A stretch of 64,000 bases of DNA. It comes from Bdellovibrionota bacterium. Its GTDB lineage: Bacteria > Bdellovibrionota > Bdellovibrionia > Bdellovibrionales > JAEYZS01. Where the stretch lies: the NCBI GenBank assembly GCA_040386775.1, contig JAZKEU010000012.1, forward strand, positions 124,001-188,000. Direction: 5' to 3'. Each line of letters starts with the position of its first letter. Position 1 is the first letter of the stretch. Of the stretch, positions 1-64,000 are shown piece by piece. The notes under the pieces were generated by a model that saw only the letters and a list, made by a program, of their open reading frames with translations, ran no database searches and was not told the DNA's origin. The position numbers and the translations under genes are program-made.

Positions 1-114
1 GTGAGTAAACATGTTGAATGTAACTCACATCCTGAAAAAGGAAAGGAGGCTTTCAAGGATGAATTAACAAAGCGTAGGATAAAACGGATTAAATCAAAAA
101 AAGAGTTTAAGTAA
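1..114 (+). other. Open frame at left edge, 37 codons, possibly a gene's 3' end
   Basis: Frame 1 is open from the first base to a TAA at 112-114. The 37 codons are very rich in lysine and arginine near the end (KRRIKRIKSKKEFK). The first codon is GTG, but no ribosome binding site can be seen because the window starts there. It may be the 3' end of a longer gene, a small basic protein, or chance. No family is recognised. Confidence 0.25.
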
Positions 115-225
115 AAACGCTTAAACCAGAAATAAAAAAAGGCTCGGATGCCATCCTCATGAAGAGGTTAAACAAGGAAGGAATATTTATGAAATATAAA
201 GATTAATTTAATTGGAGGATTTACT

Positions 226-1059
226 ATGGGATTAAGAATTAGCACTAACATGCCAGCGTTAAACGCTCAAAGAAACCTGAAGAACAGTCAGGACGAAATT
301 TCAAACAGCTACGCACAATTAGCTAGCGGTAGCAGAATCAACAAATCAGCAGACGATGCTGCAGGACTTGCGATCTCTGAGAACTTAAAGGCTCAAATCA
401 GATCTTCAAGACAAGCCTATAGAAACGCTTCAGACGGTATCTCAATGGTACAAGTTGCTGAAGGTGGTTTGAACGAAATCGGTAACATCATCGTAAGATT
501 GAGAGAATTGGGAATCCAAGCAGCTTCTGACACTATCGGTGACAGAGAGCGTGGGTTCATCAATAAGGAAGTTGATCAACTTAAGACGGAAATGCAACGT
601 ATCGCGGATGTAACTACTTGGGGTTCTACTAAACTTCTTGATGGTTCATCACAACAGTTCGATTTCCAAGTTGGTATCAATAACAATGAAGCAGAAGATA
701 GAATCTCTTTCATGGCTCAAGAAAACGTTGCTACATTGGACGCTTTAGGATTAACAGGTGTAGATTACACTTCTAAAGAAGGCGCTCAAACATCATTAGC
801 ACAACTTGATGAAGCTCAATACAAAGTGAACGGCACAAGAGCAAACCTTGGAGCTCTACAAAATAGACTTCAATCAACTCTTAGTAACTTAAGCATTTCT
901 GATGAAAACTTAAGTGCTGCGAACTCACGTATCAGAGATACAGATGTGGCGAAGGCTTCTTCTGAACTTGCAAAGAACAACATTCTTTTACAAGCTTCAA
1001 CTTCCACACTTGCTCAAGCCAACCAAACTTCAGCAGTGGCATTGAAATTGTTATCGTAA
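226..1059 (+). CDS. fliC: Flagellin (FliC family)
   Basis: Structural subunit of the flagellar filament, exported through the flagellar type III apparatus. The 277-residue product has the conserved D0/D1 segments at both ends: an N-terminus beginning MGLRISTNMPALNAQRNL, the stretch SGSRINKSADDAAGLAISE near residues 34-52, and a C-terminus with SRIRDTDVAKASSELAKNNI followed by coiled residues ending ALKLLS. The central variable domain is very short, so this is a minimal flagellin, as is usual for Bdellovibrio flagellins of about 275 residues. A GGAGG site lies 9 bases before the ATG, and a strong terminator follows the stop at 1095-1124, so the gene is probably monocistronic. Bdellovibrio relatives carry several fliC paralogues; the copy number here cannot be judged from this window. 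Confidence 0.97.
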   Translation: MGLRISTNMPALNAQRNLKNSQDEISNSYAQLASGSRINKSADDAAGLAISENLKAQIRSSRQAYRNASDGISMVQVAEGGLNEIGNIIVRLRELGIQAASDTIGDRERGFINKEVDQLKTEMQRIADVTTWGSTKLLDGSSQQFDFQVGINNNEAEDRISFMAQENVATLDALGLTGVDYTSKEGAQTSLAQLDEAQYKVNGTRANLGALQNRLQSTLSNLSISDENLSAANSRIRDTDVAKASSELAKNNILLQASTSTLAQANQTSAVALKLLS

Positions 1060-1094
1060 TCATAAGTAAAACCGTCCAATAGGACAGTTCAAGA

Positions 1095-1124
1095 CCCCTA
1101 AAGGTAAAGCTTTAGGGGTTTTTT
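1095..1124 (+). terminator. Rho-independent terminator of flagellin gene
   Basis: A 9-base stem CCCCTAAAG / CTTTAGGGG encloses a 6-base loop and is followed directly by TTTTTT, 35 bases after the flagellin stop. Confidence 0.93.
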
Positions 1125-1235
1125 GTTTTTTGCCCTCGATTTGTGGATAATTCTTAAACATCGCAATGCGAAATAACCTTCTGGGGATTGCGATTTCATT
1201 GCTCGAAAAACCCTTTCCTGTTTAAATAACCCATA

Positions 1236-1265
1236 TTGATTTTGATTCTAGTTTTTAGATATAAA
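1236..1265 (+). promoter_or_regulatory. Sigma-70-type promoter of the H1-like gene
   Basis: TTGATT at 1236-1241 and TATAAA at 1260-1265 are separated by 18 bases and lie about 40 bases before the start codon of the histone-H1-like gene. The intergenic region is strongly AT-rich, so chance matches are possible. Confidence 0.45.
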
Positions 1266-1304
1266 AAATTATAAGACATAGATTAATTTATTTGGAGGAA
1301 TCTC

Positions 1305-1808
1305 ATGGCTAAGAAAAAGAAAGCGGCACCTAAAAAAGGAAAAGCTGCTAAAAAGACAGCTAAGAAAAAAGCTGCACCTAAAAAAGCAAAAGGGAAAACT
1401 AAAGCTAAGAAGGCAAAGAAAGCTGCGCCTAAAAAAGCTAAAGCAAAAAAAGCGACAAAGAAAGCCGCTCCTAAAGCTAAAAAAGCTCCAGCTGTAAAAG
1501 CTAAAGCTTCGCAGAAGGCGTCGCCGAAAATGCCTAAGTCAAACAAACCTAAAGTTCCTTCTTTAGAAGATATCGCAAAAGACAACAAGGTTGTAATTCC
1601 AACTTCAAACCCTTTTGCCGCTGACAACTTGAAATCAAACAATGATTTCTCAAGATCAGCAGAAGATTTGGATGATGAAGAAGCAGGATCTTCATTCAAA
1701 AAAGATGATAAATTTTCTGGATCAGCAGATGATGACTTTGATAGTCTTGAAGACGACGAAGATGATGACGAAGACGATGAAACTCCACCGGGCGGCGGAT
1801 ACTTCTGA
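1305..1808 (+). CDS. Histone-H1-like Lys/Ala-rich protein with acidic tail
   Basis: Predicted nucleoid-associated, DNA-compacting protein. Residues 1 to about 75 are built from short imperfect repeats of the KKAAPKK / KAKKA kind, as in eukaryotic H1 C-terminal tails and bacterial H1-like proteins. From about residue 95 the chain becomes acidic and ends in a Glu/Asp run (DDEDDDEDDE) before ETPPGGGYF. The opposite charges suggest the tail may fold back on, or tune, the basic arm; this is inference. A GGAGG site stands 7 bases before the ATG, and a terminator follows the stop. The antisense strand also reads open because of the biased codons, but that frame has no plausible protein character. 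Confidence 0.8.
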   Translation: MAKKKKAAPKKGKAAKKTAKKKAAPKKAKGKTKAKKAKKAAPKKAKAKKATKKAAPKAKKAPAVKAKASQKASPKMPKSNKPKVPSLEDIAKDNKVVIPTSNPFAADNLKSNNDFSRSAEDLDDEEAGSSFKKDDKFSGSADDDFDSLEDDEDDDEDDETPPGGGYF

Positions 1809-1833
1809 TTCTCATCACGCTATCGTGATACTA

Positions 1834-1860
1834 GAAGGCAGCCTAACAGCTGCCTTCTTT
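1834..1860 (+). terminator. Terminator of the H1-like gene
   Basis: Stem GAAGGCAGC / GCTGCCTTC (9 bases, 6-base loop) is followed by TTTATTT. A smaller hairpin ATCACG/CGTGAT precedes it. The 3' end touches the stop of the convergent minus-strand gene. Confidence 0.85.
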
Positions 1861-2674
1861 ATTTGCGGGCTCTTGCTTTGTCTATGAGGCCTTGAATGAC
1901 ATGAGCCCTTCTTTGATTCTCTCGAACTCTTGATTCACTCACTTCTGTTTCTTCTTTGCCCAGAGCATTCACTTCAATTTTTTGAACCACCAACTCCCCT
2001 TGAATTTCTACGTTCAATCGATGTAGCTCGAGATCAGTCTTTGAGATATTAAAGTTAAAATTTCTATGCTGTGAATGCATGAGCAAATAAAAACTCATGG
2101 CATAACCTGGATTTTCGGCATCAATATCAAAAAACTTTCCTCTGCTCTGATTATAATGTTTGTATCCGTAGAACAATTCAATCGGATCTACAGTGAGGCT
2201 TATTTTTCTTTGATCCCACAAAAGCTTTGCCAGAGTGTTTAATGGATTTGTTCCGTTTTCGGCAATGACCACTAGAGTTCTCTTATTTTCCATCGACTCG
2301 TAAGTCTCAATTCTAAAATTAACTCCGTGGGAGCTTAAATGAGTTTCAATCAATGGAATAATTTGATTTGCCACAAAAAAGGCTTCACTCGGCAGAGAGC
2401 CAAGATCTGGCATATATGTGTTTACTTCTGAGAGCCTTTCAGAAAACTGTGTTAAGTTTTTCATAGATTGAATTAGAAGGTCTATCTCACCACCTACGAA
2501 ACGTCTATGATTCCGAACAGAAAAGTATCTAGGTTTTCCACCATGAGTGTGGGTTTCTAGTTTTACAATTTTGCTCTCGAAAGGCTCTTCAAAAAGTCTC
2601 CCACACACAACACTCGCGTGCGCTTGCACAGAAAGAATCAAAGAGATAATGATGAACAGAAATGTAACTCTCAT
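1859..2674 (-). CDS. Exported protein of unknown function
   Basis: 271 residues starting with a typical signal peptide (MRVTFLFIIISLILSVQAHA, cleavage near residue 20). No catalytic motif or family is recognised. The mature part is mixed alpha/beta in character and ends in a basic segment. It lies 7 bases downstream of the next minus-strand exported gene and may be cotranscribed with it. Its stop overlaps the terminator of the convergent H1-like gene. Confidence 0.75.
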   Translation of the reverse strand: MRVTFLFIIISLILSVQAHASVVCGRLFEEPFESKIVKLETHTHGGKPRYFSVRNHRRFVGGEIDLLIQSMKNLTQFSERLSEVNTYMPDLGSLPSEAFFVANQIIPLIETHLSSHGVNFRIETYESMENKRTLVVIAENGTNPLNTLAKLLWDQRKISLTVDPIELFYGYKHYNQSRGKFFDIDAENPGYAMSFYLLMHSQHRNFNFNISKTDLELHRLNVEIQGELVVQKIEVNALGKEETEVSESRVRENQRRAHVIQGLIDKARARK

Positions 2675-2681
2675 ATCAGTT

Positions 2682-3059
2682 TTACATCCTACAAACTAAA
2701 TTGAATCCAACAATTGATTTATCTTTAAACTTTAAGAAAGATTCTCTATCAAAATTCATATCCGAATATTGAAGAGCTCCGGGAGGACGCTGCCTGTAAC
2801 CAGACTCAAACATTTCTTCTTGATCAAGATAAGAATAGTAAGTCCATTCATCAGATTTCTTTTCAAAATTAAAATATGGTCGACCATTAATTTGTTCTGT
2901 CGTAAGAGTCTTCTCAAATGAAGGCGTCGGGACAAAGCGAACTCTCTCGAAGGAGATGTTGCCATTGTCCAACTTGGTAAACATATTCCCTTTACAGTTC
3001 AGTTTGGCAAGTGCCTCTACAGATATTATGAGCGTGAACGCAATAATCCAATTTTTCAT
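2682..3059 (-). CDS. Small exported protein, unknown function
   Basis: 125 residues counted from the ATG at 3059, which has GGAG nearby and is followed by a signal peptide (MKNWIIAFTLIISVEALA). A longer in-frame start at 3116 would run through the terminator hairpin of the upstream regulator gene, so the internal start is preferred. Two cysteines remain in the mature protein (NCKGN near the start, VCRM at the end) and could form a disulphide. No family recognised. Confidence 0.7.
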   Translation of the reverse strand: MKNWIIAFTLIISVEALAKLNCKGNMFTKLDNGNISFERVRFVPTPSFEKTLTTEQINGRPYFNFEKKSDEWTYYSYLDQEEMFESGYRQRPPGALQYSDMNFDRESFLKFKDKSIVGFNLVCRM

Positions 3060-3071
3060 AATGTCTCCGGT

Positions 3072-3109
3072 AAAAAAAAACGGCTTCGGGAATTCCCTAA
3101 AGCCGTTAT
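3072..3109 (-). terminator. Terminator of the sigma-54 activator gene
   Basis: On the minus strand AACGGCTT pairs with AAGCCGTT and is followed by a long T run. It lies 25 bases after the stop of the regulator at 3134-4183. Confidence 0.9.
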
Positions 3110-3133
3110 CGTTCAAGATTTAAGATTTAATTA

Positions 3134-4183
3134 CTACTCTTTCGAGTGAACTGCGAAATTATCGAACTCACCGTACTCATGAAGCTTGTTATAAAGCGTC
3201 TTGATCGTAATTCCTAAAGCATTTGCTGCTCTAGTCTTATTACCATCAAAGTATGAAAGAGCTTTGATAATATATCTTTTCTCTAATTCATAAAGAGTTG
3301 TTGATGGATCGTAATCATCAAACACGATTTTTTGATCAGGGCTTCTGATGTTCTCAGGAACATCATTTGGCATGATCATGTGACCTTCAGATAAGATCTG
3401 AAGTCTTTCGCATACGTTTTGTAATTCTCTAATGTTACCTGGCCAGTCGTACTTCACCATGATTTTCATAGCTTCTTCTGACATTTGACGACCGCGGTTT
3501 AAATGTTTGTGTGAACCTTTCTCTAGGAAGTAAGAAATCAACAAAGGAATATCTTCTTTTCTTCTTCTCAATGGAGGCATATGAGCAGTGATCGTGTTGA
3601 TTCTATAGAATAAGTCTTCTCTAAAATTACCTTTCATCACTTCTGTTTCAAGATCTCTGTTTGTTGCTGAGATTAAACGAATATCAACTTTGATTGGATC
3701 TTTACCACCAACTCTATAGATCTCACCTTCTTGGATGAATCTTAAAAGCTTAGCTTGGATACCCGGAGACAATTCTCCGATTTCATCAAGGAAAAGAGTT
3801 CCACCGTTAGCAACTTCTGCTAAACCAGTTTTCTTTGTATAAGCACCAGTGAAGGCACCTTTTTCGTGACCGAACAATTCACTCTCAAGTAATGATTCTC
3901 TTAAAGCACCGCAGTTAATAGCTACAAAGGGCTTATGAAGTCTTCGTGACTTCTCGTGAATTGTTTTTGCGATCAGTTCTTTTCCAGTACCGCTTTCACC
4001 GAGGACTAAAATAGTTGCGTCTGATGATGCTACTCTATCAACCATTTTTAATAGCTGACCCATAACATCGGCTTTATAGACGATCGTTGTGTTTTGTTCT
4101 GTATTAGATCCGTTGTTGCCAGAATCTAACGGATTAATGTTAGTATTCTTATTAGAAGGCAAAATTATGTTATCAGACGACAT
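3134..4183 (-). CDS. Sigma-54-dependent activator lacking a receiver domain
   Basis: Enhancer-binding protein that drives open-complex formation by sigma-54 RNA polymerase. The 349 residues hold a short Asn/Ser-rich leader (about 1-35), a full AAA+ domain with Walker A GESGTGKE, the sigma-54 contact loop GAFTGA, Walker B LFLDEIGEL and arginine-finger region, and a C-terminal Fis-type helix-turn-helix (TRAANALGITIKTLYNKL). There is no receiver or GAF domain, so activity must be set by expression, by a partner protein, or be constitutive. AAAGGTGG stands before the ATG. Targets are unknown; the flagellin gene is nearby and sigma-54 often controls motility, but nothing here links them. Confidence 0.93.
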   Translation of the reverse strand: MSSDNIILPSNKNTNINPLDSGNNGSNTEQNTTIVYKADVMGQLLKMVDRVASSDATILVLGESGTGKELIAKTIHEKSRRLHKPFVAINCGALRESLLESELFGHEKGAFTGAYTKKTGLAEVANGGTLFLDEIGELSPGIQAKLLRFIQEGEIYRVGGKDPIKVDIRLISATNRDLETEVMKGNFREDLFYRINTITAHMPPLRRRKEDIPLLISYFLEKGSHKHLNRGRQMSEEAMKIMVKYDWPGNIRELQNVCERLQILSEGHMIMPNDVPENIRSPDQKIVFDDYDPSTTLYELEKRYIIKALSYFDGNKTRAANALGITIKTLYNKLHEYGEFDNFAVHSKE

Positions 4184-4216
4184 ATACGTACCACCTTTGA
4201 TTAGTTGCGTCGTTTA

Positions 4217-4246
4217 GTGTCTCAACTAAAGACTAGTCTTTGACAC
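4217..4246. promoter_or_regulatory. Palindrome in the regulator/recombinase intergenic region
   Basis: A perfect 14-base palindrome AAAGACTAGTCTTT at 4228-4241 is nearly enclosed by GTGTC (4217-4221) and GACAC (4242-4246). It lies 45 bases before the sigma-54 activator start and is a candidate operator, possibly autoregulatory. The rest of the 199-base region is AT-rich with no clear feature. Confidence 0.4.
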
Positions 4247-4382
4247 GAGGCACAATTTACCAGGTTGCTGTAATTAATGCAAGAAATTTTTTATACTCAG
4301 CGTTATAGTAAAATATTTAGCAATTACAGCTACTTATTAAAATATTCAACATCAAAAAGACTGCGACAGTAAAAAAAATATT

Positions 4383-5291
4383 ATGGAAAGCCTACAAAGA
4401 GTAAGTTTGAAATATCTCTATCACCTTAAGTATGTCAAGGGCTATTCACCTCAGACAATTAGAGCTTATATAGTTGATTTAACACAACTTTTTGAAATTT
4501 CTACAAGTTATTTTGAGGAGAATTTGCCCAAAAAGCCGACAGCTGAAGGTCAAAAGCAGAAGTTGGATGAAAAGACTCTTTTGGCAACGATTCGAACCTA
4601 CTTTTCAAATCTTAAAAGTCTTAAACCTGCCTCAAAAAACCGCAAAATCGCATCCGCGAAGAGCTTCTTGAGGTGGGCGTACGAAAATCAATATATTGAT
4701 GAGGATCTTTCTCACAGACTTCACATCAATAAGGTGAACCCGGCTTTGCCCAAGTATTTGTCAGTGGATGAAGTGATGTCTTTATTTAAAACCATCAATG
4801 AGTCTATAAAAACCAAAGACTCTGATCAGCTGAACCAAGAAAAACTTATGATCACTCTAATGTATGGATGCGGCCTTCGCGTATCTGAGTTGATTGGTCT
4901 TACGTGGAATCAGGTCCATATAAAGAGAAAATGTCTTATTGTGATCGGTAAAGGAAAAAAGGAGCGTATGATTGCGCTGCCGTCTGGTGTTCTGAAACTT
5001 CTTTCACAGTATAAATGTGAGACCGAATATCTTTTTGAGAATCTCACGCAACGAAAAGTTTATTCTATTGTAGAAGGCTGGAGTAAACGCGCTGGTATTA
5101 TAAGAAGAATCAATCCTCATGCTCTCAGACATTCCTACGCCACTCACCTTCTGATGAGCGGCGCAGATTTGAGATCTATTCAAGAACTTTTGGGTCATGA
5201 AAGCTTAACGGCCACTCAAAAGTACACGCATCTAGATATCGATCATCTGGCTCGTACTCTGGAGGCGCATCACCCGCTTTCGAAGAAGTAA
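4383..5291 (+). CDS. Tyrosine recombinase, XerC/XerD type
   Basis: Site-specific recombinase of about 302 residues, the usual size for XerC/XerD, which resolve chromosome dimers at dif. The N-terminal SAM-like core-binding domain spans roughly 1-115 and the catalytic domain the rest. Catalytic residues are visible: Arg in CGLRVSELIGL, Lys in the beta-hairpin GKGKKERMIALP, HALRH, then the His in LLGHESL and the Tyr nucleophile in KYTHLD. No ribosome binding site is obvious before the ATG. No att-like repeats or phage genes accompany it, so a housekeeping Xer role is more likely than an integrase. XerC and XerD cannot be told apart from sequence alone. Confidence 0.88.
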   Translation: MESLQRVSLKYLYHLKYVKGYSPQTIRAYIVDLTQLFEISTSYFEENLPKKPTAEGQKQKLDEKTLLATIRTYFSNLKSLKPASKNRKIASAKSFLRWAYENQYIDEDLSHRLHINKVNPALPKYLSVDEVMSLFKTINESIKTKDSDQLNQEKLMITLMYGCGLRVSELIGLTWNQVHIKRKCLIVIGKGKKERMIALPSGVLKLLSQYKCETEYLFENLTQRKVYSIVEGWSKRAGIIRRINPHALRHSYATHLLMSGADLRSIQELLGHESLTATQKYTHLDIDHLARTLEAHHPLSKK

Positions 5292-5302
5292 AAATATCTA
5301 TA

Positions 5303-5821
5303 TCAGTGACATTCTGCTTCAAAAATTGCTTTGTACCCATATAAAATTTCTCCAACTTGGGCTGAATGATTTTTCACAATTGGGTTTGATTGCACTCTGA
5401 ATCTGACGCCAGCAGAGCTTTCTGAATTATAAGATACAGTTGGATAATCAAGAACTTCTAGAACAGCTCCCGTCTCAAGTCTGCGAGTTTCATCAATGTT
5501 AAAATTTGTTGATGAGTTATAAAAAGTAAATCCGTTACTGTCATTAATGGCCAAAGTACAAGTTGGTGTGTACTCCGGATCATGACCTGGGGTTTCGTCA
5601 CTGCGGCACTGTCTTGCCTCTTGACGAATCAAATCCAATATTTTCAAAGTTTGCCTAGAATCATCTTTTAAAACTGCTTGCTCAGCCTGTTTAGTTAAAC
5701 GAATAATAAAACGTCCATCACAGCTCCCGCCAGAAGATTTATCAACACCATTTTTTCGTGGCTGAGCGTCGGCATTAAATGCAATCAAACTTGCTATAAA
5801 TATTAAAAACATAAATTTCAT
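5303..5821 (-). CDS. Exported protein of unknown function
   Basis: 172 residues with a signal peptide (MKFMFLIFIASLIAFNADAQ). The mature part contains five cysteines, including CDGRF near the start, an ARQC segment, and CH at the very end, which suggests disulphides in the periplasm. AAAGGAG stands before the ATG. It is the last gene of a minus-strand group (7096 down to 5303) that looks like a decayed secreted-protein cassette. No family recognised. Confidence 0.65.
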   Translation of the reverse strand: MKFMFLIFIASLIAFNADAQPRKNGVDKSSGGSCDGRFIIRLTKQAEQAVLKDDSRQTLKILDLIRQEARQCRSDETPGHDPEYTPTCTLAINDSNGFTFYNSSTNFNIDETRRLETGAVLEVLDYPTVSYNSESSAGVRFRVQSNPIVKNHSAQVGEILYGYKAIFEAECH

Positions 5822-5845
5822 AATTTTTTCTCCTTTGTTTGTTTT

Positions 5846-5893
5846 TTAAATACCTTGGTAATAAAGACGTGCATTCATTTCTTCATAGCTCAT
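5846..5893 (-). CDS. Possible 15-residue peptide ORF
   Basis: ATG at 5893 with AGGAG 5 bases upstream opens a frame MSYEEMNARLYYQGI then TAA. Either a translated leader peptide for the exported gene at 5303-5821 or the last scrap of a decayed gene. The good ribosome binding site is the only support. Confidence 0.25.
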   Translation of the reverse strand: MSYEEMNARLYYQGI

Positions 5894-5910
5894 GGAATCT
5901 CCTGTTAGGG

Positions 5911-6252
5911 TTACTGGCAAACCGACATTAGCTTTGTAATGGCTTTATTTGAACCCGCAAGTTTGTAAGTTAAATTTGCCGATGATTCACCGGAGTTTAA
6001 TCGCATCTTGATGTTTAAAATATTATCAGCTCTTAAACGTTCTAATAATTCTTCTGAGATGGGTTCTTCGACGTAGATTGCGGTGTCATCATTTATCAAA
6101 TATGGCAATCCCATTTGTTGAGTTATACTGCTTGTACCAAAAGCAACGCTTTCAATTTGAGAATTCCAAACATTATTCCAGAACTCTCGAGATGGTCTTA
6201 TTCTAAAATTAATTCCATATTCATTTGATCGACACGTAAGAATGAGTCTATT
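5911..6252 (-). pseudogene. Headless fragment of an exported or regulatory protein gene
   Basis: The minus-strand frame is open for 113 codons from just after a TGA at 6253-6255 to the TGA-type stop at 5911. It reads as real protein throughout (for example CRSNEYGINFRIRPSREF, then a domain with ISEELLERLRADNILNI). The only ATG is at 6114 in the middle, without a ribosome binding site, and no GTG or TTG occurs upstream in frame. The likeliest explanation is a gene that has lost its 5' end, or a frameshifted continuation of the gene at 6259-6900. Family unknown. Confidence 0.5.
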
Positions 6253-6258
6253 TCACTG

Positions 6259-6900
6259 TCAGTCCTTTACACTCGCAGTGTACTTTGGACAAGGATAGTA
6301 ATCGCCCCATGGACCTGGAATCGTTTTGCATGTGCGCTCTTCTGAGCGGAAACTCCAAATCGAAGTTGGAGCTTGTGGTTCTGTTGGACTCGGTTTTGCC
6401 AATTCTCGAAGGATTTCTACTGCTTTTAATAATTCTCTATTGGTTTTTTCACGATATGGGTCAGATTTTTTTAACGTTTCAATAGCGTACTCTTTAGCAT
6501 TTTGCGTATTCACCTTCGCCAGTTGTACAATTGATCTAAGCATGTAAATTGTGGAGCTGTGCCTATATAAATCCAATTCATTAATTAATCCCAAACCCAA
6601 CCCATACGCGAGCTCATTATTTATTGTACTGGCATTCCTAATTACAACATTAGACATAACGTAAGTCGAAATTTCACGATAAGGATCAAAGCTCTTGCCT
6701 AATTTCTTTCCTGCATAAAATAAATTTTCATCGCAAAGAGATAGATTTTTTAAAGCATTATCAAAATTCGATTCAACTTGATGCTCTCTGTACGGATCCA
6801 CCGTTGAAACGGTTTCATTTATCGTCTGAGTAGTGCAAGCCTCACTGGCTGGCGAAAATATCATTACTAATAAAAATAAGCCTATACAAAAATTCTTCAT
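6259..6900 (-). CDS. Exported protein with four 37-residue DPYRE repeats
   Basis: 213 residues with a signal peptide (MKNFCIGLFLLVMIFSPASEA). DPYRE occurs at residues 35-39, 72-76 and 147-151, and the variant DLYRH at 110-114. The spacings are 37, 38 and 37, so the protein is a four-unit helical repeat rather than a random recurrence; each unit looks like a helix pair. The C-terminus is Trp/Pro/Cys-rich (PGPWGDYYPCPKY). In a neighbouring frame the last bases would read HCECKGLTVK and stop, which looks more natural than the called ending ASVKD, so a frameshift near 6285 is possible. Family and function unknown; the repeat type suggests protein binding in the periplasm. Confidence 0.65.
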   Translation of the reverse strand: MKNFCIGLFLLVMIFSPASEACTTQTINETVSTVDPYREHQVESNFDNALKNLSLCDENLFYAGKKLGKSFDPYREISTYVMSNVVIRNASTINNELAYGLGLGLINELDLYRHSSTIYMLRSIVQLAKVNTQNAKEYAIETLKKSDPYREKTNRELLKAVEILRELAKPSPTEPQAPTSIWSFRSEERTCKTIPGPWGDYYPCPKYTASVKD

Positions 6901-6928
6901 TGAGGTCCCCCGTTTAATTTAAAAATAT

Positions 6929-7096
6929 TTATTTAACCAAATTATAAGCGGCTTCAATTTCATAAGGCGCAACGCTTTCGTTTGTATCAGGATCTTCTTT
7001 CACAGTGCATTTGATTGAAGGATTCTCCACTGGAGTTTCGGCAAAATAATTTTGACTTAAGAACACTAAAGGTAAAATTAATAAATATTGTTTCAC
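6929..7096 (-). CDS. 55-residue exported peptide, GTG start
   Basis: A GTG at 7096 with GAGGA about 11 bases upstream opens a 55-residue frame beginning VKQYLLILPLVFLSQNYFAE, a convincing signal peptide, followed by a short acidic mature part with one cysteine (SIKCTVKEDPDTNE). It lies 28 bases upstream of the DPYRE-repeat gene and shares its strand, so the two are probably cotranscribed from the promoter region around 7100-7250. Function unknown. Confidence 0.6.
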   Translation of the reverse strand: MKQYLLILPLVFLSQNYFAETPVENPSIKCTVKEDPDTNESVAPYEIEAAYNLVK

Positions 7097-7142
7097 AAAA
7101 ACTAATCCTCGTTTGGTTTCGATAAATATCTACTCGCTGCAT

Positions 7143-7168
7143 AATTTTCTCTAGATTAATTTTATAAA
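7143..7168. repeat. 26-base promoter-region repeat, copy 1
   Basis: Identical over 26 bases to 10089-10114 (begins AATTTTCTCTAGATTAA). Similarity continues weakly to about 7200. Both copies lie between a TIGR02147-type reading frame on the plus strand and a set of exported-protein genes on the minus strand. Confidence 0.8.
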
Positions 7169-7250
7169 TTGTTATAGTGTTCTTTTATTTTAAAATAACT
7201 AATTTGTATTAAGTAATTGAAATTATATAACTGAATAGAATTTATTAAAT

Positions 7251-7397
7251 ATGATTAATGATGTATTTAAATATAAAAATTTCCGTGAGGATAAATTAAT
7301 CACAATGGCAAACTTACAAAAGGTTTGCGCTTTAAACTTTCCAATCATATTGGGCTATCGACAAATCTATTTTTCAAATCGCCGTCGTGGGCTGTAG
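7251..7397 (+). pseudogene. Remnant of a TIGR02147-family regulator (N-terminal piece)
   Basis: A 48-codon frame starts MINDVFKYKNF and matches in spacing the start of the intact regulator at 10197 (MKIDVINYKKY); the DNA shares CAAACTTACAAAAGGTTT-like sequence with that gene. After about 100 bases the likeness ends and the frame meets TAG. No helix-turn-helix survives. It sits at the place the intact cassette holds its regulator, next to the same 26-base repeat, so it is best read as a deleted duplicate. Confidence 0.6.
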
Positions 7398-7473
7398 CCG
7401 TCATGCTATAACGGCTAATCCATGGATACTTATTATATGTTACTGAGCAGTATTCCAGAACCCTTTTAAATCT

Positions 7474-7998
7474 TCATTTACAATTTTTGGTAGAGCCAAC
7501 AAAATATGTACCATGAACATTGTTAGCCAATATCAAAGCCGATTCATGGGGAATGATATCATTGTTCTCGTCCAAATAAGATGCCAGGACAACCACCGTT
7601 TCATATTTGGCCGACTTCTCGTAGCTTTTAGCAAAATAGGTTTGAACTTGATCGGAGATCTTCCCTCTAATTCCATATTTTTTCAGTGTAGCTTCAATCT
7701 CTACAGGCATTTTTCTAGTGTCTGAAGCAAGTACCAGAGCAGGCATTTCCATACCCTGCTCTACCCCACCAGACGACGGAAAACTGAATAACAATCTGCC
7801 TGGCACATCCAAATACAATCTCATTCCGGCCATATTTTCATAAGTGCAATAGGTTATACCTTTTGCCGTTTTGGCTCTTTCTTTAGCTAACGGTATCTCG
7901 CGAATGATTCTCTTCTCCTCCGCTGGGGTGATCAATGGAAAATCTTCCGCGTGGGTAGTTATAGATATAAGCATAATTACTAAAAATAATTTCTTCAT
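7474..7998 (-). CDS. Exported protein of unknown function
   Basis: 174 residues from the ATG at 7998, which has GGAG 9 bases upstream and starts a signal peptide (MKKLFLVIMLISITTHA). A longer in-frame start at 8031 lacks such support. The mature part holds two cysteines, one near YCTYENMAG and one at the end (TKNCK). It is the last gene of the minus-strand operon 10043 to 7474 that diverges from the TIGR02147 regulator. No family recognised. Confidence 0.7.
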   Translation of the reverse strand: MKKLFLVIMLISITTHAEDFPLITPAEEKRIIREIPLAKERAKTAKGITYCTYENMAGMRLYLDVPGRLLFSFPSSGGVEQGMEMPALVLASDTRKMPVEIEATLKKYGIRGKISDQVQTYFAKSYEKSAKYETVVVLASYLDENNDIIPHESALILANNVHGTYFVGSTKNCK

Positions 7999-8049
7999 AA
8001 ACTCTTTCTCCTTTTTTATTAAAATCTTCATGTTTCTTTCTGTAATTTT

Positions 8050-8979
8050 TTAATTTGAATAATGAGGGCTATTCCAAGTGGGAAATGCAGGGGCTTGATC
8101 ACGGAATGCTTTCACAGCTTCGATAGCTTTAACCCATTTGTCTAATTCCATATCTAAAAGACTCATATTGACTACAAAAACTGAGTCCTTAGAGTTTACC
8201 TTGATCACATTTGTCGTTGAGCTGCAGCTCGTTTCAGAATGTGCGAACTTTTGGTGGTATCTATGATTCTTTTCACTTCCACTGAAGTTTAATGAGAAGA
8301 ACAATAGACGGAATTTCAACCCACCAGATCTGTCATCTTTTTCGTAATTCTTAGTGTTGATATAGTTCGTGGAAAGGCAGCGAGTCACTGTTTGCGAACC
8401 AATAAAACTCACCTCTCTCACCATCGCAAAAGTTTCTTCAATATTTTGCCATGGCACGTCCTCACCCGCCTGAATCATTTCATAGATGGCTGAAGCTTGA
8501 ATCATCGCAAGTTCTTTCATAATAACAAGGCTGGACTCGTTCTGATTCATCAGATCATTTAGACTTTTTCTCAGTTGAGATAGGCTTTTTACAGCCGCAG
8601 ACTCTTGCGCCAAGACTTCTTTTGGATTTGCAGCAATGATTTTCGTAATATCCAAACGACTTTTACTTGAGTCCTTATAGCTAAATGAACCACTGATCAG
8701 AAACCCGCTCAATCCTCCTCCATATTTATCTTGAGAATTGGTAGTTTTTCTTTCAGTCAAAACTTCTTTATTTATCTCGTGAATTGTAGAATTCATCTGC
8801 ACTTGAATTTTATTTAAACCAAGACCCTGATAGATCATACGAATGGCTTTATCTGTCTTAATTAAAATTTCTTTAGAACTATCATATTCAGAAATATTTG
8901 GAATCAAAAGATTTTCCGATCTCGCAATCGATATATCCACGAACATAAGAACCGCTAAAATAAAAATTATTTTTTTCAT
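8050..8979 (-). CDS. Exported protein of unknown function, helical
   Basis: 309 residues with a signal peptide (MKKIIFILAVLMFVDISIARS) and TTTGGAG before the ATG. The mature part is largely helical with few prolines, and ends PAFPTWNSPHYSN. Cys residues occur in TRCLSTNY and SETSCSS. It lies 20 bases downstream of the lipoprotein gene at 9000 and 51 bases upstream of 7474-7998, so the three are probably one operon. No family recognised. Confidence 0.7.
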   Translation of the reverse strand: MKKIIFILAVLMFVDISIARSENLLIPNISEYDSSKEILIKTDKAIRMIYQGLGLNKIQVQMNSTIHEINKEVLTERKTTNSQDKYGGGLSGFLISGSFSYKDSSKSRLDITKIIAANPKEVLAQESAAVKSLSQLRKSLNDLMNQNESSLVIMKELAMIQASAIYEMIQAGEDVPWQNIEETFAMVREVSFIGSQTVTRCLSTNYINTKNYEKDDRSGGLKFRLLFFSLNFSGSEKNHRYHQKFAHSETSCSSTTNVIKVNSKDSVFVVNMSLLDMELDKWVKAIEAVKAFRDQAPAFPTWNSPHYSN

Positions 8980-8999
8980 AAATTCTCCAAACTATTAAA

Positions 9000-10043
9000 T
9001 TAATAAGTCGCCAAGTATTGACATTCTATTACAGTCTTCTCTCGATCAGAGCCATAGCCATTCCATTGATCACCAAAACATTTCATGAAGGCTTGATTGG
9101 AAAAATTGATTCTTTTAAAAACAGAAGAACATTGATTTTTAATAGATTCTTCGCTTTTATAGCCATCGTTATAATATGTTGTTACACACAGTCTGTAACT
9201 CGCATCTAATTCAACGTCTTTGGATTCAGTGCTTAAGAAACTTTTAATCACGCTTTGAATTTTTTGATCCAGTTCTGCATCGATTCTTTGCTCTAAAGAT
9301 TCTCCTGTGTAGCCAAGATCTTGTCCCTGACTCAAAAGATAAGTTTTCAACTCGCGATTAAACATATAATTCTGATCAGAATTAGCCACCTCATAATCAA
9401 AAACCAAAAGCAGACTTTTACTATTAGGGTCTTGCAAATAAAGTGGGATTGCTCTCACGGCATTGATATCATTTCTGATTTTTTCTTTGTCTTCAGACAA
9501 CAAACCAAACGAGCCGCGTTTTAAAGCTTGGTGAAAAGCTTGTATGTAAACTAAGTTTGTTCTTTTAAGCAAGTTGAGTAGATCTAAAAAATACCCACTT
9601 CGATGTTCTTCAATGGCTTTCATCACTTGGTTCTGTGTATGCACAGAAAAGCTTGAAAGCTTTTTCCCTAAACGATCATATTCTGCAGAGAAAGTATCTT
9701 TAGGAACAGCAATGATTTCTTTTCTATTTGATTTTGGATCAAGACCGGTTTTGATTCTTGCTTCATCCAAACTCTGTTTAGCCAGAGTCATGGCCGCCTC
9801 ATATTGCTGCTGCGACATTAGAAGGTTCAACTGATTAAAATTTGCTGACACTTTCTCTACTAAGACTTTTAGCATTTCATCCGTATTTGCTGCTTTTGGT
9901 GGATTTAAACTTTGTGTTGAAGTTTCTTCTTCTTGAACTTCTTTTTTCTTTCTTCCAAAAGCACCGGCTTCTGCTGGTAAACAACCAATTAAAAATAATA
10001 CTGCTACAATTGTTGCAAGCGTGCAGCGCAAAATATTTCTCAT
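9000..10043 (-). CDS. Predicted lipoprotein, unknown function
   Basis: 347 residues from the ATG at 10043. That start sits 6 bases after GGAG; the ATG at 10049 directly abuts the GGAG and the far upstream start at 10130 has none. The N-terminus MRNILRCTLATIVAVLFLIGC carries the lipobox LIGC, so the protein is predicted to be lipid-anchored. The mature chain begins with a charged linker (FGRKKKEVQEEE), then a helical region. First gene of the operon facing the TIGR02147 regulator at 10197, from which it is separated by the 26-base repeat region. Confidence 0.72.
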   Translation of the reverse strand: MRNILRCTLATIVAVLFLIGCLPAEAGAFGRKKKEVQEEETSTQSLNPPKAANTDEMLKVLVEKVSANFNQLNLLMSQQQYEAAMTLAKQSLDEARIKTGLDPKSNRKEIIAVPKDTFSAEYDRLGKKLSSFSVHTQNQVMKAIEEHRSGYFLDLLNLLKRTNLVYIQAFHQALKRGSFGLLSEDKEKIRNDINAVRAIPLYLQDPNSKSLLLVFDYEVANSDQNYMFNRELKTYLLSQGQDLGYTGESLEQRIDAELDQKIQSVIKSFLSTESKDVELDASYRLCVTTYYNDGYKSEESIKNQCSSVFKRINFSNQAFMKCFGDQWNGYGSDREKTVIECQYLATY

Positions 10044-10088
10044 AAGCATCTCCTCTTTTTTGATTCGTGTAACTTCTACGCTTTGCGC

Positions 10089-10114
10089 AATTTTCTCTAG
10101 ATTAATTTTATAAA
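10089..10114. repeat. 26-base promoter-region repeat, copy 2
   Basis: Identical to 7143-7168. It lies 45 bases before the lipoprotein start on one side and about 85 bases before the regulator start on the other, where an operator or promoter would sit. Confidence 0.8.
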
Positions 10115-10196
10115 AAGATATAGCATTCATTTATTTTAAAATAATGAAAATTACTTAACTAATTGATATTAAAAAGATATATGGAATTTTTAAATA

Positions 10197-11006
10197 ATGA
10201 AAATAGATGTAATTAATTATAAAAAATATAAAAAGTATCTCGCTGATAAAGTCGATCACGATAGTAAACTTACAAAAGGTTTACGATTAAAGCTTTGTGA
10301 CCACATTGGATGTCAGCCCTCTTATCTCTCTCAAGTGCTTAACGGAAATCCTCAATTCACTCTAGAGCAAGCACATCTTATCAATAGTTTTTTTATGCAT
10401 AATAAGTTGGAAGCAAAATACTTTCTCCTACTCGTGCAAATGGAACGTGCAGGAACAAAAAATTTAAAAGATTTTTTCTCTGAGCAAATTGAAGAAATAT
10501 TGGAATCTAGATTTGATCTTAAAAAGCGTCTAAAAGAAACAGATGAAATTCCTGATGAAGCAAGACATCGATACTACAGCACATGGTACTATTCGGCGAT
10601 TCACATCATTCTAGCAATACCTGAATTTCAAGACATCGACTCCATTGCCAAAAGATTTAATCTTCCTCCTCAAATAGTTAAAGACGCAATTCAATTCTTA
10701 GATGAAACGGGACTCATTAAAAGCGAAAAAGGAGTCTACGTGCTCACCAACAAAACGATTCACTTAGAAAGAAATTCTGTTTTCATACATCAGCATCATA
10801 TCAACTGGAGGAGCCAGGCTTTACAATCAGCAGAGAAAAACCTGCCGACAGACATGCACTACTCTAACACTTGCTCTATCGCTAGAAAAGATTTTCCAAA
10901 AATAAAAGAAATCTTTTTAAAAGCCATTGAAGATGCTAGAACTGTAATCCGACCTTCTAAAGACGAAGAACTGTACGCCATAACCTTAGATGTATTTAAT
11001 GTATAG
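10197..11006 (+). CDS. TIGR02147/DUF4423-family regulator
   Basis: 269 residues. The N-terminal third contains an XRE-like helix-turn-helix (LKLCDHIGCQPSYLSQVLNG near residues 31-50), and the rest matches the layout of TIGR02147 proteins: a YYSTWYYSAIH segment, then a winged-helix-like part and a C-terminal DUF4423-type domain. The family is known from many uncharacterised paralogues in Fibrobacter and Bdellovibrio. It probably controls the exported-protein operon opposite (10043 down) and the two exported genes downstream, the first of which starts 7 bases after its stop. Of the three regulators here it is the most diverged. Confidence 0.85.
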   Translation: MKIDVINYKKYKKYLADKVDHDSKLTKGLRLKLCDHIGCQPSYLSQVLNGNPQFTLEQAHLINSFFMHNKLEAKYFLLLVQMERAGTKNLKDFFSEQIEEILESRFDLKKRLKETDEIPDEARHRYYSTWYYSAIHIILAIPEFQDIDSIAKRFNLPPQIVKDAIQFLDETGLIKSEKGVYVLTNKTIHLERNSVFIHQHHINWRSQALQSAEKNLPTDMHYSNTCSIARKDFPKIKEIFLKAIEDARTVIRPSKDEELYAITLDVFNV

Positions 11007-11013
11007 AGGACTT

Positions 11014-11760
11014 ATGAATAAAAAAATTTATTTAGTGATCGCAATACTCGTCTCTTCAGTACAATCTTTCGCCGGACATGAGAGTGGCGGTGGTGGCGGA
11101 GTACTTTACGGCAAATCCAAGCCCGTCCTTGTAGACTTCCTCAATATTAATCCTGACTTTGAAGACAAAGACTCCCATTTAGAATGGAATTCTTCACAAA
11201 TTAATGATGTGAATACAAAAATTGAACTGACTAGAATAATTGAAGACCAAGTAAGATCTGAGAATTCTGCATTTGATCTCGCTTTGACTATTATAGAAAA
11301 ATGGGAAACACAATTTTTAGATTTTACAGCCGGCACAATTCATACCGCTTTTATGAAACCTCTAACATGGAGCTTTACTGAAAAAAACCTTTCAGCTCCA
11401 GACTCATACCTACCTATTCCAACTATTTCTCGGAACAATATTAAGACGGCTGCTTATTATGAAAAAGATGGTCGCAATTACTCTGTTATAATCTCTAGAA
11501 AAATTTGGAATGACCTTGGAGTTCTTAGCCAGGCAGGACTTCTCGTACATGAAGTTCTTCGCCACCAACAGATCGGATGGTCGAATCAGTTTGATGAGAA
11601 AAGCTTACAGCAAGCTACTGCGCTGATCATGTTGTGCGAACCCCACTCTAGCATCAATCAATATTTATTTTATGTTACTCAAAATAGATCAGATCTTGCT
11701 CAATATTTAGTTGGAAACTTTGATGAAGTTATAAAAAAATACTGTAAGAGGGTTTTATGA
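11014..11760 (+). CDS. Exported Gly-rich HE-motif protein, regulator partner
   Basis: 248 residues from the ATG at 11014 (AGAGGA upstream); the in-frame ATG at 10990 lies inside the regulator gene and is not preferred. A signal peptide (MNKKIYLVIAILVSSVQSFA) is followed at once by GHESGGGGGVLYG. Residues 179-184 read HEVLRH in the hydrophobic setting GLLVHEVLRHQQ. This resembles a zincin helix but has three residues between the His residues, so catalysis is doubtful. The exported partner of the other small cassette (25565-26695) has the same Gly-rich start and LIHE segment. ATGA overlap with the next gene shows cotranscription. Confidence 0.72.
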   Translation: MNKKIYLVIAILVSSVQSFAGHESGGGGGVLYGKSKPVLVDFLNINPDFEDKDSHLEWNSSQINDVNTKIELTRIIEDQVRSENSAFDLALTIIEKWETQFLDFTAGTIHTAFMKPLTWSFTEKNLSAPDSYLPIPTISRNNIKTAAYYEKDGRNYSVIISRKIWNDLGVLSQAGLLVHEVLRHQQIGWSNQFDEKSLQQATALIMLCEPHSSINQYLFYVTQNRSDLAQYLVGNFDEVIKKYCKRVL

Positions 11761-12248
11761 AATTACTTATTACGCTACTTATTCTTAGTTCTTTAAATGC
11801 TCTCGCAGCAAAGCCGCCAGAGCAATCAACGGTAGATCAATATGTTTATCTTGCTTTAAATTTGAGTAATGAGCAGCTTCAAGGCAATGGTAAGTTTACT
11901 TGTGAGTATGCAGTTGTATTGGATTCAACGTTCACATCTCAAGGTAAAAGCTTAATGGAGGCGCAAACAAATGTGGCTTTAAGATGCATTAAGAACAAAT
12001 GCAATCAAATGCCTTCGCTATTGGCAGCGGCACACCTAGAGCTTACAGCTGTTGGTGATGAAGAGTTAGCCCTATTGATGAAAGGTCTAGGTCATACCCA
12101 AGAAGAAATCAACAATGCCCTGAGCAATAGGAAAAATCCCGATGCAGACCACACAACTGCTTCGACTTGCGCTGAAGGATCGTCGACACTACGTGCATTT
12201 GCAGTTGATTCTTGTTTTGCTATTCCTATGCAATGTTTTGAAAATTAA
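11757..12248 (+). CDS. Exported Cys-containing protein, unknown function
   Basis: 163 residues, signal peptide MKLLITLLILSSLNALA. The start overlaps the preceding stop as ATGA, typical of translational coupling. Cysteines at FTCEY, ALRCIKNKC, STCAEGS, DSCFA and QCFEN suggest several disulphides. Third member of the plus-strand regulator, HE-protein, Cys-protein set. Function unknown. Confidence 0.72.
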   Translation: MKLLITLLILSSLNALAAKPPEQSTVDQYVYLALNLSNEQLQGNGKFTCEYAVVLDSTFTSQGKSLMEAQTNVALRCIKNKCNQMPSLLAAAHLELTAVGDEELALLMKGLGHTQEEINNALSNRKNPDADHTTASTCAEGSSTLRAFAVDSCFAIPMQCFEN

Positions 12249-12294
12249 CCTCAATAGGTTTGCCCACAATTATAGTATCTGATAGTTTTTAGAT

Positions 12295-12831
12295 ATGCAC
12301 AAAGCAATATTCCTAGATAGAGATGGCACCATTATCGTAGATAAAGTGTACCTCAACGATCCTGACCAGATTGAATTTCTTCCGAATGCCATTGAAGGCC
12401 TAAAGCTTTTTCGCGACATGGGCTTCAAGATTTATGTCGTCACCAATCAGTCTGGCGTTCCTCGAGGGAAAGTCACTATTCCAAATCTAAATGAAATTCA
12501 CCGAAGAATGAGCGTTGAATGTGAAAAGCATGGCATAACGATCGAAAGATTTTATTACGCTCCTTATATGACAGATTCAAATCACCACATGAGAAAACCA
12601 AATCCCGGAATGCTCGAAGAAGCCCATAAGGATTTTGGTGTAGACTTCAAGAAAAGTTGGATCATCGGAGACAAGATGCTCGATGTAGAAGCGGGCCACA
12701 GAGCTGGCACTCGCTCTATACTATTAAAGACAAGCGGTGAAGATCCTGAAAAATCAGACTTTGCTCCGCCAGAATACATCGCAAACGACCTACTAGACAG
12801 TGCTCAATTTATTAAAGCTAGCGTACTATAA
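12295..12831 (+). CDS. HAD-IIIA phosphatase, GmhB-like
   Basis: 178-residue HAD-superfamily phosphatase. Motif I is LDRDGTI, motif II VVTNQSG, the Lys motif RKPNPGML and motif IV GDKMLDVEAGHRAG. The size and the RKPNPGM segment match heptose-bisphosphate phosphatase GmhB and the related histidinol-phosphatase domain, so a part in LPS core heptose synthesis is likely. The four-Cys/His zinc site usual in GmhB is replaced (YYAPYMTDSNHHM), so it belongs to a non-zinc branch or a different substrate. Stands alone between cassettes. Confidence 0.78.
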   Translation: MHKAIFLDRDGTIIVDKVYLNDPDQIEFLPNAIEGLKLFRDMGFKIYVVTNQSGVPRGKVTIPNLNEIHRRMSVECEKHGITIERFYYAPYMTDSNHHMRKPNPGMLEEAHKDFGVDFKKSWIIGDKMLDVEAGHRAGTRSILLKTSGEDPEKSDFAPPEYIANDLLDSAQFIKASVL

Positions 12832-12857
12832 AAAACTACCTCTATTCTCGATGATTT

Positions 12858-14957
12858 TTAAAATCCGTACTCGGCGTTGAATAAGAATCCGAGTGTCCAC
12901 TTGTCATATTCTTGAGAAGGCGTGTCGGAATCGTTCAACACGTAGGTTCCGAGAAGAGTTCCGCTGAGCCACTCGGAGAGCTGTTTAGTAAGAGTCAAAT
13001 TCACAGTCTTATTTATATCTTTTTCTTTGGTTTCATAATCCAAAAGGTACGCTGTTAAGCCTCCTGCAAAAGTGGCTTTGTCATTAAATACTGGTGTCAG
13101 ATAAAGCGCGCTGATATCAAAACGCTTTGAGCTATTCGTCGCATCCTCAGCATTTGTCGTTGTGAAGTTAAGGTCAGCTAAAATTCCTTTTGTCTTTCCA
13201 GGATTTATAAAAACCATATTTGACCATTTAAAATTGATCTTATTCGCATTCTTACCTTGATCAGCTATTTCAAAAAAATCATCTTTTCTAAATCCTAAAG
13301 TAAAAGTCGTAAACCAATCATCTCGCATGATGAAAGTATTCCCTGCCTCTAAGAAATAACCTTTCAAAGTTTTCTTAGGATCACCTGTATCCGCCTCTTG
13401 TCCCAAGTACAGCAATTCATAACCTGGCTTGATATCTAATTTGTAGGATTTCCCAAAGAGCGCAGTCTTATAAGCAAAAGGAGCATTCACTTGAATCGAC
13501 CATGGATCGTAATGAGTGGCATCGTCATTCTGTGTATAAATATAATCTGATCTCACCTTCAAACCAAATTCATATGCTTTTGTGAATACAGGACGATAGT
13601 AGGCACCCAAACCCAAAATGTATCTTAAGCTTTTCTCTTCTGTTGCAGCTCCTTGGTCACCGCTCGAATCACTCTGCTGTAAAACATTTGAGTCGTAAAG
13701 GGCCCCCAGTGAAGCATTTAAGAATATTTTTGTTTGTTTTAGTTTGGCGTATTGTAGAGCTTGATTGATGTTATCGATATAGTTTTCTGCTCTGGAATCT
13801 AGCTTTGGATCCTTTGAAGTATCCAAAACCTCCTCAAACATAGGTTTAGCTTTTTCATAAGTTTTTTGATCGTAATGAATTAAACCCATATAAAAACTTG
13901 CAAGCGGAGAAAGCTTTTCGTCTTTTAATTTTTTTAAATCTGAAAAAGCCAAAAATGCAGATTCATAATCTTTCATCGCATAGAGAGAAAGAGCTGCATA
14001 GTAGAGAGATTCCTTCTCGAATTCTTTATCTTCTTTTGCGACGTTAAATATCACTGCAGCTGCATTGTATTTTTCTAATTTGTACAAACTCATTCCATAC
14101 TGGAAATAATATTTTGTCAAATTTGGATTGAGTAGAAATGCCTTTCTAAAATTATCTTCCGCCTGTTCAAATTGGTTAGTCTTATAAAGATCCAGTGCTG
14201 CTTCTGCAAATTGCTCTGCCTCAGCAATTCTTTTCTTTTCGGCGGCGTCACCAGCCGCAGCAAATTCTTTTTTGTATTTTTCGATACGTTGTCTTTCTGT
14301 TTGCTCTAAGCGGAAACGGTCCACGAGTCTCTTTTGAACTTCTTTTCTTCTCGTTTCATTATCTAAAGCAAATTGCGCAAGCTCTTGGCTGTCCATTATG
14401 GCCTTCGCAGCGGCATAGTCTTTAGATGTTACTGAGGAAAGATCCATCGAAGGGGATTTTTGATTTTGTAACTTTATGAGATTTAAAGCTTCCTGTGCTT
14501 GGTCTTTGTTTTCGAAAACTTCTAAAGTTTGCACTCCTACTTCATTTTTTCTATAGAACAAGGGCTTTCTCTTGAGTTGACCTGAAACAATATCTTCGCT
14601 GATTTTCTTTAGCTCTTTTTCACCTAGTAATTCTTTTTCATTTAAAACATAAACCTCGGGCTTAATTGATTCATCACCTCCCCAGGAGATAGAATATGTC
14701 CCTGAAAATATGGATGAGTCTGGAGCAGTTTCTTCCAGTAGCACCTGCATTGTCTTTGCACTCTTACCATCACGAAGGATCACAACACCGCTATCAATCA
14801 CAGCGGGATCCTTATTCCAAATAGCGCTACCTAATTTCACTTGAACGATTTTTTTGGAATCAAATTCTGCACGTGATTTTCTAATCTTAGTTTGAGCAAA
14901 TGCAAAATTTGAAAACAAGAGAACATAAATAAATGCAATTAACTGATGTTTTATCAC
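12858..14957 (-). CDS. TPR protein with C-terminal outer-membrane beta-barrel
   Basis: 699 residues. A signal peptide (MIKHQLIAFIYVLLFSNFAFA) is followed by an N-terminal domain of unknown type (about 25-180), a charged helical linker, and TPR-like repeats from about residue 250 to 400 (units such as AEDNFRKAFLLNPN). From about 410 the chain alternates in beta fashion to a final aromatic residue (NAEYGF), the mark of an outer-membrane barrel. It follows the FecR-domain gene by 54 bases on the same strand; FecR-domain plus TPR-barrel pairs are seen in surface assembly or secretion systems, but the substrate is unknown. Confidence 0.75.
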   Translation of the reverse strand: MIKHQLIAFIYVLLFSNFAFAQTKIRKSRAEFDSKKIVQVKLGSAIWNKDPAVIDSGVVILRDGKSAKTMQVLLEETAPDSSIFSGTYSISWGGDESIKPEVYVLNEKELLGEKELKKISEDIVSGQLKRKPLFYRKNEVGVQTLEVFENKDQAQEALNLIKLQNQKSPSMDLSSVTSKDYAAAKAIMDSQELAQFALDNETRRKEVQKRLVDRFRLEQTERQRIEKYKKEFAAAGDAAEKKRIAEAEQFAEAALDLYKTNQFEQAEDNFRKAFLLNPNLTKYYFQYGMSLYKLEKYNAAAVIFNVAKEDKEFEKESLYYAALSLYAMKDYESAFLAFSDLKKLKDEKLSPLASFYMGLIHYDQKTYEKAKPMFEEVLDTSKDPKLDSRAENYIDNINQALQYAKLKQTKIFLNASLGALYDSNVLQQSDSSGDQGAATEEKSLRYILGLGAYYRPVFTKAYEFGLKVRSDYIYTQNDDATHYDPWSIQVNAPFAYKTALFGKSYKLDIKPGYELLYLGQEADTGDPKKTLKGYFLEAGNTFIMRDDWFTTFTLGFRKDDFFEIADQGKNANKINFKWSNMVFINPGKTKGILADLNFTTTNAEDATNSSKRFDISALYLTPVFNDKATFAGGLTAYLLDYETKEKDINKTVNLTLTKQLSEWLSGTLLGTYVLNDSDTPSQEYDKWTLGFLFNAEYGF

Positions 14958-15011
14958 TTGCTGATACCCACTTTAAAAAGTCATATTCGAGAGGCAACAT
15001 TAGAATATACC

Positions 15012-15962
15012 TTATGGATTGGGCTGTAAATTGATTAAGAGATTGGTCTTACCTTGGATGAGTGTCGGATCAACCGTTGTCGGCACCCCACACTGGCCAT
15101 TCGGGCAAGGTTGATTTGTCCCAATACCAATTGTAGGAACAATTGGAGGTGGAGGCATTTGATTATTACCAGTAACCACTGGAGCAGAGACATCTTCGCC
15201 CATTTGATTCAACACAGATCCTGGAGCAGTAGCACCATTATCTTGCGGTGGCTGGTTTGAAGGAGTTCTTTCTTTTTTCTCGCCATTAGGTTGAGCCGGT
15301 TGATCGCTCTTTGCTGGCGGAGCTTCGGCAACTGTTTGTGAATTGAGTGAATTCATCTCTGCCTCTGGCATTACCACTGGCGTTGCTGGAGCCGTTCCCA
15401 TTGCTGCCACAGTGAATTGCCCAGGTGTCACAGAAACGGGATTTGTAATTTTACCCATTTTATCTAGACCCGAACCCACTTCAACTACACCTTCAAATGT
15501 CACGACTTTAGACGTGCTTGTCACTTCGTTGAAGGACACTAGGAAATCTGTCCCCCTTACACCGGCTACTGAAGATTTTGTTTTTACTTGGAACTTATTC
15601 GTATCCCCATCATATTTTTGGTTTACAGTTGTTCGCACTTTTCCGTAAATTACGTTCAGCAAGGCACCTTTCTTGTTCGTGTCCGGATTGTATTCATATT
15701 TTTCTAACAAAAATTTAGAATCAGGAGAAATGTTGATAACGTTTTTATCTACCATCACAAGTTTTGCTCTAGAGTCTTTTCCTGTCGAAATAGTATCGCC
15801 TTGAACAACTTTGGTTCCTACTTTAGCTTTTATGGTTTTGTCTTTTTGAATGACTTGTACATCACCTTTTACAACCATCAAAACACCATGAGCGTTAGAG
15901 TTTGCAAAAGAATTTGGGCTTATCAAAATGAAAAATAAAAAAACGCCACTTAGGGTTTTCAA
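15012..15962 (-). CDS. FecR-domain exported protein, TTG start
   Basis: 316 residues if read from the TTG at 15962, which has AAGGAG 6 bases before it and opens a signal peptide (KTLSGVFLFFILISPNSFA). The earlier in-frame GTG at 16007 directly follows a TATAAT box and would not be in a usable leader. Residues about 25-190 form a FecR domain (VVKGDVQVIQK, SSVAGVRGTDFLVSF). The rest is Pro/Gln-rich low-complexity. It is probably periplasmic and works with the TPR-barrel gene downstream; no FecI or FecA partner is present, so classical iron-citrate signalling is unlikely. Confidence 0.82.
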   Translation of the reverse strand: MKTLSGVFLFFILISPNSFANSNAHGVLMVVKGDVQVIQKDKTIKAKVGTKVVQGDTISTGKDSRAKLVMVDKNVINISPDSKFLLEKYEYNPDTNKKGALLNVIYGKVRTTVNQKYDGDTNKFQVKTKSSVAGVRGTDFLVSFNEVTSTSKVVTFEGVVEVGSGLDKMGKITNPVSVTPGQFTVAAMGTAPATPVVMPEAEMNSLNSQTVAEAPPAKSDQPAQPNGEKKERTPSNQPPQDNGATAPGSVLNQMGEDVSAPVVTGNNQMPPPPIVPTIGIGTNQPCPNGQCGVPTTVDPTLIQGKTNLLINLQPNP

Positions 15963-16008
15963 GCTAAACTCCTTAAAATACGTGCTATATCGTGATTCGC
16001 CTATCACT

Positions 16009-16014
16009 ATTATA
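16009..16014 (-). promoter_or_regulatory. -10 box of the FecR/TPR-barrel operon
   Basis: Exact TATAAT on the minus strand, about 47 bases before the TTG start. The -35 region is weak (AAGTTC/AGTTCA at a spacing of 16-17). It lies 50 bases after the recO stop and allows the pair to be transcribed apart from mgtE-recO. Confidence 0.5.
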
Positions 16015-16063
16015 TCGGATTTTTAAGAGCTGAACTTGATGTCATCTCAGTTTGAGACGGCTC

Positions 16064-16669
16064 TCAATTTGGGTCGAGGTCTACTCGTCCAATATAGTCT
16101 TCCAGTGAAGATTTAAGCTTTCTATAATCAGGACTGTCTTCGTATTGCGGGTGAAAAGTTACGTAGTCCGAGAACTTCTTTTTTAGAATTCCACCCAAGT
16201 CTCCACCTAACTCTAACATTCCTTGAGTGTATAAAAATTTAATTTCGAAGTGTTTTTTTAGAGCAGAGAAATCCTTCGCTTTTTCGAGTGCCTTTAAGCC
16301 ATGCCCTAAAAGTGAAAATAAAGACTGAGAATCAGGTGCATCTTCCTGGGCCACGAGCTCAATCAATCTTAGAAAGTAAAAGCTAAGATTGAGCTTATCG
16401 TAATCCGTTCTTAGGCCTTCAAAACTATCGATGATTTGAGCTTCCATTAAGACCGGAAGCATTCCTTCTTGTTTTGCTTGCTGATATTGAATTTCAATAA
16501 AATGCGTGGGCTCTAAAACTCCGCCACCGAATCTTTTTTTACTTTTGAGTGCCGCCGGAGCCATGGCAGAAATTTTTGCGCCTCTTTGATTTATTCCATT
16601 CACCATCAGATGAGAGTCGGAGTATTTACTAACTTTGAGAACTATGATTTTGTCTTTTTGATGTTTCAT
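16064..16669 (-). CDS. recO: DNA repair protein RecO
   Basis: Recombination mediator that helps load RecA on SSB-coated DNA in the RecFOR pathway. 201 residues, a little short for the family. The N-terminal OB-fold is recognisable (KIIVLKVSKYSDSHLMVNG, KSKKRFGGGVLEPTHFIEI), then the helical domain with LSFYFLRLIELV. The zinc-binding cysteines found in some RecO proteins are absent. Starts 3 bases after mgtE ends, so it is cotranscribed with it. Confidence 0.85.
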   Translation of the reverse strand: MKHQKDKIIVLKVSKYSDSHLMVNGINQRGAKISAMAPAALKSKKRFGGGVLEPTHFIEIQYQQAKQEGMLPVLMEAQIIDSFEGLRTDYDKLNLSFYFLRLIELVAQEDAPDSQSLFSLLGHGLKALEKAKDFSALKKHFEIKFLYTQGMLELGGDLGGILKKKFSDYVTFHPQYEDSPDYRKLKSSLEDYIGRVDLDPN

Positions 16670-16672
16670 TGA

Positions 16673-18025
16673 TTAATTCTGAAACACTCTGTAAGCAGCA
16701 CCAAAGGTGATGAAAACAGCTGTGATATTTGAAGCCGCGAGGAAAAGTGAAACGGATGCCACCGTTGGATCAACTCCAATTCTTTTCATTACAAGTGGAA
16801 TCAAAGTTCCGATAGAAACTGAGCATAAAAGTTGAACAAGCAAGCTCGCACCCATAAAACAGCTAATAAATAAAGTTTCGCCGGCAAGTAAACTTAAAAT
16901 TGTAGAGAGAATTCCAAAAACTAAACCAAACACCACCGAACAGATCATTTCATTTTGTAAAAGTTTTTTGATAGCTCTCATATCAGGATTTTCAGAAATC
17001 AAAGCATTTACGATGGATGTTGCTGATTGAAGCCCGACTGCTGAACTCATAGCAAGAATAATAGGTAAAAATGCCGTTACCGCAAGCCAAGCTTGAGAGG
17101 TTTTTTCGTAAAGCAGTGACCAAATGAAGTTATAGCAAATCACACCGCCAATGTAAGTTACAAGTAGCCAAGCCGATCTTGCCTTAATACGTCCCCAAGG
17201 ACTCTCATCATCACTAGCAGACACGAGACCCATTGCGAGTAAATTTTCTTGTGCTTCTTCACGGATAACGTCGATCACATCATCTACCGTGATCACACCC
17301 ATGAGTGTATTCGTGTCGTCAACAACTGGAACTGATAAAAAGTCATAACGTTCAACAATTTTAGAAACTTCAATCTGATCTGTCTCTAAAGCAACGCTCA
17401 CAACTTCCGCCGTCATAATGTCCTTTAAAGTTTCGCGAGGCTTTGAAAGAATGATTTCTTTTAGAGAGACAACCCCGGAAAGTTTATGTGAATCATCAAT
17501 GACGTAGATATAAAAAGTAATGCTCGCATTGTTTTCGTCGCTTTGCATACGACTGATAACTTCTGAAACCGCCATATCCTGAGGGAAAGCCAAATATCCA
17601 GAACTCATCAATCCCCCAGCTGTGTCCTCCGGGTATTTCATAAGATCCGTGACTTCCCTTTTTTCGTCGGTCTGCATTGAGTCTAAGATCGTTTGCGAAA
17701 GTTCTTCTGAAAGGTTTCCTAAAAGATCTGCAGCATCATCCGTTTCCATTTCGGTAACGATGGCTGTAACTTGGGCCTTGTCTAATTGCTCAACAACCTC
17801 TTTTTGGATGTCTTCGTCCAAGTGGGATACAATTTCAGACTTCTTTTCGATAGAAAGCTTAAGAGCTAATAGCTGGCTACGTTCATGCGGATCCAACTCT
17901 TTTAGAATGGCTGCAATATCCACCGCGTGCGTTTTATCCATAATAATTTGGATATTTTTAAGGGCATTACGTCTTAAAAGCTTTCTAACGCTCGATATGA
18001 GAACTTTAAGTCTGTTATCTATCAT
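16673..18025 (-). CDS. mgtE: Magnesium transporter MgtE
   Basis: Inner-membrane Mg2+ channel. 450 residues in the standard order: N-terminal MgtE-N superhelix (about 1-130, with DAADLLGNL), two CBS domains (about 135-255, VPVVDDTNTLMGVITVDDVID), then five transmembrane helices (about 280-450) ending VFITFGAAYRVFQN. Family length and order are normal. No strong ribosome binding site is visible before the ATG, and no M-box riboswitch is evident in the 105 bases shared with the divergent ugd gene. Confidence 0.93.
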   Translation of the reverse strand: MIDNRLKVLISSVRKLLRRNALKNIQIIMDKTHAVDIAAILKELDPHERSQLLALKLSIEKKSEIVSHLDEDIQKEVVEQLDKAQVTAIVTEMETDDAADLLGNLSEELSQTILDSMQTDEKREVTDLMKYPEDTAGGLMSSGYLAFPQDMAVSEVISRMQSDENNASITFYIYVIDDSHKLSGVVSLKEIILSKPRETLKDIMTAEVVSVALETDQIEVSKIVERYDFLSVPVVDDTNTLMGVITVDDVIDVIREEAQENLLAMGLVSASDDESPWGRIKARSAWLLVTYIGGVICYNFIWSLLYEKTSQAWLAVTAFLPIILAMSSAVGLQSATSIVNALISENPDMRAIKKLLQNEMICSVVFGLVFGILSTILSLLAGETLFISCFMGASLLVQLLCSVSIGTLIPLVMKRIGVDPTVASVSLFLAASNITAVFITFGAAYRVFQN

Positions 18026-18130
18026 AAAATATATATAATGCGGCCCTTACAAGATGTCACCGATTGAATTTACGAAATTTTTATGAAATTATAGCACCCT
18101 TTAGAAAGATCAGGATAAGGACGTAAAACT

Positions 18131-19441
18131 ATGAAAATTTGTGTAATCGGTACGGGCTATGTTGGATTAGTTGCGGGCGTTTGCTTTGCAGATGCTGGTC
18201 ACGATGTTACTTGCGTGGATAAGGACCCTAAAAAAATCACCCTTTTAAACGACAAAAAAATTCCTATCTACGAGCCAGGGCTTGAGGAATTGTTAGAACA
18301 GGCTGTTCAAAAAAAGAAAATTCTGTTCACTACTGATCTTCCAAAAGCAGTACAAGCCAACGAAGTGGTATTCATCGCCGTTGGTACTCCAGAAAAAGAT
18401 GACGGAAATGCCGACATGGGCCCAACATATCAAGTTGTTCAATCCATCTGTGACGCTGCCAACGGACAAAAATACGTAGTTCTAAAAAGCACAGTTCCAA
18501 TCGGGACTGGCCGTGATGTTAAAAAATACTTCAAAGAAAATTGCAAACACCCAGTTCAGGTTGTGAACAATCCGGAGTTTTTAAAAGAAGGCGCCGCAAT
18601 CGAAGACTTCTTAAGACCCGACAGAGTCGTTATTGGTTGTGAAACTGAAGAGACTCGAAAAGTTATGCAAGAACTCTATGATCCATTTGTGAAAAACGGA
18701 AATCCTATCATTTTCATGGACAATACATCGGCTGAAATGACGAAGTATGCAGCGAACTCTTTCTTGTCGGTTAAAATTAGCTTTATCAATGAGATGGCAA
18801 GACTGGCAGACGCTGTCGGTGCTGATATTGACTCTGTAAGAAAAGGATTCACATCAGACTCAAGAATCAACCCGGCGTTCTTCTACCCAGGTGTAGGCTT
18901 TGGTGGAAGCTGTTTCCCAAAAGACGTTCATGCTCTGATGAAGTCTGGTCACAAAAATAATGTACCTATGAAGATCGTAAGCTCCGCCCTTGAAGTGAAT
19001 AGAGATCAAAAGTATTACCTAGTTCAACTTGCTGAAAAGCACTTCGGTGGAAGTCTCAAAGGCAAAAGAATTGCAATGTGGGGCTTAAGCTTTAAACCTA
19101 AAACTGACGACGTAAGAGAAGCTCCTGCTCAGTACATGATTGAAAAATTAAATGAACTTGGTGCGACCGTAATTGCCTATGACCCCGTTGCTGGTGAAAA
19201 TGCCAAAGAATTCTTTGGAACTCCGTTTGATCTAGGAACTGACGCGCTTGAAATTACAAAAGGTGCCGATGCGCTCTTTATCGTCACGGAATGGAATGAA
19301 TTTAAAAATCCAAATCTTGAAGTTGTAAAAGCGAATTTAAAAACTCCTACAATCTTTGATGGTAGAAATGTTTTAAATCCCGCAAAAATGAAACAACAAG
19401 GTTTCAATTACTACTGCGTGGGCAGACAAGCTTTGGTCTAA
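18131..19441 (+). CDS. ugd: UDP-glucose 6-dehydrogenase
   Basis: Oxidises UDP-glucose to UDP-glucuronate with two NAD+. 436 residues: Rossmann start MKICVIGTGYVGLVAGVCFA, the central dimerisation helix, active-site Cys in GFGGSCFPKDVHAL (about residue 260), and the UDP-binding C-terminal domain (WGLSFKPKTDDVREAP). Stands 15 bases before the decarboxylase gene that uses its product, forming a UDP-glucuronate to UDP-xylose module for surface polysaccharide. A TTGAAT at 18064 with an AT-rich -10 region may be its promoter. Confidence 0.96.
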   Translation: MKICVIGTGYVGLVAGVCFADAGHDVTCVDKDPKKITLLNDKKIPIYEPGLEELLEQAVQKKKILFTTDLPKAVQANEVVFIAVGTPEKDDGNADMGPTYQVVQSICDAANGQKYVVLKSTVPIGTGRDVKKYFKENCKHPVQVVNNPEFLKEGAAIEDFLRPDRVVIGCETEETRKVMQELYDPFVKNGNPIIFMDNTSAEMTKYAANSFLSVKISFINEMARLADAVGADIDSVRKGFTSDSRINPAFFYPGVGFGGSCFPKDVHALMKSGHKNNVPMKIVSSALEVNRDQKYYLVQLAEKHFGGSLKGKRIAMWGLSFKPKTDDVREAPAQYMIEKLNELGATVIAYDPVAGENAKEFFGTPFDLGTDALEITKGADALFIVTEWNEFKNPNLEVVKANLKTPTIFDGRNVLNPAKMKQQGFNYYCVGRQALV

Positions 19442-19456
19442 GAAAGGATTCACTGG

Positions 19457-20386
19457 ATGAGCAAAAAAGTTTTAGTTGCAGGTGGAGCAGGTTTTGTTGG
19501 AAGTCATCTTGTAGATCTTCTCTTAGAGAAGAACTATGAAGTGACTGTGATCGACAACTGCATTACCGGAAGTAAGAAGAATCTTGCTCATATCAAAGAC
19601 AAAATTCGCCTTATTGAAAAAGACATTCGAGAGCCATTAAAGTTCGATCAAAAATTTGATCAGATCTATAATATGGCTTCACCGGCCTCGCCGATTGATT
19701 TTGAAAAAATTCCGATGTTCATCATGGAAACTGCTTCTATCGGACATAGAAATCTTCTTGAAGTTGGAAAAGAAACTGGTGCTAGAGTATTCTTTGCTTC
19801 AACAAGCGAAGTGTATGGAGATCCGGAAGTCCATCCACAACAAGAAGACTATCGTGGAAATGTAAGTTGCCTTGGACCAAGAAGCTGCTATGACGAAGCA
19901 AAACGTTACGGCGAAGCTCTCTCGATGATTTATCATCGCACTTATGGTGTGGACACAAGAATCGTTAGAATCTTTAACACTTATGGACCTCGCATGAGAC
20001 CCGAAGATGGAAGAGTGATCCCGAATTTCTTTTCTCAAGCTATCGCAAAAAAACCTCTGACTGTTTTTGGAACTGGAAAGCAAACCAGATCACTCTGCTA
20101 TGTGCGCGACGAAGTTGAAGGCTTATTTCAACTCATGGAGAGTCGTGAAACTCGTCCTGTGAATGTAGGAAATCCTCGTGAACTGACGATGTTAGAACTT
20201 GCTGAAACCATCAATAAGCTTTTGGGAAACACTGCGGGAATAGAATTTAAACCTCTTCCTACAGATGATCCACAGAGAAGAAGACCTGACATCACTCGCG
20301 CTAAAGAAGTTCTCAACTGGGAACCCAAAATCTCTTTAGAAGTGGGACTTCAAAAGACATTTGAATACTTTAGAGATATCCGGTAG
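19457..20386 (+). CDS. UDP-glucuronate decarboxylase (UDP-xylose synthase)
   Basis: Extended SDR enzyme, 309 residues, that converts UDP-glucuronate to UDP-xylose. NAD-binding GGAGFVGSHLVD, the family signature MASPASPIDFE, catalytic TSEVYGDPEVHPQ and YDEAKRYGE (Tyr and Lys), and RIFNTYGPRMRPEDGRV are all typical of UXS. Position directly after ugd supports the assignment. The stop lies in a 13-base tandem duplication (20371-20394). Confidence 0.92.
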   Translation: MSKKVLVAGGAGFVGSHLVDLLLEKNYEVTVIDNCITGSKKNLAHIKDKIRLIEKDIREPLKFDQKFDQIYNMASPASPIDFEKIPMFIMETASIGHRNLLEVGKETGARVFFASTSEVYGDPEVHPQQEDYRGNVSCLGPRSCYDEAKRYGEALSMIYHRTYGVDTRIVRIFNTYGPRMRPEDGRVIPNFFSQAIAKKPLTVFGTGKQTRSLCYVRDEVEGLFQLMESRETRPVNVGNPRELTMLELAETINKLLGNTAGIEFKPLPTDDPQRRRPDITRAKEVLNWEPKISLEVGLQKTFEYFRDIR

Positions 20387-20394
20387 AGATATCC
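20371..20394 (+). repeat. 13-base tandem duplication at a stop codon
   Basis: TAGAGATATCC occurs at 20371-20381 and again at 20384-20394. The second copy supplies the TAG stop of the decarboxylase gene. Confidence 0.7.
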
Positions 20395-20428
20395 AGTCGA
20401 TAAAGAATTAAAAAAATAGGAACTATAA

Positions 20429-21439
20429 ATGAAACTTGCAATCGTTGGCGCTACTGGTGCCGTTGGTTATGAATTTTTAAGTGTATTAGAAAAAAGCTCT
20501 CTAAAATTTAGTGAACTCAAACTTTATGCATCACCAAAGAGCGCTGGTAAAATCATTCAATTCAAAGGCAAGAGTATAACTGTAGAGGCTATGCCTGAAG
20601 GCGCAATTCCAGCAGATATAATTTTGGCATCAGCAGGTGGGGCGATCTCCAAAACCTATGCTCCTCATTGGGTCGCAGGTGGATCAATCGTTATCGATAA
20701 CTCTAGCGCTTTTAGGTACGATAAAGATGTGCCCCTTGTAGTTCCTGAAGTGAATGCGGAAGCAGCTCTAAAGCATAAAGGCATTATTGCTAATCCAAAT
20801 TGTACGACAGCGATTCTTGTTGTTGCGGTCTACCCTTTGCACAAAGAGTTTAAAATTAAAAAAATGATCGTGAGCTCATATCAGGCGGCAAGCGGTGCTG
20901 GTGCAAAAGGTATGGATGAACTGTTGGAACAAACAAAAGTTTATTTTGAAGATAAGAAACCTGGAAATGAAGTTTTCGCTCACCCACTCCCATTCAATAT
21001 CATTCCTCATATTGATGTATTTCAAGATAATGGTTATACCAAAGAAGAAATGAAAGTGGCTTGGGAAACTAGAAAAATCATGGGCGATGAATCTCCAAAA
21101 ATTTCTTGCACGGCAGTTAGAATTCCAACTCTCCGAGCCCACAGTGAGGCTGTGACAATGGAATTTGAAAGACCTGCAACTCCTGAAAGAGTTCGTGAGA
21201 TCTTAAAAAAATCCAAGGGCGTGCAAGTTGTCGATAACCCTGCGGAAAAAATCTATCCAATGCCTCTCAATGCTGCAAATAAGTATGATGTAGAAGTTGG
21301 CAGAATCAGAGCTAGCCTCGTGTTTGATGGTGGAATAGATTTATTCTTGTCGGGAGATCAGCTTTTAAAAGGTGCGGCCCTTAATGCCGTACAGATAGCC
21401 GAATATCTACAAAGTCAGAATGCAATTAAACAACGTTAA
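20429..21439 (+). CDS. asd: Aspartate-semialdehyde dehydrogenase
   Basis: Makes aspartate semialdehyde from aspartyl phosphate with NADPH, on the route to lysine, diaminopimelate, threonine and methionine. 336 residues: NADP site [11 protein letters not shown], catalytic Cys in [10 protein letters not shown] (about residue 128), [17 protein letters not shown] and the later [10 protein letters not shown] (catalytic His region) are family marks. Follows the decarboxylase gene by 42 bases on the same strand. Its last bases overlap those of the convergent amidinotransferase-fold gene by four. Confidence 0.95.
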
Positions 21440-22290
21440 TAGCACATCATCTTCATACAAAATACCGAGCCTCCGGACTTCATAAACTCTGAAGTGTCTA
21501 CTTCTATGGTTTTAAATCCATGATTGTGAAGTGATTTGATTAATTTTTCAGAACCACTCTGAAGGATCACATTCTTTCCATCTGGGCAGTGGCAGTTTCC
21601 TGCAAAATTATTTTTGGCCTCGTCGATATCAATTTCAATTATATTTGCAAATTTATTCTTTAAAGATCTTAGGTCATCACTAGTAAAAGCCTCGGGCACA
21701 ATGGCTATTGTATTTTCATCTAAGAATGAAAGACATGTATCAAGATGATAGAAATGTTCTTTTTTTAGTTCCAAAAGAAAAATTTCGTAATTTGTAATCC
21801 TTTGAATTTCATTGTAAACATTTTTGTCAGTTCTAAAACCATAACCACCGAAAATTTGTTTTCTACCTGGTCTAATCAGTGCATCGCCGTTTCCTTCGAA
21901 GGCTTGTCCGGATTTCTCTCCGAACTTATCTAAAGGGAGATGATAAATTGTATATTTGTTTTCAGAATAATATTTTTCGAAATACGATACTTCATTTTTC
22001 CTAAACTCTGATCTCATACTGCTAATAATGACGGAAGGTTGTTCTTTTTTATGATCCCAGAATGGAAAACTTTGGTTTGCCGCAAAAACCATATCTGGAA
22101 GTCCTTTTACACCTGGGAGCACATCGACTGCATATCCTAGTTTTGAATAGGCATTCCTTAATTCATTCCATTGACTCTGCGCTTTTAAACGATCGATTTT
22201 ATGCAGTTGACCATCACTAGATGTCATATATGGATTTATAGCGTACTCGACATCAAAAAACTCTGGCGTGACCATTAATATTTTTTTCAT
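21436..22290 (-). CDS. Arginine deiminase-related / DDAH-like hydrolase
   Basis: 284 residues of the guanidino-group-modifying (amidinotransferase) superfamily, cytoplasmic. Visible marks: [32 protein letters not shown] with the catalytic His, and a near C-terminal GGSVFCMKM with the nucleophilic Cys. This layout matches DDAH-like arginine deiminase-related proteins that hydrolyse arginine or methylarginines to citrulline. The exact substrate cannot be told. It diverges, with only 38 bases between, from a second guanidino-modifying enzyme. Confidence 0.85.
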
Positions 22291-22328
22291 AAGTTGACTC
22301 TATTCCCTATGGGATTTGTAATTATCAG

Positions 22329-23714
22329 ATGATAAAATACTCACTTATTCTAACTTTGTTATCAATAAATTTGTTTGTCCTAAATTCTTTTGCTGCTCAC
22401 GCGGAGAATCTTCCGATAGGTTTGACAGAAAAAGAAAAGCCACTTCTCGAAAGTTACCTTCAAGGTCAAATGAGAAACGTGACAGCTCCTCCAATGGGAC
22501 CCGTGCATTCCCTTGGAGAATGGGAAGAAGCAGACGCTGCAATGACCCTTTGGCAGAATGATTCTCTAATCAAAGCTCTTTCCGAGCATGGAAATGTTAA
22601 AATTTTAACTCAAAATAACTCTGGTAAAAATTCTTGGCTGGCCAGTATTAAGAATTTAAATCTCGATGAATCTAAATTCAGTTTTTATATTGTTCCAACG
22701 GATAGCATTTGGATTCGTGATTACGGTCCATGGTGGATTGTCGATGGGAGTGGTAAATTTGGGATCGTTGACACTATTTATAATCGCCCGCGCCCAGAAG
22801 ATGATGTGGTTCCAGAATTTATTGGAAGACAACTCGATGTTCCGGTTTATAAACCAGGTCTCGTTCATACTGGTGGGAATTACTATAGCGATGGCCTAGG
22901 AAATGCCTTCTCTTCGACACTTGTGGAAACTGAAAATAATAACTTTAGTGTGGCTCAAGTTCTAGAGCGCATGCTGAACTTCTTGGGCATTAACTCTTAT
23001 ACCCGATCTGAATTGGGAAAAAATGCGACCATTGAACATTTGGATACTTTTGGAAAACTAGTTGCACCAGACACTTGGGTTTTTAGCGAATTTCCAAAAA
23101 ATTCCAGATTTTATACGGACGCGGAAAGAATGGTTCAGATTTTAAAATCAAAAGTCAGTCCTTACGGAACACCATACAAAATTTTTCGCTTGAGAATGAA
23201 TTCAGCTTCCAAAGGTCAGTCTAGAGAATATTATAGAGCTTACATCAACTCCTTCATCAGTAACGGCGCTCTTTACTTCCCAACCTACGGAGACGCTGGT
23301 GACGACGAAGCCAAGAGAGTTTATCAGCAGGCACTCCCTGGATACAAAATTGTTGGTGTCGATGCAGAGGGAACTGAATGGGGAGATTCTGTTCACTGTC
23401 GAACAAGAAATTTAATTAAAAAAGACACCATATTTATCTTTCCTCAAATTCAAACTCCTGTTTTTACATCCAACCAACTTACTGTTAGCGCAGAAATTAT
23501 TCCAAGCCCTAATAGTGAAGTTCTAAAAGCAGAAGCTATTTTTGTTGAAAATGGCAATGAGGTGGAACGCCTGACTTTGATCCTTGACCACAATCATACA
23601 TATAAAGCACAGACTAATAAAAAAAGTGGAGAGTTTTATATTTCTGTAACAGACACATCTGGAAAAACTAAAACACATCCGCTTTTAGCTCCTAAAATGT
23701 TGATCCGCTATTAG
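22329..23714 (+). CDS. Exported agmatine/peptidyl-arginine deiminase-family enzyme
   Basis: 461 residues of the PAD_porph family, which includes agmatine deiminase and the Porphyromonas peptidyl-arginine deiminase. A signal peptide (about residues 1-25, NLFVLNSFAAHA) precedes the domain, so this one acts outside the cytoplasm, unlike ordinary agmatine deiminase. Catalytic signatures: WIRDYGPWW, HTGGNYYSDG, IEHLDTFGK and the nucleophile in SVHCRTRN at about residue 357. A C-terminal stretch of about 90 residues beyond the catalytic domain looks beta-rich (Ig-like). The export and extra domain favour a peptide- or protein-arginine substrate, which is inference. Confidence 0.85.
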   Translation: MIKYSLILTLLSINLFVLNSFAAHAENLPIGLTEKEKPLLESYLQGQMRNVTAPPMGPVHSLGEWEEADAAMTLWQNDSLIKALSEHGNVKILTQNNSGKNSWLASIKNLNLDESKFSFYIVPTDSIWIRDYGPWWIVDGSGKFGIVDTIYNRPRPEDDVVPEFIGRQLDVPVYKPGLVHTGGNYYSDGLGNAFSSTLVETENNNFSVAQVLERMLNFLGINSYTRSELGKNATIEHLDTFGKLVAPDTWVFSEFPKNSRFYTDAERMVQILKSKVSPYGTPYKIFRLRMNSASKGQSREYYRAYINSFISNGALYFPTYGDAGDDEAKRVYQQALPGYKIVGVDAEGTEWGDSVHCRTRNLIKKDTIFIFPQIQTPVFTSNQLTVSAEIIPSPNSEVLKAEAIFVENGNEVERLTLILDHNHTYKAQTNKKSGEFYISVTDTSGKTKTHPLLAPKMLIRY

Positions 23715-23786
23715 TTTTTTGACTAATTTATAACACATTTTAAAAGTAGGCTTTACATCACGGCCTCCCGTAGTAGAATTAAGACT

Positions 23787-24230
23787 ATGAATGCAAAACC
23801 AACGCAAATAAAAGAAGCCCTTCAAAATTACAAAAAGATTGTCGTTATTGGCTTGAGCCCTAACGAAGAAAGACCCAGCAATTCCGTTACACGATATATG
23901 ATCAGAAAAGGATATAATATTGTTGGCGTGAATCCAGGTCATGCCTCAATATTAGATCAGCCTTGCTACAACTCTCTCTCTGAAGTTCCCGGGCAAGTCG
24001 AAATCGTAGATGTATTTAGAGACTCAAAAGCTGTTCCTGAAATTGTAGACCAAGCTATACAAATGAAAGCAAAAGTTCTTTGGTTGCAAGAAGGCGTGAC
24101 TCATCCTGAAGCGGAAGAAAAAGCAGCTAAAGCTGGGATACTCGTGATTTCTAATTTGTGTATTTTAAAGGAACATAGAAAATACATTCAACACAACGAA
24201 GGCACTAAAGAGAAATCTCAAGCTGTTTAA
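23787..24230 (+). CDS. CoA-binding Rossmann protein (YccU type)
   Basis: 147-residue CoA-binding domain protein. IVVIGLSPNEERPSNSV, GYNIVGVNPG, VEIVDVFRDSKAVPEIV and LWLQEGVTHPEAEEKA are the usual family segments, with a C-terminal NLCILKEH. Stand-alone CoA-binding proteins of this kind are widespread and of unclear role. It converges with the Rrf2 gene with 11 bases between stops. Confidence 0.88.
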   Translation: MNAKPTQIKEALQNYKKIVVIGLSPNEERPSNSVTRYMIRKGYNIVGVNPGHASILDQPCYNSLSEVPGQVEIVDVFRDSKAVPEIVDQAIQMKAKVLWLQEGVTHPEAEEKAAKAGILVISNLCILKEHRKYIQHNEGTKEKSQAV

Positions 24231-24241
24231 AAATTAAACTA

Positions 24242-24649
24242 TTAAACTTTAGATATAAAATCTGAGAGTTTGATTTTAGAAAGATAATTCATTGAATTGG
24301 ACTCAAAGTTCTTGGCAAAACCACAAAGAATCTCTTTCATCGAACAGCTGACCGCACATTGCTTATGAGGCTCCTTGTCTGGAGTATTTATCAATTGCTT
24401 GTTAGAAACTGCCGCATAAATGTCTTTTAAAGAAATGGACTTAGCACTTTTAGATATTCTTACACCACCCGACTTGCCCTTAAAAGATTCCAGTAAACCT
24501 GCGTCCACCAATTTTGCGACAAGCCTTCTGATAACTGTAGGATTTGTACGTATGCTTCCCGCCAATTGCTCGGACGTCATCAGCTCACCTTGGTGGTAAG
24601 CCAAAACTGTCATGATATGAATTGATACAGAAAATTTTTGATCCAACAT
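24242..24649 (-). CDS. Rrf2-family transcriptional regulator
   Basis: 135 residues from the ATG at 24649. The start fits the family alignment (MLDQKFSVSIHIMTVLAYH); the longer TTG start at 24691 adds an unlike segment and no ribosome binding site. Winged helix-turn-helix at about 25-60 (LAGSIRTNPTVIRRLVAKL). Three cysteines in the segment CAVSCSMKEILC could bind a metal or Fe-S cluster or sense redox, though the spacing is not that of IscR or NsrR. It diverges from a nitroreductase gene, and 12-base inverted repeats sit at both promoters, so it probably controls that gene and itself. Confidence 0.87.
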   Translation of the reverse strand: MLDQKFSVSIHIMTVLAYHQGELMTSEQLAGSIRTNPTVIRRLVAKLVDAGLLESFKGKSGGVRISKSAKSISLKDIYAAVSNKQLINTPDKEPHKQCAVSCSMKEILCGFAKNFESNSMNYLSKIKLSDFISKV

Positions 24650-24706
24650 GTATATAAATATAGCACGACTTAATTGAATAAACAATTCCAATATTTAGCC
24701 ATTTCC

Positions 24707-24802
24707 ATTATATGAGATTTAAATGTGCTCTTGATTGTTACATTTTGGACTTGCCAAACTTTATAATTGGCCTCATACTGTAACAGTAATGAGCACATTT
24801 AA
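24707..24802. promoter_or_regulatory. Divergent promoters with 12-base inverted repeat
   Basis: TTAAATGTGCTC at 24719-24730 and its exact complement GAGCACATTTAA at 24791-24802 lie 60 bases apart between the Rrf2 and nitroreductase genes. A minus-strand TATAAT (24707-24712) for the Rrf2 gene lies beside the first arm, and a plus-strand TATAAT (24762-24767) for the nitroreductase lies between the arms. The arms are candidate Rrf2 operators. Confidence 0.6.
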
Positions 24803-24822
24803 GATGCTCTAGGGAGTAAACC

Positions 24823-25479
24823 ATGGACAATTCAGTCTCACAAAGTCACATTCAAGAAGCGCTCGATTGGCGCTATGCTACTAAACGTTTCGATCCCAAA
24901 AAGAAGATCTCTGAGAAAGACTGGCAAGTCTTAACAGATTCTCTTCAGCAAGCTCCTTCATCATATGGATTGCAACCATGGAAATTCCTAGTCATCGAAA
25001 ATCCTGCCCTCCGTAATAAGCTTAAGTCTGTCTCTTGGGATCAAACCCAAGTGACAGACGCAAGCCATTACGTGGTCTTCTTATATAAGGAAAAATTAGA
25101 CGAAGAGCATATTCAAAAATACATAGAAAGAATCGCGGACGTGAGAAACGTCCCCTTGGGAACTCTCGACAGTTATAAAAAAATGATGATCGAAAATCTA
25201 ATTCAAGGACCGAGATCCTTAACGATTGATAGCTGGGCACAGAGACAAGCTTACATCGCTATGGGGTTTCTATTAGAAACTGCCGCGTTGTTAAAAGTTG
25301 ATGCCACTCCTATGGAAGGCCTTGACCCTAAGGCTTACGATGAAATTTTAAACTTAAAAAATTCTGGTTGGAGAACGGTAGCAACTGTTGCTCTGGGCTA
25401 TCGTCATCCGGAAGATAATTATCAGAACTTAAAGAAGGTTAGATTTAGACAAGAAGATATAATCGAATATGTAAAATAA
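24823..25479 (+). CDS. Nitroreductase-family NAD(P)H oxidoreductase
   Basis: 218-residue FMN-dependent reductase. N-terminal WRYATKRFDPKKKIS and SSYGLQPWKFLVIE, and C-terminal GYRHPEDNYQ are typical of NfsB-like nitroreductases. Likely substrates are quinones or nitro compounds. GGGAG stands before the ATG. Divergent from the Rrf2 regulator, so probably induced by redox or nitrosative stress (inference). A 16-base hairpin follows the stop. Confidence 0.9.
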   Translation: MDNSVSQSHIQEALDWRYATKRFDPKKKISEKDWQVLTDSLQQAPSSYGLQPWKFLVIENPALRNKLKSVSWDQTQVTDASHYVVFLYKEKLDEEHIQKYIERIADVRNVPLGTLDSYKKMMIENLIQGPRSLTIDSWAQRQAYIAMGFLLETAALLKVDATPMEGLDPKAYDEILNLKNSGWRTVATVALGYRHPEDNYQNLKKVRFRQEDIIEYVK

Positions 25480-25482
25480 AAT

Positions 25483-25520
25483 AACACAGCTATTCTTGTC
25501 TTATCAAGAATAGCTGTGTT
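25483..25520. terminator. Bidirectional terminator, 16-base stem
   Basis: AACACAGCTATTCTTG at 25483-25498 pairs perfectly with 25505-25520 across a 6-base loop. T-rich sequence follows on the minus-strand side (TTATTTTATTTTA), so it chiefly ends the transcript of the exported gene at 25565, and also lies 4 bases after the nitroreductase stop. Confidence 0.85.
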
Positions 25521-25564
25521 GATTCGTTACTGCTTGCAAGTTAGATTGTTGTAGTTATTCGTAA

Positions 25565-26695
25565 CTATTTTAATTTAATCGCGTACAACCCACTCGCCTG
25601 GAGACTACCGAACTCGACTGATTGTTGTTTGCTACACTTTAAATAATAAGCGATGTGAGCACTCACCGAGGTTAAGTTATAATTTTTGATTAGATCTTTA
25701 GGAAATAACAGCCCATATATTCCGTCTGGCGCAGACTTACATAATACATTGATACTTTTTAACAAAGCTTCATTCCTTTCAAATGAAATTGAAAGCAACT
25801 GAGCAGTTTCGGTTTCAGTAAAAATTCTCCATAAGCGCTTATCTTTTTCATATATTTCTGCCATAGTACTTGCATCTAAACTATGCACCCGCTTATTATT
25901 TTTTAAACCATGATTATATGGGCTTGTCTTTTTAAATAAGCTGGAGATATCTACTAATCTAGTTGAATCTGTAGTAGTTTTTTCTCTCATATAACTCCAG
26001 AGAGTGATCGTCTGTGACGGTAAAACAGATGGCCCAGAGTCATGATTCCTACTATTCCATAATTCATATTGGCTTATTAGATGTTCAACTCTAAAACCCG
26101 CTGATAAAAGAACGTACACAATGTCATATGAATTAAAGTTACCATCTAAATTATCTTGAATGGCTCCGTCAATTCGCAACGCCAAAGGAACTTTTTGAGT
26201 TTTACGAATAATTCCTTCATGGATTAATACCAGCGCTTGAGAACGTGTGCTTAGAGAATAGAATTTTGGTAAAATATAAGTGTTGTCCCTATTGGATACA
26301 GCAAAAAGCTTTAACTCCTCTGCTGGGTTTGGCTTATACTGAGGATTTTCACTGAGTATCTTTCTATATTCGCTTTTATAGCTATCGAAGTTTTCCTCAT
26401 TATAGGAATCAACTTTTTTGTATATTTCCGAAGTGCCAGTTGAATACAATACCAAATCTGATTTCATTTCTACAGTTAAAGGTAAAGACTGAATGATACT
26501 TTTCATCTCATTAAATACAGCGGATGATACAACAGGCGTGTCTAATGATTTTTCTTTAATTCGAAAACCAGCTTCTGCCAATGTTACGCATTGATCCTCA
26601 ACACAAAAGCCTCCAGCACCACCACCATCCGTTGCTGCATTTGCTATGTTTAATCCAATAAAAATAGCTATAAGCCCTAATTTTAAAATATTCAT
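25565..26695 (-). CDS. Exported Gly-rich HE-motif protein, regulator partner
   Basis: 376 residues. A signal peptide (about 1-20, ending NIANA) is followed by TDGGGAGGFCVEDQC. Residues 151-167 read RSQALVLIHEGIIRKTQ, so His159-Glu160 align with the HE pair of the exported protein at 11014, but the later His is lost. The C-terminal half has few marks. It starts 2 bases after the TIGR02147 gene ends, so the two form one transcript. Unknown function; the Gly-rich start after the signal peptide recurs in all three cassettes. Confidence 0.72.
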   Translation of the reverse strand: MNILKLGLIAIFIGLNIANAATDGGGAGGFCVEDQCVTLAEAGFRIKEKSLDTPVVSSAVFNEMKSIIQSLPLTVEMKSDLVLYSTGTSEIYKKVDSYNEENFDSYKSEYRKILSENPQYKPNPAEELKLFAVSNRDNTYILPKFYSLSTRSQALVLIHEGIIRKTQKVPLALRIDGAIQDNLDGNFNSYDIVYVLLSAGFRVEHLISQYELWNSRNHDSGPSVLPSQTITLWSYMREKTTTDSTRLVDISSLFKKTSPYNHGLKNNKRVHSLDASTMAEIYEKDKRLWRIFTETETAQLLSISFERNEALLKSINVLCKSAPDGIYGLLFPKDLIKNYNLTSVSAHIAYYLKCSKQQSVEFGSLQASGLYAIKLK

Positions 26696-26697
26696 AT

Positions 26698-27474
26698 CTA
26701 CTTCCTTTTTTTTGTTAAAGGAAAGAATGCGACACTGAGTTGATAGACATCATCAGCGCCATGCTGTCTATCAAACCGACTGGCAAATTCTTTCCGGAAT
26801 TTGTTAATAAATTCTTTTACTTGATCTAAATCTTTTAATGAAAATGCAACCCCTGTTCCCGTGTGATTTCGTTCCTTGAAATCCACCTCATCTATTGCAC
26901 TTAGTGCTTTAGTAAAAAGCTGTTTCTGGTTTTCTTTGGCAGCTTCACTAAACTTCTTATTATTCGTATGTGAAATGAAGATTGAAGAAACATCGACCCA
27001 CTTACTATCTTCAACTTTTAGAAGACCTACATTTTGCAGTCGTTCTACAGCTCCTTGGACTTCGCCAATAGTGATTCCTAAACGTTTGGCTACCCACGAT
27101 GCGTTTGGCTTAAATCCTTCGACTCGCATTAGGTTTAAAATACCGTAATGATACCATTCTTTTATAATCTCGAATCGTTCTTGCTCAATGAACTCGAACT
27201 CTTTCTCGCGCGTATTCAATCCTTTTTTTTCTGACAGTAAGGTGATTTGATGGTTTTGAACCTGCTCCTCACTTAACTTTAACTTATCTCCAATTTTTTC
27301 AATGAATGATAAGGAGAGTGGCATTTTGCCGCTCATGACTTTGGATAATCCTGCAGCCGATACCCCTAACTGCTTTGCAAAGGCGCGCAAAGAATAGCTA
27401 GCATTTTTTTGGCTACGTTCTTTTAGCTCGTTTCTTAAAAAATTTCTAAATGTTGTTCCGGGCGTTGTTTCCAT
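26698..27474 (-). CDS. TIGR02147/DUF4423-family regulator
   Basis: 258 residues from the ATG at 27474; an earlier in-frame start at 27537 adds a Cys/Phe-rich segment unlike relatives. N-terminal helix-turn-helix (LRAFAKQLGVSAAGLSKVMSG, about residues 25-45) and a DUF4423-type body with EWYHYGILNLMRVEGF. It is clearly closer to the regulator at 59003 (DWYHFAILSLIELKNF in the same place) than to the one at 10197. No ribosome binding site is visible; TACAAA 6 bases before the ATG could be a -10 box, which would make a nearly leaderless message. Confidence 0.85.
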   Translation of the reverse strand: METTPGTTFRNFLRNELKERSQKNASYSLRAFAKQLGVSAAGLSKVMSGKMPLSLSFIEKIGDKLKLSEEQVQNHQITLLSEKKGLNTREKEFEFIEQERFEIIKEWYHYGILNLMRVEGFKPNASWVAKRLGITIGEVQGAVERLQNVGLLKVEDSKWVDVSSIFISHTNNKKFSEAAKENQKQLFTKALSAIDEVDFKERNHTGTGVAFSLKDLDQVKEFINKFRKEFASRFDRQHGADDVYQLSVAFFPLTKKRK

Positions 27475-27589
27475 GAAAGCTTTGTAGCAGAGTTTGAAGA
27501 TATGGAAACAATTTAATAAACAATCTGTTGAGAACAAATCAACATGTATATTTTATATTCAATATAACCGGCGTACCTTTTATAATAGC

Positions 27590-27619
27590 AAAAAAGCCGA
27601 CTGAAAAGTCGGCTTTTTT
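27590..27619. terminator. Bidirectional terminator
   Basis: AAAAAAGCCGACT and AGTCGGCTTTTTT form a stem with a GAAA loop and T runs on both strands. It lies 30 bases after the stop of the minus-strand outer-membrane gene. Confidence 0.93.
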
Positions 27620-27649
27620 CTTTTAGAAATATTAAATACCTTGAAAAAA

Positions 27650-28477
27650 TTAGAACAAAAACCCAACTGAGAAGTTAGTTATCGTTCCTTTAATTTTACT
27701 AACAGGGTCTCCTCCGTATGTGAATCCATCAGCCTTCATCTCTGGAAGTGGGCGAATATATAATCCCACTAACAGCCTAGTTTCTTCACCAATGGCAAAT
27801 CCGTAACCACCTCCGAACATGAAACCAAGAGTCATGTCTGATCGCTCTTCAGCTGTTATTCCACTGCTTGAGAGTTCTACTGTTGCCCAAGATAAACCTG
27901 CATCACCTCTTACAAACCAACCATCACCAATATTTCGACCAAAGAAATGATGAACACTGAACCCCATAAGATAAGTGTATAAAGATAGTTCTCCACCAAC
28001 ATTGTCTTCTGCCGTATCTCCTGCAACGTTAAAAATGAATCCCATCATAGTTTTGTGACCAGAAAGTGGCCAATAAAAACCCAAAATATCAAGGTTCATT
28101 GTCGAGCTGCGGTCAATGCCAGGGGCATCAGCCGATTTTTCATAAGCATCGCCTAAATCTCCAGAGTAACTTGCTTTTGAAAAACCCAATCCCCAAAGTG
28201 TATACCAATCTTCATTAGGTGTTGGCATTCCTGCCCAAACATTTTTTGGAGCTTCTTCTTTTGGTTCTGCTTTTACTTCAGGATCTGAATCATCAGTTTC
28301 AGACTCAACTTTTTCAGTTTTCTTAATTACTTTTCCGTTTTCATCAACTTCTTCAGTAGTTGTCGTTACCACTGTCTTCTTTATTTTTTTCTTTGTAGCT
28401 GTTTGTGCCTGAGCAGAAATGCTCAAAGTGAGAACGCACAGTAAAATTACGGGTGCGATCAATAGTTTTTTTAACAT
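27650..28477 (-). CDS. Outer-membrane beta-barrel protein
   Basis: 275 residues: signal peptide (about 1-24, ending SAQAQ), a charged Lys/Glu/Thr linker up to about residue 75, then an eight-strand-type barrel rich in Gly and aromatics, ending in FSVGFLF with a terminal Phe. Segments such as FMFGGGYGFAI and GDGWFVRGDAGLSWATV are typical of OmpA/OmpW-like porin-fold proteins. No closer family is recognised. Lies between the nuo operon's 3' end and a terminator. Confidence 0.75.
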   Translation of the reverse strand: MLKKLLIAPVILLCVLTLSISAQAQTATKKKIKKTVVTTTTEEVDENGKVIKKTEKVESETDDSDPEVKAEPKEEAPKNVWAGMPTPNEDWYTLWGLGFSKASYSGDLGDAYEKSADAPGIDRSSTMNLDILGFYWPLSGHKTMMGFIFNVAGDTAEDNVGGELSLYTYLMGFSVHHFFGRNIGDGWFVRGDAGLSWATVELSSSGITAEERSDMTLGFMFGGGYGFAIGEETRLLVGLYIRPLPEMKADGFTYGGDPVSKIKGTITNFSVGFLF

Positions 28478-28538
28478 TTTATTTCTCCTTAATTATTTTA
28501 TAATAAATTAAATTTTTGGAATGACGCAAACCTTTGGA

Positions 28539-28557
28539 AAAGGTGCGGCTCACCTTT
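28539..28557 (-). other. Hairpins at the nuoI stop codon
   Basis: On the minus strand AAAGGTG (overlapping the nuoI TAA) pairs with CACCTTT; that CACCTTT can instead pair with AAAGGT a few bases further on. No T run follows directly. It may be a weak terminator or an mRNA 3' stabiliser between nuoI and the outer-membrane gene. Confidence 0.45.
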
Positions 28558-29080
28558 AGATTCCTGATGTGTGGCGTTCTTCGTCGTCTAGGACGGATTG
28601 GATTCCGCCTTTGAGTTGTGGTCTGTAGGCTAGATCTTGGATTCCGTAGATGAAGTTGGATCCGTTTCTTCCAGCTACTTGCCACTCTGGGCCCATACGG
28701 ATGGCGTCTACTGGACAAGCTTCTTCACAAAAGCCACAAAATACACATCTCAACATATCAATTTCATATGTGATTGGGTATTTTTCTACTTTTGGATCGA
28801 CGTGTTCACTAGCAACAATGGAAATGCAAGTTGCAGGACAGTTTGTCGCGCAAAGCATGCAAGCTGTGCATCTTAAGCTTCCGTCTTTTTTCGTTGTTAA
28901 AACGTGAGTGCCTTTGAATCTTGGAGAATATTCAAACTTCTCTTCTGGGTAGTTGAGAGTTTGCATTTGATCTTTATTTAAAAGATTTCTCATCATGTTT
29001 TTAAACGTGATTCCAAGACCTACAAAGATCCCTGGTAAATACCAAGACGATAATCTATTTGGTTTAGCTACTTCACTCAT
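28556..29080 (-). CDS. nuoI: NADH-quinone oxidoreductase subunit I
   Basis: Complex I peripheral-arm subunit carrying clusters N6a and N6b. 174 residues with two 4Fe-4S motifs, CTACMLCATNCPATC and CVFCGFCEEACPVDA. Start overlaps the nuoG stop as ATGA. In most genomes nuoH lies between nuoG and nuoI; here it does not. Confidence 0.95.
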   Translation of the reverse strand: MSEVAKPNRLSSWYLPGIFVGLGITFKNMMRNLLNKDQMQTLNYPEEKFEYSPRFKGTHVLTTKKDGSLRCTACMLCATNCPATCISIVASEHVDPKVEKYPITYEIDMLRCVFCGFCEEACPVDAIRMGPEWQVAGRNGSNFIYGIQDLAYRPQLKGGIQSVLDDEERHTSGI

Positions 29081-30588
29081 AACGTTGCTCCTGCGTGACC
29101 TTTAGAGACATTAGACTCAAAACCTACCGCTGTTTTTCCAGAGAATAACTGAGAGGCATCACTCAATGTCAGTGCTTCTGAAACTACAGTTACACCTTTC
29201 TTGATCTTCTGCTCAACTCCCGCATGGTTTACGAAAGTTCCATTCTTTTCAGTGAATGATTTTGTTGGGATCACATAATTTGCTTTTTCGAAAAGATCGT
29301 TCTTACCTGGAGTTAACCAAACAAGAGTGTCGGCTTTGTTCAATCTAGTGAACACGCTTTCAAGATCTGGGTAGAATTTTTGAATCTCAGGTCCTGCCAC
29401 AACAACAGTTTTTACTTTGCTGGATTCTACGTTTTCAAATAATTCGTTCCAAGGTTTTACTTTTATGCCTTCGTCAGCTAATGTTTTAGCGAGACCTTTT
29501 GTATTCGGGTTATTGTCACCACGGTATAAAATGCCATCAAAGTCGTTCAATTTATCTGGATTATTGATCCAGTGATAGAATTGTGAAACGCCTTTCGCTT
29601 TAAAGAACGAAACGAAGTCTTTATATTCTTCCACTGTGTATTGACCTGTTAGAACCACCGCCATTGAATCTGCTTTTTGCGAATTCAAGTGTTGCGAAAC
29701 TTCTAAAGCAATTTTACCAGCGAAATCTTGCGATACTTGATTGTTTGAATTTCTCAAACCTTTCACTTGTCTTGCATCACGGTCTGCGAATTTGTAGACA
29801 TCTCTGCCCACATCGCACATCCAGTAGCCATTTACTTTTTCGTTGTAAACTGGCTTTACTCTGTATAGTCCGTTTTCGTTGAAATAAACTTTAATGTTAC
29901 AGCCCGTAGAACAACCGTTACAAACTGTATCGAAGTCTTTTAGATACCAAACTCTTTGGCGGAATCTAAAGTCTTTCGACGTTAATGCACCCACTGGACA
30001 GATATCCACTGTATTGAGTGCGTAGTTGTTTTCTACTGGCATTCCATCAACTGTGCCGATCTCTGAGTGGTCACCACGATTGAAAATACCAAATTCATTT
30101 GTTTTAGAAACTTCTTCTGTGAATCTCGCGCAACGTGAACAAAGGATACATCTTTCTTTATCTAAAACAATTTTAGAACCCAGATCGACAACTTTATCTT
30201 TTGTTACTTTGTGTTCTGCCATGCCCGGTTCGTATTTACCATATTGCATGTAGTATTCTTGTAATCCACACTCACCGGCTTGGTCACAGATTGGACAATC
30301 CAGAGGGTGATTGATCAGATGGAAACCCAGAGTCCATTCCACTGATTCTTTTACTTTCACTGAAGTGTTATTGATCTTCATACCTTCAGCTACAGTTGTG
30401 TTACACGCGATTTGTAATCTTGGATTTCCCTCGATCTCAACCATACACATTCTGCAAACACCCGCGATTGATAATCCTGGATGCCAACAATAGTGCGCAA
30501 TATTTTCTTTAGCCTTCATGTAGGCTTCAATGATTGTAGATCCAGGTTTTACCTGAACCTCTTTACCATTAATGGTGCATTTCAACAT
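29077..30588 (-). CDS. nuoG: NADH-quinone oxidoreductase subunit G, short form
   Basis: 503 residues, against about 900 in E. coli. The N-terminal 2Fe-2S domain (HPGLSIAGVCRMCMVEI), the His-coordinated N5 region (HPLDCPICDQAGECGLQ) and the N4 region (CILCSRCARF, CPVGALTS) are complete. CNGCSTGCNI with a further Cys about 27 residues on keeps the ligands of cluster N7, which many complexes I lack. Only the first part of the molybdopterin-fold domain follows. Start lies inside the end of nuoF (20-base overlap). Confidence 0.95.
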   Translation of the reverse strand: MLKCTINGKEVQVKPGSTIIEAYMKAKENIAHYCWHPGLSIAGVCRMCMVEIEGNPRLQIACNTTVAEGMKINNTSVKVKESVEWTLGFHLINHPLDCPICDQAGECGLQEYYMQYGKYEPGMAEHKVTKDKVVDLGSKIVLDKERCILCSRCARFTEEVSKTNEFGIFNRGDHSEIGTVDGMPVENNYALNTVDICPVGALTSKDFRFRQRVWYLKDFDTVCNGCSTGCNIKVYFNENGLYRVKPVYNEKVNGYWMCDVGRDVYKFADRDARQVKGLRNSNNQVSQDFAGKIALEVSQHLNSQKADSMAVVLTGQYTVEEYKDFVSFFKAKGVSQFYHWINNPDKLNDFDGILYRGDNNPNTKGLAKTLADEGIKVKPWNELFENVESSKVKTVVVAGPEIQKFYPDLESVFTRLNKADTLVWLTPGKNDLFEKANYVIPTKSFTEKNGTFVNHAGVEQKIKKGVTVVSEALTLSDASQLFSGKTAVGFESNVSKGHAGATL

Positions 30589-31885
30589 GGTGAGATCCCT
30601 TTATGTTTTTTCTCTTGATCGGCTGTCCTGTGACTTTCGATCTTCCTTCTCTGATATAAAATTCAAATTCGTCTCTAAATTTTTGCACGAAGCTAATAGT
30701 CGGTAATGCCGCTGCATCAGAAAGGGCGCAGATCGTGCGACCTTTCATGTTTTGCGCGATTGTATCTAATAAATCGATGTCTTGAGGACGTCCGCGACCT
30801 AAAAGAATACTGCTTACGATTTTTTCTAACCAGCCAGTTCCTTCTCTACAAGGAGTGCACTGACCACAAGATTCGTGATGGTAGAAATGGAGAATTACAT
30901 TCAGCATGTCCACCATACAACGAGTCTCGTTCATGATGATGACCGCGCCAGAACCTAACATTGATCCAGCTGCTGCTAAACTTTCGTAATCCATATTCAC
31001 TTTGTTTGATTCGTCTGCATTGAGAATTGGTGCTGATGATCCACCAGGAATCACGGCTTTTAATTTGCCCTTCATTCCACCACATTCGTTAGCGATCAAA
31101 TCTCTTAGAGGATAGGCGAGTGGAACTTCATATGTTCCTGGTTTATTCACATCACCACTCACTGAAAATAATTTTGTTCCTGCAGATTTTTCTGTTCCGA
31201 TTTTTTTGTAAGCGGCAGCGCCATCTCTGATGATGTATTTTACTGCTGCAAGTGTTTCCACGTTGTTTACGATAGTTGGTTTTGCCAAATATCCTTGAAC
31301 TGCTGGAAACGGAGGTTTTAATTTTGGCTGGCCTTTTTTACCTTCGAGAGAAGAGATCATTCCTGTCTCTTCACCGCAGATGTATGCTCCTGCGCCTGAG
31401 TAGACGTCCATATCGTGATCAAAGCCTGAACCTAAGATGTTTTTTCCTAAAAGTCCTGCATCGTAGGCTTCTTTGATAGCTTTTCTAACAACACTCAAAC
31501 ATTTTGTGTATTCACCACGAATGTAGATGTAACTCTTTTTAGATTGAACAGCGAATGCCGAAATAATCATGCCTTCGATCAATTGGTGAGGAGCGCGCTC
31601 CATCATCAATCTATCTTTGAATGTTCCTGGCTCACCTTCATCGGCGTTACAGAGTAAATATCTTGGTTCGCCGTTGTCGGGTAAGAAGCTCCACTTCATT
31701 CCTGTTGGAAATCCAGCGCCGCCTCTTCCTCTTAAACCTGAAGCTTTAACTTCTTCTATGATTTCTTTTGGTTTCATCTTGAAAGCTTTTTTTAAAACGT
31801 CGTATCCGCCGTTTTTTTTGTAACCATCAAGAGTTTGAAATTCTGGTTTGTGATAATGTTCAGTTAAAAGTTTAATTTCTGCCAT
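30569..31885 (-). CDS. nuoF: NADH-quinone oxidoreductase subunit F
   Basis: NADH-oxidising flavoprotein of complex I, 438 residues. FMN/NADH site GRGGAGFPTGMKWSF, GAGAYICGEETGMISSLEG, and the N3 4Fe-4S ligands in ESCGQCTPCREGTGW near residue 350. Starts 3 bases after nuoE ends. Confidence 0.97.
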   Translation of the reverse strand: MAEIKLLTEHYHKPEFQTLDGYKKNGGYDVLKKAFKMKPKEIIEEVKASGLRGRGGAGFPTGMKWSFLPDNGEPRYLLCNADEGEPGTFKDRLMMERAPHQLIEGMIISAFAVQSKKSYIYIRGEYTKCLSVVRKAIKEAYDAGLLGKNILGSGFDHDMDVYSGAGAYICGEETGMISSLEGKKGQPKLKPPFPAVQGYLAKPTIVNNVETLAAVKYIIRDGAAAYKKIGTEKSAGTKLFSVSGDVNKPGTYEVPLAYPLRDLIANECGGMKGKLKAVIPGGSSAPILNADESNKVNMDYESLAAAGSMLGSGAVIIMNETRCMVDMLNVILHFYHHESCGQCTPCREGTGWLEKIVSSILLGRGRPQDIDLLDTIAQNMKGRTICALSDAAALPTISFVQKFRDEFEFYIREGRSKVTGQPIKRKNIKGSHHVEMHH

Positions 31886-31888
31886 GGT

Positions 31889-32365
31889 CTACTTCAGTTC
31901 CTTGATCATTTGATCAAGCTTTGGATAAGTTAAATTTTCGATATATTCATCCATATTGATTTGCATTACCGGAGCTGTATCGCAAGACCCTAAGCATTCT
32001 GCTCTAGAGATTGTGAAACGACCGTCTTTAGTCATCTCGCCATCGTGAACGCCTAATTTATCACAAAGATAATCAGCCATTTCATGAGCGCCTGCCATTG
32101 CACAAGAGATATTGCAACAAACTTGGATATGATGTTTTCCAACGGGCTTCTTGTTGTACATTGTATAGAAAGTTAATACTTCGTTGATCTGAGACATTGG
32201 AATATCCATCACTTGTGATAAGTGAACTACAACCTCAGGCGAAACCCATCCGCCGTTTTCTTCTTGAGCTTTAAATAAAGCTGGAAGCACAGCAGACCTT
32301 TTTGTCTCGTATCTTGTTAATTCATTTTTTACGAATGCTAATCCGTCTTTGCTCAGTTGAAACAT
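31889..32365 (-). CDS. nuoE: NADH-quinone oxidoreductase subunit E
   Basis: Thioredoxin-like 2Fe-2S (N1a) subunit, 158 residues from the ATG at 32365 (MFQLSKDGLAFV, AGAAGGG upstream). The longer start at 32404 would lie within the post-nuoCD hairpin. Ligands are visible in CCNISCAM and ECLGSCDTAP. Confidence 0.94.
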   Translation of the reverse strand: MFQLSKDGLAFVKNELTRYETKRSAVLPALFKAQEENGGWVSPEVVVHLSQVMDIPMSQINEVLTFYTMYNKKPVGKHHIQVCCNISCAMAGAHEMADYLCDKLGVHDGEMTKDGRFTISRAECLGSCDTAPVMQINMDEYIENLTYPKLDQMIKELK

Positions 32366-32383
32366 ATTAACCCTTCTTAATAC

Positions 32384-32405
32384 AGTGCTCGCCACAGCGA
32401 GCACT
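32384..32405 (-). repeat. Post-stop hairpin repeat, nuoCD/nuoE spacer
   Basis: AGTGCTCGC and GCGAGCACT with a 4-base loop. On the minus strand its first two bases are the AG of the nuoCD TAG stop. Member of the family also found at 43249, 43299 and 45929. Confidence 0.8.
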
Positions 32406-34083
32406 AGCGATCTAATTCGCCGGCAATTAAATTTAAACTTCCTAATACTGCGATCACGTCAGCTACTAAACCCTTATCAATCAATTGAGAAAATGATTGG
32501 TAAATTGCAAAGCATGGTGGTCTTGCTCTTAAGCGATATGGTTTTGGTCCGCCATCGCTCATCACATAGAATCCTAATTCTCCGTTTGCAGCTTCTGTTG
32601 CATCGTAGATTTCACCTTGTGGAGGTTTAATTCCTTTGATCACGAGCATGAAGTGGTTCATTAAACCTTCGATGTTTCCGTAAACATCTTTTTTCTCTGG
32701 CAATACGATGTCTTTATCTCTGATTGTGTAATCGCCCGCTGGAATATTTTTGGCAACTTGGTCGATGATCTTTGTAGATTGTCTCATTTCCTCTAGACGA
32801 ACGAGATATCTGTCGTAACAGTCACCAGTTGTTCCAGTTGGAACATCGAAATCCAATTGATCGTATCCATAATAAGGATCTGCTTTTCTTAAATCTAAAT
32901 TAAGTCCCGTCGCTCTCATGCATGGACCTGTATATCCATACTCGATTGCGTCTTCGATAGAAATTCCGCCAACGCCTCTAGTTCTTTGAATCCAGATTTT
33001 GTTGTTCGTTAAAAGCTTATCAATCTCGTTGATTCCTTTTTTGATTTCTTCGTTCACCTTTAGAACTTCTTCGTACCAACCTTTTGGTGGTTCGTTAGCG
33101 ATACCGCCGATTCTCAGGAGTGAAACTGTCAAACGAGCGCCGCAAAGCTTTTCAAATACGGAGTAAACTCTTTCTCTCAGTCCGAAAAGGTAGAAAAATC
33201 CGGTTAGTGCTCCAAGATCTACGCCATTAGCACCGATACATACGATGTGGTCGATGATTCTAGAAAGTTCTGCCAAGATCACTCTTGTTGCTTGGGCTTT
33301 TGGCGGAATCTCTACTCCCAACATTTTTTCCACGGCTTTACAGTATCCCATGTTGTTCATAGGAGCCGAGCAATAGTTCAATCTGTCTGTGTAGGGAATT
33401 GCCTGGTTGTAAAAATGAGTCTCACCCATCTTTTCAAAACATCTGTGTAAGAATCCTAACTCTACGTTAGATCTATTCACTGTTTCACCATCAAGCTCCA
33501 CCATCACACGAAGTGTTCCGTGAGTAGCAGGATGTGAAGGACCAATGTTTAATGGTACTAAGTTTCTATTTGGATCGATGATGTATGAATCGTCATTTTC
33601 AAAATGTACTGGTAAAACATCTGAGCAGTGTTGTTGATGATTGGGATCATAATCTTTTCTGAGTGGATGACCTTTAAAATGATGGTGCGTAAGAATTTTT
33701 CTTAAATAGGGATGACCTTTAAAGATAATCCCGAACATGTCGTAAGTTTCTCTCTCGAACCAGTTCGCACCTTTCCAAACTGAAACGATAGAATCGACTG
33801 CATCACCATCAGCCACTTGAGTTTTTACTCTTAAGCGTTTGAAAGTTTTTGTATCGAACAATTGATAAACAACTTCGAAACGTTTTTCACGAGATGGAAA
33901 ATCATTTCCACAAAGATCCATCAAGAAATCGAATCTTCCTGAGTCTTTGAAGTGTCTCATCAATGGAAGGATTGCTTCCTTGGGAACTTCGATCGCGTCA
34001 TTTCCGAATTGGTTAGAGAAACCGAAATTATTTTTTGAAAATTTATTTCCAAGATCTGATTTGATATTTTCTAAATGGTTCAT
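32404..34083 (-). CDS. nuoCD: Fused NADH-quinone oxidoreductase subunit C/D
   Basis: 559 residues. Residues 1 to about 165 are NuoC (30-kDa subunit; [32 protein letters not shown]) and the rest NuoD (49-kDa; [38 protein letters not shown], and a C-terminal [18 protein letters not shown]). The NuoC-NuoD fusion is known in several proteobacterial groups. Starts in a 4-base overlap with nuoB. Confidence 0.96.
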
Positions 34084-34664
34084 GGATGATTTCCTTCAGC
34101 TGCTTGCAAGAATCCCGGAACTTTCCAGTTGTCTCTCCATGGACGAGGCGCGTGCGTCTCGATCATGTTTTGTAATAACATAATTCCATCCATCACTGCT
34201 TCTGGTGCGGGAGGACATCCTGGGACATAAACATCAACTGGGATAACTTTATCTATACCTTGAAGAACGTGATACGCGCGGTAGAATCCACCAGAGCTAG
34301 CACAAGCTCCCATTGAGAGAACATATTTTGGTTCTAACATCTGTTGATAGATGTGAACCAATACTGGCGCCATTTTTTCTGTGATTGTTCCTGCAACGAT
34401 AAGTAAATCGGATTGTCTCGGAGAAAATCTAACAACCTCTGCTCCAAATCTTGCGAGATCATATTTTGGTCCCATCACTGACATGAGTTCGATTCCGCAA
34501 CATGCAGTTCCGTAGGGCATTGGCCAGAGAGAATTTTTTCTTCCCCAAGCAATGATATCATCAAGCTTTGTAGTGAAGCCGCCGGTTCGTAAAAATTCTT
34601 GAGTTTGAGTTTCAAGATCTACAGTTTTAATTTCGAGATTGTTTTGCATTGTACTATTTTGCAT
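34080..34664 (-). CDS. nuoB: NADH-quinone oxidoreductase subunit B
   Basis: Carries cluster N2 at the quinone site. 194 residues; ligands seen in [25 protein letters not shown] and [13 protein letters not shown]. Two ATGs (34664 and 34649) are possible starts, neither with a strong ribosome binding site. It is the first gene of this cluster; nuoA is absent upstream, where a plus-strand protease gene begins. Confidence 0.96.
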
Positions 34665-34690
34665 TATACCGCACCGTATTTTTTCATATT

Positions 34691-34707
34691 CAATTGGTTA
34701 TCAATTG
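34691..34707. promoter_or_regulatory. Short inverted repeat upstream of nuoB
   Basis: CAATTG, five bases, CAATTG. It lies 27 bases before the nuoB start in a 266-base region between nuoB and the divergent subtilase gene. A second small hairpin GAGATG/CATCTC is at 34742-34758. Candidate operator; AT-rich context makes it weak. Confidence 0.3.
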
Positions 34708-34930
34708 TATGATATTACATATGTGAAAACGTGTTGTCACGCGAGATGGACGACATCTCTTCATGCTAAATAATTAATCATATATTCAATGCGTCACATC
34801 TTAATGTAGAAATAACACTTTTTCTCTTGGGGATTTTAGTCGAGGTAGGTAGCCTTAGGTATTGATAAATGTTTGAGCACGAACAAATGGACGTTCACCG
34901 CTCAATTTGAAGTACCACGGAGGGGAAATC

Positions 34931-36415
34931 ATGAAAAAAATCATATTGTCTGTCGTCTTGCTTGCTGCATCAGCAGCATTTGCTTCACAAAATAATGTGA
35001 AGGCTAACGAAGAGTTTCTAGTTAAATTCACTCAAGAAGGAATGAAAGTTAAAGCTCAATTAATGAACAGCTTTTCAGACGCTGGCTCATCCATTGAACA
35101 ACTTCCTTTAGAGCAATGGATCCTGGTTAAAGCGCAAAGCAAAGAACAAGCGAATGCTATCAATTCTTTGAAGAGCCAAAAGAACATCATCGCACACGTT
35201 CAACCTAACTATAAGTTGTACGCGGCAAACAGATTCCAAAACAAAGCTGCTGCAAAAGCGCTTAATAAAGCTCCAAGCCAATTTCAACCACAACAAGAAT
35301 TCCCAGGTATGGATGCTCCTAAGCCAGATAATCCTGAAATCCCCGCAGCACAACCAGTATCTGGTTCGGGCGCGGATCCAGAATTCAGCAAACAATGGGG
35401 CATGGTTGATAACAACGTAAAAGACGGTTGGTCAAAAGCTAAAGGCGATAACGTCATCGTAGCGGTGATCGATACTGGCGTTGATTATGAACACGAAGAC
35501 CTTCTTCCAAATCTTTGGAGAAATTCTAAAGAAATCGCTGGTAACAATATTGATGATGACAACAACGGATACATTGATGACCTTGTTGGTTGGGACTTCG
35601 TTTCTAACGACAACAAGCCTTACGATTTTAAAACAGACCTTATCACAATGTTAACTTCAGGCGGAAACCCTGGTCACGGGACACACTGTGCAGGTAACGT
35701 TGCAGCTCGCGGCGACAACGGTAAAGGTATCGGTGGTGTTGCTCCAAACGCAAAAATCATGATCTTAAGATTCCTTTCTGAAAAAGGTTCTGGAACAACT
35801 GCGGATGCGGTAAAAGCTGTGAAGTACGCAGTTGATAACGGCGCAAAAGTTCTTTCAAATTCTTGGGGTTCATCTGGTGAAGATCCAAATGATGCTGCTG
35901 GAAACCAAGCTTTAAGAGATATCGTTCAATATTCTATGGATAAAGGAACTCTCTTTGTTGCGGCGGCTGGTAACGGTGACCAACAAGGTAAAGGTTATGA
36001 TAACGATACAAACAGTGCTCCTGCATACCCTGCTTCATACACTCATGAGAACATCATCAGTGTTGCGGCTCTAGATGCAAACAATGCTCTTGGTACATTC
36101 TCTAACTGGGGTGCAAAATCAGTTGATATCGGAGCTCCTGGAGTAAAAGTATTCTCTACCATTTCTGGTGGTGGATATTCTGACACAGTTGCGGATCTTT
36201 CATTCTTAGGAATGGGCGTAGTGACTTGGGATGGTACCTCTATGGCTACTCCACACGTTGCTGGTGCTGCGGCTCTTTACTGGTCAAAGAATCCAACGGC
36301 AACTTGGAAAGATGTTAAAAATGCTCTAATGACATCAGTAACATCTATCTCTGCTGTTCAAGGTAAAGTGACTTCGAACGGTAAAATGAATGTTCAATCA
36401 TTAATGAACAAATAG
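34931..36415 (+). CDS. Secreted subtilisin-like serine protease (S8)
   Basis: 494 residues from the ATG at 34931 (GGAGGGG upstream). Signal peptide MKKIILSVVLLAASAAFA, then an I9-type propeptide (about 25-105), a Pro/Gln linker, and a full S8 domain with Asp in AVIDTGVDYEHED, His in GHGTHCAGN, Asn in AAAGNGD and Ser in GTSMATPHVAGAA. No C-terminal extra domain. Followed by two terminators and then a second, frameshifted subtilase gene. Probably a prey- or environment-directed protease. Confidence 0.95.
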   Translation: MKKIILSVVLLAASAAFASQNNVKANEEFLVKFTQEGMKVKAQLMNSFSDAGSSIEQLPLEQWILVKAQSKEQANAINSLKSQKNIIAHVQPNYKLYAANRFQNKAAAKALNKAPSQFQPQQEFPGMDAPKPDNPEIPAAQPVSGSGADPEFSKQWGMVDNNVKDGWSKAKGDNVIVAVIDTGVDYEHEDLLPNLWRNSKEIAGNNIDDDNNGYIDDLVGWDFVSNDNKPYDFKTDLITMLTSGGNPGHGTHCAGNVAARGDNGKGIGGVAPNAKIMILRFLSEKGSGTTADAVKAVKYAVDNGAKVLSNSWGSSGEDPNDAAGNQALRDIVQYSMDKGTLFVAAAGNGDQQGKGYDNDTNSAPAYPASYTHENIISVAALDANNALGTFSNWGAKSVDIGAPGVKVFSTISGGGYSDTVADLSFLGMGVVTWDGTSMATPHVAGAAALYWSKNPTATWKDVKNALMTSVTSISAVQGKVTSNGKMNVQSLMNK

Positions 36416-36476
36416 TTCATAACCTAATTAGGATGAACAAATAATCGGATGAATAAATAATTCTGCGGAAGACTAT

Positions 36477-36505
36477 AAGTTACTCTGATAAGGAGTAACT
36501 TTTAT
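36477..36505 (+). terminator. First terminator after the subtilase gene
   Basis: AAGTTACTC / GAGTAACTT, 9-base stem with a 7-base loop, then TTATT. Confidence 0.7.
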
Positions 36506-36520
36506 TCCAGAGAATGCCAA

Positions 36521-36560
36521 AGGGAGCTAAGTATAAATTACTAGCTCCCTTTTTATTTTT
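36521..36560 (+). terminator. Second terminator after the subtilase gene
   Basis: AGGGAGCTA / TAGCTCCCT, 9-base stem, followed by TTTTATTTTT. Confidence 0.9.
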
Positions 36561-36614
36561 GTAGAAGTCATCCTTATCACCTATTTTCTCCTCAACTACT
36601 AAGAGGGGAATATT

Positions 36615-37998
36615 ATGAAAATCTTTGCAAATTTAATGCTTGTTGTTACGGCAGCGACTTTACTGACGTCATGCAATTCGATGGACGATCAGACGATCGT
36701 GATCCCAGAAAGACAATCATTGGCCAATCCAAGTGTTGTGAAAAGGGACTTTAAAAGAATCAATTCTCAACACAAAGTTCTCGTGGGAATCATTGATTCC
36801 GGTGTGGATTACAATCAACCTCTTTTGGTTGAAAATATCCACTTCAAGTTGAATGACTTCGTATCATTACCTTCGGGCTTTGGTTACGATGTCTCCGGCG
36901 AAGACGTTTGGGCATCCCCTTTTATTGCGAGAACTTCGGATTATAATCCGGAGATTGGCCCAACCGAAAAACTAAAATCACAAACTGAAGCAAATAACAT
37001 TGCTCAACTATTGAGAGAAAATCCTGAGTTTGAAAGCTTCCTTAATCCTCTCAGACATAATGTCCAAGAAATTGAAACTTCCGCTTACCATGGAACTCAT
37101 GTGGCAGGACTTGCTTCATATGATGATCCTGAAATTGGAATATTGGGTTACCGCGTAATTCCTTTTAGCAGTAAATATAAAAATGGCGAACTTCTCGAAC
37201 AAGATATGGGAGATTTATTTATTGACCAAATCATTGCTGGTTCTAGTGCAGCAGTTCGGGACGGCGCAAGAGTGCTCAATATGTCATTGGGTATGATCGT
37301 AGATAAAAATTACGAAGATCTAAAAAAGTCAGAAGAAAGTGAAACCAAACACAAAGCAAGAGTGGCGAAACTCCGACAATTCGCTCTCGCAAATCCCGAC
37401 GTCGTGATTGTGGTTGCGGCGGGTAATGATGGGAAATGGGTCGACCAAGATGCTAGATTAGGTTTGCCTTGCGGAACAGATGCGCCTAACATTCTGTGCG
37501 TGGGCGCGACGGATGAGAATGGGAAAATCGCGAGTTTTACAAATATTCTGATGACAGAAGGAGCCTTTATTTTTGGCTATGGCGTAAATGTCTTGTCTAC
37601 GGTTCCTGAGTCTCTCCACGTCAAAATCTGTTTCTCAACTTGCAAATCAAGAGACGTTCAACAACATCGATTCTAAAGCAAAACTTGTAGCTGCCCTTAG
37701 AGAAGAGTGCCGAGATACAACGCTGACAGAGTTGAGCGGAACTTCGATGGCTTCACCGATCATCGCCAGACAAGTGGCCAAGATTTTGATTGAGAAACCC
37801 ACACTGAGTGGCGCTCAAGCCATCCAAACATTATTGTCAAAAGCTCAAAGCTACAAACTGGGTGCGGCTCAATTTGCAAGCCTTCGAGTTGAAAAACCAT
37901 CTTGGTCGAAAAAACCTAAGAAAGGTTTATGGTTACGTAGAAATTCTTTAAATGTTGAGAAAGAGTATTTTGACTTTATTGTTCCGCAATCGAACTAA
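36615..37998 (+). pseudogene. Frameshifted subtilisin-like lipoprotein protease
   Basis: Two overlapping frames together make one S8 protease. The first (36615-37676) has a lipobox (LLTSC near residue 20), Asp in GIIDSGVDYNQ, His in YHGTHVAGLA and Asn in VAAGNDG, and runs off into an unlike tail after GVNVLSTVPES. The second frame, one base on, carries the continuation with the Ser motif LSGTSMASPIIARQ and ends at 37998. The shift lies at about 37600-37620. One base inserted, or two lost, would explain it; a sequencing error or programmed shift cannot be excluded. As read, no active enzyme is made. Not a simple copy of the intact neighbour, since it lacks the long linker and has a lipoprotein signal. 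Confidence 0.8.
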
Positions 37999-38028
37999 CT
38001 TAGACCTTACGCACCTGTAAAATCTAAA

Positions 38029-38055
38029 AAGAAAGGAGCTTCTGGCTCCTTTCTT
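38029..38055. terminator. Hairpin terminator after the frameshifted protease
   Basis: AAGAAAGGAGC / GCTCCTTTCTT, 11-base perfect stem with a 5-base loop, 31 bases after the stop. The T run is on the minus side; on the plus side the stem itself ends in TTTCTT. Confidence 0.7.
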
Positions 38056-38146
38056 AGTAATAACTACCGATATTAGAACAATTAAAACAGTAAAACCTAG
38101 ATTTTTAATTTTTAAGCATATAATCTCTTTCAATTAAACGAAAGAG

Positions 38147-39439
38147 ATGTGCACACTAATGGATACCAAAAAATTTACTGATCTGAACCTTATAGAGCCT
38201 ATTTTAAAGGCTATTACTGAGACAGGCTACACCACACCCACACCAATTCAGCAACAGGCGATCCCTCCTCTCTTGGAAGGAAAAGACCTTTTAGGTTGTG
38301 CGCAAACTGGAACCGGTAAAACGGCAGCTTTTGCTTTACCCATTTTACAACGTTTGGCCACCAACCAAAAAAGACCAGAACCAAAATGTCCAAGAGCACT
38401 GGTGCTTACCCCGACAAGAGAACTGGCGATTCAAATCTTCGATAGCTTTAAAACCTACGGAAAAAATCTCAAACTCACCCACACCGTTATCTTTGGTGGA
38501 GTTGGCCAGGGGCCTCAAGTAAAGGCTCTTCGAAATGGCGTGGATGTTTTGGTTGCTACTCCAGGAAGACTTTTGGATTTGATTGAGCAAAGATGTTTGA
38601 GATTGGATAAAGTTGAGATTTTTGTTTTGGATGAAGCTGATAGAATGCTCGATATGGGATTCATTCATACGATCAGAAGAATTTTAACTATGCTCCCAAA
38701 GCAACGCCATAATCTTTTTTTCTCGGCAACCATGCCACAAGATATCGTGAAGCTTGCAGATTCCATGTTAGTGAATCCAACAAAAGTGGAAGTGACTCCG
38801 CAGGCGACAACCGTTGAGCTTATCGAACAGTCAGTCATGTATGTGGATAAAAGTAAGAAAAGAGATTTACTTAGAGCTTTATTAGCAAAACCTGAATTTC
38901 AGCGCGTGATTGTTTTTACAAGAACCAAGCATGGGGCCAATCGCGTGGCCGAAATTTTATTAAAAAATAGAATCACCACGGAAGCCATTCACGGAAATAA
39001 ATCTCAAGGCGCAAGACAACGCGCACTCGAAAATTTAAAGTCAGGAAAGATTCGCGTGTTGATCGCAACGGATATCGCCGCTCGCGGGATTGATATCGAT
39101 GGCATCACTCATGTGATCAATTATGAAGTTCCCAATATTTCCGAGAGCTATGTGCATAGAATTGGAAGAACGGCTAGAGCCGGGGCTTCGGGCATTGCAA
39201 TTTCGTTCTGTGATTCTGAAGAAAAAGCATTCATTAAAGACATTGAAAAATTAATCGGCAGATCTATTCCTGTAGTTACGGATCATCCTTATCATTCTCA
39301 AGATGTGGCTAATGCTAAGCTTTTATCTAAAGGCAAAGCGAAAGCTGCCATCGAGAAGATGGAAAATGGTGGCGGTGGCGGAAGAAAGCCTGGCAATCGC
39401 AGAAGACATTCACGCGGAGGCGGAAAGAAAAAATGGTAA
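38147..39439 (+). CDS. DEAD-box RNA helicase, RhlE-like
   Basis: ATP-dependent RNA helicase, 430 residues. Q motif TPIQQQAIP, motif I AQTGTGKT, motif [14 protein letters not shown], motif III SAT, motif [12 protein letters not shown] and motif [12 protein letters not shown]. The C-terminus is a Gly/Arg/Lys-rich tail ([22 protein letters not shown]) as in RhlE-type proteins that act in ribosome assembly or RNA decay. An alternative ATG lies at 38159. Overlaps the next gene by 7 bases. Confidence 0.94.
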
Positions 39440-40269
39440 AATATTTTGCAGCTCTTGCAATATGTTTTTTTACATTGAGCGCCCTCGCTGTATGGGAATT
39501 ACCAAATACTCCGATGACCGGAATTGGTGATCCTGGATCCTTTTATCTCAATAAAGAAAGCCTTACCCTTCACCTCTTCAATAATGATTATATTGGAGAA
39601 ACGGATAAGTTAATGACCGCTTCTGGGTCGCTGTTTCTCTATTGGCAGTCTTCAAAAAATCATGGTTGGGAACTCTCTGCACAGAGAAGACTTATCACTC
39701 CTATTATTAAAACTAGATCTGGAGAGCCAGCATTTGATCCGCCTAAAGGAATTTACGGGGATCAGCTCGAATCAAGACTTGGATATTCTTATGTCAATGG
39801 TCACTTCAAATTTGAGTCCGCGGTGAGTGGAGAATACTATGCTGGTCTTGGAGGCCATAGAATTACGGACTTTATCCATAAAGTGATCGGTGCAAAAGAT
39901 GAGACAGATAAGTATGGCGAAAAAATTGATAACTCTTTTCTAGCGGGCTCTATAGGCTTTGGCTTTCTTACCAAATATGCTCTCTTTATGGTGTACGGAC
40001 ATGAGAGTCCCGTGATGAGAGAGGCCATCGCTCGCTTAAATTTTGTGTTTGGCGGAAATTCTTTTAAAATCGGACTCCAAGGAGAAGTTGCTCAACAATT
40101 TCAAAGTGATTTTTACCTAGAAGATATCGAAAACTATAGATACGGCTACGGGTTCTCCATGAAATGGGACTGGTATCAACTCACCGCGAATTATGTATCG
40201 CCGTATTTAAAGTATGATAAGTACGGACAGTACTTTATTTCGCCACTGATTTTATCTTGGGAATTTTAA
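39433..40269 (+). CDS. Outer-membrane protein resembling lipid A deacylase LpxR
   Basis: 278 residues: signal peptide ([19 protein letters not shown]), then a beta-barrel ending LILSWEF. The early segment [18 protein letters not shown] fits the Asn-Asp and calcium-site region of the LpxR (DUF2219) family, and [17 protein letters not shown] fits the stretch holding its catalytic His. These points are recalled from the family, not from an alignment, and similarity elsewhere is low. If right, it would remove acyl chains from lipid A at the outer leaflet. Start lies inside the helicase gene's end, so it is translated with it. Confidence 0.5.
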
Positions 40270-40374
40270 TCCGATAATCGAATAGTAATTCGAAACTCAG
40301 GCATATTCTGTCTCAATTGCAATTATTTATCACTCAGCTGGTACTTGATATTTGCAATACAAAGAGATTGGCAT

Positions 40375-40630
40375 AACCAACCTCTTGAGGATCTTGAATC
40401 TCCACTATTCAAAGGAGATCAAAATGAAGAAACAACACCACCAATGTATGTTTCGGAAGTTTGTAAGGTTTCTTAAAGTAATTTTAAACTTAGCATTGCT
40501 TGGACTTGAAGTTATTAAAAGAATCAATGACCTTTTAAAGTAGTTTGATAGCTTGTTCCAACTTACTTACAACGGCTATCGATGGGCGTAAAACCTAGTG
40601 AGATTTAAGTGTCAAGGATAGAGGTTGGTT
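40375..40630. repeat. Long-range 11-base inverted repeat around the 39-residue gene
   Basis: AACCAACCTCT at 40375-40385 and its complement AGAGGTTGGTT at 40620-40630 enclose the small gene, 39 bases before its start and 76 bases after its stop. In an mRNA they could pair end to end. Confidence 0.55.
40424..40543 (+). CDS. 39-residue hydrophobic basic peptide
   Basis: The ATG at 40424 follows a near-perfect AAAGGAG at a spacing of 6; the earlier in-frame start at 40352 has none. The chain begins with MKKQHHQCMFRKF and ends with one hydrophobic helix flanked by basic residues (LKVILNLALLGLEVIKRIN), ending DLLK. This is the build of small membrane proteins and type I toxins, or of amphipathic helical peptides. 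It stands alone, with a 5' leader and an inverted repeat that could close the message. No antisense RNA is evident by eye. Function unknown. Confidence 0.6.
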   Translation: MKKQHHQCMFRKFVRFLKVILNLALLGLEVIKRINDLLK

Positions 40631-40636
40631 TGCCTT

Positions 40637-41140
40637 TTAGTCGTTGGAGATTACGGCGAATTTTACGTCTGAATAGCCGGCGACTGCGGAAGTGTGCATG
40701 ACTTTTCTTAGCATTTCATAGGCGAGGTCTTTGTCGGCTTGGACGAGGATCTTGCCTTCGAAAGTTACTGTGGAGTTCACTTTTGCGATGTCTTGAGTTT
40801 TCTTTGCTTCGGCATCTAGGAATTTGAATAATTCTGGGATGTAGTTGGTGTCTGAACCATCAACGTATTTTTTGTCGATTTGGCCTTCTGTAAGGTCGAT
40901 CACTTTTTGACCTTCAACGTATACGCCAGACTTTGAAACCATAAGCTTTAATACGTCCACTGGATTTGTTGTTGATTCTGATGGAGGCAAACGGATGTCA
41001 GCGCTTGGTGCGATTTGCACAGGGCTCGTTGAGTAACTTTTAATTAAGAATACCAACAGGATCACAAACATATCCACCATGGATGTAATTTGAATTTTAA
41101 AATTCTGTGGCAATTTCTTTTTACGTTTTGAGAAACTCAT
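40637..41140 (-). CDS. aglS: TolR/ExbD-family protein, AglS-like
   Basis: Inner-membrane motor subunit, 167 residues: a short basic N-terminus, one transmembrane helix with the proton-path Asp (SMVDMFVILLVFLIKSY), and a periplasmic peptidoglycan-contacting domain. Second of two adjacent TolR paralogues after a TolQ, the aglR-Q-S order of Myxococcus. Which of the two corresponds to AglQ or AglS is set by position only. Confidence 0.78.
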   Translation of the reverse strand: MSFSKRKKKLPQNFKIQITSMVDMFVILLVFLIKSYSTSPVQIAPSADIRLPPSESTTNPVDVLKLMVSKSGVYVEGQKVIDLTEGQIDKKYVDGSDTNYIPELFKFLDAEAKKTQDIAKVNSTVTFEGKILVQADKDLAYEMLRKVMHTSAVAGYSDVKFAVISND

Positions 41141-41142
41141 AG

Positions 41143-41682
41143 TTATCCTTCAAGTATGTCAGCAAAAGCGATTTCTGGGAACATCAAGTCCGTTTTTGCA
41201 GTGTTACCTGTTTTTTCGTCTTTGATGGTGAAACCTTCTTCGCCCGTTTTGATTTTTCTGATTTTATCGAGAGTCATTACGATTCTATCTAACGATATTT
41301 CTTTAGAAGGCTTTATTTCTAATTTGAAAATATCTTGATGCTTTCTCTTAATCGCTAGTGCCTCTCTGTAAAGAGCATCCATATTTGGCTTGCCGTCTAC
41401 TGCCGCAATTACGATGTCTGATTTTTTGCCACTCACAGTAACTTCAAATTTATAAGTCGTACCTTGGATAACCAAAGCCACCGTTACAGGGTTTGGTTTG
41501 TTCTTATTATTTTCGATGGCTTCAGCCACGATCTGAGGAATTTGTGCTTCGATCATGTTCACACGAAGAAACACAACACTCATCAGTAGCATCGGCACGA
41601 TCGCCACGATCACGTCCAACATCGGTGCAAGGTTGATGTCGAACGTTGAATCTGCCTTATCTCTGAATTTACCTTTTGCCAT
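41143..41682 (-). CDS. aglQ: TolR/ExbD-family protein, AglQ-like
   Basis: 179 residues with one N-terminal transmembrane helix containing the functional Asp (APMLDVIVAIVPMLLMSVVF) and a periplasmic domain ending FADILEG. Starts 47 bases after aglR ends; the next gene follows after 2 bases. Partner of the TolQ-like channel in a proton-driven motor. Confidence 0.8.
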   Translation of the reverse strand: MAKGKFRDKADSTFDINLAPMLDVIVAIVPMLLMSVVFLRVNMIEAQIPQIVAEAIENNKNKPNPVTVALVIQGTTYKFEVTVSGKKSDIVIAAVDGKPNMDALYREALAIKRKHQDIFKLEIKPSKEISLDRIVMTLDKIRKIKTGEEGFTIKDEKTGNTAKTDLMFPEIAFADILEG

Positions 41683-41729
41683 ACCTAATTATCCCTATAC
41701 AAATTTGCTTTCAAAAACTTCTAAATCAA

Positions 41730-42449
41730 TTAAGATACTTTTTTAGCTGGTGCTGGTGGGGGCGTGTGTAACGCAGTACCATTACCTAAGTTTGTTGGAT
41801 ATGCATTTGCCTCGTTCATCTCTGTAACGCCACGGCTTCTCAAGAAGTCGCAAAGTCTTTGCGTTGCTACGTCGATATCTGAAAACAACTTACCTTGTCT
41901 AATGTTCAAGAACGCATAAGCAACCATTACAGGAATTGCAACCATTAACCCTAATGCTGTCGCATTCATGGCAACCGAAATACCATCTGCTAATAATGTT
42001 TGTTTTTGAGTTGGGTCAGCAAAGCTCACCGCTTTGAATGACATGATCAGACCAGCAACTGTACCCAATAGTCCAATCAGTGTTACCACGTTAGAAACCA
42101 TCGGCAAGTAACCCAATCTCTTCTCTAGAGTTGGAACGATCTCCGAAGCCACGCGATCCACCGCTTTACCGATTTCTTCGTCACTTCTATCCGCTCTCTC
42201 CAAGATGATCTTCATCGCTTGAGCAATGGGCTTCTTGATGTTTGCAGAACAGAAAGCAATGCTCTCTTCAATTTTATTTTGTGAAACAAGCTTCATCACT
42301 TGATCTGTGAATGCTGTTGAGTTGATGTGGTAATCAAAGAATAGAACTTTTGCTCTTTCTAAAATCAACCCAATTGATATAATACCCATACCCACAATAC
42401 CAATATCGATGAGGTAATAATCTACTAAAATCATGTACATGTTATTCAC
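41730..42449 (-). CDS. aglR: TolQ/MotA/ExbB proton channel, AglR-like
   Basis: 239 residues: an N-terminal transmembrane helix (about 8-30), a cytoplasmic loop (GKAVDRVASEIVPTLEKRL) and two more helices with the family core LIGLLGTVAGLIMSF and MNATALGLMVAIPVMVAYAFL. The C-terminus is Pro-rich. Forms the channel with the two TolR-like proteins downstream. It is followed in the cluster by no other gliding gene, and preceded by the coiled-coil gene at 42574. Confidence 0.85.
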   Translation of the reverse strand: MNNMYMILVDYYLIDIGIVGMGIISIGLILERAKVLFFDYHINSTAFTDQVMKLVSQNKIEESIAFCSANIKKPIAQAMKIILERADRSDEEIGKAVDRVASEIVPTLEKRLGYLPMVSNVVTLIGLLGTVAGLIMSFKAVSFADPTQKQTLLADGISVAMNATALGLMVAIPVMVAYAFLNIRQGKLFSDIDVATQRLCDFLRSRGVTEMNEANAYPTNLGNGTALHTPPPAPAKKVS

Positions 42450-42573
42450 GGAAAGCCTCCCTATATAATCTTAAGCCGTAATTATTCTCAGTACTAAATC
42501 GGTCACTTCTAGAGTCAAATTGAGGTTTAAATACATCAACTCGACTTTTGTCTTACTCCTGCTAACAAGTTCG

Positions 42574-43221
42574 TCAGTTTTTCAATTTTTTAACGTTCTT
42601 GTTGAGAGAACCTGACTCAGAAGAGATCTTTCTCCACTTCTTCACTTCATCATCGTAGGTCTTTTTCTTTTCTGCCCACTTTGTCTTTTCACCCGAAGCG
42701 TTCACTTTTTTTGTTTCGATTTCTTTTAAGATTAGACCCACTTGATTCTTTTGGTCTGCCCACTTCACTTTTTCTTCGTCAATTTCTTTTGTTTTTTGAC
42801 CATAAGTAGCGATGTTGGTTTTTCTAGAATCAATGTTCTTTTGAATTTCTGCGATTTTAGCTTGGAGTTTTTCGATCTGCTTGGTTTCATCTAAGATCTT
42901 TGCATCTTCTTTTTTAACAAGCTTATCGATTTCGAGTTTTTGAGCATCGAGCTTCACGCTGTTTTTCTCAGCGTCTTTGACTGTCACCTGAACAGTTTTT
43001 TCTTTCTCAGCAAGATCTTTTAGAACTTTATCCATCTCTGAGATGTTTTTTTCTACGATCTTCAAGTTGTCTTCATACTGCTTCAAGTTTTCTTTACTGT
43101 TCTCAGCGTTCGTACCGATTGTTTTTACTTTTTCTTCCACATAATCACTGGCAAAAACGTTACTGTCGAATGCTGTACCCACAATTGCTGTCACCGATAA
43201 TACTGATAATAACTTTTTCAT
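42574..43221 (-). CDS. Exported coiled-coil protein in the gliding cluster
   Basis: 215 residues. Signal peptide (about 1-24, FDSNVFA), then almost wholly coiled coil (repeats such as KEDAKILDETKQIEKLQAKIAEIQ shortened here to heptads of Lys/Glu/Leu/Ile) with a basic end. No enzymatic motif. It lies between the GltI-like and AglR-like genes, where Myxococcus has no such gene known to me. It may be a periplasmic linker or spacer between motor and outer-membrane complex (inference). Confidence 0.68.
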   Translation of the reverse strand: MKKLLSVLSVTAIVGTAFDSNVFASDYVEEKVKTIGTNAENSKENLKQYEDNLKIVEKNISEMDKVLKDLAEKEKTVQVTVKDAEKNSVKLDAQKLEIDKLVKKEDAKILDETKQIEKLQAKIAEIQKNIDSRKTNIATYGQKTKEIDEEKVKWADQKNQVGLILKEIETKKVNASGEKTKWAEKKKTYDDEVKKWRKISSESGSLNKNVKKLKN

Positions 43222-43248
43222 TTCATAAATCCCCTATACGCTTGTATC

Positions 43249-43270
43249 AGTGCTCACTGGTGTGAGCACT
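43249..43270 (-). repeat. Post-stop hairpin repeat, second copy after the 840-residue gene
   Basis: AGTGCTCAC and GTGAGCACT with loop TGGT. Lies between the GltI-like gene (stop at 43330) and the coiled-coil gene. Confidence 0.8.
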
Positions 43271-43298
43271 AAAACTATAAAATTAAATTCTACTGCCT

Positions 43299-43320
43299 AG
43301 TACTCGCCCCAGCGAGTACT
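43299..43320 (-). repeat. Post-stop hairpin repeat, first copy after the 840-residue gene
   Basis: AGTACTCGC and GCGAGTACT with loop CCCA, 9 bases past the stop of the GltI-like gene. Differs from the copy at 43249 by compensated base changes. Confidence 0.8.
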
Positions 43321-43329
43321 GAATTAGGT

Positions 43330-45852
43330 CTATTGAACTTTTTGCGTTAAACTGTTTGCGTTTGGACAGTTGTCCTTGAGCGATGATTTGTAATTACCGA
43401 TTTCATCCGCCCAAAATTCACCATCAAAATCCCATAAAAATACTTTACCATCTGTATTCACTTTACTTGCAGTCTCACGAGTTGATTTTGTACCTTTCGT
43501 TTGACCACCAGCGGATACGAAACGGATGTTTTCACCAGAACCAGAGAAGATTTCATAAGTTAAGAACTCGTTGTTCTCCATCAACTTCTCTAATCTCTTT
43601 TGCATAGCCAACAATCTAGCTTTCATTGTTTTACCAGCAGCTGATTTAAGCTCTGACTTTTGTTCTTCTAAGTTCTTCTTAGCGTAAGCCTCGAAGCTCT
43701 TATATCCAGCCATACTCTCTGTGATCACGTCGATTTCAAAGTTGTAGTAATCCATCGTGTCTGTTTCGTGTGATTTTTCGGCTTTCCATTGATTCACAAA
43801 TTTTAAAGTGTCTTTGGCTGAAGATGCGGTCTTGATTTTTTGATCAAGAGCTCTTTCTCTGCCTTTTGCTCCTGCCATTCTTGATTTTGCCGTAGCCAAA
43901 TCCTTTTGAATCACACCCTTAATAAATCCGAATTGAACACCTTCATCCACTTTGTTATTAATGGCTTCCTGAACATTCAAGAAATCCTTATGACGACTAA
44001 TCTCTCTTAAGATCGGTTGCGGAAGAGTGGTTTTGTTTTCTGGAGTTCTTAATGCATCCACCACGTTTTGGTAAAAGGCATAATTGAACTGTTGCTTATT
44101 CAATTCTGTTTTAATGCTTGAGATCCAAGGACTGTAAATTTTTTGTAAATGGTCCAAAGTTTTCTTTGCATCACCAAATTGACAAATATTGATATAACCA
44201 ATTGCTCTTACAACATAAGACTCGGGTTTATAAATATCTTTAAACTGTGGAACTTGGATAGAGTGCATATTACCTACAGCGCCTGGCGCATCTCCGGCCA
44301 ATACTTGCATCCAACCTTGCTCTGTCAAAGATTGAATCCACAAGGAATTCTCTCTCCCTACGAATTGGTAAGCTTCGATGGCTTTCTTATACTGTTTGTT
44401 TCTGTATGCAGTTCTACCAATGTTCATTTTGATTAAGGACTTGAGTGGTCCCGCTACTTTTCTCTTGTCGATTTCAACCAAAAGCTTTTCCTGTCTCTCT
44501 AGAGAAGACTTTACGTCACCAGTTAAATACTCTGACACACTCGCAAGATATTGAGCTTCAGGATACTTTTCTGATTCTGGTTTTACTTTTAAGGCATAAG
44601 TTAACGCTGACTTGTGGTCTGTCTTCATCGACTTACCTAAGGCGATATAATAGTTGAACTCATTCACTTTTCTGTCAGGAATATTTTCAGATTTTACTTT
44701 TACTAAACCTTCCGAAATTACAGGTACAAATTCACGACGTACATCGGATAAGATCAAATCCACAGCAGGTTTTGTCTCTTTTGAGTTTCTTTCTACAAAA
44801 GTTGTAAGCATTGGTAAGCTTTCCGTGTAGAAACCCATTTTAAAAAGACAAGTGCTGTAATGATAGTCTCTTAAGTCTTTTTCAGTGCCTTGAAGATCTC
44901 TCAATTCTCTAAAATAACCTGCTGCCAAATGACAACGATCTTGGTACTCAGAGAATAATAAACCTTTAAGTAAAGCCAAATCCTTCATGGTGATTTCTGT
45001 ATACGGTTTTAGTGTTACAGGTTTATCTGTATCAATAACTAATTGGATTTGCTGAATTCTATCTGCCGTAATGTCTTTCGGGAAAGACAAGTTAATATCT
45101 TCCAGCTTGGTAGGCTTGCCTGCCAATTCGTATTTTTCTTTTACTAAACCATCCACCACAGATTGCTTTACGCCTTCGGGAGTAGGAAGTGGTTTAATCT
45201 TTTGGAATTCTGCTGAGAATATTTTTGGTAATTCGAATGTGAAACCACTTTGAGAGATTTCATCTTCAACCCCAATATTGAGTACGGGAATGGTTTTTAC
45301 TATTTTTAATTTTGGCATTATTCTTTTGCCGTCTTTTCCAACTTTGATGTCTTTTGGATCTACTTTTTCATAAAGATCAAATACCGCAACACCTGATTTT
45401 GACTTTTGGAGCGTCTGATCAGCTGCACGACCTTCTTTCTTTTCGAAAGATTTCTTTTGTGCAATTTCTTCTTTTACGGATTTGAATTTAGCAGTTTGCT
45501 CTTCTACACCTTGGGTTTTGAAAGATGGGAGTTCAGCCAATTTGCTTTGGTCCGCGGTAATCACGGGTGCAGTTGTCGCTTCCGATGCCGGAACTCTACC
45601 ATCTGCTTTCTTAGCTACTTTTTCTTCACCAAAGAACTTGTTTACAACTTCTTGATAAATTTTTTCGGCCTTCGCTTTATAAACTACAGCTTTTGCTTTC
45701 AAGCGATCAAAGAACGATCTTTCTTGAGCCACAACTGGTGTTGACGCCGTAACTGCATCTTGTGCATTCACAACCGTTGCAATCATCAATACGACAAGCA
45801 TTAAACTGAATATCTTCATTAGTAATGCGTTGTTGTTTTTTCTGTTCATCAT
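43330..45852 (-). CDS. Large exported helical-repeat protein, GltI-like by position
   Basis: 840 residues. Two Met codons follow GGAGGAG; signal peptide (about 1-31, ending VVNAQ). Residues about 30-250 are charged and of low complexity; from about 290 to 620 the chain has TPR-like helical pairs (ECYHYSTCLFKMG-like units, KKAIEAYQFVGREN). The end is a coiled, then compact domain with VFLWDFDGEFWADEIGNYKSSL in part. Position between the barrel gene and the aglRQS motor matches gltI (agmK) in Myxococcus, though it is much smaller. Assignment rests on gene order. Confidence 0.65.
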   Translation of the reverse strand: MMNRKNNNALLMKIFSLMLVVLMIATVVNAQDAVTASTPVVAQERSFFDRLKAKAVVYKAKAEKIYQEVVNKFFGEEKVAKKADGRVPASEATTAPVITADQSKLAELPSFKTQGVEEQTAKFKSVKEEIAQKKSFEKKEGRAADQTLQKSKSGVAVFDLYEKVDPKDIKVGKDGKRIMPKLKIVKTIPVLNIGVEDEISQSGFTFELPKIFSAEFQKIKPLPTPEGVKQSVVDGLVKEKYELAGKPTKLEDINLSFPKDITADRIQQIQLVIDTDKPVTLKPYTEITMKDLALLKGLLFSEYQDRCHLAAGYFRELRDLQGTEKDLRDYHYSTCLFKMGFYTESLPMLTTFVERNSKETKPAVDLILSDVRREFVPVISEGLVKVKSENIPDRKVNEFNYYIALGKSMKTDHKSALTYALKVKPESEKYPEAQYLASVSEYLTGDVKSSLERQEKLLVEIDKRKVAGPLKSLIKMNIGRTAYRNKQYKKAIEAYQFVGRENSLWIQSLTEQGWMQVLAGDAPGAVGNMHSIQVPQFKDIYKPESYVVRAIGYINICQFGDAKKTLDHLQKIYSPWISSIKTELNKQQFNYAFYQNVVDALRTPENKTTLPQPILREISRHKDFLNVQEAINNKVDEGVQFGFIKGVIQKDLATAKSRMAGAKGRERALDQKIKTASSAKDTLKFVNQWKAEKSHETDTMDYYNFEIDVITESMAGYKSFEAYAKKNLEEQKSELKSAAGKTMKARLLAMQKRLEKLMENNEFLTYEIFSGSGENIRFVSAGGQTKGTKSTRETASKVNTDGKVFLWDFDGEFWADEIGNYKSSLKDNCPNANSLTQKVQ

Positions 45853-45928
45853 AACTCCTCCAAAGAGTTTTCTTTAAAATCACGGTTCCCCTTTTCTTGG
45901 GGAACCATCGTATCAAGCCGCTTACTTC

Positions 45929-45950
45929 AGTGCTCACTATGGTGAGCACT
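45929..45950 (-). repeat. Post-stop hairpin repeat after the GltH-like gene
   Basis: AGTGCTCAC and GTGAGCACT with loop TATG, 7 bases past the stop of the barrel gene at 45958. Confidence 0.8.
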
Positions 45951-45957
45951 ATTAAAA

Positions 45958-46809
45958 TCATTTAAAGTAATAAGTGAACCCAAACACTGCAGACACGTTG
46001 TGTTCACTATCATCCTTAGCAGCGCCCGTGACATAATCTAAACGGTCTTGCTTGTAGAATCTGTTTTTAACGTCGAATCTGAATGCCCATTTTTCACTTA
46101 AAAAGAACTGTTGCGAAATATCTAATACTAATGCAACTGAACTGTCTTGTTTGTCGCCAGCTTGCAACGCGTGGTCGTAATCCACCAACGCTAAACCTAC
46201 GTGTACACCCATATCAAAATAGATAATTGATTTATCAAATACTGATACTTTACCGTAGATTGGCATCCAGTTGTATGTAGCCGCCAATTGATAGTTCAAT
46301 TTATTATAAGCAGGTGTACCGCCAGCAACGATGATTTCGTCTGTAGTCTTACTATTTTTAACATCGAATTGAGAGTATGAAACTTCAAATCCATGTTGTT
46401 CTTTAAAATAGTAACCGCTTGATAAATTGAGACTTGAACCTTTAGTGAAGCTATCATTAATTAAAAGCCCATACCCTAAGTTCACAAAAGGTCTTTTCTC
46501 TTTCGTGAATCTTCTGCTTTGCACAACATGGAATTCGGTATCCTTTTGTTGCCAGTAGTCTTGTTCAATTTGTTGAATATCTACTTTCTCTGATTTTGTA
46601 TCCACAGCTTTAGCATCTTTTGCGGGCGCAGCTGCAGGAGCAGCTGCTTTATCCGTAGCTGTTCCAGGAGCTGGTGCAACAGGTGCTGCTTCCTTCTTCC
46701 CCGGACGTTGATACTTATTGGATTGAGCATAAGCTGATCCACCTACTAACATTGATATAGCCGCTGATAAAATAGTTATCGACGCTATTGAGCTCTTGAG
46801 CAATTTCAT
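45958..46809 (-). CDS. Outer-membrane beta-barrel protein, GltH-like by position
   Basis: 283 residues from the ATG at 46809 (GGGGGAAG upstream); the longer start at 46848 lies before the ribosome binding site. Signal peptide (about 1-28, GGSAYAQ), an Ala/Pro-rich linker (about 35-75), and an eight-strand-like barrel ending in VFGFTYYFK. Lies between the FHA/TonB and 840-residue genes, the place of the predicted barrel GltH in Myxococcus. Confidence 0.7.
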   Translation of the reverse strand: MKLLKSSIASITILSAAISMLVGGSAYAQSNKYQRPGKKEAAPVAPAPGTATDKAAAPAAAPAKDAKAVDTKSEKVDIQQIEQDYWQQKDTEFHVVQSRRFTKEKRPFVNLGYGLLINDSFTKGSSLNLSSGYYFKEQHGFEVSYSQFDVKNSKTTDEIIVAGGTPAYNKLNYQLAATYNWMPIYGKVSVFDKSIIYFDMGVHVGLALVDYDHALQAGDKQDSSVALVLDISQQFFLSEKWAFRFDVKNRFYKQDRLDYVTGAAKDDSEHNVSAVFGFTYYFK

Positions 46810-46931
46810 TTTCTTCCCCCCAGTTAACGAACCACATCGAGGACACATTCACTTTTTAGGTCTCGTTTTGTAATTCTCTCAGTTGTTAAATTCTAATGCT
46901 GCTCTTATTATCCTAAACTTAAACTAAAAAC

Positions 46932-48401
46932 TTATTGTGTACTCTTAAACAAAAATGGGTATGTCACTACAACTGACGTACCCGCCGGCGGCGAAGGAAA
47001 CTTCCAACTTGCTATCCGTCTCAATATACATCCCTCTACAACGGAATCCGAAAGTGTCGAATTCGCCACTTTCGGAAGCAGGACAGTGCCTCCATCTTGA
47101 ATAGAAAACTGTACTAACACCTTACCAAAAAGATTCGGCACAGCCGACAAACGTCTCTCGTAACAGAAACGAATTTGCCCGATGTTACTGCGAATCACTT
47201 CTGCAATGGCGTCTTTATCCATTCCTCCAGAAACATCTGCTTCTTCATCCAGCATACCGACAGTAGCTGCCTGACCGATGTCTCCTTGAGAAAGTTTTCC
47301 TAAACCTTTGTATCCAGTTCCACCTCCACCCTTACCCTCAGTTCCCACACCACCAATGGCGTAAGATTCTCCGGTTGCTTTAGTGTCTCCAAATCCTTGT
47401 GCATTAACTGCAGTTCCACCGAACGCACTGGTTGGTGCATTCTTAGCGGACTTAGATCCTCCGCCTTGGACTGCAATGGCATTCATATTCGCTCTTACCG
47501 AAATTCTTCCTAACAAGTTTTTTAAACTTGCTGAACGAATTTGTGAAATAGCCTTAACTGTTTTCTGACTCTCTGCTTTTGGTGCCGCAGTTGCCTTAGC
47601 TGCCGGCCCACCTTGAGCTTGTTGAATTTGCTTTGTCGCTTGAGATTGTTTTTTCTTTTCTTGAACAAACTTCGCATCATAAATAATACGCGCGTATTTG
47701 TTCTTTTCCATTTCTTTTGGCATATCCATTTTAGGTTGCTTCGGAAAGAAATAGAATGCGAGAAGAAGCATTAAGAATCCTGCCGCAGAAACAATGTACT
47801 GTGTTTTTTGATCGAAGCGGCCTTGATGCTCTTCGACTTCAAGAGGTCTTGGTCTAGCTCTTAATCTTTGTTGGACTACAAATCCAAGAGCTTCTTTTTT
47901 CTGCCAAGCAATTGTTGGTGGAGCTTTAAACTCTACATACCCACCCATACCATTACTCAATCTAAATGTTTCTGTTTTATGTAGATAATGAGTCTCAATA
48001 ATTTTTCCTGTGAGGATGGACTTTACAACCACTTCTTGAATATCTGCACTCAAATCACGTCTTTCTTCCCAGCTATACAAATTGTGCGGAGCTGGGATGA
48101 GTTTTAGTTTAAAATCATGGTCACCAATGCGGATATCCATGTCTGATTCGATTTTTTGAGATACGATATTTTCTTTGTTGCTCCAAGTACCAGAATCACT
48201 TGCTAAGTCTGAAATATACCAATCGCCATTCTTGTATTCTATACCCGCATGATAAGCAGAAATATCTTGCCCTACGATTCTTAAATCTGCTTTACGAGCA
48301 GACCCAATTGTCGTTGGTGTCGAGGCCGGCTCCATCTTGAGCTTCTTCGATACTTTCTTCGCCGTTGTATATTCAACTAGTAAATGTTTCTTTGCACCCA
48401 T
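46932..48401 (-). CDS. gltG: FHA-TM-TonB-like gliding protein, GltG-like
   Basis: 489 residues from the ATG at 48401 (GAGGAA upstream). An FHA domain (about 25-105, with SAYHAGIEYKNGDWYISDL and SDSGTW) is followed by a cytoplasmic region, one transmembrane helix (about 205-225, AAGFLMLLLAFYFF), a periplasmic Gly-rich spacer (GTEGKGGGGTGYKG) and the AgmX/PglI-type TonB-like C-terminal domain (IRSNIGQIRFCYERRL, ASWKFPSPPAGTSV). This order is that of GltG, which carries force from the inner-membrane motor to the outer membrane. The FHA core lacks the usual Ser-x-x-His (has SAYH), so phosphothreonine binding should not be assumed lost or kept. Confidence 0.85.
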   Translation of the reverse strand: MGAKKHLLVEYTTAKKVSKKLKMEPASTPTTIGSARKADLRIVGQDISAYHAGIEYKNGDWYISDLASDSGTWSNKENIVSQKIESDMDIRIGDHDFKLKLIPAPHNLYSWEERRDLSADIQEVVVKSILTGKIIETHYLHKTETFRLSNGMGGYVEFKAPPTIAWQKKEALGFVVQQRLRARPRPLEVEEHQGRFDQKTQYIVSAAGFLMLLLAFYFFPKQPKMDMPKEMEKNKYARIIYDAKFVQEKKKQSQATKQIQQAQGGPAAKATAAPKAESQKTVKAISQIRSASLKNLLGRISVRANMNAIAVQGGGSKSAKNAPTSAFGGTAVNAQGFGDTKATGESYAIGGVGTEGKGGGGTGYKGLGKLSQGDIGQAATVGMLDEEADVSGGMDKDAIAEVIRSNIGQIRFCYERRLSAVPNLFGKVLVQFSIQDGGTVLLPKVANSTLSDSVVEGCILRRIASWKFPSPPAGTSVVVTYPFLFKSTQ

Positions 48402-48462
48402 AACGTTCCTCATCTACATTTGATCAGCATCTGCGCGTCTGATCTCTTATTCTTACTCATTC

Positions 48463-48693
48463 CTATTTAATAAATTCCACTGAATCCTGAATCTGCTCAT
48501 CAAAGCTTTCTTTTAATTTATAAAGAGGAATAAATTCGATACCTCTTTTTTGCACAATGTAGGAACCATCAGGTTGCCTAACCTTACCGTCCACATCTGC
48601 TCCATCGAAACTGATTTTCTGAACTCTTGTTGCTTTTTGAGCATGAGCATTTGCCCCTACTATCAACACTGCAACCAGTAATAATAGTTTCAT
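48463..48693 (-). CDS. Small exported protein, GltF-like by position
   Basis: 76 residues, signal peptide MKLLLLVAVLIVGANAHAQ, then a compact domain (ISFDGADVDGKVRQPDGSYI). Lies between the TPR lipoprotein and the FHA/TonB gene with spacers of 9 and 61 bases. The order D-E-F-G of the Myxococcus cluster places a small periplasmic protein, GltF, here. Confidence 0.65.
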   Translation of the reverse strand: MKLLLLVAVLIVGANAHAQKATRVQKISFDGADVDGKVRQPDGSYIVQKRGIEFIPLYKLKESFDEQIQDSVEFIK

Positions 48694-48702
48694 AAAAATC
48701 TC

Positions 48703-49626
48703 CTACTTCTTCTCTTGCGAGTTCTTGCTAGCAAGTTGTCTTGTCTTTAAAGTAATTTCTTCTAGCGTTTTAATTTTTTGTGTAATATCAAATGGCAATG
48801 TGCCTTCTACTTTTTTTGTTGCCATTAAGCTTTGCAATTGTTTGTACTTTGCAAGAGTTACATCTGTGTCCTTAGTTAAGTTCTCATACACATAGACCTC
48901 TTGCAGCCTGAAATCTAAAACTCTTGGAAAGTTAGCTATTGCTCTATCGAGAACTGAAATTGCTTCTTTTGCATTATCTAGTTCGATGTAACAACTAGCC
49001 AATCCAAAAAGACCTTGGTGATTTCTAGATTCGCTCAATAACACATTTTCAAAATGAGCTTGAGCTTTTTTGAAATCCAGTTCTCTTAAATAAACTTGTC
49101 CTAAAAACAAATGCGCATCTTTAATGTTTTTATCTAAATCAATAGATTTTTGCATTTCTGCAATCGCCTCTTTATAAAACTGCTGCTTCCAAAGAATTCT
49201 TCCTTTTTGATACCTGAGTACGCCAACTTCAACGGACTTCTTTAAAGCTAGATCAATCATCCACATTGCTCTTTCTGTGTGACCTCTATTTTCAGAGGCA
49301 ACGCTCAGGTAGTATGCACCCCATGGCGCATCTGGCTCTACCTGCGAAATCTTCTCCCCAATTGTTTCTACCATTGACCACTGAGCCTTGTTGATACAAC
49401 CGTTGGCTTTTTCCATCAAACTTTTCCAATTATTGTCCAAATCCACTTGTTTTTGTGTTGGACAGGTTTGAAATTTCTTTTCGCCCACAAAAGACGATTG
49501 AATTTGTGAAGCATACTTACGCTGCACTTCTGCGGTATTTACCTTTTTCGCAGTCGGTGCTAGTGGGGCACTACTACAAGCTGTCATCAACGCTGCTAAT
49601 GTCAAAGCTCCAACAAATAACTTCAT
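48703..49626 (-). CDS. gltE: TPR lipoprotein, GltE/AglT-like
   Basis: 307 residues. Lipobox LMTAC (Cys at about 17) marks a lipoprotein. About five TPR units cover residues 100-270 (KEAIAEMQKSIDLDKN, AKEAISVLDRAIANFPR). Matches the build of AglT/GltE, an outer-membrane-associated TPR protein needed for gliding in Myxococcus. Flanked by the large TPR gene and the small exported gene in the same order as there. Confidence 0.75.
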   Translation of the reverse strand: MKLFVGALTLAALMTACSSAPLAPTAKKVNTAEVQRKYASQIQSSFVGEKKFQTCPTQKQVDLDNNWKSLMEKANGCINKAQWSMVETIGEKISQVEPDAPWGAYYLSVASENRGHTERAMWMIDLALKKSVEVGVLRYQKGRILWKQQFYKEAIAEMQKSIDLDKNIKDAHLFLGQVYLRELDFKKAQAHFENVLLSESRNHQGLFGLASCYIELDNAKEAISVLDRAIANFPRVLDFRLQEVYVYENLTKDTDVTLAKYKQLQSLMATKKVEGTLPFDITQKIKTLEEITLKTRQLASKNSQEKK

Positions 49627-49659
49627 TCCATTCTCTCCACCTGCCCGCAGGCAGCACTG

Positions 49660-52600
49660 CTACTGAACATCTGGAAGGGCCGCTTTAGGCATTTCCACAT
49701 TGTACTTCACAAACTTTAAACCTTTAAAATTCACTCTATTTAATTCATTTCTTAATTCAAATACGTATCCATCGTATGCGGGATATTTTTTACCAAAATC
49801 AATTCCCGACTGAAGTGTGTCTGCAATCTTTTCTTCTATTGGAATCACTACGTTTGAAATTTCCTCTAACAACAATTTTTTATCTTTTTCCGAAATATCA
49901 TCAGTGATTTGAATTCCCTTAAGAGCATCTACATAATGCTGATACATTCTTGCTAGCGAATAGAAAGCTCTCAATGTTGTAGCTGGGTCACCGTACTTGA
50001 TCGTAGACTGATAAGCTCTTTGGGCTTTATCTAGTTTTTCCGTTTTAAGAGTAAGAACCATCTCAAGTCTATCCACTTTCGTTTTCACACTCTGTTGTAC
50101 CAATTCATCTCTTAGAATTTCTGCTTGGATAAATCTAGCCTGGGCCTGAACATCATCTGGAGCATTTTTGTCTCCCACAATTTGGCTTGCTAGCTTGAAG
50201 GCAAGCGTTGAGTTCTTATCAGCATAGGCTTTCTTAGCACTCATGATTGTATCGTCAGAATATTTAGCTCCACCGTACTTGTTCACTAGTTCTTTGACTT
50301 CTTTGGTTGAATAGATATTTGAAGAATCAAGACGAGTTAACGCCGCAACGATGTCTTTTCTCATCTTGTCGTCTGGATTTTTTAAGAGTTCCCTATAAGT
50401 ATCAACACCTTTTTTGAAGTCACCGGACAAGATATAGAAATCCGCAGACATCTTTGCCCACTTCATAGAATCTTTAGAGTCGACCTTTGCAAGTTCTTTC
50501 ACCGCTACAGCCGCATGAGCAGTATCTGCCATAAATTCATAGAGTTCAGCTGACTTCTGAAGTGATTTTTTCGCAAACTCAGATTTAGGAAAAAGCTTAT
50601 AAAGTTCAAATGACTTATCTGCCGCCATTTTCATTTGATTTTTCTTAATCAAGATTTGTGTCAAGTTCCACATTGCTTTATCGGCAAGCTTAGAATCTGT
50701 ATTTTCGTGTGCAAACTTATTGTATATTGCAACCGCTTCATCCAGATCACCTTTTTGTTCCAAAGCATTACCCAGAGCAAATTGTGCCTCTCTGTTGATT
50801 TTAAGAAGAGCATCTCTTCTTTCTTGAGGTGGTTTTAAAGCCATTAAATGATCCGTTGATTGGATCAATTCCTTGTGAGCTTTTTGAATATTTAAAATAT
50901 CTAGAAATAAATCCTGTGACTTCATCACCAGTTTATCTTCGCCTTTACTCCATCCAATTTGTTTGAATGTAGGAAGAGCTTCATTATAACGACCTTTTTC
51001 ATAGGCAATAAATGCCTTCTTGTACTTCACTTCTGTTACAAACTTACCAGTTGGATTTTTGTTTGTGTAAAGGTCCGCAAGGTGACTGTATTTCTTTTCA
51101 TCATCGTCACTCCACTTATCACCCACTGCATTTTCTAAACTCACGATGGCAAAGTAACTTGCTTCGTGAATGATCTTTTGATCTTTAATTGCCGTTGCAA
51201 CTTTGTAGTATTCTTCGGACGCAAGTCTATGTTTCTTTCTTTGGAATAGAAGTTCCGCGTAGTTGAATCTCACTGTTTCTTTCTTTTCAGGAACTTCTAA
51301 ATTGGCATTTCTTAAGTAAATGCTGTAAGCCAATTCTGTTGCATCTGCAATACTATCAATTCTCTTAAGATCTGACTTATCAATATTGCTTTCTTTGGCT
51401 TTTTTAGACTTGTTCTGCCACTCTTTATGCCATCTGATAGATAACTTTAAACTTTGTTTTGACAGAACAACTGGACAAGATTTTACATCTTCATCCATTT
51501 CATCAGCTTTGACTTTTGCAGTATTTGCGGTTGGCTTGTTATACTCTTGCTTAAAGTACTTTAAGCAATGAGTTTCAAATCTTGCCAGATGGTCTGTTGC
51601 TTTTTCATAATTTCTAGCAGTTAAATCATTTTCAATAATCATTTTGTAAGCCACGGATGTATCTACAGAACCTGGAAGATTAGAAATCAAATCATTCAAT
51701 ACCGTTTCTAACTCTAAAAACTTACTATGTCGTTCATACAACTTTGATAATGAAATGATATATTGACCCGTTTTATCACCGGCAAATTTATTGAAATAAG
51801 CATAAGCTTTCTTTGCCTCTCTGGCTTCGGGATAGAATAGAACCAAGTCATTAAGCGCTTCTTCTCTTAAATTGATCTTAGAGTTTTCTTGTTGAGCTAA
51901 CTTTTCAGTTACATCAATCACCATCTCTAATTCTTTCATTGCACCTTCTACATCTTTAAGTTGATATTTTGTCCAACCCGTTTTGTAGATGGCATAGGGA
52001 TAGACTCTAGCCAGTGGATATTTTTTTATAGCTTCATAGTCTGCCAAAGCCATATCGTATTTGCCTTTTTGGTAATACATTTCTGCCAGAGCTAAGTGTG
52101 TATCCGGAATTAAAATAGATTCTGAAAATCTAGAAAGTAATGATCTGTAGATCTTTTCTGCTTTGTCGTCTTGGTTCAATTGTTGTCTTAAGAAAGCATT
52201 ATTGAATAAGACTGAATCCAATTCAGAGTAATTAGGATAACGCCTTTCGATCTCTTCATATATGTTCACAGCTTGTTTTAATTTGCCTTGGGATGTTTCA
52301 GATTTTATAGTCTTGGGAATCATCGACAATAATGATTGCGCTGAAGACGGCTGCCTTGCGTCCACTTCCAATTTATTGTATTCAAAGAAACGAGCAGATT
52401 TAGCTTGGCGTACGTAAAGTTCAGCTTTTCTATATAATAGACCTGGCTCCAGCGGCGAACCTTTATATTTTCCAATCAATTTATTGAGCTGTTGCATCGC
52501 TTGATTTTCGTTCTTAGTGATAAGAACTTCCGTGAGCGTGGCTTTGTAGTCGTCCATCTCACCTTTCTCATTCACTACTCTGAGCTTCTTGTTTAGCTTG

Positions 52601-52719
52601 TCCGTGTCTTCATCCACTTTTTTGCGCGCAAATCCGCTTTCAGCAATCAATGTTGAAGCTAAGAGCGAAAATACAATTGAGCGCGCAATGTAAAGTGATG
52701 ATTTTGAAATCATGATCAA
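49660..52719 (-). CDS. gltD: Large exported TPR protein, GltD/AgmU-like
   Basis: 1019 residues. Signal peptide (about 1-32, ESGFARKK), then some twenty TPR-like helical pairs through most of the chain (YQKGKYDMALADYEAIKKYP, QKGDLDEAVAIYNKFAHEN and others) and a C-terminal helical domain. Size, repeats and place at the head of the cluster agree with AgmU/GltD, a periplasmic scaffold of the gliding complex. Its start overlaps the GYF/PilZ gene by 4 bases, so these two are translationally coupled. Confidence 0.78.
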   Translation of the reverse strand: MIMISKSSLYIARSIVFSLLASTLIAESGFARKKVDEDTDKLNKKLRVVNEKGEMDDYKATLTEVLITKNENQAMQQLNKLIGKYKGSPLEPGLLYRKAELYVRQAKSARFFEYNKLEVDARQPSSAQSLLSMIPKTIKSETSQGKLKQAVNIYEEIERRYPNYSELDSVLFNNAFLRQQLNQDDKAEKIYRSLLSRFSESILIPDTHLALAEMYYQKGKYDMALADYEAIKKYPLARVYPYAIYKTGWTKYQLKDVEGAMKELEMVIDVTEKLAQQENSKINLREEALNDLVLFYPEAREAKKAYAYFNKFAGDKTGQYIISLSKLYERHSKFLELETVLNDLISNLPGSVDTSVAYKMIIENDLTARNYEKATDHLARFETHCLKYFKQEYNKPTANTAKVKADEMDEDVKSCPVVLSKQSLKLSIRWHKEWQNKSKKAKESNIDKSDLKRIDSIADATELAYSIYLRNANLEVPEKKETVRFNYAELLFQRKKHRLASEEYYKVATAIKDQKIIHEASYFAIVSLENAVGDKWSDDDEKKYSHLADLYTNKNPTGKFVTEVKYKKAFIAYEKGRYNEALPTFKQIGWSKGEDKLVMKSQDLFLDILNIQKAHKELIQSTDHLMALKPPQERRDALLKINREAQFALGNALEQKGDLDEAVAIYNKFAHENTDSKLADKAMWNLTQILIKKNQMKMAADKSFELYKLFPKSEFAKKSLQKSAELYEFMADTAHAAVAVKELAKVDSKDSMKWAKMSADFYILSGDFKKGVDTYRELLKNPDDKMRKDIVAALTRLDSSNIYSTKEVKELVNKYGGAKYSDDTIMSAKKAYADKNSTLAFKLASQIVGDKNAPDDVQAQARFIQAEILRDELVQQSVKTKVDRLEMVLTLKTEKLDKAQRAYQSTIKYGDPATTLRAFYSLARMYQHYVDALKGIQITDDISEKDKKLLLEEISNVVIPIEEKIADTLQSGIDFGKKYPAYDGYVFELRNELNRVNFKGLKFVKYNVEMPKAALPDVQ

Positions 52720-53309
52720 CCAGCCTTCTTCGCAGAATTGTTATTAATGTATTCTTTAATGCTTTCTAAATGTGCAGAATGAATTTTTAAGAATCTCACG
52801 CCGTACTTCACCGGAGCTTCTCTATCACTAACACCTTTAGTGAACTTCTTGCTTACTACCTCGCAAATAGCATTGAACGGAGGAACATTGTCTCCGGGCT
52901 TCACGTGCAAGAATATTTTTTCACCGGGCTTAATGAGAGAGTTTTGCATTACGATACCCGCCCCACCCTCACTGATCTCAATGGCATCGCCTTTCCAAAC
53001 TTTATCGTTATCGTGGACGATGATTGAACCATTAAAATTCTTTCTTTCATGTCTTCTTCTGAAGAATGAATCTTTCACGGTTGGGTCTTCTTTTTGTTTA
53101 TATAGCTCTTTGATTTCTTTTGAATCGAAATGTTCAACTTCAGCAATACGCTTCCAGTTTTCTTGGCCATTTCTCCAGATGTAATCGAATTCGAATACAG
53201 ATTTACCTTGAAGCATTTTTACAACTTCAACGTAACTGAATGGGCCGTATTTATTATCCCATTTTAAAATGTACCACTCTTGTAAGCTTTTAACGTCTTT
53301 TACAGTCAT
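52716..53309 (-). CDS. GYF-like plus PilZ domain protein heading the gliding operon
   Basis: 197 residues, no signal peptide, so cytoplasmic. Residues 10-60 form a GYF_2-like domain (WYILKWDNKYGPFSYVEV, YIWRNGQENWKRI). A PilZ domain follows (about 80-190): RRHERKNF gives the RxxxR part, and EISEGGAG the second part, with Glu in place of the usual Asp/Asn. It would bind c-di-GMP, perhaps weakly. The 4-base overlap with the GltD-like gene and first place in the operon suggest that it couples c-di-GMP level to gliding. In Myxococcus a GYF domain of GltJ binds MglA; no gltJ is seen here, so this protein may stand in for it (inference). Confidence 0.82.
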   Translation of the reverse strand: MTVKDVKSLQEWYILKWDNKYGPFSYVEVVKMLQGKSVFEFDYIWRNGQENWKRIAEVEHFDSKEIKELYKQKEDPTVKDSFFRRRHERKNFNGSIIVHDNDKVWKGDAIEISEGGAGIVMQNSLIKPGEKIFLHVKPGDNVPPFNAICEVVSKKFTKGVSDREAPVKYGVRFLKIHSAHLESIKEYINNNSAKKAG

Positions 53310-53697
53310 AAATTACCCTCAAAACTTTGTCGTATTTTTACTTCAGGTTAAGTGATCAATCCATGGCCTAACCAAAGCACGCCAAATTCTTCTTCGGTGT
53401 ATTAAATTACCGACTTAAGTAAGCTGATGAAATTCCTCAAAAATTAATAAATGCTATCAAACCTTTTTACAGTTTTTTAAACATAGTGATCCAAGATGAT
53501 TAAGTTATGGTCAGCACACGGAATTCCAAGTCCCATTTTGACTCACAGAGTAGACCTTCGACTGGTCTTGAAGAATTCACAAAGTCTAGCCTCTAGAGAA
53601 CGTCTACATTTTTCACTTCCTCATCTGTGATGAGCTTATTTCTTCCTATGAAAATGAATTTATGGCAACTTTAGAGGCGACTTTGGGGGTCATGGGG
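53310..53697. other. Gene-free stretch upstream of the gliding operon
   Basis: 388 bases between divergent genes. It must hold the gliding-operon promoter (minus) and that of the hydrolase (plus), but no confident -35/-10 pair is seen. A small hairpin CTCATC-TGT-GATGAG lies near 53622-53636. No ORF with a ribosome binding site was found. Confidence 0.5.
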
Positions 53698-54486
53698 ATG
53701 AAATCATTTTTTGTAATTTTGATTTTCAAATTAATTTTAATTACTGCATCCATCTCAGAGGCAAATCTACCTTTACAATTCACTGTTGGATCTTACAATT
53801 TGTATGGATTAAGAAATGAAAATGACCTCAAAAAAGATTTAAATTCCCTTTCCAATGTTCAAATCTGGGCCTTTCAAGAAGTGGAAGGAAATTTTTCTGA
53901 AAAAACAGAACAAAAATTAAAAAATATTCTTCCTTCTGGAGAATGGTATATTTTTAGCCAAAAAGTAAATCTCCTCGATCAAAAAAAGGGGGTTTGGGAA
54001 GGCCAAGTGATCGCCAGTCGCTTCCCCATTTTATCGGTCGAAGTAATTCCCTTAAATCATTCTGGCCAGAAAAAAAGAGTAGCTTTAGTTGCAAATTTCA
54101 AAACAGAAAATGGCGAAAACTTCTTTTTTGCTAACACTGATCATGAAGTTCAGATTTTTTCGATCGACTTTAATGACCGTAAAAAGCAACTCTTGAGTTT
54201 GGTGGAATATTTTAACAAAACTGAATCTATGGGCGTAATTGCTGGTGACTTTAACACTACAGGCGGAGATGAAGAAATCTCCAACACAGAAGAAATTATG
54301 GATCAGGCTCAACTCAAGAGGGCTACTTCTTCAGGCCAAAACACTTGCACTTTTGAAAAAATGTTCATAAAAAATGAGCTAGACCATTTCTTTAGCCGAG
54401 GTGTTGATTTCTCCGCTCGCCATAGATTCGATGGCAGAAAAGGCTCTGACCACTACCCCATTTATATGGATATTAATCTTTTATAG
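53698..54486 (+). CDS. Exported endonuclease/exonuclease/phosphatase-family hydrolase
   Basis: 262 residues from the ATG at 53698, which opens a signal peptide (KSFFVILIFKLILITASISEA); the frame's earlier start at 53662 adds 12 residues and no signal. EEP-fold motifs: VGSYNLYGL, WAFQEVEGN (metal Glu), VIAGDFNTTGG and SDHYPIYMDI (catalytic Asp-His). An exported member of this fold may be a DNase or phosphodiesterase; in a predator an exported nuclease would fit digestion of prey nucleic acid, which is inference. Confidence 0.83.
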   Translation: MKSFFVILIFKLILITASISEANLPLQFTVGSYNLYGLRNENDLKKDLNSLSNVQIWAFQEVEGNFSEKTEQKLKNILPSGEWYIFSQKVNLLDQKKGVWEGQVIASRFPILSVEVIPLNHSGQKKRVALVANFKTENGENFFFANTDHEVQIFSIDFNDRKKQLLSLVEYFNKTESMGVIAGDFNTTGGDEEISNTEEIMDQAQLKRATSSGQNTCTFEKMFIKNELDHFFSRGVDFSARHRFDGRKGSDHYPIYMDINLL

Positions 54487-54551
54487 CATATGCTAAACGT
54501 TAACGGAAAACTGTTTGAATTCTGATAATTTTAAGGCGATATTTTTTGCTT

Positions 54552-55283
54552 ATGCCAAAAACTATAGAAATCCTGAATAGCATTCAAAAAGACATCGATA
54601 AAGAGATCCAAAGAGGCTCCATTACCAGAGCTGTGTTTGATTTAGACTCAACTCTTTTTAATGTAGCTCCTCGATTTTCCAAGATCATCCAAGAGTTTTG
54701 TTCTGACAATATTATGCGCGCAAAATATGCAAAGGCTATTGAGGTGCTTTCTCAAGTTCAAATCACTCACCATCCGTATTATCTCAAGCAATTTATGGCG
54801 GATATTGGATTGGACAAAGAAACTCAAGAATTCTACAAGGAGATTTTTGAATACTGGAAAAGCAGGTTCTTTCATGACCATTATGTGATCTTTGATGAAC
54901 CTGAAATAGGCGCAGTAGATTTTGTACAAGAGCTATATGAACGCGGCGTACATATTATCTATCTCACAGGTCGCGATGAACCCCGAATGAAAGTGGGAAC
55001 AATTGAGAGCTTAAAAAAATGGAATTTCCCCGTAGACAAAGACCGGGCTGAACTTGTCTTGAAGCCCTACAAAGAATTAGATGACGCCGAATTTAAACGT
55101 GATCACTTCAATATATTTCCAGCAGATGAAAAAATTTGGTTTTTTGAGAATGAACCCGTCAATATTCACTTGGTTCTTAAAGATTGTCCTCACGTTAAGA
55201 TCATTTACTTTGATTCCGTACACTCTGGAAAAGCCCATGCTCCTGAAGGACTCCCGACAATTACTCATTTTAAAGTAAAATAA
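54552..55283 (+). CDS. HAD-superfamily hydrolase
   Basis: 243 residues from the ATG at 54552. Motif I VFDLDSTLF and motif II YLTGRDEPRMK are clear; the Lys is likely in LKPYKE, and the last acidic motif is changed (FFENEPVN in place of GDxxxD). A cap insert lies between motifs I and II. Phosphatase with unknown substrate. Ends 6 bases before the stop of the convergent histidine kinase. Confidence 0.75.
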   Translation: MPKTIEILNSIQKDIDKEIQRGSITRAVFDLDSTLFNVAPRFSKIIQEFCSDNIMRAKYAKAIEVLSQVQITHHPYYLKQFMADIGLDKETQEFYKEIFEYWKSRFFHDHYVIFDEPEIGAVDFVQELYERGVHIIYLTGRDEPRMKVGTIESLKKWNFPVDKDRAELVLKPYKELDDAEFKRDHFNIFPADEKIWFFENEPVNIHLVLKDCPHVKIIYFDSVHSGKAHAPEGLPTITHFKVK

Positions 55284-55289
55284 GATAAA

Positions 55290-56423
55290 TTATTTTTTCT
55301 GCAGATTTGGCTGAACAGAATCTTTACCAGGAACTGAAATTTTTTGACTTGGACCAGGAATAAGCTTGAGTGGGATATCAATTACAAAAATGCAACCAAC
55401 TCCAGGTTTATTCACTACGTTGATTTTTCCTTGGCTCAAATGCACAGCTCGTTGAGTGATTGAAAGCCCTAAGCCCAAACCACTTCGATCTGTATCTTCT
55501 TGAGTAAAAGGTTTAAACAAGGAGCTAATTTTATCCACTTCAAGTCCACCGCACTTATCTTCTACCTCGATAAAAACACGATCTCCTTTGGCTTCTCCTC
55601 GCAACACAATTTTTCCGCCAGCATGAGTATATTTGATCGCATTCTGTAGAATATTTGCTACAGCGGACACGATAAATTGCCTGTCTGCCTCTATTTCGAG
55701 GGCCCAGTCCACTGCCGTTGTCAGAGTCTGTTTCTTTTTATCAGCATCTACTTGAGCCGTAATTAAAATTTGCTCAAATAATTCTGCCAAACGAAATTTT
55801 TCTACAAATAGATCTGCATCAGCGCGCATTCTCACTTCTGATAGAGAACGATCAATTAAATTCCTCATTCGAACAAGGTTTGCTTCAAGTACATTGGCGG
55901 TACTTCCACCTATTCCCACCATTCCCGCTTTAATTAATTCGTGTGCGACCATCACACTCGAAAGTGCATTTCGCAATTCATGTGCTAAAAAACCCAAATG
56001 TAGAATTTCTCTCTTCTCAATCGCTTCATCGCTTCGAAATTGATATTCTGAGACTGCCGATGCTATTGCAACATCGAGACATCCATTGAGAATATTAAAT
56101 TCACTTGGAGTAATTTTGGCATTTTTTATTGTAGCCAGCTCTGTAATAGACTGGCACATGGCCCCATAGGCATGGACAACATGAGATAATGAATAACCCA
56201 AGCGAAGAAATTCTTTTCCATGATCAGCTGCTGCAACCAGCATGTCCTCAGGAGGACGAGAGCTGAGCTTGACTTCTAAAACTTTTATAAGTTGTTCATA
56301 AAAAAGTGGAAGCCCTAATTTTAATTGCTCAGATCCTTTTCGAGTTCCTGCAAGAATTTGTGTTTTTTCATCCGTGAGAGATAAAATTTCTTTTCGATTT
56401 TCTTCTAAAAATTTATCTAGCAT
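55290..56423 (-). CDS. Soluble sensor histidine kinase
   Basis: 377 residues without transmembrane helices. The N-terminal part (about 1-135) is helical and recalls RsbRD-type sensor domains. The H-box is FLAHELRNALSS (His at about 154), N-box NAIKYTH, G1 VEDKCGGL, G2 GLGLGLSITQRA. It diverges from a single-domain response regulator 109 bases away, probably its partner. Signal unknown. Confidence 0.87.
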   Translation of the reverse strand: MLDKFLEENRKEILSLTDEKTQILAGTRKGSEQLKLGLPLFYEQLIKVLEVKLSSRPPEDMLVAAADHGKEFLRLGYSLSHVVHAYGAMCQSITELATIKNAKITPSEFNILNGCLDVAIASAVSEYQFRSDEAIEKREILHLGFLAHELRNALSSVMVAHELIKAGMVGIGGSTANVLEANLVRMRNLIDRSLSEVRMRADADLFVEKFRLAELFEQILITAQVDADKKKQTLTTAVDWALEIEADRQFIVSAVANILQNAIKYTHAGGKIVLRGEAKGDRVFIEVEDKCGGLEVDKISSLFKPFTQEDTDRSGLGLGLSITQRAVHLSQGKINVVNKPGVGCIFVIDIPLKLIPGPSQKISVPGKDSVQPNLQKK

Positions 56424-56532
56424 TTAGATAACAACCTTTCAAATTGTATCTCCAAATTGAATTTACTAACATTCTTTCACTGAAAGCATAAACATCACCT
56501 TTATTTTTGAGAACATGCTAATGTGATCTCAA

Positions 56533-56910
56533 ATGAACGAAACTCGCGCAAAACATATTCTGATAGTTGATGATTCTCCTGACAGTCGAATACTGCTGAA
56601 GACTCTTCTTGAATCGCGAGGTTATACCACAGACAGTACCTCGAATGGCCAAGAAGCTCTAGCGTTATTAAATTCAAATTTAGAATTACCTCAAGCGATC
56701 TTGCTCGATATGAGAATGCCTGTGATGGATGGGACGACTTTCCGCCGAGAACAAGGAGCAAATCCCCGAATAAAGAATATACCTGTAGTTATAATGAGTG
56801 GGGATAAAACTACCTCTAAAATGCAAGCAAACGCTGATTACGTGTTGCAAAAGCCTTTAAATGTATCTTCTCTGATGGCAACCATAGAGAAGACTACATT
56901 AGTTCTATAA
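56533..56910 (+). CDS. Single-domain response regulator (CheY-like)
   Basis: 125 residues, a complete receiver with no output domain. Acidic pair in ILIVDDSPDSR, phospho-acceptor Asp in LLDMRMPVMDG, MSGD and the Lys in LQKPLN. There is no ribosome binding site; instead TTTGAGA (56506-56512) and TCTCAAA (56527-56533) form an inverted repeat that includes the A of the ATG, so start of translation or transcription may be controlled there. Overlaps the convergent gene at its end by 6 bases. Confidence 0.88.
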   Translation: MNETRAKHILIVDDSPDSRILLKTLLESRGYTTDSTSNGQEALALLNSNLELPQAILLDMRMPVMDGTTFRREQGANPRIKNIPVVIMSGDKTTSKMQANADYVLQKPLNVSSLMATIEKTTLVL

Positions 56911-57348
56911 TCCTACATTTCTTGAGATTTTTACATCAATATGGCAAGCTGGATTTTTCCACTGGGCCTTTGCGATCATCTCATCCATTGAGGTCTCAAG
57001 CTTTTTCAAACTTGATTTTAAAATCGGAAGAGCTGTAGTTCTCGCCATTCTTCCCTCTTCTATTTCAGCCAATAAACCTCGAGCATGCACAACCGTTGTC
57101 TCTGGCATGGGAATCAAAGTTTTTTCTGAAAGTACCTTCATTTTATCTAGCACAATTTTAAGAGAATCTTTACTCGTGGCAAAGCGCTCTCCAGCATTGA
57201 TATTGTCATAATCCAAAATAAACTTTTGGAAACCTTTTTTCCATTCACGGTACTCAGTTGCTATGTTTTCTTTTGAGGAACAAGATGTTGCTGAACCGTG
57301 AGCCTCGAATACGAACAGTATCATTAAGGCAGTAAGAAGAGTTTTCAT
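56905..57348 (-). CDS. Exported helical protein, unknown function
   Basis: 147 residues, signal peptide MKTLLTALMILFVFEAHGSA, two Cys in the mature part (TSCSSKEN and NPACHID) that could be bridged. Helical throughout. Its stop overlaps the response regulator's end. No family recognised. Confidence 0.68.
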   Translation of the reverse strand: MKTLLTALMILFVFEAHGSATSCSSKENIATEYREWKKGFQKFILDYDNINAGERFATSKDSLKIVLDKMKVLSEKTLIPMPETTVVHARGLLAEIEEGRMARTTALPILKSSLKKLETSMDEMIAKAQWKNPACHIDVKISRNVGL

Positions 57349-57567
57349 AAATCACCTCTCTTATATACCTATGTTAGTGCAATATGTGTTCTTGCCAGAG
57401 GCAAATGAGCAAGGGTTCGCGTCTGCAATTTTAAATTTTTTGTTGAAATGTTTAATACATTTACAGAAATTTTAAAATACAAGGTAGACCCCAAGAAATG
57501 GGATTTTTCTAATTAATGTGGATAATGCATCCTGCAAAAGGGTGAACTCTCAATGATTTCCTCCACC

Positions 57568-58386
57568 TTATCCATGTCTCTGATATTTGAATTTATTATG
57601 AGCTTGGCATAATACCTGGAGGTTTTCAGGTTGATTGCTACCATTCTTACTTACAGACTTGATATGATCAACTTGTAGGAAATGATTCTGATTGCAACCG
57701 GGATACTGACATTTGTAATTGGCTTTTTGAAGTAGGTGGTTCTTGAGTGAAATCTTAATTTGTCTTGGGTTTTGAGACTTGGATGGGCTGTTATTTGTTT
57801 TACTGTATTTCGTGAGTTCTTGATCTACTAATAAATTGATAAGAGTTTTTACATCTGTAGTTTGATGAGATTTTAGAGCCTTTAATTTTTCTAATTTTTT
57901 ATATTCTTCCTCTGAAAGATCCAAAGTTAAACGAATGGTACTTCCATTGACATACCTCTTCGCAGGCCCTGGACTTTTTAATTCTAGAGGCATTTCGCGA
58001 GCCAAAATCTTATCAACTTCAAAAGATGGTTTATTCTCTAATTCTAGTAGCAACTCTCTTTTTTCAGAGATTGTTTTTGTATTTAGAACTTTATTAGCAC
58101 GAGCAAGTGTAGTTAAAGATAGAGATCCATCATCTATTTTTTGTTTTACTTCAGGAATAACTTCACAGATTTTAATAGCTGCCTTTCTTTGATATGCTAA
58201 AGATTCAGAATAACCTAATCCTTTCACCAGATACTCAAATAGATTAGAGTAACCCCATTCTAGGTAAGATCTATTATTTTCGATAGCTTGTAAAAGATCT
58301 AAAACTTTAGATGTAATTCTTCTTTCAAGTTTTACCAGTTTCAAAAGTCTTTCGTGAAGAACCAAGGCATTGTTTTGTAGATTCAT
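57568..58386 (-). CDS. HNH-endonuclease-domain protein
   Basis: 272 residues from the ATG at 58386 (AAAGGAG upstream); the earlier start at 58422 is not supported. The N-terminal two thirds are helical (segments RLLKLVKLERRITSKVL and YSESLAYQRKAAIKI), as in the DUF222-like/HNH proteins common in Bdellovibrio. The C-terminus holds CQYPGC, VDHIKSVSKNG and NLQVLCQAHN, a complete HNH with zinc cysteines. No intron, intein or phage context is seen, so the role is unknown. Confidence 0.83.
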   Translation of the reverse strand: MNLQNNALVLHERLLKLVKLERRITSKVLDLLQAIENNRSYLEWGYSNLFEYLVKGLGYSESLAYQRKAAIKICEVIPEVKQKIDDGSLSLTTLARANKVLNTKTISEKRELLLELENKPSFEVDKILAREMPLELKSPGPAKRYVNGSTIRLTLDLSEEEYKKLEKLKALKSHQTTDVKTLINLLVDQELTKYSKTNNSPSKSQNPRQIKISLKNHLLQKANYKCQYPGCNQNHFLQVDHIKSVSKNGSNQPENLQVLCQAHNKFKYQRHG

Positions 58387-58928
58387 TCTTTCTCCTTTAA
58401 AAAGTTCAAACTGCAAGAACAACTTACCACAAGTTTTAAAGACAGATTTTTAGAGAGCATCTAGATGGAAAATAAAATGCAATTGTACGCGCGTAATTAC
58501 TCTCACAAAGAAAGAAAATATTAAAATTACAAAAAATAAAATTTTTAGAATTTGCAAACAAACTTACGTCTATTTAAACACAGAAAATAATCGTCAAATA
58601 AATTATTAAAATTGTAAAAATATTTTGTATTATTGACGCAATGACAGTACGAAAAACTAAGGGGTACCTTTTAATAAAAATATTTAATTTTATTTAGCAG
58701 CTGCGAAACACAAGTAGGCTGGCGCTTTTTATCGAGCGATTAAGATTTTAAAGTGGCAAGCTTGGATGCAAAGTCATGTTTTATTTTGCTCTGAAGATTA
58801 TGCAGAAGTGTGACTACTAGAACTCGAAACACGCTTTAAACTGGCTTTATAATGAAAATACATGACCCACAAAAAGAAGAAAGAGGGTTAAAATAGTCCA
58901 ATCCTTTTACAATTAGGTATTTTATTCG

Positions 58929-58949
58929 TGCTCCCATAGCATGGGAGCA
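58929..58949. promoter_or_regulatory. Palindrome upstream of the third TIGR02147 gene
   Basis: TGCTCCCAT, AGC, ATGGGAGCA: a perfect 9-base inverted repeat with a 3-base centre, ending 17 bases before the putative -35 box. No T run on either side, so an operator is likelier than a terminator. Confidence 0.5.
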
Positions 58950-58966
58950 TATTGTTCCCAAAAGTC

Positions 58967-58995
58967 TTCAGATTACATTACGCTTGCCTTATAAT
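58967..58995 (+). promoter_or_regulatory. Promoter giving a leaderless regulator mRNA
   Basis: TTCAGA at 58967-58972 and an exact TATAAT at 58990-58995, spacing 17. The ATG follows 7 bases after the -10 box, where transcription would begin. Confidence 0.5.
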
Positions 58996-59002
58996 GCCCT
59001 AC

Positions 59003-59770
59003 ATGAACACACACATTGACCCAAGAGTATGGTTGCAATCTGAATTTAGTAAAAGGCGCGCTAAAAATCCTCATTATTCACTGAGGATGCTCGCGAAAAA
59101 GCTAGATATACCTTCTGGTAGACTCTCAGAAATTTTGTCAGGAAAAAGAAGAGTGACGAGACAATTAGCAATTCAGATTGCAGATAAGCTTTCTTTGGAT
59201 CCAGAGTTAAGATCGAAATTGATTACAAGTACAACAGCTTTTAAGTCAGATAATCTTCAAGAACCCTCTTTTGAACAAATTTCTTTAGATTCTTTTCATG
59301 TGATTGCTGATTGGTATCATTTTGCAATTTTAAGTTTAATCGAATTAAAAAATTTCCAAAACGATGCCAAATGGATTTCTCGCAGATTAGGAATTTCAAT
59401 TGTTGATACTAATACCGCACTTGAGCGTTTATTTAGACTGGGTTTAGTAAAGGAAAAGAACAACAAGCTAACTCAAACCCACAAAAATATCTCTACTACT
59501 CATGACATTCAATCTATCGCTTTGAGGCATTCACATAAACAAAGCTTAGAAAATGCCATTACAGCATTAGAAGAAGTTTCGATAGAAAAGAGAGATATCA
59601 CATCCATGACTATGGCGATCGATTCTTCAAAAATACCACAAGCAAAAGAAATGATAAAAAAATTCAGACGTCAACTTTGTGCCTTTTTAGAATCCGGAAC
59701 TAAAAAAGATGAAGTTTATGATCTTAACGTACAACTTTTACCGATTACAAAGAGGGTTTCCAATGATTAA
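59003..59770 (+). CDS. TIGR02147/DUF4423-family regulator
   Basis: 255 residues from the ATG at 59003; the frame's first ATG at 58952 lies upstream of the -10 box. N-terminal helix-turn-helix (LRMLAKKLDIPSGRLSEILSG, about residues 26-46 less a residue), then the family body with DWYHFAILSLIELKNF and ISRRLGISIVDTNTALERL. Closest in this window to the regulator at 26698. Its end overlaps the start of the metzincin gene by 8 bases. Confidence 0.87.
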   Translation: MNTHIDPRVWLQSEFSKRRAKNPHYSLRMLAKKLDIPSGRLSEILSGKRRVTRQLAIQIADKLSLDPELRSKLITSTTAFKSDNLQEPSFEQISLDSFHVIADWYHFAILSLIELKNFQNDAKWISRRLGISIVDTNTALERLFRLGLVKEKNNKLTQTHKNISTTHDIQSIALRHSHKQSLENAITALEEVSIEKRDITSMTMAIDSSKIPQAKEMIKKFRRQLCAFLESGTKKDEVYDLNVQLLPITKRVSND

Positions 59771-61085
59771 AAAATTTAATATATCTGCTATTGCGCTATT
59801 CTTAGCTTTTAATTTAATAGCATGTGGACAAAGTAAAACTCAAAATAATGTGCAAACCAATAGCGAAGGTGGAGAAAGGGGTAATGGCGCTGATTATCAC
59901 TACATAGGAGAGAATAATCCGTGGTTTGTAGATTTACATAAAAACGGAAATAAAGTGATAAAATACTGCGTAGAACTCAGCCCTACTTTTGACTTCAGCC
60001 ATGATCAAATTAAACAACTTATTGAGAAATCTTTTAATACTTGGGAAAATTATTTTAAAGAAAAGGATTTAAACGAACCGGCTCTTTTAGTTACCAAAAA
60101 TAAAAAACTAAATTCTTGTGATGGAACGGAAGATATTGCGTTCTATTTTGGAATCAAAGATGAACGGGTAAAAAAATATGAATACAAATTTAATGAATCC
60201 CTAGGCTATTCTGTAAGAACAGAAAATAATAATTCTGACATTTGGAGTAAGGGCTTCATATGGATCGCATCTCCTGGAAGCATTAAGCCTGATTATCCAA
60301 ATGAAGACTTATTTTATCCTGATTGGACATTGGGTAATAATTTACAAGGAATTTTAATTCATGAACTCGGACACGTTTATGGAATAAGTCATGCTCCCGG
60401 TACAATAATGAGTGATGATTTTTTTAAATTAATTGATCTCAGAATCTCCTACACCCCAAATGAAAGTGCTTTAGAAAACATAGATCATACCAAGGAGCTT
60501 ATTCTTGATCGAAAAAAAATAAAGAAAGAAGGCTGGTTAGGATATGAAAATACATTAACTACTATGATAAATGGTGTCACCACAGTAGAACACTTCGAAA
60601 ACATTAAAGAAAATTTCTATATGCTCTTTGATCGCGCACCAATAGGAAAAATCAGCGCGCAAATTTCAGGCTCTGGCATGGATAATTTAGTGTTAAAAGT
60701 AGCAGATGAAAAATCAAATGCTACTTTCCCAGTTTTACTTAAGGGTAAGAGTCAAATCTATAGTAAATCTTTTACAGAGAGTTCTTCTGGAATTCAAATT
60801 ATTCAGAAAACGCCAAACAAACATATTACAAATATGATTGATTATAGATCTTTTACATCTGAAGTGACCTATGCAACATTACAGCTAAAAGCACGTCAAT
60901 TGGATATTATTATTGAACGAAACTTGAGTTCTTGCACGGATAAGCAATCAGCTACTGCAGTAAATGAATCATCCATGATCATGGTAAACTGTGATGAGAG
61001 TGGTCCATTCAATATAAAATATTTTTCTAACAACAACATCAAAACTCTTTTTAGAGCAGGGTTTATTTTAGGCTTTCCTCATTAA
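59763..61085 (+). CDS. Metzincin-type zinc protease lipoprotein, regulator partner
   Basis: 440 residues from the ATG at 59763, inside the regulator's last codons; the longer start at 59709 lies well within the regulator gene. Lipobox LIAC (Cys at about 21). After it comes a Gly-rich stretch ([15 protein letters not shown]). Residues 200-210 read [11 protein letters not shown], a full metzincin zinc site, and TIMSD at 214-218 gives the Met-turn. The C-terminal half (about 250-440) is beta-rich and unrecognised. A lipid-anchored protease under its own regulator; target unknown. Converges on carB with a 4-base overlap of ends. Confidence 0.83.
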
Positions 61086-64000
61086 AGAGGTTTTACGTCG
61101 AATTCGCCGGTGCGTGCTTTTTTGATAGCCAACAGTAGCGCCTCAGCTGCATCGCTTTCCGTCACGCATGGAATTGCGTAATCGATGCAGCTGCGACGAA
61201 TAGAGAAGCTATCTTCGATGGCTTTTCTACCTGAAGTGGTGTTGATCACGAAACTCACCTTACCTGTTCTGATTCTATCGACGCAGTTTGGACGGCCTTC
61301 GAAAACTTTTCGGACAATTACGCATGGAAGATCGTGATCACCTAAGAAGTGTGCCGTTCCTCTTGTTGCAGAGATTGTATAGCCCATTCCTAAAAGTTCT
61401 TTTGCGAGTGGTAACATGATTTCTTTGTCTTTTTCTCTTAAGGATAAAAACACTTCACCACTTTGCGGAAGCTTTACGTGTGATGAAATAAAAGCTTTTA
61501 GAAGTGCTTCCGAATAATCGGCACCTCTCCCCATACTCTCACCCGTGGATTTCATCTCTGGTCCAAGGATACTGTCGGACTGTTTGAATTTATTGAATGG
61601 GAACACGACGCCTTTTACGGAAACTTCTTTGGTCTTTTTCCAATCATATTGTTTTTCTGGTTTTTTACCTAAAATCGCTTTTACCGCTAAATCTACAAGT
61701 GGAACCATCGATGCCTTTGCCACGAAAGGAACTGACCTTGAACTTCTTGGGTTGGCTTCAAGTACATAAATTTCGTCGTTCTTCACTGCCAGTTGCAAAT
61801 TGAGATGACCGATCACATTCATTTTGTCGGCTAGAGCTTTACTGAGCTCTTCCATTTTAATAAGTGTTTCGTCCTTTAATCTTTGTGGAGGTAGAACTCC
61901 CATACTGTCGCCCGAGTGAACGCCGGCCGCCTCGATGTGCTCTACCACTCCGCCGATCACGCACCAGTCAAGTCCTCGAACTAAATCCACGTCGACTTCG
62001 AGAGCTCTCTCTAAAAACTCATCCACCATAAATGGATTTTCGGCCGAAATAAATTCACCATATTTATCAAAGTACTCTTCGAGATCTTCATCGGTCTCAA
62101 GCACTTCCATCCTTCTACCGCCGATCACATAACTTGGACGGCAAAGAACGGGATAGTTGATTTCTTTGACGAATTGCTTTGCTTCATCAACCGTAAAAAT
62201 CATTTTCGATTTTGGAATCTTTAAGTTGAGTTCGCGACAAACTTTCGAAAATTGCCCGCGATCTTCCGCTAGATCTATGGTTTGCAGCGAAGAACCTAAA
62301 AGTTCATACCCGCCATCCACAAGTTTATGCGCAAGTCCGATGGAAGTCTGCCCTCCCCATTGCGGGATAAATCCTTTTGGACCGATAAATCTCATCACCT
62401 CGTGAACGAATTCATAAGTGAGAGGTTCAAAGTAAAGTTCATTGGAAGTATCATAATCTGTCGAAACAGTTTCAGGGTTAGAGTTGATCATCACCACTCT
62501 CAAGCCTTCTTTTTGAATCGCCTTAACGCCTCTTACACAACCGTAATCAAACTCAATGCCTTGGCCGATTCTATTCGGTCCGCTACCGATAACCACGATG
62601 GTGTCTTTCTTTGATTGTTTTTCTGAAGGCTCTGACCAGTATGTCGAGTAGTAATATGGAGTTTCTGATTGGAATTCAGCTGCGCATGTATCCACTTGGA
62701 AGAAACATGGATGGAGATTGTATTGCTCTCTCAACTCTCTGATAGATGCTTCTGAAACATTTTTGATCACGGCGATTTGTTTATCGGAGAAGCCTTTTCT
62801 TTTTGCCTCTAGTAAAACGTCTTTATCCAATTGAACGCCTGTAAGAACCTGTTCATGGTCCATGATTTCTTTGAATTGTTCTAGGAACCAATAATCAATT
62901 TGTGAAAGCTCGTGAATATACTCTGTAGTTTTTCCTTCTCTAAAAGCCTGCGCGATATAATGGATTCTTTCACTGTTCGGGTAAGCAATTTTTTGCTCTG
63001 AGAAAGTTACAGTTTTGAAACCGATTCCATCATTTTCTAAAGAGTGCAGAGCTTTTTGGAAAGATTCTTTAAACGTTCTCCCAATTCCCATAACCTCACC
63101 CACGCTCTTCATCTGAGTTGTGAGAACATCTTCTGTTCCTGGAAATTTTTCGAAAGCAAATCTTGGAATCTTAGTTACAACGTAGTCCAATGCCGGCTCA
63201 TAACAACATGGAGTTGATTTTGTAATGTCATTTGTAATTTCGTTTAAGCGATAACCAATGGAAAGCAGGGCTGCGATCTTGGCAATTGGGAATCCCGTGG
63301 CCTTCGAGGCCAGCGCTGATGATCTACTCACTCTGGGATTCATTTCAATTACGACACGCTCTTTTGTTTTTGGATCTACAGCAAACTGAACATTTGCTCC
63401 ACCCGTCTCAAGACCAATTTCATTTAAGATCTTTTGCGCTTCATCACGCATATCCTGGTATTCTTTGTCGGTCAGAGTTTGTTGTGGGGCCACCGTGATG
63501 CTATCACCAGTATGAATTCCACATGGATCAAAATTTTCGATAGAACAAATCACCACGAATGTTCCATCGCGATCTCTCATCACTTCCAGTTCGAATTCTT
63601 TCCAACCTAAAATGCTCTGTTCAATTAAAACTTCTGTAGTCGGGCTCTCGTAGAGGGCCATTTGCAGCATGCCACGATACTCATCGATAGAATATGCAAT
63701 TCCCCCACCGGCTCCTCCGAGTGTGTAGTTGGGTCTTAGGATAATTGGAAAACCCAACTCCTGTCCGCGCTCCCAACCTTCATCAAAACTTCTTACCAAA
63801 TAACTTTTGGGAGCTTTCGCACCCACTTTATCTAAAACGTGTTTAAATTTTTCGCGGTCTTCCGCTTTCTGAATGATTTCCGAAGATGTCCCCAACATTT
63901 TTACGTTGTGTTTTTCTAGAATTCCCAAACGATCCAACTCTAGAGCGGCATTCAATGCGGTTTGCCCACCAAGAGTAGGAATCAAGGAATCAGGTTTTTC
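61082..64000 (-). CDS. carB: Carbamoyl-phosphate synthase large subunit, 5' end outside window
   Basis: Makes carbamoyl phosphate from bicarbonate, glutamine-derived ammonia and two ATP, for pyrimidines and arginine. About 972 residues are present; the frame stays open to the right edge ([15 protein letters not shown]), so roughly the first 80-100 are missing. Both ATP-grasp halves are seen ([12 protein letters not shown] and later [33 protein letters not shown] and [15 protein letters not shown]), the linking oligomerisation domain, and the C-terminal MGS-like allosteric domain ([15 protein letters not shown]). The TTG at 63985 is internal, not the true start. Confidence 0.96.

Follow-up and report, generated by a model that had tools for sequence, protein, structure and literature searches.

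A probable type I toxin-antitoxin-like family in the order containing Bdellovibrio, with end-to-end mRNA pairing and a predicted antisense RNA

The window analyzed here is a 64,000-nucleotide stretch of the Bdellovibrionota assembly GCA_040386775.1 (contig JAZKEU010000012.1, positions 124,001 to 188,000 of the forward strand), in which two convergent genes, ending at 40269 and 40637, enclose a small element. The peptide product of its ORF (40424-40543) is MKKQHHQCMFRKFVRFLKVILNLALLGLEVIKRINDLLK, and the sequence ahead of the ORF is AAAGGAGATCAAA. The features assigned to the element are as follows.

40424-40543, + strand: ORF for a 39-residue cationic amphipathic membrane-type peptide (sequence, profile search, selection, structure prediction)
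40414-40419, + strand: Shine-Dalgarno (SD) region GGAGAT (sequence)
40398-40403, + strand: anti-SD segment ATCTCC, which pairs with the SD in the predicted fold of the 5'UTR plus ORF
40370-40385, + strand: GGCAtAACCAACCTCT, 5' arm of the helix that joins the two mRNA ends (fold, repeat search, own-partner test)
40620-40634, + strand: AGAGGTTGGTTTGCC, 3' arm of the same helix, with TTTTA after it; predicted mRNA 3' end (fold, repeat search)
40340-40355, + strand: putative remnant of a sigma-54-type core, with GG at 40340-40341, GC at 40354-40355 and a predicted start at about 40367 (family motif)
40451-40477, − strand: candidate FliA-type antisense promoter within the ORF, TTTAA-N16-CCGAAA, matching TTTAG-N16-CCGAAA at 10 of 11 positions (motif match and family statistics)
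40352-40442, − strand: predicted antisense RNA of about 90 nt, lying over the start codon, SD, anti-SD and 5' arm
40362-40386, − strand: antisense terminator candidate, AAGAGATTGG-cataa-CCAACCTCTT, 10 bp with one G-U on the − strand (inverted repeat)

A preliminary description of this DNA had pointed to a 39-residue ORF with a good ribosome site and to 11-base perfect complements on either side of it, and sequence and translation confirm these observations. The complements, 40375-40385 (AACCAACCTCT) and 40620-40630 (AGAGGTTGGTT), form the sole perfect 11-nt inverted repeat in the region, with a spacing of 234 nt; 38 bases (rather than the 39 first given) separate the 5' arm from the ATG, and 76 separate the stop from the 3' arm. 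We calculate that chance alone would give about 0.016 such perfect complements in 371 bp. Folding of 40330-40640, which had been proposed as a check, gave a structure with paired ends and a minimum free energy of −76.8 kcal/mol (z = −2.44) that was equalled by one of 100 shuffled sequences, and the end pairing extends beyond the 11 nt to GGCA-t-AACCAACCTCT with AGAGGTTGGTT-TGCC, a helix of 15 bp with one bulge. Convergent to the element, on the − strand at 40637-42449, lie what we take to be two ExbD/TolR-like genes and a TolQ/ExbB-like gene. Elsewhere in the window, a subtilisin-type protease gene at 36615-37998 (+ strand) is split into two overlapping frames of 353 and 136 codons, with the GTSMASP part in the second frame, which suggests a frameshift or sequencing error, and a flagellin N-terminal domain, of which the genome has six, is encoded at 238-651 (+ strand).

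The peptide had initially been called an orphan, a label overturned by profile searches, which reveal a large family. A search of 39 genomes with the single sequence returned matches at E ≤ 1 in 13, several of them short SD-led ORFs and the others chance. A profile built from seven peptides found matches at E ≤ 0.1 in 59 of 140 genomes from the order, and at E ≤ 0.01 a 64-peptide profile did so in 51 of 143 from the class, every one of them in the same order. Across the phylum, with at most 20 candidates scored per genome, the 64-peptide profile matched 54 of 368 genomes, the three matches beyond the order being marginal (E = 0.006-0.008). With this profile, up to 14 matches occur in a single genome (14 in G088, 11 in G087, 10 in G095), and the window genome has seven. 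From the fetched DNA, 97 and later 111 non-redundant copies were assembled; the choice of ORF for this set demanded an SD-like motif, so the presence of an SD in the copies is partly circular. Some of the counts below omit copies with N, a non-ATG start or odd length, and because the copies are mutually related the counts do not represent independent events.

Named carriers include B. bacteriovorus kdesi, with three matches to the 64-peptide profile, and Bdellovibrio MAGs, and a promoter-pattern scan of genome contigs gave 39 stretches, six of them from Bdellovibrio (three from B. bacteriovorus kdesi and three from MAGs). B. bacteriovorus HD100 has no family copy detectable at E ≤ 0.1 with the seven-peptide profile or at E ≤ 0.01 with the 64-peptide profile. 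Viral contigs scanned with one promoter pattern gave a single match, in which reading the sequence revealed no element. Tandem arrays occur (in L048, four units stand 455-504 nt apart), and clustered or tandem copies were seen in other genomes at L048, L046, L047 and L049; in L049 a tRNA (1629-1702) stands ahead of the first of three copies. Locus L006 (G027) holds a deletion copy in which the 3' RNA part is fused into the ORF and the C-terminus of the peptide is gone; compared with L003 (G014), the deletion lies between similar GAGGYCCTT sequences. In L002 (G016), on the − strand at 2028-2202 and about 430 nt past the element ORF, another ORF has the N-terminus MPYHRNV..RRSRFRRI in common with it but differs in the rest (E = 4.1), and perhaps represents a decayed tandem copy. 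At 11 orthologous exbD-like loci of relatives, flanks of about 1.5 kb are free of the element. The decayed copy in L006 and the lack of an element at the exbD-like site of these 11 relatives fit a dispensable module.

Family peptides are about 32-47 residues long and have a variable polar N-terminus, R-R-x-L, K, an L/I/V-rich stretch and often a basic pair followed by DLL. Among 71 close pairs, differences at the three codon positions number 474/250/674 and pN/pS is 0.24, a pattern showing that the ORF is translated and that selection acts on its product. The hydrophobic moment of the last 28 residues averages 0.46 across the family, compared with 0.22 in shuffled sequences (0.53 for the window copy), the mean net charge is +5.5 (+7 for the window copy), and AlphaFold2 predicts a single helix spanning residues 5-38 (mean pLDDT 85). 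The element thus contains what a type I locus should contain, a translated gene for a small hydrophobic or amphipathic peptide. The early statement that no recognized toxin family matches agrees with the library models (Pfam, NCBIfam, PADLOC), none of which matches convincingly. With 64 peptides, five Pfam families were matched by one member each (best E = 0.027), and the Hok model is absent among the Pfam matches listed; with six peptides, NCBIfam gave zero matches above the curated cut-off. PHROGs and PADLOC, also searched with 64 peptides, gave isolated matches, each to one member (best E = 0.007 and 0.0098), which were judged unconvincing.

The pairing of the mRNA ends was compared across the family by matching each 5' region with its own 3' region and with those of other copies. 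In 97 copies the mean energy was −30.1 kcal/mol with the own 3' region and −21.6 kcal/mol with the others; the own partner ranked among the top three in 42/97 copies and was the best in 17/97. With a narrower 5' arm the values were −24.9 (own) and −16.4 (other), the own partner was among the top five in 62 of 94 copies, and none of 2000 permutations was as good. These ranks are lowered because close relatives can stand in for each other. For the window copy, the own 3' region beats those of all 96 others (rank 0), and has rank 2 on this scale with the narrower arm; the pairing fails in L104, L062 and L083 (ranks 89, 94 and 96 of 96). In an alignment of 13 copies, 26 of the 71 base pairs predicted for the consensus have changed on both sides, and pairing holds in 85% of cells; the consensus structure was derived from the same alignment on which it was scored. 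Loss of the inverted arms in relatives that keep the peptide had been named as grounds for discarding the original proposal; pairing instead persists while the arm sequences change. A 5'-3' long-distance interaction conserved among copies, as in aapA/isoA, is therefore present, and the comparison strongly supports arms that change together and an mRNA that would close end to end.

A second, local structure involves the ribosome site. The SD hairpin duplex has a mean energy of −12.3 kcal/mol with the copy's own upstream arm, −10.5 with the arms of other copies and −8.6 with shuffled arms, and none of 2000 permutations was as good; the own arm is among the top five in just 10 of 94 copies (the window copy ranks 63 of 94), and low ranks are to be expected where the SD is a conserved sequence. 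In the predicted folds of 87 copies, SD pairing averages 0.85 for the 5'UTR plus ORF, 0.83 for the mRNA minus its last 55 nt and 0.81 at full length. The folds themselves thus show neither an opening of the SD nor activation upon 3' trimming, and that step is borrowed from aapA and hok. In the window copy, SD pairing is 0.83 in the 5'UTR plus ORF and 0.29 at full length, where the site is mostly open because pairing of the 3'UTR draws in the anti-SD segment. Sequestration of the ribosome site is thus a property of the family (0.81-0.85), and of the window copy in the 5'UTR-plus-ORF fold only.

Upstream of the ORF, 57 of 97 copies carry GG-N10-TGCA, which we take to be the sigma-54 promoter layout, at 70-150 nt (typically about 87) 5' of the ATG; spacings other than 10, from 6 to 15, occur in 1-12 of the 97. 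The window copy falls outside the 57, with a GG-GC spacing of 12 rather than 10, and its paralogue L016 in the same genome has 10. A core was placed in 68 copies, 58 of which have a strong end helix; relative to the mRNA start predicted 12 nt downstream of the GC of the core, this helix begins at +1 to +4 in 39 of the 58. The promoter-predicted start and the 5' arm coincide, so that two independent features mark the same mRNA start. RpoN was found in 18 of 19 genomes tested, the window genome included.

According to the preliminary description, no antisense gene was visible; the family comparison leads elsewhere, to a FliA-type promoter under synonymous constraint and a terminator-like hairpin upstream. 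Synonymous constraint falls where the − strand reads TTTAG-N16-CCGAA; at four-fold sites in alignment column 25, T is found in 72/79 copies, compared with 41% overall. Read on the + strand, TCGG-N17-TAAA is present in 32 of 109 ORFs and in 4.4 of their synonymous shuffles, with other spacings from 8 to 27 giving 0-6. Matches of at least 10/11 to TTTAG-N16-CCGAAA occur in 38/109 ORFs (mean 5.8 and maximum 12 in 50 shuffles) and matches of at least 9/11 in 63/109 (shuffle mean 25.9, maximum 35); the 71 ORFs of 109 that score below 10/11 count against a type I reading. A scan of the window with at most one mismatch finds the site at 40451-40477 as the sole match, and since about 2.3 would be expected by chance, the site takes its weight from the family. 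In five of the seven copies of its own genome, the window copy (L001) and L016 have good sites and L052, L053 and L182 score 7-8/11. Generic sigma-70 antisense promoters were not enriched (11.03, compared with 10.98 in shuffles), and an antisense sigma-54 core lacked clear positional clustering.

A hairpin with a T-rich tail lies over the toxin start in 67/109 copies on the − strand and 35/109 on the + strand, and the stem score of hairpins in the start region is 16.5, compared with 10.5 in shuffled sequences. In the window copy, the antisense start is predicted at about 40442 and the T-run past the hairpin is broken (TCTTTGTATTGC). These signals predict an antisense RNA that would be transcribed from the FliA-type promoter inside the ORF and ended at the hairpin. 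The window genome encodes FliA (266.6 bits; cut-off 189.6), and among its six flagellin-type genes one has a clear upstream site, TCAAG-N15-CCGATA, and the others score 7-9/11.

A parallel exists in the same order. In the portion of PMC3627812 considered, the attack-phase promoter consensus TTAAG-N16-CCGATA is ascribed to FliA and APsRNA6 of B. bacteriovorus HD100 is assigned a FliA promoter; in HD100 DNA, TTTAG-N16-CCGAAA, identical to the antisense motif of the family, stands eight bases ahead of the mapped start of APsRNA6. Attack-phase sRNAs of HD100 differ in that this strain is without a detected family copy, and the peptide profile finds no match in the six regions examined around APsRNA1-7. 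A 3'UTR-like string, CCAACGTGTACA, is common to the family and APsRNA3, yet this sRNA is not counted as a copy because its locus recurs in 21 of 24 genomes from the genus. Its upstream DNA (L211, near 561854 in HD100) is 84.6% identical over 52 nt to flagellin-gene DNA of the window genome (L209), a likeness that perhaps reflects a common FliA promoter type. In APsRNA5 (L214, HD100 605441-605617, − strand), a 29-codon ORF follows AAAGGAGCCTTGA; the same portion of the 2013 paper terms this RNA non-coding (PMC3627812).

By analogy, the regulation is best explained as most like that of aapA/isoA of Helicobacter pylori. In the excerpted text of PMC6733600, the primary aapA mRNA is kept shut by pairing between its 5' and 3' ends, the nascent mRNA is shielded by transient anti-SD hairpins and the antisense RNA represses the toxin; several copies, an amphipathic peptide and an overlapping antisense are described there and in excerpts of PMC8309996. 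The family shares the small amphipathic membrane peptide, several chromosomal copies, 5'-3' mRNA closure, an upstream anti-SD hairpin that would guard the nascent mRNA and, as predicted here, a cis-overlapping antisense RNA. It differs in belonging to another phylum and in its sigma-54-type toxin promoter and FliA-type antisense promoter, and a comparison that ran through library profiles, with AapA sequences themselves outside it, gave no link. For hok/sok, the same excerpts of PMC6733600 describe 3'-end pairing that holds the full-length toxin mRNA inactive and 3' processing that activates it. The likeness is again a full-length mRNA pairing that involves the 3' end; the differences are that no Pfam match among 64 peptides is better than 0.027 and that the window is without an Rfam match. 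Nothing in the window exceeds an Rfam gathering score, and in ten relative loci only the neighboring tRNA of L049 does; the weak, scattered matches seen in the window and relatives at relaxed E-values were rejected. The orzO antitoxin is encoded separately from zorO, whereas the antisense signals of the present family lie inside the ORF. The two otherwise resemble each other in their tandem small-toxin copies with a ribosome site hidden by the 5'UTR, and tandem small hydrophobic toxins whose 5'UTR sequesters the ribosome site are described for zorO/orzO and similar systems in the excerpts of PMC8309996. Membership in a named toxin family, for which the library scans provide no match, is not claimed.

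Taken together, we consider it probable that the window locus is one copy of a large, unnamed type I toxin-antitoxin-like family of the order containing Bdellovibrio. The type I toxin reading of the preliminary description is upheld in its end-to-end closure, which the family comparison supports, and not in its orphan status or its lack of an antisense gene. In the mechanism that we propose, both strands would be transcribed. The toxin strand would give an mRNA of roughly 260-330 nt encoding a cationic amphipathic membrane helix, its ribosome site masked by the local anti-SD hairpin during synthesis. In the finished mRNA the first ~15 nt would pair with the last ~15 nt and close the molecule, and translation would need removal or rearrangement of the 3' arm. 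An antisense RNA of about 90-100 nt would start within the ORF, at the FliA-type promoter, stop at the hairpin over the toxin start and act as antitoxin, blocking or destroying the active mRNA over the start codon, SD and 5' arm; upon its loss, the peptide would harm the membrane of its own cell or stop growth. The window copy deviates from the family pattern in its sigma-54 spacing (off by two), its interrupted T-run and its SD, which is predicted to be largely open at full length.

The small membrane helix, the promoter types tied to regulated programmes and the ExbD-like gene beside the window copy would also suit a small membrane regulator without toxicity (acting, for example, on a membrane enzyme or on motility) under sigma-54 and FliA control, with fold-back and antisense providing dose control. 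However, the family shares no position with the exbD-like neighbor in the 11 orthologous loci (~1.5-kb flanks), and copies that vary in number, stand in tandem and in places have decayed better fit a dispensable module than a core regulator, which leaves this reading unlikely. It is considerably harder to hold that a regulatory RNA, sense or antisense, is the main conserved thing and the peptide secondary: the RNA architecture is strongly conserved and synonymous sites are constrained, but the pN/pS of 0.24 and the 474/250/674 pattern show selection on the peptide, and SD and ATG are retained in the analyzed copies (a partly circular point, the SD having been required at selection). A leaderless bacteriocin or prey-permeabilizing peptide, released by the predator, is barely credible; a cationic amphipathic helix (moment 0.46 vs 0.22 shuffled, charge +5.5) and predators among the hosts would accord with it, but the few neighborhoods viewed hold no obvious transport or immunity gene and, to our knowledge, antisense and fold-back control is untypical of bacteriocins.

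Judged by the titles listed, and with subscription journals mostly uncovered, the literature on Bdellovibrio and toxin-antitoxin systems yielded nothing on type I systems; by the same measure, none was found on this peptide family among studies of Bdellovibrionota small proteins, or on a link between FliA and type I antisense toxin-antitoxin systems. A search joining type I toxin, sigma54, antisense RNA and promoter gave, by title, only a myxobacterial sRNA, and the word 'Bdellovibrio' is absent from the excerpted text of PMC8309996.

For the type I toxin-antitoxin-like family proposed here, the many diverged copies constitute a natural set in which to study the folding that silences a toxin mRNA, and an antitoxin promoter inside toxin codons, through the synonymous constraint that it imposes, offers a route to finding type I systems by computation, with no need of transcript data. 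A toxin-antitoxin pair whose opposing promoters answer to two different sigma factors would be linked to the switch between attack and growth in predatory bacteria. Tentatively, and with more doubt than confidence, we suggest that the family is wired into the predatory life cycle in this way, with the toxin mRNA switched on via sigma-54 and the antisense antitoxin via FliA, which serves the free-swimming attack phase. If so, the balance between them would shift at the attack/growth switch, and the peptide would act less as a simple addiction module than as a brake or self-killing signal specific to one stage.
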